A stretch of 25,754 bases of DNA from a virus. Each line of letters starts with the position of its first letter. Positions within the stretch are counted from its first letter, which is position 1. Location: positions 1 to 25,754 of the IMG/VR virus record IMGVR_UViG_3300012000_000113. One strand, written 5' to 3'. This document shows, piece by piece, positions 1 through 25,754 of the stretch. Below the pieces are notes generated by a model. That model searched no databases. It saw only the letters and a list, made by a program, of their open reading frames with translations, and was not told where the DNA came from. The position numbers and the translations under genes were made by a program.

Positions 1-1149
1 AGAGTCAAACGCGAAGGTGGTGCCATTAGCGCGGAACCGCCCCACGGTGCCCGCCGCCTCTAAGTAGAGGGTGCCCATCGGCTCACTCGGGAGGTTGCGC
101 AGCTCGGTGGTGATGCTCTTGCCATTAGCCATCCCTGACAGGATGTAGTGGATCGCCCTGCCGTATTCGTAGGCAGCAGCAGCACTGGAGAGGTAGACGT
201 AGCTCAGACCGGTGCCGTTGTCGCCAGCATCGTCAGCGGGGCGCAGATAGCTATCTGGGGCAAACTCCATGTCATATTTATCCGTGTTGCTGATTGCGTC
301 AGAGCCGAACGACAGATCAACGACCTGGCTTTTGTATGCGTCGCCCTTGGGGTTGTTAATATCCCAGCTACCGTTGCTGTTAAGGGAATCTTGGACGTTT
401 CTTAGGTTGTCGTTCTGCTGATCCAAGGCGGTGGGCTGAGAGGGGGCGAGGCCTCGGCCGGTGTTGATACTCTTCTCAACCCCACTGCAGACCAGGGCGC
501 TCATCCGATCGACAAGGGCATAGGTGCCGCTGATCCGATCACCATCGGCAGCTCTCTTAATGCCACCCATAATCACAGAAGCAACCGTCTTGCCACTGGC
601 AGTAGCCCCCCACGCCTGGTAGGTGGTTGTGATCTGCAATGTCAGATCGGCTGCCTTGTTTTCTTCTTTTTCGACAATCGTTTTACGCAACAAGATGTTA
701 CCAACACCAAGGTCGATGTTTTTGTAGTTCTCGATTGCCAAACCACCGGCAAAAGCGATGGTTGGCTCATACTCATAAGTTGTGATCTCGCGCTCTACAG
801 GCCCGTCTTCTGTAATGATGTATTTGTTAAACGTTTCGATTCGCTTGACCAGTACCGCGCCAGGAAAGGCTGGGCTGCCTGCTTCTAGTTTTGATTTCCA
901 GCGGGTCGGGTTAGCGGCTGCGACGCAGGTTGTCGTCGTTGAAATGGTATTTGCTACAACGTCTTGGCTTTGCTTCTTGCCGTCTTTATCGACATAAACC
1001 AAAGTTGTATATTCTGTCAGTACCTCTGATGTTGGCGCAAAGCTCACCTCGTCAACTCGGGTTTGCGTAGAATCGCCTACCTTGATTTTGTAATCAACTA
1101 GAAAAGTCTCAGCAGGGCTGATCGTTTTCTGTAGGGTCCAGTTCTGCAT
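1..1149 (-). CDS. Tail tip/hub-region protein, 3' end cut by window edge
   Basis: The minus frame is open from an ATG at 1149 to the window edge: 383 codons with no stop, so the C-terminus is missing. The ATG shares one base with the TGA of the preceding gene (TGATG), the same coupling seen elsewhere in this operon, and that fixes the start. The protein begins MQNWTLQKTISP. It is rich in Thr, Asn and Ala, has no signal peptide or membrane segment, and looks beta-rich. I recognise no domain. Its place, third after the tape measure and directly after a hub-like protein, suggests a tail-tip, baseplate or fibre-attachment component. That role is inferred from gene order only. Confidence 0.72.
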   Translation of the reverse strand, partial: MQNWTLQKTISPAETFLVDYKIKVGDSTQTRVDEVSFAPTSEVLTEYTTLVYVDKDGKKQSQDVVANTISTTTTCVAAANPTRWKSKLEAGSPAFPGAVLVKRIETFNKYIITEDGPVEREITTYEYEPTIAFAGGLAIENYKNIDLGVGNILLRKTIVEKEENKAADLTLQITTTYQAWGATASGKTVASVIMGGIKRAADGDRISGTYALVDRMSALVCSGVEKSINTGRGLAPSQPTALDQQNDNLRNVQDSLNSNGSWDINNPKGDAYKSQVVDLSFGSDAISNTDKYDMEFAPDSYLRPADDAGDNGTGLSYVYLSSAAAAYEYGRAIHYILSGMANGKSITTELRNLPSEPMGTLYLEAAGTVGRFRANGTTFAFDS

Positions 1150-1937
1150 CAGTTGGTCCCCGTGTTCCAGGTGTACGCCTCATCCCCCGGCGTCTTTGGT
1201 TTGTAGTTAGGAGAGGTTTCCACTGTGGGCCAGACCGATTGCCCGTAGCTGATCGTGATTTGCTCAGGTGGCGGGGGGTTGCCAATCGCCTCAATGGTGA
1301 TGGTGTCGTTAATTGTCAGGAACGGCCCCTTACTGGCAGGGATAAGCACCCGGCGTAGCCGTAGCTTCTCGCTTGCGTCGATGAAGCCGTACATTGCAGA
1401 TTCGGCAATGATCTTGCTGGCAATCTCTAGGTAGCCATCTGATAGGTCAATGCTGCTGATCGCCTTAGCCCATGGCACTACCGGATTATTGGTAGCCTGT
1501 GTGATCGAGCAGCGATCTAAGCAGACGGCTAACACGCTGCCCAAAAAGCAGATGTTCGGCGTTGATCCTGCTGCCGTATCAACCGGTGTCCAGGTCGGGT
1601 AGTCAATCGCGTAGTAAATCTCAGGCACCACGTAATTCCACTTCAGGGCCAGCAGGCATCCGACCGTGAGGGTGGTTTCATTGGCAATCGGGTCGCTATC
1701 AGCCTTGATTACCCGCAAGCGCCTGGGAAACCGCGTGAGCCTTCCGCCGGGTGAGCGCACTCCTAGTTTCAGTTCGGTGCCCTTAACAGGCTGGATTAGG
1801 CCGCTGATCACCACCTCTCCCTGCGTTCGCAGCAGGCCAACTCCCGGCGCGACCGGATCATCGGAGAGCTGACCGCTGATCACGGTTCCCAGGTTGCTGA
1901 ATACCTGGGCGCGAACGTCAACCGGTGCCGCTGGCAT
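1149..1937 (-). CDS. Putative tail hub/baseplate protein
   Basis: A 262-residue protein starting with ATG at 1937, which overlaps the upstream stop by one base (TGATG). It is soluble and beta-rich, without signal peptide or transmembrane segments, and has a Pro-rich C-terminal stretch. No motif names the family. In siphophages the second gene after the tape measure normally encodes a tail hub or distal-tip protein that contacts the tape measure, and size and position fit. The next gene is coupled by the same one-base overlap, so the two are probably made in a fixed ratio. They could be two parts of what is a single hub protein in other phages. The function is inference from order. Confidence 0.68.
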   Translation of the reverse strand: MPAAPVDVRAQVFSNLGTVISGQLSDDPVAPGVGLLRTQGEVVISGLIQPVKGTELKLGVRSPGGRLTRFPRRLRVIKADSDPIANETTLTVGCLLALKWNYVVPEIYYAIDYPTWTPVDTAAGSTPNICFLGSVLAVCLDRCSITQATNNPVVPWAKAISSIDLSDGYLEIASKIIAESAMYGFIDASEKLRLRRVLIPASKGPFLTINDTITIEAIGNPPPPEQITISYGQSVWPTVETSPNYKPKTPGDEAYTWNTGTN

Positions 1938-2707
1938 CAGCTCGCCCTCCGCTTAAGTTTTACGGTCACGATGTACCGCTCAACAACTGCCCCGCCGCTC
2001 ACGATCTGATCCCGCTCTAAACCCAGCTCACCCACCGGCCAGAAATCGGTAGCGCCAGGGCGGGCTGCGATGGTGGATGCAAACCAGGCCTTCACCGAGG
2101 TCCAGCCAGCGGAATTGGTGACTCCACGAACGGTTCGCACCTCAGAAGCCACCAGGGGCCCCCGTGCCACGAATCCCCCGGTACTGGTGGGCTCCAGGGT
2201 CGGGCCATCTTCAAAGCCCTCAGGCTGATCCAGCAGGGCAAGCGTGGTGGTTCCCAGCGTGATCGACCCGTAGGCAGGAAGGAAGGCGTCACCACCTAGG
2301 CGACCCTTCTCGGTTTGGCGTAGCAGCACCGCAAGCTGCTGATTTGCGTCGATAAGGGTGAACGACACCTTTACCCATGCCCCGCCTTGCACCGTCTCGG
2401 CAACCGGAGCCCCGGTGAACCAGCAGGCTAGGCTGGTGACGCTTCGCCCGTGGGCAGCGCAGGTCAGGGTTACGGTGGCCCCCACAGCACGGCTGGTCAG
2501 GGTTGGCGACTCCAGGATCTTGGCCGCCTGCCACGCATCAAACAGGCTGCAGCAGGTCACCCACTGCGCCGGAGTACACATCCCCGCCACGCTGAACCGC
2601 CTTGCCGTCAGGCCCTGCTCCGTTTCAGTCTCGGCATACCCGATCGGCTGCGCCTGCAGGTAGCGCAGCGTCAAGGTTGAGGCTCCGTAGCTGAGCTGCA
2701 GGGCCAT
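1937..2707 (-). CDS. Putative distal tail protein (Dit-like position)
   Basis: A 256-residue protein that starts MALQLSYG, 10 nt after the tape-measure stop. The N-terminal half looks like a beta-sandwich. A middle region (about residues 80-125) has alternating hydrophobic residues with several Cys. The C-terminus, KLKRR, is basic. The first gene after a siphophage tape measure usually encodes the distal tail protein, which caps the tube and anchors the tip; length and position agree with that. I see no diagnostic motif, so the family assignment rests on synteny. It is translationally coupled to the following hub-like gene. Confidence 0.65.
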   Translation of the reverse strand: MALQLSYGASTLTLRYLQAQPIGYAETETEQGLTARRFSVAGMCTPAQWVTCCSLFDAWQAAKILESPTLTSRAVGATVTLTCAAHGRSVTSLACWFTGAPVAETVQGGAWVKVSFTLIDANQQLAVLLRQTEKGRLGGDAFLPAYGSITLGTTTLALLDQPEGFEDGPTLEPTSTGGFVARGPLVASEVRTVRGVTNSAGWTSVKAWFASTIAARPGATDFWPVGELGLERDQIVSGGAVVERYIVTVKLKRRAS

Positions 2708-2717
2708 TAGGTCACTC

Positions 2718-5700
2718 TCAGCGCATCCGCGCCATCGTCTGCGCCAGCTTCAGGCCGCTCCCATCGCCGCGCACCCCGACCGACACGTTCCACGCTTTCT
2801 GCCTCAGCTCAGCCACTTCCTGGCTCAGGTTTCCAACAGCAAGGGCCAGATGCGCCATCGCCGGATCAGAGCCACCACGCAGCACCCCGGCACCGCCGCC
2901 CTGCTGAGCCTTGGAATCTTTCGGGCTGCTGGTGATGTTGGCCGGGATTGCCGTGCCACGCGAGGGGGGTATCCAAGGGCTGCTGATGGGCCTGTTGATC
3001 AACGACAAGGCGCGAGAAGCTGACTGGAAAGCCTCGTGATCGACGCTTGCGCTGCTGGGGCCATCGTTGATCCGGTAGGTCTGGCCAGCATTGACAGGAC
3101 CTCCCGCGAATCGAGCAGGGGCGAGTCCAGCAGCAGGCGCCGGGGATCGGTAGGGCCGGTTCGCACCATCGCCTTTTTCCTCGGGCTTTTTCGCACGGCT
3201 GGTGGCACCGGCAGGAGTCACAGTGCCTCGGGATGGAGCCTGCCACAGCCTGTTGATTAGCGACAGAAGGCCGGAGGATGACACGAATGCCTCCTGATCA
3301 AGCGACATGCCGCTTGGGCCGTCGCTTATGCGGTTGGTCTTACTAGCACCACCACCTACAACCCCGGACTCCTTAAGTCGAGCGGTCACATCAGCGGGAA
3401 TCACCGTGCCACGGGAAGGCGCCTGCCACAGGCTGTTAGGCGGTCTGTTGATTAACGAAAGGTTACCGAAGGCTGAAAGGAACGCCTCCTGGCCGAGCGA
3501 CATACCGCTGGGGCCGTCGTTGATGCGGACGATCTGGCGAGCATTGACAGGGCCACCCGTAAAGCGGGCAGGGTGGGGTCCATCGGCAGAGGGCATGAAT
3601 TTAGAGGCCTGATCGGCACCACCGCTTATGGCCCTGGATTCTTTCGGGCGGGTGGTCACATCGGCCGGGTTGACCGTGCCATGGGAGGGTTCTTCCCGCA
3701 AACTGCTCGGCGGCTTGTTGATCAGCGAAAGGGCACCCAAAGCCGACAGGAGCGCCTCATACCCGAAAGGCATACCGCTCGGGCCGCTGCTCACTATGTA
3801 GGCCTTACCAGCACCACCGCCTAGAACCCCGGATTCCTTAAGGCGGCTGGTCACCGCAGCAGGGATCACCGTGCCACGGGAGGGGGCCGTCCAGAGGGTG
3901 TTCATCGGCTTGTTGATCAGCGACAAGGCACCGGAAGCGGACAGGAACGCCTCTTGGCCAAGGGAGAGGCCACTCGGGCCGTCGTTCACCCGGTAGGTCT
4001 TACCAGCATCGACCGGGCCACCAATAAAGCGGGAAGTGGGTAGGCCGGAGGCTGCCGCCAGGGAGCGGTAGAAGCTATCGGCCGAATCAGCAGCCCTGTC
4101 CATATTGCTAGCCAGTCCTGATGCCTGCGTCTTGGCCCCTTGCGTAGCTTTAGCAGCCACGCCCATAAAGTTCTTAATGTCATTTGAAGCGGGCCCAACC
4201 CCTTTGCCTAGCGCCTGCCCGATCTCGTAGTAGCCCTTGCCGGTATCACGCACTCGGAGACCTACATCCTTAGCCAACTGGGCGAAAGCACCCTGCTGGG
4301 CTAGGGGAACCTTCAGGGAGTCGCCCACGCTCTTGAACTGGTCGGCGGTGCCCTTCACCTTTTGGAAAGTGCCATCTGCTGCCAGGGCCAGCCCCCTGCT
4401 AGCGGCTTCGGCGATGATTGCATTGCGGGCTGTTTGATTGTTGGCGTTGGCGATCCGCTCCTCAATCGGCTGAGTCTTGGCCAGAATCTGTAGCTTGGTA
4501 TCAGCAGCGTTTAATCCCAGTTGAGCAATCTGCAGCCCAAGTTCTGCCTCTTTTCTAGCTTCGGCATTACCCGTAATAGAAGCTTGCTCTAGTTTTAGCT
4601 CCGCTTTCTTAACCTCTAGCCTTGCTGTATTGGATGCCAGGTTGGCCTCTAATGTGGCTTGTTGTTGCTGTAAGGATACTAAATCCCTCTGCAGGGTTTG
4701 CTGTTGGGTTAGTGCCGTAAACTTAAAGTTCAGCGCCGCTTGCTCGATTGCTTCACCGTCGCGCTTGATCTCGTCCAACTCCCTTTCGCTGGCTTTACGC
4801 TCCTGGGCATCTTTCAGCTCAAAGCTGTTGCGGTTGCGGATAATGTTAAAGCGTGAATCTTCTAGGTTGATTAGGGCTTGGCCAAGGTTAACACTAGCCT
4901 GCTGAACGGAAACACGCCCACTGGCCTCCGCTTGCAGTGTTTTTCCTACCGCTTCTGCTAGCTGCGCCTGTGTTACCAGCTCCTTAGCTTTTTCCGCATT
5001 TTGCTCTTTTGCCTTTGTCAGTCGGGCACTCTCGGCTGCGCTAACGGCATTGGTTTCACCAAGTATGTCCCGCTGAGTTGATACAAAGTCTTTGGCTAGT
5101 GTACGGATCTCTGTTTGTATTTGTGTAAACTGTTTACCGCCTAGGTTTAATTCACCAAACCAATCACGGCTAGCGCCTGTATTGGCAATAGCCCTGCTCA
5201 ACAGATTTTTTGCCTGTTGATCGCTTACACCAAACTCTTTGCTGATGTTTTTAAGAACACCAACTAGCTGCGTTGCTTCATCTGCCGTTAAGCCAAACGA
5301 CTGCCGCAAATCCCTCGCTGATGTGTCAACCTTCAACCCTTCTAACGCACCGGCCAGATTCGATACTTGCTGAGTAATCGTAGGCAGCAGGCTGGTTCCA
5401 AAGCTGGCCTGTAGATCATCAAAAGCGTTTTGCAGCTTGGCAAAGTTCTGCGCTGCCGTGGGCACCCCGCCCGCGCTTGCTGTCAAGTCGTTTAGGCCCT
5501 TGGTCAAAGCCGGGAAGAACTCCGTGGAGGTGAGCCGACCCGACTCGACCAGCTTGATTAGCTCCTGCTGGCTGATCCCAAGCCCCTTGGCAGTAGCAGC
5601 TAGGGCGATCGGCATTCGCTCGCCCAACTGACCGCGCAGCTCTTCCATCGACACGGTGCCCTTTGATGCCACCTGTTGAAGGGCCGTGAGGCTGCCGCTG

Positions 5701-6848
5701 ATCTCGTCAGTGGAGAGGCCCAGCGCCTGGCCAGCTTTGGCCACCGCTGAGAACAGATCCTTTTGTTGCTGCAGAGGAATCCCGGCTGCCGTTGCTGCCG
5801 CAGTGAAGCTGCCGAAGTTGTTGGCCAGATCCTTGAACGACAGGCCCAGCGTGTCGGCAATCTCACGGGTAAAGCCCAAAGCACCGGCTGCACCTTGCGG
5901 GCCAAGGGTATTAGAGAGCTTTCGGCCGATCGTCTCCAGCTCTACAGCTTTGGTAACTGAGTCCTTTAAGAACCCAACTACCGCAGCCCCAACCCCTATG
6001 GCGCCCAAACCCTGCAGCACTACGCTTAAAGCTTTAGCTGCCAGGCTGGTTTGCCCTAAGGCATTGTCAACTTGCTTTTGAGCTACAGCAATTTCTTGTT
6101 GTGCCCGCTTAAATTCTCTTGAGCCAATTACAGATTTTTCTAGGGTGAGGTTCAGCTCTGACAATCGATCCCTGTAACCCCGAATTGACTTCTCGTTGCC
6201 ATCGAATCCTTTTAATGCTGTGTTGATCTCTTGTTGTGTTTTGGCTATTCCTTTCTGAGCAGTAACAAACTCTTTTGAGCCAATCTCGGCTTTCTGTAAT
6301 GCCTTGTTGTAATCAGCAAGTTTATTATTTAGCCCTTCAATGCTTTTCTCGTTACCCTGAAATCCTTTTTGTGCTGCATTGAGTTTATCTTGAGCTTGCG
6401 CTATTTGTTTCTGCGTTGCAATGAACTTCTCAGACCCAACCACCGTTTGATCTAATGTTTCATTTAGCAAAGCTATCTTGCTGCGAAGCCCGCTGATGGT
6501 CGCTTCACCAGCTCCAAACCCTTTAAGGGCTACGTTGATCTCCTGCTGTGTTTTGGCGATCTCTTTTTGAGTCTCCACGAACTCCTTAGAACCGATAGCA
6601 GCCTTGTCCAGGGTCTGACCCAGCTCGCCGAGCTTGGCTTTCAGCCCCCCAAGGGTGGTGGCGTTGCTGCTAAGCCCCTGACTTAGCTCTTTGAGCTGAT
6701 TGCGCAGCCGCTCCAGCAGTTTGTCATTAGCTGCGAAGCCCGCCTGGAACTCTTGCCCCGCTGTCTTGCCCGCCTGCCCGATTTGCCGCGAGGCATCGAG
6801 CACGCCTTTAACATCGGCCGTAACCTTGATCACCCATTCGTTTGACAT
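2718..6848 (-). CDS. Tail tape measure protein with N- and C-terminal repeats
   Basis: A 1376-residue protein, by far the longest here, as expected for the protein that sets siphophage tail length. Residues about 65-268 hold four helical repeats of 52 residues, each with an IGSKEF-type core (positions 85, 137, 189, 241). Residues about 280-470 carry the conserved tape-measure segment (hydrophobic LGAIGVGAAVVGFLKD, then ETIGRKLSNT, MEELRGQLGERMP and GRLTSTEFFPAL). Residues about 560-850 are long Ala/Gln/Glu-rich coiled coil. From about residue 940 there are five copies of a GGPVNAG...NDGPSG...LSLIN...PSRGTVIP module, normally seen once in such proteins. The gene follows the tail-terminator candidate by 1 nt. 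Using about 1.5 angstrom per helical residue, a tail near 200 nm is possible, but the C-terminal repeats may not be helical. Confidence 0.93.
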   Translation of the reverse strand: MSNEWVIKVTADVKGVLDASRQIGQAGKTAGQEFQAGFAANDKLLERLRNQLKELSQGLSSNATTLGGLKAKLGELGQTLDKAAIGSKEFVETQKEIAKTQQEINVALKGFGAGEATISGLRSKIALLNETLDQTVVGSEKFIATQKQIAQAQDKLNAAQKGFQGNEKSIEGLNNKLADYNKALQKAEIGSKEFVTAQKGIAKTQQEINTALKGFDGNEKSIRGYRDRLSELNLTLEKSVIGSREFKRAQQEIAVAQKQVDNALGQTSLAAKALSVVLQGLGAIGVGAAVVGFLKDSVTKAVELETIGRKLSNTLGPQGAAGALGFTREIADTLGLSFKDLANNFGSFTAAATAAGIPLQQQKDLFSAVAKAGQALGLSTDEISGSLTALQQVASKGTVSMEELRGQLGERMPIALAATAKGLGISQQELIKLVESGRLTSTEFFPALTKGLNDLTASAGGVPTAAQNFAKLQNAFDDLQASFGTSLLPTITQQVSNLAGALEGLKVDTSARDLRQSFGLTADEATQLVGVLKNISKEFGVSDQQAKNLLSRAIANTGASRDWFGELNLGGKQFTQIQTEIRTLAKDFVSTQRDILGETNAVSAAESARLTKAKEQNAEKAKELVTQAQLAEAVGKTLQAEASGRVSVQQASVNLGQALINLEDSRFNIIRNRNSFELKDAQERKASERELDEIKRDGEAIEQAALNFKFTALTQQQTLQRDLVSLQQQQATLEANLASNTARLEVKKAELKLEQASITGNAEARKEAELGLQIAQLGLNAADTKLQILAKTQPIEERIANANNQTARNAIIAEAASRGLALAADGTFQKVKGTADQFKSVGDSLKVPLAQQGAFAQLAKDVGLRVRDTGKGYYEIGQALGKGVGPASNDIKNFMGVAAKATQGAKTQASGLASNMDRAADSADSFYRSLAAASGLPTSRFIGGPVDAGKTYRVNDGPSGLSLGQEAFLSASGALSLINKPMNTLWTAPSRGTVIPAAVTSRLKESGVLGGGAGKAYIVSSGPSGMPFGYEALLSALGALSLINKPPSSLREEPSHGTVNPADVTTRPKESRAISGGADQASKFMPSADGPHPARFTGGPVNARQIVRINDGPSGMSLGQEAFLSAFGNLSLINRPPNSLWQAPSRGTVIPADVTARLKESGVVGGGASKTNRISDGPSGMSLDQEAFVSSSGLLSLINRLWQAPSRGTVTPAGATSRAKKPEEKGDGANRPYRSPAPAAGLAPARFAGGPVNAGQTYRINDGPSSASVDHEAFQSASRALSLINRPISSPWIPPSRGTAIPANITSSPKDSKAQQGGGAGVLRGGSDPAMAHLALAVGNLSQEVAELRQKAWNVSVGVRGDGSGLKLAQTMARMR
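2910..4035 (-). repeat. Five-copy coding repeat in tape-measure C-terminus
   Basis: The codons for LSLIN recur at forward positions 3912, 3717, 3447, 3252 and 2994, giving spacings of 195, 270, 195 and 258 bp. The units alternate between a short form and a long form that adds an ARFxGGPVNA linker, so a two-unit block appears to have been duplicated. Copies differ at many positions, so the expansion is not recent. Confidence 0.85.
6045..6656 (-). repeat. Four 156-bp (52-residue) coding repeats in tape-measure N-terminus
   Basis: Four helical units with cores IGSKEF, VGSEKF, IGSKEF and IGSREF are spaced exactly 52 residues apart (residues 85, 137, 189, 241). Each is followed by a Q-x-x-IA-x-x-Q motif and then, in three of the four, by KGF. 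Such units are a plausible way of changing tail length in whole steps. Confidence 0.85.
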
Positions 6849-6849
6849 T

Positions 6850-7314
6850 TCAGCTTCCTGGTGTCACGACGTACTGATCTGGGTTGGTCCAGGCAATGAC
6901 GTACTGATCGAGCACGCCAATCCCCTGCCCGTTCGGGTCTCCTTGCCCGCGCTGATCACCGCTGATTGACACCGCACGGCAGCCCGGTAGTAGGGCAATG
7001 ATCCGCTGAGTCAGCGCCTGCAGGGCCAACAGGTCGCTTGCCGGTGACCACTCGCTGATATACAACCTGAACTGTGGGTTCAGCGACTGCTCCCCGGTCA
7101 GCATCGCTTCGGTGGTGTATTCGGGGTTGTTGAGGATCACCACCTCCAGGCCGGTCACCGCCAACCCCTCGGGCAGGGATTCATTGCGCCGCACCACCGC
7201 AATGGCAGGGATCGCCGTGCCCCCTCGGGGGGTGTAGCTGCCTAGAGCCGCTGCCACCACCGCATCGCCCACCAGCAGGTCGTACAGCTCCTGTGCGGTC
7301 TTAGGTAGCGCCAT
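6850..7314 (-). CDS. Tail terminator/completion protein candidate
   Basis: A 154-residue protein when started at the ATG at 7314 (MALPKTAQELYDLL). An in-frame ATG at 7371 would add 19 Ala/Arg-rich residues that look like read-through of the opposite gene, so I prefer 7314. The alternation LxxYIxEW...LLALxALTxRIIALLPG and a C-terminal beta segment ending DQYVVTPGS resemble the small alpha/beta tail-terminator proteins that cap siphophage tails, which usually lie between connector genes and tail tube. Here the gene lies between tail tube and tape measure. The ATG overlaps, on the opposite strand, the ATG of the plus-strand gene: both starts sit in CATG at 7312-7315. Confidence 0.62.
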   Translation of the reverse strand: MALPKTAQELYDLLVGDAVVAAALGSYTPRGGTAIPAIAVVRRNESLPEGLAVTGLEVVILNNPEYTTEAMLTGEQSLNPQFRLYISEWSPASDLLALQALTQRIIALLPGCRAVSISGDQRGQGDPNGQGIGVLDQYVIAWTNPDQYVVTPGS

Positions 7315-7591
7315 GTCTGAGCTTTCCCGTCTGCACCGGAAACCTGCCGCAACCACCGCCGATGCCGCCATGGAAGCCCGCTCCTGCTCACGCTGCGGCG
7401 CCCGGTGGCTAGGCGAGCAGCTCTACTGGTCAGGCACCGGCAAGAAAGCCTCAGAGCTTGATCTAGCGGGCCTGGTCTGCAACATGGTCAACGACCCGAA
7501 CTGCATCAACCCGCTCAAGGGCAGCGAGGGTGGCGACACCTGGGCCAAGCGCATGGAGCGGGTCAGCCAGCCGTTTGGCGCTGAGGTATGA
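7313..7591 (+). CDS. Small Cys-containing protein, unknown function (plus-strand moron)
   Basis: A 92-residue plus-strand ORF. Residues 26-80 look strongly coding: a CSRCG knuckle at 26-30, then WLGEQLYWSGTGKKASELDLA, two more Cys (LVCN and DPNCINP) and GGDTWAKR. This pattern of four Cys and conserved aromatic residues is one I associate with small cyanophage/cyanobacterial proteins of unknown function; a zinc-binding fold is plausible. It opposes the operon, sits between two tail genes and shares its start tetranucleotide with the divergent tail gene. Its stop overlaps the edge of the terminator of the convergent tail-tube gene. No good promoter or Shine-Dalgarno site is evident (weak AGGT at -9). 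Confidence 0.72.
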   Translation: MSELSRLHRKPAATTADAAMEARSCSRCGARWLGEQLYWSGTGKKASELDLAGLVCNMVNDPNCINPLKGSEGGDTWAKRMERVSQPFGAEV

Positions 7592-7614
7592 AAAAGCCCC
7601 GGCAGAACCGGGGC
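7591..7614 (-). terminator. Rho-independent terminator after the tail tube gene
   Basis: On the minus strand, a perfect 7-bp GC stem (GCCCCGG/CCGGGGC, 7596-7614) with a 5-nt loop is followed by TTTTT at 7595-7591. It lies 37 nt after the tail-tube stop, so it should end transcripts of the abundant tube gene. On the plus strand the hairpin has no U-run after it. Confidence 0.88.
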
Positions 7615-7650
7615 AATGAATCAAACACCGGGATTCCCGTTGTTTGCCGA

Positions 7651-8484
7651 TCAGAGCAGATCCAGGCCCACCTTGCCGTAACCGGCCATGGACACCTGGA
7701 ACTTGATCACGGTGCCGGCCGTTTGCTGGGGCTGGTAGTTCTCAAAGAATCCGTAGCCGTACTCCACCTGCTTACCGTTATTGGGGCCGATGACGGCGTA
7801 CTTCACCATCAGCTTCTCGCTGACGTTGAACTCCTCGCAAAACCGCATCGCTCGCCAAGCGGGGTCGGCGTAGTTCATCGCACCTTCCAGGCTCCAGTCC
7901 TTGGTGCGCGAAAGGGGGATCGGGGTGTCATAGCTGCCTGATTCGTCATCGTAAATGATGACGCTTTCTTTGTTGGTGCTGTTGTTCGGCTGGATGTTGG
8001 TCAATCCCAACAGGCGGAACGGAGCATCGGTGCCATCGAGCAGCAGCGAAGGGGCTACCACACCAGCAGTTACAGCAGCAGTGGTGATCGCAGAACCGGT
8101 CAGGGCATAGGTCAGGGTGAACGGTGAAGAAGTCGTAACCGCTGTCACCACAAACGAACCATTTAGGGTGGTGAAGGGAGCAGGTAAGTCTCTAACAGCG
8201 ATCCGCTTGCCTACGGTGATGCCATGAGCAGCAGCGAAGGTCAGGGTTGCGGTGGTGGAAGTAGAGACGGCATTGGTAATCGCTTTAGTGCCAACCCCAA
8301 GCGCAAAGGTGTCACCGGTTCCGGCGGTGATCACCGTGGCGGAAGAGCTTTGCGTGCTGGTGTTGTCAATAAATTTGCCGGTGCCGAGGCCGCCGCCGGT
8401 CACCGTGTTTAGGTCTACTGAAGCCGCCTTCATCGGCACAAAGAAAAACCTGAATCCGTAAGCCTGTTCCCAAGTTTGAGGCAT
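7651..8484 (-). CDS. Major tail tube protein with inserted beta domain
   Basis: A 277-residue protein when started at the ATG at 8484 (MPQTWEQAYGFRFFF). The frame stays open further upstream, but that part is Arg-rich and would overlap the divergent AP2-like gene. The ends look like a siphophage tail tube: an N-terminal strand region, and a C-terminal half with DWSLEGAMNYADPAW, VEYGYGFFENYQP and a final GYGKVGLDLL. Residues about 68-145 form a Ser/Thr-rich insert with AHGITVGKRIAV and LNGSFVVTAV, a module seen in other phage and cyanobacterial surface proteins that may decorate the tail outside. The gene is followed by a strong terminator, as expected for a highly expressed structural gene, and preceded by an 87-nt divergent region. 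Confidence 0.8.
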   Translation of the reverse strand: MPQTWEQAYGFRFFFVPMKAASVDLNTVTGGGLGTGKFIDNTSTQSSSATVITAGTGDTFALGVGTKAITNAVSTSTTATLTFAAAHGITVGKRIAVRDLPAPFTTLNGSFVVTAVTTSSPFTLTYALTGSAITTAAVTAGVVAPSLLLDGTDAPFRLLGLTNIQPNNSTNKESVIIYDDESGSYDTPIPLSRTKDWSLEGAMNYADPAWRAMRFCEEFNVSEKLMVKYAVIGPNNGKQVEYGYGFFENYQPQQTAGTVIKFQVSMAGYGKVGLDLL

Positions 8485-8571
8485 GGTGGTTCCGGCATTG
8501 CCGGTGGGGGTACGTCGCAGGTTTCCCCACGGCTTAAGCCTTCTCAGCGGCTTAGGCGGGAAAGCTGTGGC
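8485..8571. promoter_or_regulatory. Divergent intergenic region with palindromes (possible operator)
   Basis: This gap separates the start of the tail tube gene (minus) from that of the AP2-like gene (plus). It contains a perfect 10-bp palindrome GGCTTAAGCC (8531-8540), and TAAGCC/GGCTTA can form a 6-bp hairpin around an 8-nt loop (8535-8554). A GGGAAAGCT element follows at 8558-8566. The same CTTAG and GGAAAGCT words make up the repeated intergenic motif elsewhere in the window. No convincing -35/-10 pair is visible. Confidence 0.4.
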
Positions 8572-8835
8572 ATGGCTTCTTACCCTCGCGGCGTTTCTCA
8601 TTGCCCCCACGCCAACCGGCGCCCGTACCAAGCCCGCGTGTGGTGGGCTGGGAGGCGCTGGTCGCTGGGCTACTTCACAACGATTCAGGCAGCAGCGCAG
8701 GCAGTGGAGGTGTGCTACTTAGAGATTGAACGATGGGCAGCCATGAATCTGCCGCCGCCCATGCTGGCGTTGCGGCATCGGGAGCGATCGGTACCAACAG
8801 GGTCACCAGCCGCTGAGGATCATCCGCCAACCTAA
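8572..8835 (+). CDS. Small AP2-like DNA-binding domain protein
   Basis: An 87-residue plus-strand ORF starting with ATG at 8572 (MASYPRGVSHCPHANRR). Residues 16-50 match the bacterial/phage AP2 pattern: a YQARVWW strand, GRRWSLGYF strand and turn, then the helix TTIQAAAQAVEV. AP2 domains bind DNA and in phages occur alone or fused to HNH nucleases; here no nuclease is attached. The Pro-rich C-terminal part (from about residue 60) overlaps antisense to the 3' end of the tail chaperone -1 frame (8675-8835), so one of the two C-termini is under little constraint. The gene opposes the operon, like the plus-strand genes at 7.3 and 13.4 kb. Confidence 0.62.
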   Translation: MASYPRGVSHCPHANRRPYQARVWWAGRRWSLGYFTTIQAAAQAVEVCYLEIERWAAMNLPPPMLALRHRERSVPTGSPAAEDHPPT

Positions 8836-9367
8836 AGATTCGCTCTTGTCCTGCTGCACTGTCCTCTGCTAGCAGTAGACCCCGCCAGCCGTCTTGATGT
8901 TCAACCGGGGCGAGCAGTAGGGCATCCTCTGCCAGTAGGGCTAGCAGCGAAGGTGGTGGCGTTCCCTCCCCGGCAGTGGCCAGGGCGTCGTAGAAGGCCA
9001 TCGCAAACCCTGGCACCTGATGTAGCTCGCATAGGGCCAGCATCGCCGCACCGGCTGCAGAAGGGGGTGCCTGGGCCTTCTCCCGATCTTTAGGCGGCAG
9101 GAACCAACAGAACTCCTCCATCGAGAACGGCTCGCGGCGCTGATCGGAGTCCCGATGAGCGGTCGCGTACCAGGCGTGGAGGTTGGCAATCGGGCGTTCT
9201 GCTGCGTGCAGTCGCTCCCTCAGGAGCCTGGCTCCTTCTTCAAGCGCCGAGCAGATGACGGTTTCGGGGCACCAGGCGAATTGCTCTCGGCTGAACTCTG
9301 GGTTGTGGGGCCAGAAGTCTTGCAAGCGCCAGAAGATAGCTCCCCAGTCGGTGGGAGCAGGCTGGGC
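8675..9367 (-). CDS. Tail assembly chaperone, -1 frame extension (GT-like, T part)
   Basis: This is the downstream half of a frameshifted gene: 230 residues read only after ribosomes on the 9927 frame slip back one base at GGGAAAG (9373-9367). The join is complement(join(9367..9927, 8675..9367)), giving a 417-residue fusion. In this frame a TGA lies at 9412-9410, so it is open through the slip site. No ATG or GTG opens it near its 5' end; only a TTG at 9325 could serve as an independent start, and coding-like sequence (TDWGAIFWRL) already precedes that TTG. The protein has acidic and Ala/Leu-rich helical stretches. By analogy with lambda gpGT it should recruit tail tube subunits to the tape measure and be absent from the mature virion. 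Confidence 0.78.
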   Translation of the reverse strand, partial: AQPAPTDWGAIFWRLQDFWPHNPEFSREQFAWCPETVICSALEEGARLLRERLHAAERPIANLHAWYATAHRDSDQRREPFSMEEFCWFLPPKDREKAQAPPSAAGAAMLALCELHQVPGFAMAFYDALATAGEGTPPPSLLALLAEDALLLAPVEHQDGWRGLLLAEDSAAGQERIFRLADDPQRLVTLLVPIAPDAATPAWAAADSWLPIVQSLSSTPPLPALLPESL

Positions 9368-9927
9368 TTTCCCAGGCTGTCGGCCATTAGCTGCAACGCT
9401 GCCGCAGGATCAGCCGGTGCTGCTCCACCACGCTGCTCTTTGAGCATGAAGGCGTAGATGGCGTTACGGAGGGGCTCGGTCAAGCTGCGGGTGTCGTCAT
9501 CGGTCCACGCTGCGCAATCGGGGTCCACCTTGCCGAGGCGGTAGACAATCGCGGCGGTGACAAGGCGGGTGACTTGTGCCTCATTCTGTAGGGAAAGGCG
9601 ATTGTCAATTTCACGGATCAACCGATGCTCTCTTTGCCGAATGGTGTCTTCCAGTGGCTCCAGCTCTACGGGGATCCCGATGTGCTTAGCCATCAGGCGA
9701 GCGGCCACTAGGTTGGCATCGGCCTCGGGTAGGTCGTCCATTTCGCGGATGATGCTGGCCAGCCGGTGGGTCTGCTCGTTCACCGTGCTTTGGTAGTCGA
9801 TCTCATCAAGCAGCATCCGCTCCCCGGCTAGCAGTGCATTGAAGACAGGAAATTGCAGGATGCCGGTGGTTTCATCCCCCACCTGCTCAACCTTGATCTC
9901 TGGCGCGGTAACAAAGGGAAGGGGCAC
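9220..9927 (-). CDS. Tail assembly chaperone, zero-frame product (G-like)
   Basis: A 235-residue product from a GTG start (MPLPFVTAPEIKVEQ). The first 187 residues are a compact, mostly helical domain (DLPEADANLVAARLM, LEPLEDTIRQREHRL, EPLRNAIYAFMLKEQRG) typical in size for siphophage tail assembly chaperones. After the slip site the zero frame adds 48 residues of low-complexity Ser/Pro/Lys sequence ending at 9220, while the -1 frame continues as a normal protein. That asymmetry is what a lambda G/GT arrangement looks like. The gene follows the HK97 gp10-like connector by 34 nt, with a copy of the 17-nt motif in that gap, and precedes the tail tube gene. In lambda-type phages the pair comes after the tube gene. 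Confidence 0.78.
   Translation of the reverse strand: MPLPFVTAPEIKVEQVGDETTGILQFPVFNALLAGERMLLDEIDYQSTVNEQTHRLASIIREMDDLPEADANLVAARLMAKHIGIPVELEPLEDTIRQREHRLIREIDNRLSLQNEAQVTRLVTAAIVYRLGKVDPDCAAWTDDDTRSLTEPLRNAIYAFMLKEQRGGAAPADPAAALQLMADSLGKPSLLPPTGELSSGACKTSGPTTQSSAESNSPGAPKPSSARRLKKEPGS
9339..9373 (-). promoter_or_regulatory. -1 programmed ribosomal frameshift signal
   Basis: The heptamer GGGAAAG (9373-9367) is in the zero frame as G GGA AAG, the same slippery sequence used by lambda G/GT. It is followed by an 8-nt spacer and then a perfect 6-bp stem GCTCCC/GGGAGC with an 8-nt loop (9358-9339). After slippage the tRNAs re-pair on GGG AAA and the next codon is GCC. Confidence 0.82.
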
Positions 9928-9942
9928 GGGTCAGCCTGACCG

Positions 9943-9959
9943 AACGGCTTAGCTTTCCG
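9943..9959 (-). repeat. Intergenic 17-nt motif, copy at tail chaperone gene
   Basis: CGGAAAGCTAAGCCGTT on the minus strand, beginning 2 nt after the TAA of the gp10-like gene and ending 15 nt before the GTG start of the chaperone gene. It is identical over 17 nt to the copy at 16635-16651. Confidence 0.75.
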
Positions 9960-9961
9960 GC

Positions 9962-10402
9962 TTACAGACCCGTGATTGCCCTTTGAATCCTTGTGCGCAG
10001 CCGGTCACCGAGAGGGAACGGCTCAATCCCTGATACCTGCACCGTGCCCCTGACCGCATCAGTCCAGGGCCTAGCCGGAAGGATGGTGCCATTGCGGAGG
10101 CGGGCGCCCTCATGTACGGCGGTGGCGTAATCGGCGCTCCAGCGGGCCTCCATGCTGTAGGAGTCGGTGAATGTGTAGGTGCCGCTTTGACGCAGGGTGC
10201 CGGTGTCCACGATGTTGCGCGGGCTCCCGACCGTGCCCACCCGGCGCTTCGTATCGCGTGGCCAGTTCCATGCCGAGGGGTTGAACGATGCCTGATAACG
10301 ACCGAACAACTCAGCAAGGGTCTCGCGGCTGATTTTCTGCAGCATCCCGCTCAACTCCCCAGGTCCGGGGCCGCTTACTTGTGTTTCAACTCGGATGCTC
10401 AT
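9962..10402 (-). CDS. HK97 gp10-like head-tail connector/tail completion protein
   Basis: A 146-residue protein from an ATG at 10402. It has the order typical of HK97 gp10-family proteins: an N-terminal helix (GELSGMLQKISRETLAELF), then VDTGTLRQSG, a beta segment with SADYATAVHEG, and the LPARPWTDAV helix. Members of this family sit at the head-tail joint or complete the tail tube. The upstream leader carries tandem AAGGAA-containing repeats that may act as its ribosome binding site. It lies between two other connector-type genes and the tail chaperones. Confidence 0.82.
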   Translation of the reverse strand: MSIRVETQVSGPGPGELSGMLQKISRETLAELFGRYQASFNPSAWNWPRDTKRRVGTVGSPRNIVDTGTLRQSGTYTFTDSYSMEARWSADYATAVHEGARLRNGTILPARPWTDAVRGTVQVSGIEPFPLGDRLRTRIQRAITGL

Positions 10403-10437
10403 GGTTCTTTCTTGGTTTGTTCCTTGGTTTGTTCCTT
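10403..10437 (-). repeat. Tandem 12-nt repeats forming the ribosome binding region
   Basis: Two perfect copies of AAGGAACAAACC (10437-10414) and a degenerate third (AAGAAAGAACC, 10413-10403) directly precede the ATG at 10402 on the minus strand. Each perfect copy carries a Shine-Dalgarno-like AAGGAA, but at 24-35 nt from the start; the nearest, AAGAAAG, is weak. Slippage of this repeat would change leader length. Confidence 0.7.
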
Positions 10438-10444
10438 AGTCGGA

Positions 10445-10918
10445 TCAGATCGCGGTAGACAGGGCAGCCCTGAACTTGTCCCCTAGGGCCTCGCGTAGCT
10501 CAATCCCAATGCCGCCGACCCCGAACGGCTGGCTCAGCTCCAGCATCCTCAGTTTCCCCTGTTCGGCACCATCGGCCAACGTGGGCAGCATGGTGAGGTT
10601 CGTAAGCACCGCCTGCCCGGTAGCGCCTGGCAGCATCCCAGCGGGCCGGTAGCCCGTGTCGTTCCAGCTCAGCGAGGCACCAGCCACCAGCCAGCTCGCA
10701 TTGCCTAGCAGCGCCCAACGGGTCAGATAGCCCTCCAGGATCAGGTCACCAGCCTTAACCCCTGGCAGATCCTGCTCGCTGCGGCCTTTGGCCTTTGCAA
10801 AAGCCTCGATTACCACCGCAGGGCCAGCAGCAGGCACTCCCGCACGGAAGTTGGTGATCGTGCCCGGCGGTTGCCACAGCATCCGCAGGTTGGCGTAGGG
10901 GGCGAAGTCGGTGGCCAT
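10445..10918 (-). CDS. Connector/neck-type structural protein, unknown family
   Basis: A 157-residue protein; its ATG at 10918 shares a base with the preceding stop (TGATG). It is beta-rich with a hydrophobic core (GDLILEGYLTRWALLG, WLVAGASLSWND) and an amphipathic C-terminus. It has no signal peptide. It lies between a helical adaptor-like protein and the gp10-like protein, the usual place of head completion or stopper proteins, which are of similar size. No recognised motif; assignment is by order and size. It is too small for an HK97-fold capsid protein. Confidence 0.62.
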   Translation of the reverse strand: MATDFAPYANLRMLWQPPGTITNFRAGVPAAGPAVVIEAFAKAKGRSEQDLPGVKAGDLILEGYLTRWALLGNASWLVAGASLSWNDTGYRPAGMLPGATGQAVLTNLTMLPTLADGAEQGKLRMLELSQPFGVGGIGIELREALGDKFRAALSTAI

Positions 10919-11412
10919 CAGCTACGCACCAGGGTTGCCATGCCGCTTCCGGCGCCGCTGACCGGCTCGATCCCCAGGGCCTGGAAGATCCGCCCTTTTA
11001 AGGTGACCAAACGACCGCCGAGCACGGCGCCTGCCGTCCCACCAGCGCCGCCCGATTCGTACTTGACCCGCAGCAGGCTGGTGTCCCACTCCAGGACGTC
11101 GGCCTTCTTCTTCAGGTCGTCGCGGCTGAGGGTCTTGCCAGGGGTTGGGCCTTCGTAGCTCGCCGCATTGTTGAGGTGCGCCGTCCCGTTTTCCACCTGA
11201 TCGGCGTAGTCGCTCTCTAGGGTCTCGATCTCGTCGATCCATTGCTGTACCTGCCGAACAGCAGGGGCGGAGGTGATCGCTACTCGGTTGAGGATTGAGG
11301 TCAGCTCGGTGAGGTTGGTTACCGACAAGGGCCAGCCCGCATAGCCACGAATCAGCTCACGGTCATCCTTTGGGGTGATCCGCCACAGGTTGTTGAGGGT
11401 GGGGATAGCCAT
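10918..11412 (-). CDS. Head-tail adaptor-like protein, unknown family
   Basis: A 164-residue protein, ATG at 11412. Residues 25-75 are strongly helical (TELTSILNRVAITS, AVRQVQQWIDEIETLESDY), then a Gly-rich loop (YESGGAGGTAGAVLGG) and a short C-terminal part. Helical proteins of this size directly before a stopper-like gene are usually adaptor proteins docking on the portal. The function is inferred from position. It is coupled by TGATG to the next gene. This is the first clearly structural gene after the accessory block. Confidence 0.62.
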   Translation of the reverse strand: MAIPTLNNLWRITPKDDRELIRGYAGWPLSVTNLTELTSILNRVAITSAPAVRQVQQWIDEIETLESDYADQVENGTAHLNNAASYEGPTPGKTLSRDDLKKKADVLEWDTSLLRVKYESGGAGGTAGAVLGGRLVTLKGRIFQALGIEPVSGAGSGMATLVRS

Positions 11413-11602
11413 AGCGCCGCATGATCTGGCTCAGGTTTCCGGGAAAGCTCCGGTAGTGATCGGGTTCCCCGTGTACAACGACAAAGCAGGCAAGGGCTCC
11501 ATGGCAATGGGCAAAGGTGCCAAGGGCACTGCCAAGGGCCAGAAGCCAGCGATGGCCAAAAAAGGCAAGCCAGCAAAGGGCGGCAGCATGAAGGCGAAGT
11601 GA
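11375..11602 (+). CDS. Possible small Lys/Gly/Ala-rich protein (start uncertain)
   Basis: A plus-strand frame in the 190-nt gap between two minus genes. It ends in a basic low-complexity tail of about 30 residues (MGKGAKGTAKGQKPAMAKKG, then KPAKGGSMKAK) with codons favouring G/C at third positions, which resembles histone-like or packaging-associated peptides. The 75-residue version from 11375 begins inside the neighbouring gene; a GTG at about 11457 or ATGs at 11500/11506 are alternatives. No promoter or Shine-Dalgarno site is clear. The opposite strand shows nothing convincing. I rate it as possible only. Confidence 0.35.
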   Translation: MIRHRLLRVGIAIAPHDLAQVSGKAPVVIGFPVYNDKAGKGSMAMGKGAKGTAKGQKPAMAKKGKPAKGGSMKAK

Positions 11603-11911
11603 TCAGCTCTGATCAATCCAGCTCCTGATCTGCTGCTCCCTGGCGGCGGTGTGGAACGGCTGAGCCTGATACCACTGCCAAACGTCGCAGTGGTTCTTGC
11701 TGACGTTGCAGCCAGCACAGGCAGGCACAAGATTAGAGGGGACCGTCATGCCTCCCTTGACCTTGGGGATCACATGATCAAGCGTGATCTTCTCGGGTTG
11801 GCTGCCGCAGTATGCGCAGCATCCCTCCCAGTTGTTGATAATCTCCCGCCTGAAGCTGTTTTTGGTAACACGTTTGGAAACAAGCTCTGATCCTTCAATC
11901 CGATAGGACAC
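11603..11911 (-). CDS. HNH endonuclease
   Basis: A 102-residue protein from a GTG start at 11911. It has a full HNH core with zinc ligands: CAYC at 32-35, LDHVIPKVKGG at 44-54 (D45, H46), then N60 and PACAGCNVSK at 64-72. Phage HNH proteins either assist terminase in cutting packaged DNA or act as homing nucleases. The usual packaging partner sits beside terminase; this one is about 7.8 kb away in the accessory block, which favours a free-standing homing or accessory nuclease. It starts 3 nt after the metallophosphoesterase stop. Confidence 0.88.
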   Translation of the reverse strand: MSYRIEGSELVSKRVTKNSFRREIINNWEGCCAYCGSQPEKITLDHVIPKVKGGMTVPSNLVPACAGCNVSKNHCDVWQWYQAQPFHTAAREQQIRSWIDQS

Positions 11912-11914
11912 GTG

Positions 11915-13060
11915 TTACTCGGTAAAGACCGGGAATGAACCAACGAAACCCATAGAGCTGTGCAGGAAGCGCATTCCCTGCTGCGGTCGCTCGGGCCTAT
12001 AGCCCTGGCGGTGCCCGTAGGGAGCGCAACCTGGGAGGCTGCCATTTCCGGTAGCCCTACCAAAGCTCAGGGTGTGGAAGTGACCGTGAAAGGTGTTGTC
12101 GGCTGGGATGCTCTGATCGAGGTTCTTAACGTGCTTGTCCACGTTCCATAGCGGGCCAGCAGCGCCACCGTTGTATTTGACGGAATCACCGTGAAAGAAC
12201 CTGATCCGCTTGTCGTATAGATCGAGGTAAAGGCAGTCGGCATCAGCGATCTGCCACACCAGGCGCGGCTGGTCCCTGTAGTGGCGTCGCAGGTTGTGAT
12301 ACATCAAATGGGCAAAGCTGTTCTCGGTAGCGTTGCTCTGCTGTTTTTTCGTGGTTCTGTCATGGTTTCCCACGTTGCAGGGCACGATGATCCGCTCTAG
12401 ATCCGAGTGGGCTAGCAGGTAATCAAAGCCCCGCACCAGGGCTAACTGACACCGTACGATCTGCTGCGTGGTGGTCAGGGTTTGGTTCTGCACAGCGTCG
12501 TTGTGCAGCTCACCTTCGATCATGTCGCCGCCGAGCCACACCACACCCTCGCGGATGGTCATGGTGTTGCGTTGGCCGTTAATGATCTTTAGGGCATTGC
12601 GGAATACCGCATCAAGCCGATCATCGAAAATGTCCGGGTTGAACTCGTTGAGTTCGTTGACCGCTGAAGGCTTTACCACCATGCCGCAGTGAATATCGCT
12701 AATCATCAGGATCGGTGCCGCTTCCTCTTGCTCGGGATCTTCCGGCAGCTCAATCGTGCCCTGATCAAAAATGTCCCTGATCTCTAGGGCCACCGTTAGC
12801 GCATCCTGCACCGTTTCCAGCTTGGCTAATGCACGCTCTGCCGATGCCTTGGCATCCCTCACCTCAGCTCTGAGCCTGCGGGCATCAAGCTGCAGCGCCA
12901 GCAGATCCTCTGAGGTATCGCTGCGCTTGTTATTGGGACACATGCCCGGCAGGCAGAAGGGTCGCCGCTTGCCCGCTTCTACCTGCCACTCGATCGCGCT
13001 TTCCACAATCCATGCCCTGCAAGCACTGTTTCGCCTGCATTGAAAGGTGCGCTCTGACAT
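11915..13060 (-). CDS. Metallophosphoesterase with N-terminal Cys knuckles
   Basis: A 381-residue protein. The N-terminus has paired Cys (C8, C14, C36, C41) suggesting a small zinc-binding element, followed by a coiled coil (about 52-95). The catalytic domain has the complete calcineurin-like set in order: SDIHCG (121-126), GGD (177-179), GNHDR (231-235), FFHGD (289-292) and GHFHT (326-330). Such enzymes cleave phosphodiesters (DNA, RNA or cyclic nucleotides) using two metal ions. The substrate is unknown. The Cys/coiled-coil front suggests nucleic-acid binding, so a nuclease role is the most likely. It is 4 nt downstream of the small helical gene and directly upstream of the HNH gene; the three may form a moron-type cassette. 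Confidence 0.87.
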   Translation of the reverse strand: MSERTFQCRRNSACRAWIVESAIEWQVEAGKRRPFCLPGMCPNNKRSDTSEDLLALQLDARRLRAEVRDAKASAERALAKLETVQDALTVALEIRDIFDQGTIELPEDPEQEEAAPILMISDIHCGMVVKPSAVNELNEFNPDIFDDRLDAVFRNALKIINGQRNTMTIREGVVWLGGDMIEGELHNDAVQNQTLTTTQQIVRCQLALVRGFDYLLAHSDLERIIVPCNVGNHDRTTKKQQSNATENSFAHLMYHNLRRHYRDQPRLVWQIADADCLYLDLYDKRIRFFHGDSVKYNGGAAGPLWNVDKHVKNLDQSIPADNTFHGHFHTLSFGRATGNGSLPGCAPYGHRQGYRPERPQQGMRFLHSSMGFVGSFPVFTE

Positions 13061-13064
13061 GGTT

Positions 13065-13253
13065 TTACGCCAGCCTCTGCAGCCAGACGCGAGCGCCCAC
13101 GCTGATCGACCGCTCCAGCATTGTGACGATCTTGTGCGCGGTTTTGCGCTCCAGGTTCAGGGCCACATCACGCAGCACCTGGCGGGTGGCCTCCTCATCC
13201 CGAGCGCCGACCGTGGCGTGGAGGGTGAGAAACGCCCGTAGATCAAGGGGCAT
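13065..13253 (-). CDS. Small helical protein, unknown function
   Basis: A 62-residue protein from an ATG at 13253, predicted mainly helical (MPLDLRAFLTLHA, ATRQVLRDVALNLERKTAHK). No Cys, no membrane segment. It ends 4 nt before the metallophosphoesterase start and is probably translated with it. A degenerate copy of the 17-nt motif ends 16 nt before its ATG, at about the same distance as in two other genes. No known family recognised. Confidence 0.55.
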   Translation of the reverse strand: MPLDLRAFLTLHATVGARDEEATRQVLRDVALNLERKTAHKIVTMLERSISVGARVWLQRLA

Positions 13254-13269
13254 GGCGCGTGTTGCGTTT

Positions 13270-13281
13270 CCTTAGCTTGCC
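13270..13281 (-). repeat. Degenerate copy of the intergenic motif
   Basis: GGCAAGCTAAGG on the minus strand matches the core of CGGAAAGCTAAGCCGTT at 10 of 12 positions and ends 16 nt upstream of the ATG at 13253. Confidence 0.4.
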
Positions 13282-13284
13282 AGT

Positions 13285-13313
13285 TTGCTTAGGGAACCGC
13301 AGTGGCTTAGGAT
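13285..13313 (+). promoter_or_regulatory. Candidate promoter for the plus-strand gene at 13383
   Basis: TTGCTT (13285-13290) and TAGGAT (13308-13313) are separated by 17 nt, giving 4/6 matches to each sigma-70 consensus box. Transcription would begin near 13320 and leave a leader of about 63 nt. Evidence is sequence match only. Confidence 0.35.
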
Positions 13314-13319
13314 ACGCAA

Positions 13320-13364
13320 GCCGGAGGGTCCTTGTTCAGCGCAGGGGCCGATGTCACCTCCGGC
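13320..13364 (+). other. Inverted repeat in the 13383 gene leader
   Basis: GCCGGAGG (13320-13327) and CCTCCGGC (13357-13364) form a perfect 8-bp stem enclosing 29 nt, between the candidate promoter and the ATG at 13383. It could be an operator or an mRNA structure. It does not match a riboswitch class I can name. Confidence 0.5.
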
Positions 13365-13382
13365 ACCCATTACTGACCACCG

Positions 13383-13652
13383 ATGCTGACCACCGCCTCT
13401 GAAATCTGGGAGCGTTACCCCAACGGAGCCATTGTCCGCGACCGCCTAGGGAACTGCCTGCCTGGGGTGGTGTCCTGCGACCTCAACACAGGAGAGGTGA
13501 TCAGCGTCGTGGGCCGTGACGATAAGGGGCCGCGTGGTGAGCGCAGTGAGCTTCTCCCCATCACCGAGGGGCAACTGCAGCGCCGCCGCCAGTTTCACCC
13601 AGCCCCGCTGACGATCGAGCCCAAGCAATGGCTCCACATCGGGTTTGGCTAG
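13383..13652 (+). CDS. Unknown 89-residue protein (plus-strand moron)
   Basis: A plus-strand ORF beginning MLTTASEIWERYPNGAIV. The centre looks like a small beta-rich fold (VRDRLGNCLPGVVSCDLNTG, then EVISVVGRDDKG) and the C-terminus is basic, then hydrophobic (LQRRRQF, IEPKQWLHIGFG). No family recognised. It is a single gene inserted against the operon, with its own candidate promoter and structured leader, and no clear Shine-Dalgarno site. It ends 9 nt from the convergent glycosyltransferase stop. A prophage-expressed accessory role is possible but unproven. Confidence 0.6.
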   Translation: MLTTASEIWERYPNGAIVRDRLGNCLPGVVSCDLNTGEVISVVGRDDKGPRGERSELLPITEGQLQRRRQFHPAPLTIEPKQWLHIGFG

Positions 13653-13661
13653 GGCTAGCGC

Positions 13662-14780
13662 CTACCAGGGCACTAAGTGATCATGGTTTGATAGCAGCCC
13701 GAGCTTGTCGTCGCCATCCTGCATGTCGATGCCATCCTCATTCCGTTGGCGGAAATAGGCGCGGATCTGGTCCCTGAGGCGGGGCTTGTTACCGCTTAGC
13801 CTGTAGATCCCTCTGGTGTCTTTGTAGATGTCAACCTGAGGATCAAAGTTGTTTTCAACTAAGATTTTCCAGCGATCCACATAGCGCCGATTAACCTTAG
13901 AGCCATGCCAATAGTGCAGCAGGGTTCCATCAACGCAACCTACATTGCGTTTAATGTGTCGCTCGGCTCTATCCTGCCAAGCCATCACGGCAGCCCGATA
14001 GTTGGGGTGAATATCTTTGTGGACGCTTTCTTGGCCACGACCGATCAAGGCTTTGGCCATGTGGTGATCAGCAGCGCCGAGGATTGGGAAATCCATGAAG
14101 CCTCCAACAATATCTAAAGCCTCCCGTCTGGCTGCCCAGGCGTAGCCACTGTGCCAGCGATTAACAACGGACTTGCCGTCATTACCACCGCCGTAGTAAT
14201 CGCCTGAATCAGGCGGCACCAGCCCTTGCTGATAGCTGTGGACAAACGAGTGGTGGGCTGCGATTGGCTCGTACTTCGGTGACAGGTCCAGCGCAACACT
14301 GAACATCTGCACTACATGGTAATGCTGCAACTGATGCAGGGTTTCGGAAACCCAATCAGGCCTACTGAACAGCACGTCTGAATCAATCCAGGCAACGTAT
14401 TTCCAGTCAGGTGGAAGGTGCTGCAAGGCGACGTTGAGTAGGGATTCTTTCGTCCATATTTCCTGCTCATAATCGCACCGGACCTTGATGTAGTCCTGCT
14501 TCAATCTATTTGGCGGCATCTTAGCCGCAGCAGGCACGGGAGCTGGGCCAAAGCTGGTGAAGGTGGGGTCTTCTTTAGAATCATTCGGATACGCCCAATC
14601 ATCTGCCGCACTGGTGCGCTCTCCAAACGAGCACTCAACCGTGAGCAGCACGGCGCCCGCGTCGCGCACATGCTTCTGAAAGTCTGCCCATAACTTCCAC
14701 CGCCTTTTATAGCGTTGAGGGTTGAATAGTGGAGTAATCACGTAGAGCGGCTGCTCTACATTATCCTTAGGGTAATACAT
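13662..14780 (-). CDS. Phage glycosyltransferase (GT-A type)
   Basis: A 372-residue protein. Residues 11-50 give an LYVITPLFNP start typical of GT-A nucleotide-sugar enzymes. The metal-binding DxD occurs in YVAWIDSDVLF (128-138, D133/D135). A later GGFMDFPILGAADHHM segment and a C-terminal LLHYWHGSKVNRRYVDRW box resemble phage galactosyltransferase-like proteins. It probably transfers a sugar to a host surface glycan, virion protein or nucleotide; the acceptor cannot be read from sequence. The gene is visibly richer in A/T than the terminase-portal genes, which suggests later acquisition. It lies 3 nt after the upstream gene, in the block where a capsid gene would be expected. Confidence 0.8.
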   Translation of the reverse strand: MYYPKDNVEQPLYVITPLFNPQRYKRRWKLWADFQKHVRDAGAVLLTVECSFGERTSAADDWAYPNDSKEDPTFTSFGPAPVPAAAKMPPNRLKQDYIKVRCDYEQEIWTKESLLNVALQHLPPDWKYVAWIDSDVLFSRPDWVSETLHQLQHYHVVQMFSVALDLSPKYEPIAAHHSFVHSYQQGLVPPDSGDYYGGGNDGKSVVNRWHSGYAWAARREALDIVGGFMDFPILGAADHHMAKALIGRGQESVHKDIHPNYRAAVMAWQDRAERHIKRNVGCVDGTLLHYWHGSKVNRRYVDRWKILVENNFDPQVDIYKDTRGIYRLSGNKPRLRDQIRAYFRQRNEDGIDMQDGDDKLGLLSNHDHLVPW

Positions 14781-14783
14781 TGA

Positions 14784-15089
14784 TTAAGCTCCCACAAGTT
14801 GACGGAATGCTTTGCGGAGTTGACCGCGCTTGCTTGGGGTAGCGCCTAGCTGGGCTACGTGGGGGTTCAGCATAAGAACCGATGGGCTGATTCGTGCGCA
14901 GAAATTGAGCGCGATTAGTCGTTGAACTGAGAATGAGTAAGGAATGCCGTTGCCTAGCTGAACCTGCCCTTTGTCGTCTGCAGTTATAATTAGGCTAGCG
15001 TAAGTTGCAGCGTCAGCAGGGTCAAGGCCTCCGCTTTTGATTTGATGCAGCAGCTCGGAGCCACCGCGCATGGCAATGTCTGGCTTCAT
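14784..15089 (-). CDS. Unknown 101-residue protein
   Basis: The frame is open back to 15242, but the upstream part is Arg/Pro-rich and overlaps the minor head gene. I start it at the ATG at 15089 (MKPDIAMRGGSELL); ATG 15071 is the alternative. Residues 12-60 look like a regular alpha/beta protein (LHQIKSGGLDPADAATYASL, VQLGNGIPYSF), with a basic C-terminus (TPSKRGQLRKAFRQL). No domain recognised. A copy of the repeated intergenic motif lies 27 nt upstream of this start. It directly precedes the glycosyltransferase gene. Confidence 0.55.
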   Translation of the reverse strand: MKPDIAMRGGSELLHQIKSGGLDPADAATYASLIITADDKGQVQLGNGIPYSFSVQRLIALNFCARISPSVLMLNPHVAQLGATPSKRGQLRKAFRQLVGA

Positions 15090-15116
15090 CGGTAGAGGGT
15101 CGGCGTGTGGTGTCTT

Positions 15117-15131
15117 ACGGCTTAGCTTTCC
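15117..15131 (-). repeat. Intergenic motif, third copy (15 of 17 nt)
   Basis: GGAAAGCTAAGCCGT on the minus strand, 27 nt upstream of the ATG at 15089 and 34 nt after the stop of the minor head gene. It is identical to the inner 15 nt of the copies at 9943 and 16635. Confidence 0.7.
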
Positions 15132-15165
15132 ATCACCAAACCGACCCGGATTCGGCCTTCGCCTA

Positions 15166-16305
15166 TCACCCCCTAGCCGCCGCGCTCCTGACGGCCAGCT
15201 CCCCCACTGCCTCGCTGAACGTCCGCCCATCCGTTGGGGCATCGAGAGTTGTTGAGGGGCTGACGCTTGCTTTGCGATCGGGGAACAGATACCGCTCGCT
15301 AGCAGTGGGGGCCGTCAGGGCTCGCTGCAGCAAGCCCCGCGCACGTTCCTCGCTGATCCCTTCCGCCTTGGCTAGGGCCTTGACCCCTGCTGCTTGCTCC
15401 TCTCGCCAGAACTCGTTATCGAGCATGGTGTCCCGAATCACGGGGTCGCTTTCTAGTACGTCATCGGTATTGACCGGAACTGGTGTGCAGCGGCATTGCG
15501 GGTGGGCAGGGATCACCACCTGATCCGCCGGGAAGATTTGCCCATGGCGGCTGAGACACCACCGACAGGCACGCTCATCGGTAGCAGCAACCCAGCGGAT
15601 GAACGCGAAGCCTTCTTTTAGGTTGTGGTCGATGGCACCCTTGACATAGGCATTAGCCAGCTCGGTGCGGGCGATCACCTCAGCCCGCTGCCGAAGCCCC
15701 ATGCGGGCTGTCTTACCTCCTACGTCGGTTGTGCCCTCCAGGGCCCCAACGATCTGCCGCTCTAGCCGCTTAGGGCCCCAGCCACGGGCAACTCCTTCGC
15801 TGACGATCTGGCTGATCTGATCGCGAAACCTGGCGGCCTCGCCTTCCATGAAGGCGGTAGCAGCCTGGGTAGCAGCACGGATCGCTAGCGGGTTGGCCCC
15901 AGCGAATTGAGCCGTAGCACCGCTCACGATCCCTTGCAGGGAGGCTGCCGCTTCACCGCCAACCGAAAGGGCCTCAACCAGATCGGTGGTGAACCGACGC
16001 TGCCAAGCTGCGATCTCTTCAGGCGGCAGGAACTGCTGAGCATCCCGCAGGATGGCTCTGTATTTGGCGGTGGCCTCGGCTGAGCTGTAGGCACCGGGGG
16101 CCCTGATGGTGTTTCCCTCGGGGTCCAGTGCCTCGGGACCTACGGCGTTGAGGTAGGCGGCGTAGTGCCGCTTTAGGTCACCCAGCACCCGGTCCAGGGC
16201 GGTGCGGAGCATGGCGGTGGTGTTCTCCACCATCCGCCCCTCCAGCTCGTCAAGGATGGCGGCGTAGGAATCAACGCTGCTGATGATGCGGTCGCCCTGG
16301 GCCAT
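15166..16305 (-). CDS. Minor head protein, Mu F / SPP1 gp7 family
   Basis: A 379-residue protein. The N-terminal 200 residues are helical. The family core is clear: RAEVIARTELANAYVKG (207-223), RWVAATDERACRWCLSRHG (237-255) and PAHPQCRCTPVPV (266-278), with metal-ligand-like Cys247, Cys250, Cys271 and Cys273. Family members bind the portal and are carried in the procapsid in few copies. The C-terminal 100 residues are variable. It sits downstream of the portal gene as in SPP1-like phages, separated only by the acquired patch and two small genes. Normally scaffold and capsid genes would follow; here they do not. Confidence 0.9.
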   Translation of the reverse strand: MAQGDRIISSVDSYAAILDELEGRMVENTTAMLRTALDRVLGDLKRHYAAYLNAVGPEALDPEGNTIRAPGAYSSAEATAKYRAILRDAQQFLPPEEIAAWQRRFTTDLVEALSVGGEAAASLQGIVSGATAQFAGANPLAIRAATQAATAFMEGEAARFRDQISQIVSEGVARGWGPKRLERQIVGALEGTTDVGGKTARMGLRQRAEVIARTELANAYVKGAIDHNLKEGFAFIRWVAATDERACRWCLSRHGQIFPADQVVIPAHPQCRCTPVPVNTDDVLESDPVIRDTMLDNEFWREEQAAGVKALAKAEGISEERARGLLQRALTAPTASERYLFPDRKASVSPSTTLDAPTDGRTFSEAVGELAVRSAAARG

Positions 16306-16308
16306 GGG

Positions 16309-16461
16309 TTATTCACTTGCGGCTATTGCCTGAGTTATGTCCCAGTCACAATGGATGACACCACTGGGCTTTTCGTTGTGCCAGCACCTCAGCGCATATG
16401 CCTCAGTTGGGGTTTCAGGCTTGATAACCAAAGTGCCATCGGCAAGGATTTCAGCCTTCAC
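16309..16461 (-). CDS. Small 50-residue protein, GTG start, translationally coupled
   Basis: The frame is open from an ATG at 16497, but a GTG at 16461 has an AGGAGG placed 6 nt upstream and gives a well-behaved protein (residues 1-20 about VKAEILADGTLVIKPETPTE). The longer version adds MTRIPTMRRRRL, encoded in the acidic C-terminus of the preceding gene in another frame, so I prefer GTG. It overlaps that gene by 11 nt. The content is alpha/beta with a CDWDITQAIAASE end. No known family. It lies immediately before the minor head gene. Confidence 0.6.
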   Translation of the reverse strand: MKAEILADGTLVIKPETPTEAYALRCWHNEKPSGVIHCDWDITQAIAASE

Positions 16462-16618
16462 CAAACGCCTCCTCCTCATCGTCGGAATCCTCGTCAAAGC
16501 TGGCGAGCACCAGTTCCTGCTTGGCCAGTTCCAGCACGCCGATCACCTCAAACAGGCTGCACAGCGATTCGGAGATGGCGGTGCTGATCGCTTCGTAAAG
16601 CTGTTCCGCTGGAGTCAT
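16451..16618 (-). CDS. Small acidic 55-residue protein
   Basis: A short gene from an ATG at 16618 (MTPAEQLYEAISTAISESL). It is a single helical segment ending in a very acidic tail (DEDSDDEEEAF). The tail codons GAGGAGGAGG provide the Shine-Dalgarno site of the next gene, so protein charge and translational coupling are tied together. A 17-nt motif copy ends 16 nt before its ATG. Acidic helical proteins of this kind near portal genes could be small scaffold or head-accessory proteins, but nothing proves this. Confidence 0.58.
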   Translation of the reverse strand: MTPAEQLYEAISTAISESLCSLFEVIGVLELAKQELVLASFDEDSDDEEEAFGEG

Positions 16619-16634
16619 GGTGCCCTTTGGGGGT

Positions 16635-16651
16635 AACGGCTTAGCTTTCCG
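16635..16651 (-). repeat. Intergenic 17-nt motif, copy before small acidic gene
   Basis: CGGAAAGCTAAGCCGTT begins 1 nt after the TGA of the SDH-like fragment and ends 16 nt before the ATG at 16618. It is identical to the copy at 9943-9959. Confidence 0.75.
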
Positions 16652-16652
16652 C

Positions 16653-16958
16653 TCACGCTCCCGGTGGCATCGGCTGCCCCTGATCCAGCGGCATGGTCAC
16701 ATCCGGCGTGTGCAATATCAGATCGAGACCCTTGCTGCGATCAAGAGTATGGATTGTTGCCATGAAGCCATTCTTGTCATCGTCGTTAATCTGGGTATTG
16801 CCGACTCCTGGCTTCTGAAGAAATCCGGAATAATAAGCAATGACATTTCGGCCAGTATGCTCACTAAGTTTCAGTAAGTACTTTCGCCTAACCTTGTCAA
16901 GCGGGCTTTCAAGCGGACATGCATTAATCTCTACAAGAATATCGTTCCAACTTGGCAT
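16653..16958 (-). pseudogene. Truncated SDH-family (Clp-fold) serine protease fused to a phage gene tail
   Basis: 101 residues starting MPSWNDILVEIN. Residues 21-85 match the N-terminus of serine dehydrogenase proteinase (SDH) family proteins: DKVRRKYLLKLSEHTGRNVI, YYSGFLQKP, DKNGFMATIHTLDRSKGLDL and ILHTP. In full-length members (about 280 residues) HTP is followed by GG and then the catalytic Ser region; here it is followed by DVTMPLDQGQPMPPGA and a stop. The change coincides with a jump from AT-rich to GC-rich codons near 16710, so I infer a recombination joint with the 3' end of a former phage gene. Without the catalytic part it should be inactive as a protease. The ATG overlaps the stop of the upstream ORF (TGATG). 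Confidence 0.72.
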
Positions 16959-17155
16959 CAGCGCTTCAAGGTTGAAGGGATCGGTTCTTGGGGCGATATC
17001 GAGCTTGAATAAGAGACTTGCTTGTATTCAAGAATAGAGCATCGTCGGAAACCTTTTGCGAAGTCTTGAGGGGTTGAATAGTTAGGGAGAGAATCTGTCG
17101 GAAGCCCCACAACCGAAAATGCTTCTTGGATCGAGCTTTGCTCTAGGCGTTCCAC
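16958..17155 (-). CDS. Unknown 65-residue ORF, probably a 3' fragment of an acquired gene
   Basis: A GTG-started ORF (residues MERLEQSSIQEAFSVVGLP) that ends on the TGA overlapping the SDH fragment start. The frame stays coding-like upstream of the GTG (LFSKWSEA) back to a TAA at about 17186, suggesting that the real 5' part is missing. Base composition is well below the phage average and matches the SDH fragment, so both probably arrived together from a bacterial chromosome. A one-base shift near its end would join it to the SDH frame through another protein-like stretch (SLLFKLDIAPRTDPF), so a frameshift is an alternative reading. No known domain. Confidence 0.4.
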   Translation of the reverse strand: MERLEQSSIQEAFSVVGLPTDSLPNYSTPQDFAKGFRRCSILEYKQVSYSSSISPQEPIPSTLKR

Positions 17156-17282
17156 AGCTTCACTCCATTTAGAGAACAGTTAGATATTAGCAAGCGCTGA
17201 TGGCTGCGCGAAAGTCGTTGGACAGTAATCGTAATGCACCTCCCAACAACCAGATGCAGAAGACGGGAGCGTGTTTTGCTTG
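17156..17282. other. AT-rich non-coding junction between portal gene and acquired fragment
   Basis: 127 nt after the portal stop without a credible gene. It contains short inverted words (GTTGG/CCAAC, about 17217-17248) but no complete recombination site that I can name. It is the 5' border of the low-GC acquired segment. Confidence 0.5.
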
Positions 17283-18752
17283 TCATGCCAGCGGCGTGGT
17301 CGTGTCATTCCGCCCCGGAGTCGGTGCCCCCAGCATTGGCCGCTCGGCACGGATCCTAGCCATCTCATCCTCCACGCTGCTGGTGGCCCGGTTGAAGCCA
17401 CCGCGTTGCAGTTCCTCCACCGCGCTCTCTTGGCTGATCAGCTCGACACCGCCGGCTAAGGCCTGCAGTTGCGCCGCTGATTGCGCGTCAAGGGGGGCGT
17501 CGTAGGCGTTCTCGTCCATCGTCAGCCCAGCCCCTACCGATAGCTCCTCCCCTGTGTAGAGGCACCAGATCGCCAGGATTGACTGCATCACGCTTCTCTT
17601 GCGCTCACCCATCGCCTTAATGCTCACCTGGGCTCGACCGCCCTCTAGCTGAGCCTGGGTGGCAGTCTTGGTCATCTTGCTGTCACCACTTAGAAAGCCG
17701 AGCAGTTGTTGATTGATCAGGTCTTCCACTTCCTTGATCTGCGCCCGCTGCTCAGCCAAGGAGCTTCCATCAGGCTCGGCGAACTTGAAATCGCCATCCT
17801 TATCCACGTCGATGGCGGTGTTGGGCCCGATCACTAGGGGCGTAGCAGGCTGGCCAGGCATCGGGGGCGGGGCACCTTTCCTTACCGGCACCGGCATGGC
17901 GCACTTGTGGGTTTTCTCCTTCAGGTCGGAGCGCATCTGGTAGTGCTCAATGCAGTGCTCCACCACCTGCCGCAGGGGCGGCCCACCTTTCCCGAAGCCT
18001 GCCTTCTCGGCGGGATACCAAACCACCGGGCAGACAGTCAGGGGTTGCTGCTTGGAATCCAGGTACTGGCCGTTTGCCTCCTCGTCCAGCGTCAAGCTGC
18101 CATCAGCTCGCTTGGTCAATTTGTACAAAGTCCACTTTCCCGGTTCGATCACCCGGTAACGCTCCTCATATTTCACCCCAAAGTCGCCATCAGGATCATC
18201 CACCTCGGCCCATTCCAGGAAGGTGCAGCGCGTCACCACCTCTACCGAATCTACGATCGCTGTTCGCCAATTCAGGCAGGTTGAACGGGTGCGGTTAACC
18301 AGATACGGGCGCCGCTTTAGGGCAGCCTCGCTAGCCCCATCGGTGGGCTGGCCATCGGGCATCTCGACAAGGATCGGCACCCCGCCATCTCTCAGGCAGA
18401 GGGCATCAACAGTCAACCAGAAGGCCTGCAGGCTGTTACCTTCTAGGTCTACGTTGTCTTGGGCCTTCGCAAAGCTGGCTGGAGGGTCCCTCAGCTCACT
18501 GCGCGATAGCACCCCTGCAAAGGTTTCAATGCCGGCCTTGAAAAAGTCGCTGAACACCGCACGACCTAAGCGCCCCCTATAAGCAGGATCTGGTTCTGCT
18601 GGCTCCTTGGGCAGGTATTTCTTTTTTGTCTCCCCATCCTTAAGGCAATACCAGGCGTCATAAGCTCGCTGTAGATCTTCAGCGTGTTCGCGCAAGATTG
18701 GATGCTGGAAACTTGGCAGTTTCGGGTCGGTTCCAGGATGATCAGATCGCAC
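17283..18752 (-). CDS. Portal protein (DUF4055 type)
   Basis: A 489-residue protein from a GTG at 18752. Length, position straight after terminase/sigma and before the minor head protein, and motifs support a portal of the DUF4055 group: an N-terminal RGRLGRAVFSDFFKAGIETF, a central VWYPAEKAGFGKGGPPLRQV followed by LKEKTHKCAMPVPV, and a helical C-terminal part with SKMTKTATQAQLEGGRAQVS and EELQRGGFNRAT. Twelve copies would form the channel at the capsid vertex used by terminase. A partial motif (CGGAAAGCT) follows the sigma-gene stop in its leader at about 18791-18783. Confidence 0.85.
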   Translation of the reverse strand: MRSDHPGTDPKLPSFQHPILREHAEDLQRAYDAWYCLKDGETKKKYLPKEPAEPDPAYRGRLGRAVFSDFFKAGIETFAGVLSRSELRDPPASFAKAQDNVDLEGNSLQAFWLTVDALCLRDGGVPILVEMPDGQPTDGASEAALKRRPYLVNRTRSTCLNWRTAIVDSVEVVTRCTFLEWAEVDDPDGDFGVKYEERYRVIEPGKWTLYKLTKRADGSLTLDEEANGQYLDSKQQPLTVCPVVWYPAEKAGFGKGGPPLRQVVEHCIEHYQMRSDLKEKTHKCAMPVPVRKGAPPPMPGQPATPLVIGPNTAIDVDKDGDFKFAEPDGSSLAEQRAQIKEVEDLINQQLLGFLSGDSKMTKTATQAQLEGGRAQVSIKAMGERKRSVMQSILAIWCLYTGEELSVGAGLTMDENAYDAPLDAQSAAQLQALAGGVELISQESAVEELQRGGFNRATSSVEDEMARIRAERPMLGAPTPGRNDTTTPLA

Positions 18753-18792
18753 CGCTGCCCGTACTCTTTGCCTGCTGTTGGAGCTTTCCGCC

Positions 18793-19674
18793 TCAGAGCT
18801 TCACAGCCTTGGGATGGGGCTTGCGGCGGGCGAACAGCGAGGGCTGCACCACCTCAACCGGTGCGGGTCTGGGCTGGCGAGGGCGTCGCTCACGGGGCAC
18901 CGGGGCAACGGTGGCAACATTAAGCCCTAATAGCCCCTGGCGAAACTGCTCCAGGGTGCGGCCCCGTAGCTGGGCCTTCAGACGGTTGTGGAATTGAAGC
19001 ATCGGCCCCGAGGGATAGGGCCTCTTGAACGGATCGGCTGCCCATCGCTCTAGAAGGCCACGGTCAGCGGGGCGCAGGTTGGTGAAGGCCGCTTCACTGA
19101 GGCCATAAAGGGCCGGGGCCAGGGCTGCCTCTGTGGCCTGGGGCTGATGTTGGCTGAATAGGGTCAGCTCGTCTTCCAGCTCGATGGTGCCCACCATGCC
19201 GCCCATCATCTCCACAATCTCGTCTTGCTCAAACATCGGCAGGGCCGTTGCAACTTGGGCCAGGGTCTGACCCTCGGCCAGGAGGCGCCGGACCTTGGGG
19301 TAATACTCACGCCACTTGGCAGGCATCTTCACGTCGTAGCCGTGGTCCCTGATGTGATGCTTGATGGCCCCGTCAATGAACATGCACACGCAGGTCGAAA
19401 GCGCATAGGGGCGATTAGTGCCAGGGTTGATCCGCTCGGGGTCATAGCGGCGGCACCCGTTAATCAGCCCTTCTAGGGCAGGGCCTATGAAGTCCTCAAA
19501 GGGGCGGGAGCAGCGGCGCGACCATTTAGCAGCGGCTGCCTCAGCTAGCCCCTGGTTCTCGGTGATCAGCCGCTCGGATAGCTCGGTGCGGGGCGGTGAG
19601 CCTGGCTTGGTCGGTTGCTCTAGCGGTGCCGCTGTACGGGCCCGCTTGCGCTGTGGCGTGGTGATGGTCGTCAT
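18793..19674 (-). CDS. Sigma-70-family-like factor encoded in the packaging operon
   Basis: A 293-residue protein whose ATG at 19674 overlaps the terminase stop by 4 nt. Residues 36-110 follow sigma region 2: LITENQGLAEAAAAKW, then FEDFIGPALEGLINGCRRYD, then ALSTCVCMFIDGAIKHHIRD. A possible region-3/4 type helix pair lies at 130-150 (AEGQTLAQVATAL). The C-terminal part, with LRPADRGLLERW and a basic Pro-rich tail (RRPRQPRPAPV), is unlike standard sigma region 4. It could redirect host RNA polymerase to phage promoters. An alternative is a region-2-like DNA-binding protein without sigma activity. A sigma gene between terminase and portal is unusual. Confidence 0.72.
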   Translation of the reverse strand: MTTITTPQRKRARTAAPLEQPTKPGSPPRTELSERLITENQGLAEAAAAKWSRRCSRPFEDFIGPALEGLINGCRRYDPERINPGTNRPYALSTCVCMFIDGAIKHHIRDHGYDVKMPAKWREYYPKVRRLLAEGQTLAQVATALPMFEQDEIVEMMGGMVGTIELEDELTLFSQHQPQATEAALAPALYGLSEAAFTNLRPADRGLLERWAADPFKRPYPSGPMLQFHNRLKAQLRGRTLEQFRQGLLGLNVATVAPVPRERRPRQPRPAPVEVVQPSLFARRKPHPKAVKL

Positions 19675-21239
19675 CGGAAGCCGGGGATAGCGGATCGGTG
19701 CCGGGGTGGTGGGGGCTCCGGCTGCTGCTGCGGGAGGCCGTGGCCATAGGTTGCGGTGGTCACCTTCATCGGGCCGGTGCCAGCGCAGAAGTTGAGGGCC
19801 TGCGTGGTTTCATCCACTAGGTCATCAAAGGTGCCTGAGGGGAAGCCCAAAAGCTGGCCCACGTACTCGCTGAGCCAAGGGGAATGGCGCGGCAGGAACA
19901 CGCGCCCCTGGCGGAACATCACCGCAGCCGCCTCAGCACGGGCCACCTTGCCGCCGAGGGGGTTGACGGCACGCACCGCATAGGCCGCTTCCCGCTTCAA
20001 GGAGTCGATGATCGCGGGGCCGTTGGCCTTGTCCTCAATCAACAGCTCATTGAATCCCCAGACCGGCTGCAGGCGGCGAAGCATGTTGAGGGTGTCAGTG
20101 AAGCCCATGCGGCGGTTAACCTGATCGACCCGGAACATGCCTTCCTGGGTCTGCAGCCATAGGCCGATGCCCACCATGTCGGACCCTGCCGAATCCTTGA
20201 AGGTGGCGTCCACTGAGGCCAGCTTGCGGATGCCGTACTCAGGTAACAGCACATCGCCCTCCTGGGCCTCCTGACCGGGCAGCACGTAGAACCGCAGGGT
20301 GTCGCGGCTGAAGATGGTCCCGGCGCTTTCGGTGGGGGACTGCTGGTAGATCGCCTCCCAGTCACGGCGGGGGGTGTTGGCCCGCTTGCGCTCGATCCAG
20401 GCCTCATCAAAGCGGGTCGGGTCGAGGGCCTGGCCAGGGGCTCGGTCGTCCTGCTCACGGTTGACCGTGCGGGGGAGGGGCTTGATCGCGTTGGCAGGGG
20501 TGGCCTCGATCGGCATTGAAACCACATGCCAGGGCTCGCATTGGGCAATGAGTCCCTCCTTCTCCAGTTCCTCGTTCTTGGTCAGCAGGTAACCGATCAG
20601 GTCGTTGCTGTGCCAGCGGGTGTGAACGATCACCACTGCGTTGCCCGGTTCTTCCCGTGTGCTCAGCACCGAATCCCACCACGAATGAACCTGACGGCGC
20701 CAGGCGGCGGAGTCGGCCATCTCGCGGGATTTAATCGGGTCATCCACCACGATCAGGTCGCCAGGGTTGCCGGTGCCGCCTCCTACTCCAGCGGTCCACA
20801 GGCCACCGATGCCGGAGGTGCCCCACTTTTTCACACCACCTGAGGTGGGCGACAAGGCGCCGCCTGATGCGGTGAAATAGTCGCGGGCATCCTGGGAGAA
20901 GCCCTCGGCAAGGGTGGCGGTGTGGCAGCCGATGCCGACCGAGCGGTTCGGGTAGCGGCGCAGGAAGTAGCCCGGCAGGAAGATTGAGAAGATGGTGCTC
21001 TTGTAGTGGCGCGGGGGGAGCTCCACCATCAGGCGTCGGATCTCGCCATCGGCGACGCGCTGGGCCAGTGCCACTAGGCGGTGGGTGTGTGGGCTCCAGG
21101 GGAAGCTGGGGCAGACCGAACAGATGTACTCCTTAAAGGTGCCGGCGATGGGGGCCTGGGTCTTGCTGGTGTTGGCATCGCGCTCCAGCTCCAACACGGC
21201 GAGGCGCGAGGAGGGGTCAGGGGCGCGGATGGGAGTCAT
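19671..21239 (-). CDS. Terminase large subunit (ATPase-nuclease)
   Basis: 522 residues from the ATG at 21239, which overlaps the methyltransferase stop by 4 nt; the frame is open further upstream, but that part is Arg-rich and opposite to coupled genes. The ATPase has a Walker A-type PPRHYKST (75-82, Tyr where Gly is usual), Walker B LIVVDDP (162-168) and the coupling segment VHTRWHSNDL (205-214). The nuclease domain shows the acidic triad expected of RNase H-fold terminases: ASVDATFKDS (D344), LLIEDKANG (E402, D403) and FDDLVDETTQAL (471-482). It drives DNA into the capsid and cuts concatemers. The small subunit is two genes upstream. Confidence 0.95.
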   Translation of the reverse strand: MTPIRAPDPSSRLAVLELERDANTSKTQAPIAGTFKEYICSVCPSFPWSPHTHRLVALAQRVADGEIRRLMVELPPRHYKSTIFSIFLPGYFLRRYPNRSVGIGCHTATLAEGFSQDARDYFTASGGALSPTSGGVKKWGTSGIGGLWTAGVGGGTGNPGDLIVVDDPIKSREMADSAAWRRQVHSWWDSVLSTREEPGNAVVIVHTRWHSNDLIGYLLTKNEELEKEGLIAQCEPWHVVSMPIEATPANAIKPLPRTVNREQDDRAPGQALDPTRFDEAWIERKRANTPRRDWEAIYQQSPTESAGTIFSRDTLRFYVLPGQEAQEGDVLLPEYGIRKLASVDATFKDSAGSDMVGIGLWLQTQEGMFRVDQVNRRMGFTDTLNMLRRLQPVWGFNELLIEDKANGPAIIDSLKREAAYAVRAVNPLGGKVARAEAAAVMFRQGRVFLPRHSPWLSEYVGQLLGFPSGTFDDLVDETTQALNFCAGTGPMKVTTATYGHGLPQQQPEPPPPRHRSAIPGFR

Positions 21240-22270
21240 GCGCTTAATACCTCCAGCAAGCTGCGCTGCTGGCTGCCGATGCACGCGGGCGATAGCCACA
21301 GCCGCTCCCGGCGGCCGTTCAGCCCGTTGGTGCTGTAGCCCGCCCCTCTTCCTGCCTTTCCCTCGGTGACGGTCCACCCGTGAGCCAGCAGGGCATCGTG
21401 CTCGGTGTCATAGCCGCAGAGGATCACGCGCAGCTCACGCGGCGCCGTGGCACACCATTCGCGTACGGCCAGGCCCACATCGGCATCCACGTGGGCGTAG
21501 AGATCACCGGAGGTGGCATAGGGCGGATCCAGGAAGATCGCCCGCGTGCCATCACCACCTGTGCCGCTGCGGGTGACCGATGGCTTGACCACCCGCTCCC
21601 ATGAACCGCAGGTGATGCGCACGCGGCGGAGACGATCAGCAAGCTGCCCCATGTAGCTCTCAAGCTGGCCCTTCCCCGCATCCCCGAGGTGCGGCAGCTC
21701 ACGGTTCACGCCCTTCCCCGCATCCCCGAGGTGCGGCAGCTCACGGTTCACGCCCTGCCCCGCATCCCCGAGGTGCGGCAGCTCACGGTTCACGCCCTGC
21801 CCCGCATTTGCGAGGTGCGGCAGCTTGCGGAGATGGCCCTCCACCACCCGCCAGGGACCAGGGCCGAACGGGTCGCCGATGCCGCAGGCCATCACGTAGA
21901 GCCACCACCCGGCAGCCTTTGCGTCGTGCGCCTCGGGATCGCCTTCCAGCCACGCCACCAGATCGGGCGTGCGGCGCTTCTGCAGCCAGGCAAGCCGGGC
22001 GTGATAGTCGATCTCAGCCACTGGCCCCCATGCGTGCCGGGCAACCTCGGCAGGGCTGAGCTGAATGGCGCGCCAGGTGTTCACCAGCCAGCCGTCAGCA
22101 TCGTTCAGCGTCTCCACCCGGCGGCCGGTGAATGCAGGCCGGGCCAGCAGCACAGCAGCCGATCCGGCAAACGGCTCGACGTAGCCAGCGGGATCGCCGA
22201 GGGCTTGCCAGATGCGGGCGGCAGCGCGGCGCTTGCCACCGAAGTAGGGGAAGGGGGCGGCGAGCGTCAT
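21236..22270 (-). CDS. D12-class DNA adenine methyltransferase with internal tandem repeat
   Basis: 344 residues from the ATG at 22270 (MTLAAPFPYFGGKRR). It has the D12 family signatures in order: PFPYFGGKR (6-14), VEPFAGSAAVLL (31-42, AdoMet binding) and LDPPY (247-251, catalytic). A conserved C-terminal YSTNGLNGRRERLWLS closes the fold. Between them, residues about 149-200 contain 3.7 copies of a 14-residue repeat, ELPHLGDAGKGVNR, which is not part of the family core and probably forms a loop in the target-recognition region. It may mark phage DNA against host restriction or alter packaging-site recognition. It overlaps the upstream and downstream genes by 4 nt each. Confidence 0.9.
   Translation of the reverse strand: MTLAAPFPYFGGKRRAAARIWQALGDPAGYVEPFAGSAAVLLARPAFTGRRVETLNDADGWLVNTWRAIQLSPAEVARHAWGPVAEIDYHARLAWLQKRRTPDLVAWLEGDPEAHDAKAAGWWLYVMACGIGDPFGPGPWRVVEGHLRKLPHLANAGQGVNRELPHLGDAGQGVNRELPHLGDAGKGVNRELPHLGDAGKGQLESYMGQLADRLRRVRITCGSWERVVKPSVTRSGTGGDGTRAIFLDPPYATSGDLYAHVDADVGLAVREWCATAPRELRVILCGYDTEHDALLAHGWTVTEGKAGRGAGYSTNGLNGRRERLWLSPACIGSQQRSLLEVLSA
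21671..21826 (-). repeat. 42-bp tandem repeat inside the methyltransferase gene
   Basis: Units begin at forward positions 21671, 21713, 21755 and 21797 (period 42 bp); the last is partial and most diverged. Units 1-3 differ at single positions, so expansion is recent. The unit is a multiple of three, so copy-number change keeps the reading frame. Confidence 0.92.
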
Positions 22271-22545
22271 CCCACCGGCCCCACGCGATACACCGCCCAA
22301 TAGGCGCCGGGCCCTGGGTGGTCCGTAACCTCAATCAACTGATGCTCACGTAATGCTGCAATCCGCCTGCTCACGGTGGACTGCGAACACTGCCACCGGG
22401 TCATCATCTCGGCGGTGGTGATCTCCGGGACAATGCCTGCCGCGATGCGCAAGCCGAGCCATTCGGCCAGCTCCAGGCAATCGAGCAGGGTGCTTTCACT
22501 CACATAGGGCCGTCGTGCCAGCAGGGTGCGGACGAGATCGGTCAC
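22267..22545 (-). CDS. Winged-helix DNA-binding protein
   Basis: A 92-residue protein with a GTG start at 22545 overlapping the terminase small subunit stop (GTGA). Residues 43-70 form a helix-turn-helix (TTAEMMTRWQCSQSTVSRRI followed by AALREHQLIEV), and the end VTDHPGPGAYWAVYRV makes the beta wing, as in MarR/IclR-like winged helices. It lies between terminase small subunit and methyltransferase, so it may regulate the packaging operon. Its overlap pattern also allows a role as a second DNA-recognition subunit for packaging. The role is inferred. Confidence 0.75.
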   Translation of the reverse strand: MTDLVRTLLARRPYVSESTLLDCLELAEWLGLRIAAGIVPEITTAEMMTRWQCSQSTVSRRIAALREHQLIEVTDHPGPGAYWAVYRVGPVG

Positions 22546-23051
22546 GGTTCCCCCTCATCCGCAGGAGGCGTCCCAAGGCCACGGGCCTGGATCTGCAGCA
22601 GCACCCGGCGCTCATCGTCTGGCGTGAGCCCCGCAGAGGCGAGAGCATCCATCACCTGGGCCACGGTCTTGCGTTCGGTGCGGCGTTCGGCGGCAGCGTC
22701 GGAGAAGTCGTCGCGGAAGAAGGGGTGATGCGTCAGGAACCAGGTGGCAGCGGTTGTGCTGCCGTTGGAGGATTGTTCCTTAAGGTTGGAAAGGTAGTTT
22801 TTGCCCGTATTTAACCATCCTTCATGGATGGTGTTACGAAACTGTGCTCGCAGATCACTATCTGGAAGGTCTTGCCCCTCTCTGATCCAACAGTGGGCAG
22901 TTTTCCTGCTAATGCCAAGGCTTGCCGCGATCATCGTCACGGTCGCTCCTGCTGCCGCCATGGTTCCAGCCCCTTTGACCATGGCGGCTGTCAGCAAGGA
23001 TGGGCGGCCACCGGCTGACACAGGAGATAACGCAGCGTTGCGGTCGCGCAT
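22542..23051 (-). CDS. Terminase small subunit
   Basis: A 169-residue protein from an ATG at 23051. Residues 36-58 form a helix-turn-helix (ATVTMIAASLGISRKTAHCW) followed by helical oligomerisation segments, including FRNTIHEGWLNTGKNYLSNL and TTAATWFLTHHP, typical of phage TerS proteins that read phage DNA and hand it to the large subunit. The C-terminal part is charged (ERRTERKTVAQVMDAL). Size fits the family. It is the first gene after a 37-nt gap with a hairpin, and the following four genes are joined by 4-nt overlaps. Confidence 0.85.
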   Translation of the reverse strand: MRDRNAALSPVSAGGRPSLLTAAMVKGAGTMAAAGATVTMIAASLGISRKTAHCWIREGQDLPDSDLRAQFRNTIHEGWLNTGKNYLSNLKEQSSNGSTTAATWFLTHHPFFRDDFSDAAAERRTERKTVAQVMDALASAGLTPDDERRVLLQIQARGLGTPPADEGEP

Positions 23052-23066
23052 AGTCTAAGCCATTAC

Positions 23067-23084
23067 TGCCGTTTGGGAACGGCA
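23067..23084. other. Hairpin between deaminase and terminase small subunit genes
   Basis: TGCCGTT and AACGGCA form a perfect 7-bp stem with a 4-nt loop. No U-run follows on either strand, so it is not a standard terminator. It could be an attenuator, a processing site or an RNA-stability element in the operon. Confidence 0.55.
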
Positions 23085-23088
23085 ACGG

Positions 23089-23601
23089 CTACCCACGCGA
23101 CGCAGTGACGGTCGCATCCCCGTTGTAGCGGCCAACCTCCGCATAGGACGCAAGGGGCATCGAGTCCATGCGCATGAACTTCATCTGCCCGATCTTCAGA
23201 CCTGGGTAGATGCCAACCCAGTGGAGCTGGCGGACGTTTTTCAGCTCCAGGGTGAGGCGTGAGCCGTTCCAGCCGGGGTCGCACCATCCGGCTTGCAGGT
23301 GCTGCAGACCTTCGCGAGCGCGGGAGGACTTAAGGACAAACTGAGCGGCGATGCACTTAGGCAGATTGAAGATGGGCTCACCCTCTGCGAGTACGAACTG
23401 CCCCGGCACCAAGCGGTAAGGGTCGTCTGCGGTGTAGTCAGCGATGGAGAGGGGCACAAGGCCTGGCCCCTCGCTGGACTCGATCAGGATGTTTGAGCCC
23501 AGGCGTAGGTCCAGGCTTGCGGGGTTGACCAGGGCGGGATCAAAGGGGCTGACCATGCCGGTTTCGCACAGGGCACGAATCTGGAAGTCGGCGAGGATCA
23601 T
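23089..23601 (-). CDS. dcd: dCTP deaminase-like protein (Dcd/dUTPase superfamily)
   Basis: 170 residues, the usual Dcd length. Family motifs are in order: VNPASLDLRLG (25-35), the AQFVLKSSRAREGL segment with the Ser/Arg active-site motif (S92-S93-x-A-R), AGWCDPGWNGSRLTLELKN (104-122, with the catalytic-type Glu119), GLKIGQM (134-140) and a Tyr-rich C-terminal lid (SYAEVGRYNGDATVTASRG). The reaction would be deamination of dCTP to dUTP, feeding dTTP synthesis during phage replication. A bifunctional deaminase/dUTPase is possible. The ATG overlaps the upstream small gene by 4 nt. Confidence 0.88.
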   Translation of the reverse strand: MILADFQIRALCETGMVSPFDPALVNPASLDLRLGSNILIESSEGPGLVPLSIADYTADDPYRLVPGQFVLAEGEPIFNLPKCIAAQFVLKSSRAREGLQHLQAGWCDPGWNGSRLTLELKNVRQLHWVGIYPGLKIGQMKFMRMDSMPLASYAEVGRYNGDATVTASRG

Positions 23602-23765
23602 CGGGGTTGGTAGATGGTGCGGGCTTGGTGCTGGGCGATCTGGCGGAGGTCGGTCCAGAAGGGTGCTTCGTGATCGGCGGGGAGGATCAGAGCCTCGGGG
23701 ATGCCGGTGGTGTTGCGCACCTTGAGGATGCGAAGGCCCCAGCCGGGGCGCTTAGGGGTGGTCAT
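23598..23765 (-). CDS. Small unknown 55-residue protein
   Basis: A short gene with ATG at 23765 (MTTPKRPGWGLRILKVRNTT); both ends overlap the neighbours by 4 nt (ATGA), which is strong support that it is real. The sequence includes PEALILPADHEAPFWTDLRQ and ends basic. No known family; its place beside the deaminase does not prove a nucleotide role. Confidence 0.66.
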   Translation of the reverse strand: MTTPKRPGWGLRILKVRNTTGIPEALILPADHEAPFWTDLRQIAQHQARTIYQPR

Positions 23766-24070
23766 GAATAGGTAACCGGATCAGCAGCGGACTCAAGCCG
23801 TTCCCATGCGTTGGTCATGTCTTTGCCTGTTTCCCATATCCCGCGCCACTGGGTTGAGTGCCGGTTGTGCAGGGCTCGCAGCCTGGCGATTCCGCCTGTC
23901 CCGCCTTCAACCTTGTCCACCTGCCAATCCTTCCCGCGAGGGGATCGCCAGACGTTGCCAAGGCGGAAGGGGTCGGCTGCTGGTGGCGGCAGCAAGTCAA
24001 GGCGGGGCTTGCTGGCGCTTTCGGCAGACTTGCGAGCTTCACCTTGGGGCTCGTCAAAGTGCTCAGCCAT
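23762..24070 (-). CDS. Unknown 102-residue protein
   Basis: I start it at the ATG at 24070 (MAEHFDEPQGEARKSAESAS), which overlaps the upstream stop by 8 nt; a longer frame to 24121 adds Cys/Arg-rich residues encoded within the neighbour. The C-terminal half looks folded: LGNVWRSPRGKDWQVDKVEG, then LRALHNRHSTQWRGIWE, a Trp-rich beta pattern like small phage DUFs of SH3 type. No assignment is certain. Confidence 0.6.
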   Translation of the reverse strand: MAEHFDEPQGEARKSAESASKPRLDLLPPPAADPFRLGNVWRSPRGKDWQVDKVEGGTGGIARLRALHNRHSTQWRGIWETGKDMTNAWERLESAADPVTYS

Positions 24071-24320
24071 GACTATCATCCTGCACGGTTTGCACGGTTT
24101 CCTGCGCAGGAATTTCAGCAATGAGAAACGAAACCTCTTCTGCTGCGTCTTTTGAGCTGAAGCTATGGTGTTCCCTGAGGATGGCGGCTAGTTCGTGGGC
24201 GACGGCGGCGGAGTCGCGACGGCAATAGTGGCGGCAGTCGCTGGCCGGAACCTTGCAGACGCCTTTTATGTAAGGGCACATCGCCAGGGCCAGACGGTCG
24301 GCGGGAGTTGTGTTAGCCAT
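24063..24320 (-). CDS. Small Cys-rich unknown protein
   Basis: An 85-residue protein (MANTTPADRLALAMCPYIKG). Four Cys lie in residues 15-34 (CPYIKGVCKVPASDCRHYC), spaced like a zinc-binding knuckle, followed by a helix (SAAVAHELAAILREHH). It may bind nucleic acid or protein. It overlaps both neighbours by 8 nt. No named family. Confidence 0.6.
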   Translation of the reverse strand: MANTTPADRLALAMCPYIKGVCKVPASDCRHYCRRDSAAVAHELAAILREHHSFSSKDAAEEVSFLIAEIPAQETVQTVQDDSHG

Positions 24321-24882
24321 CGGCCCTATCCAGCTCGGCGGCGATCAAATCCAGGAAATGCGCTGCAGCGAGAACACCTTTCGTGAAGCTCAAGTGTTCC
24401 GTGTCGCCAATCAGGTCTTCAGCTTCAGGCTCCTCCAGCACCATCTGATCCGCAGCAGCGCAGAGGGCGGCAACCACCACCGGCATATCCAGGGGCCAGG
24501 CCAGCCTGCGTACATTGACGTCGTACATTGCCAGCGCAGCGTCTTTCACCGCCTGCGCGGCGGGGGAGAAAGGGGGTCCATTCGCCGCGCCATTCATTGT
24601 CGGCGCTGGCGGCTTGCAGCCTCGGGGAATAATCACCGTGGGTCCGTCATGCGTGCTGATGCTGCCGATGAACAGCGCATCGCGATTCCCCTCCACCTGA
24701 ACTAGGACCGGGCCCGTGGTGGAGCACCAAATATCGCCGACAACGACCACATCGTTACCGGCCAAGAATTGGATAATCGGGCCACGAATGGCGCGGCGAA
24801 TGGATTGAAGAATGTTCATGGTTGGGGTGGGATGGTGGGCGGCGCGGCTGGGTGGGGCGGGTGGATTGATGGGGTCAGTCAT
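24313..24882 (-). CDS. Unknown 189-residue protein with SPAAQAV module
   Basis: The ATG at 24882 overlaps the preceding 32-codon gene (ATGA). Residues 22-90 form a beta-rich region (AGNDVVVVGDIWCSTTGPVL, then NRDALFIGSIS). The second half is helical and opens with PPFSPAAQAVKDAALAMYDV, an N-terminal module frequent in cyanophage hypothetical proteins. The joint suggests a fusion of two small proteins. The same module occurs in the next gene upstream. Function unknown. Confidence 0.58.
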   Translation of the reverse strand: MTDPINPPAPPSRAAHHPTPTMNILQSIRRAIRGPIIQFLAGNDVVVVGDIWCSTTGPVLVQVEGNRDALFIGSISTHDGPTVIIPRGCKPPAPTMNGAANGPPFSPAAQAVKDAALAMYDVNVRRLAWPLDMPVVVAALCAAADQMVLEEPEAEDLIGDTEHLSFTKGVLAAAHFLDLIAAELDRADG

Positions 24883-24977
24883 TTGCCCACTCCAGCTCGT
24901 TCAAAACCAGGGGCGCTGGCAACCTTCAAAACAGCAGTTTCAACCGCCTGCGCAGCGGGGGAAAGGGGGGCGCTCAT
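24879..24977 (-). CDS. 32-residue mini-gene carrying the SPAAQAV module
   Basis: ATG at 24977, preceded by GGAGGA at a good distance and overlapping both neighbours by 4 nt. The peptide begins MSAPLSPAAQAVETAVLKVA and ends after GFERAGVGK. It resembles the middle of the downstream 189-residue protein, so it is likely a truncated duplicate of that module. No function can be given. Confidence 0.5.
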   Translation of the reverse strand: MSAPLSPAAQAVETAVLKVASAPGFERAGVGK

Positions 24978-25450
24978 TCCTCCACCTCCCCGGCCAGGGG
25001 CAGCGGGATGGCGTGAGCGGGGAGCCAGTGGGTGTATCCGTAATAGCTGTATGAATCAAGGCTTGGATAACGGTTCAAAAAATGCCACTCAAACAAGCCA
25101 AGTTTGTCAACGTGCAGCAGCCAACAACTTCCTTCCGCATTGCAATCCTTCTCACCTGGCAGCCGCTCGCTCACCGGGATGGGCTCCGGCGCGGGATGGG
25201 TGGCGAGGTGGCCCCAGCGGGCGATTAACTCACGCAAGATCTCCGCAATTTCACCTTTGTCGTAAACAAGTTCATCAATCATCCACATAATTGGCTCGAT
25301 CAGCTCCTCATCCGTCGGCCACTTCCCCTCCGGCTCAGCCAGGGCGGCGCGGGCGCGAGTGATCAGCTCGTCCACTTCATGGTTGCTGGTTTGATAGTCC
25401 AGCTCGTCAACAAGCTCAGCGCACAGGGCGCGGAAGTCGGGGGGGCTCAT
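24974..25450 (-). CDS. DUF551-like protein
   Basis: 158 residues from the ATG at 25450 (MSPPDFRALCAELVDEL), with GGAG upstream; a TTG at 25465 would add five residues. The N-terminal 80 residues are helical and acidic. The C-terminal part fits the small DUF551 pattern: PIPVSERLPGE, then WLLHVDKLGLFEWHF and YTHWLPAHAIPLPL. This family is common in phages and prophages and has no known activity. Its last codons provide the Shine-Dalgarno site for the 32-residue mini-gene. Confidence 0.7.
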   Translation of the reverse strand: MSPPDFRALCAELVDELDYQTSNHEVDELITRARAALAEPEGKWPTDEELIEPIMWMIDELVYDKGEIAEILRELIARWGHLATHPAPEPIPVSERLPGEKDCNAEGSCWLLHVDKLGLFEWHFLNRYPSLDSYSYYGYTHWLPAHAIPLPLAGEVEE

Positions 25451-25486
25451 CGTCGGAGGCTCCAAACTAATGTCCAGGTTGTGTGC

Positions 25487-25726
25487 TCAGCCACGGTCCA
25501 CCTCCAGATCCAGTGGTGTGGTCAGGTTGCGCACAGCCCAGTTGCGAACAGATCGCCAGCGGCAGCGGCGTGACTGTTCGTCGTTACGCTCGTCGTAATA
25601 CTCGTGCTCATCGTAATAATCGTTCTGGCCAACGACGGCATTGGCCAGGGTTTCGCTGATGTCAAACGGTTCGGCCAGATCGCGCCAGTCCACATCTGGG
25701 TCCGTTGGATCGAACCGGAGCGGCAC
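25487..25726 (-). CDS. Unknown acidic 79-residue protein
   Basis: GTG start at 25726 (MPLRFDPTDPDVDWRDLAEP). The middle is an acidic, Tyr-rich run (YYDEHEYYDERNDEQ) and the C-terminus is basic then hydrophobic (RRCRWRSVRNWAVRNL). It looks partly disordered. It ends 36 nt before the next gene start, in the same direction. No family recognised; upstream context is outside the window. Confidence 0.5.
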   Translation of the reverse strand: MPLRFDPTDPDVDWRDLAEPFDISETLANAVVGQNDYYDEHEYYDERNDEQSRRCRWRSVRNWAVRNLTTPLDLEVDRG

Positions 25727-25754
25727 AGAGTCGGCGCCTCGTTGAAGCCTTACG

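Follow-up and report, generated by a model that had tools for sequence, protein, structure and literature searches.

The frameshift that joins gene G to gene T is widely conserved among long-tailed dsDNA phages, and in E. coli the slip site G_GGA_AAG shifts very readily; in phage lambda the G protein attaches to the tape measure protein, and T brings in the major tail protein (PMC5009743). The 3' end of gpG in the lactococcal phage TP901-1 carries the slip site GGGAAAG, and mutants of gpG and gpT are affected in tail assembly (PMC4493119). We analysed a viral DNA of 25,754 bases (virus record IMGVR_UViG_3300012000_000113, a single metagenomic contig), referred to here as the window. Like TP901-1, the window has GGGAAAG, here as a putative slip site, and as in lambda a -1 frameshift at this heptamer is predicted to generate a pair of tail chaperones. 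The lambda G and GT products are about 140 and 279 aa long. The predicted products of the window are larger, at 235 and 417 aa, and have no detectable sequence similarity to those of lambda in the libraries searched. The layout of the locus, the conserved phase of the heptamer, the lack of a conserved second start, the coding evolution of the -1 frame and the synteny make us highly confident that this is a tail assembly chaperone gene of the lambda G/GT type with programmed -1 ribosomal frameshifting. The mechanism is already known from lambda, and the window is a so far unannotated case of it, which is not surprising.

Layout of the overlapping frames

The zero-frame, G-like ORF lies on the minus strand (9220..9927), starts with GTG and specifies 235 aa, of which 187 precede the slip site and 48 form a tail beyond it. 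Homologues of this ORF are present in PSS2, S-CRES3 and S-CBS2. Relatives have their start at the same position, with M-PLPF. The putative -1 ribosomal frameshift site, G GGA AAG (9367..9373, minus strand), is read in the zero frame as CTG GGA AAG, and GGGAAAG at 9373-9367 is therefore in phase for a tandem -1 slip, as the preliminary description of this DNA had claimed. The T-like domain (8675..9409, minus strand) occupies the -1 frame, is predicted to be reached by frameshifting and matches phrog_34388. This frame is open from 9409 to 8675 and, as also described before, has no early ATG, the TTG at 9325 being its sole early start-like codon. The second ORF overlaps the first in the -1 frame without a conserved start of its own, and this layout is common to the relatives. 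Joining 187 codons to 230 gives a predicted fusion of 417 aa, and the two product sizes that had been proposed, 235 and 417 residues, agree with the ORF and with this arithmetic.

Most ribosomes would stay in the zero frame and produce the 235-aa G-like protein. A minority would slip by -1 on G GGA AAG with tRNA-Gly and tRNA-Lys, which would re-pair on GGG AAA, and the slipped ribosomes would continue in the -1 frame to produce the 417-aa GT-like fusion. If the two parts act as in lambda, G would coat the tape measure protein and T would recruit the major tail protein. As expected of this class, the fusion would be made in vivo at a low ratio, stay out of the virion and be required for tail assembly. 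We infer these binding partners, as well as the slip itself, its efficiency and any stimulation of it by a hairpin.

Conservation of the heptamer and starts of the second frame

Viral contigs were scanned with each half of the gene, yielding 69 and 42 loci, from which 50 distinct versions of the region were obtained, the window included. GGGAAAG was found at the same place and in the same phase in 49 of these versions, and the lone exception (L045) differs by one base, reading G GGG AAG. As a bare word GGGAAAG is not rare, with 9 occurrences in the 25,754-base window against 4.4 expected, and the weight is therefore carried by its phase, place and conservation. When the codons of the ORF were shuffled, 0.7% of the shuffles had GGGAAAG or AAAAAAG in phase somewhere in the overlap, and 0.17% had it within the first 16 codons of the overlap. 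In a gap-free group of relatives, CTG GGA AAG was invariant (37/37 sequences). Upstream in the same group, GGA makes up 10 of 317 Gly codons (about 3%), and a single codon is kept at just 9 of the 109 conserved degenerate residues that precede the slip site.

The heptamer also recurs in more distant relatives. GGGAAAG is in phase at the junction in the L160-L169 clade, whose T domain is about 48% identical, and at 15 loci related to S-CRES3 the heptamer at the junction is GGGAAAG or AAAAAAG and again always in phase. Among the nearest cultured cyanophages, PSS2 and S-CRES3 have GGGAAAG, and S-CBS2 and S-CRES1 have AAAAAAG, in phase at the homologous junction; identity to these four phages is 32-36% in the T part, and in the G part it is 30% for PSS2 and 15-19% for S-CRES and S-CBS2. 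When the PSS2 T domain served as query in a single-sequence scan, no relatives were retrieved. Conservation of heptamer and fusion layout in related phages, which the preliminary description had named as a check, thus extends from the close relatives to distant metagenomic clades and four cultured cyanophages. Homology in the -1 frame starts shortly past the heptamer, 5' of all starts annotated in the cultured phages. Changes within the overlap, counted by -1-frame codon position, amounted to 0.25 per codon at the third position, 0.14 at the first and 0.12 at the second. This third-position excess indicates that the -1 frame is mainly what selection sees.

PSS2, S-CBS2, S-CRES1 and S-CRES3 share with the window homologous G and T parts, an in-phase heptamer and a matching tail gene neighbourhood, but their GenBank records give two CDS each, as separate genes (hypothetical or tail assembly) with no frameshift. 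These annotations favour two separate genes, the second translated from an internal start such as the TTG at 9325 in the window, and in several S-CRES3-like loci an ATG or TTG indeed follows the heptamer within a few codons. However, the TTG at 9325 is present in only 3 of the 50 distinct versions (the window, L071 and L072), and 43 of the 50 contain no ATG, GTG or TTG in the -1 frame between its upstream stop and a point 50 codons beyond the heptamer. The second-gene starts in the four cyanophage records (TTG, GTG, GTG and ATG) are 41-70 codons past the slip site, inside the conserved domain, and the invariance of the rare synonymous codon GGA at the heptamer likewise speaks against an independent second gene. 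Translation from an internal start is largely refuted by these findings, and we consider it very improbable. No relative showed an intact second gene with a conserved start and no heptamer, the case that had been named as contradicting a frameshift; start-like codons are missing from most relatives or vary in position among them. The earlier warning that a two-gene annotation would truncate and mis-start the second gene is realised in GenBank for all four cyanophages.

The same truncation seems to recur in a protein family. The -1-frame product matches the profile of phrog_34388, a family of unknown function, with an E value of 6e-33, and 27 of 27 aligned members match it as well. This is the only family matched by all T-part members, and the match begins at residue 42. 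It seems that phrog_34388 was built from truncated gene calls and inherited the truncation. Programmed frameshifting would correct the gene models in the four cyanophage genomes examined, where the T domain is short by 41-70 residues and is read as a free protein, and the same error is probable in many metagenomic contigs. It would also suggest what an unnamed family is likely to do and provide a clean test case of -1 frameshifting in phages of cyanobacteria. No reports of frameshifting in cyanophage tail genes were found in the open-access literature searched.

The -1 product might also arise by transcriptional slippage instead of ribosomal frameshifting, and the AAAAAAG of some relatives does contain a six-base A run. 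The window and most relatives nevertheless have GGGAAAG, with just three-base runs. On runs of that length a polymerase would not slip efficiently. Tandem tRNA slippage moreover needs the X XXY YYZ pattern in phase, as it is here, and only a slender chance is left to slippage by the polymerase. With a single metagenomic contig one might suspect an indel from sequencing or assembly, or else a decayed gene that a frameshift mutation has split. Such an origin is refuted and has next to no probability because the relatives share the same -1 layout (50 distinct versions from many samples and four isolate genomes) and both frames are under coding constraint.

The hairpin and the zero-frame tail

The heptamer is separated by an 8-nt spacer, CCCAGCCT (9366-9359), from a hairpin at 9339..9358 on the minus strand, with a 6-bp stem formed by GCTCCC and GGGAGC (9358-9353 and 9344-9339) and an 8-nt loop. 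Spacer and hairpin are present as first described; the hairpin is the least supported element of the interpretation. A stem of 4-6 bp was found in many of 34 distinct sequences, with a register that shifts from one to another, and in some (L012, L057, L063 and L066) it has disappeared or changed. The z-score was strong (-3.4) only for a trimmed 28-nt segment chosen around the stem; it was weak (-1.2) for 42 nt, and weak or absent in the relatives. Rfam gave no match. In view of the register shifts, the losses and the weak z-scores, the hairpin was rejected as a conserved stimulator, and in the window it is a possible, weakly supported one.

The zero-frame tail past the slip site (9220..9366, minus strand) is rich in S, P, G and K, consistent with the low complexity noted at the outset, and its evolution is mainly dictated by the -1 frame. 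Zero frames of about 39-54 codons past the heptamer are found in PSS2 and the window's clade, whereas in the S-CRES and S-CBS2 group the zero-frame stop follows the heptamer directly or after one codon, compared with 48 codons in the window. In one relative (L051:4396-5361) the tail past the slip site is 136 codons long, against about 50 elsewhere.

We also considered the zero-frame tail as a selected overlapping product. When the -1 frame was recoded synonymously in simulations, the tail was still open for 50 codons in 47% of the recodings, and the same zero-frame stop was kept in only 3%, in a simulation that does not include shared ancestry. Since so many recodings stay open and the substitutions track the -1 frame, the openness of the tail needs no selection; the kept stop might reflect selection or shared ancestry. 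A wider claim would be that a cyanophage-like siphovirus group uses an unreported programmed -1 frameshift for a chaperone pair without sequence kinship to those already known, and also that the tail of about 48 residues and near-constant length in the window's clade has its own function. We consider this combination unlikely.

Probable chaperone identity and tail-gene neighbourhood

A function as tail assembly chaperone of the lambda G/GT type is likely by analogy, on the basis of synteny and of layout and mechanism, rather than of sequence or fold similarity to lambda G and T. Neither part had a sequence match to named tail chaperone families in the libraries searched. Searched with AlphaFold models of the G and T parts (mean pLDDT 81 and 84), the PDB yielded no fold match, which is not evidence for a new fold. 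Among virus structures, an annotated frameshift protein G and a tail assembly chaperone turned up as hits, at insignificant E values of about 1-2. The G part also gave a weak profile hit (E 7e-5) to a designed helical repeat protein, which we ascribe to chance, given the helical composition.

All of the neighbouring tail genes discussed here are on the minus strand. A neck-like gene (10402-9962) comes first in this order and is followed by the G/GT pair. Next is a homologue of the major tail protein (7651..8631; S-CRES3 gp83), the expected partner of the T domain, whose true start is probably an ATG within the listed ORF. A gp82-like gene (7371-6850) then separates it from the gene of the tape measure protein (2718..6848; Pfam TMP_3), the expected partner of the G domain. 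The pair thus belongs to a tail module and lies upstream of its tape measure gene, with the major tail protein gene in between. This last feature counts against a lambda G/GT-type gene, since the order differs from that of lambda, in which the major tail protein gene precedes the chaperone pair instead of following it. The order of neck-like gene, pair, major tail protein and tape measure protein is retained, with varying inserts, wherever the flanking sequence retrieved for the metagenomic relatives spans it, and in S-CRES3 and S-CBS2 the gp82-like gene lies before the major tail protein gene, the reverse of the order in the window.

In the relatives, the major tail protein and gp82-like genes are separated by stretches that vary and reach about 3.5 kb. 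In the C-terminal third of the tape measure protein (about residues 1071-1345), several segments match one stretch of about 110 aa in the tape measure proteins of S-CBS2 and S-CRES3, which suggests that the protein contains internal repeats. Elsewhere in the window, a gene resembling a sigma factor of RNA polymerase (phrog_36098, 18793-19674) lies between the terminase large subunit and portal genes, and an exonuclease-like gene (phrog_284, 11915-13060) lies within the structural gene block.
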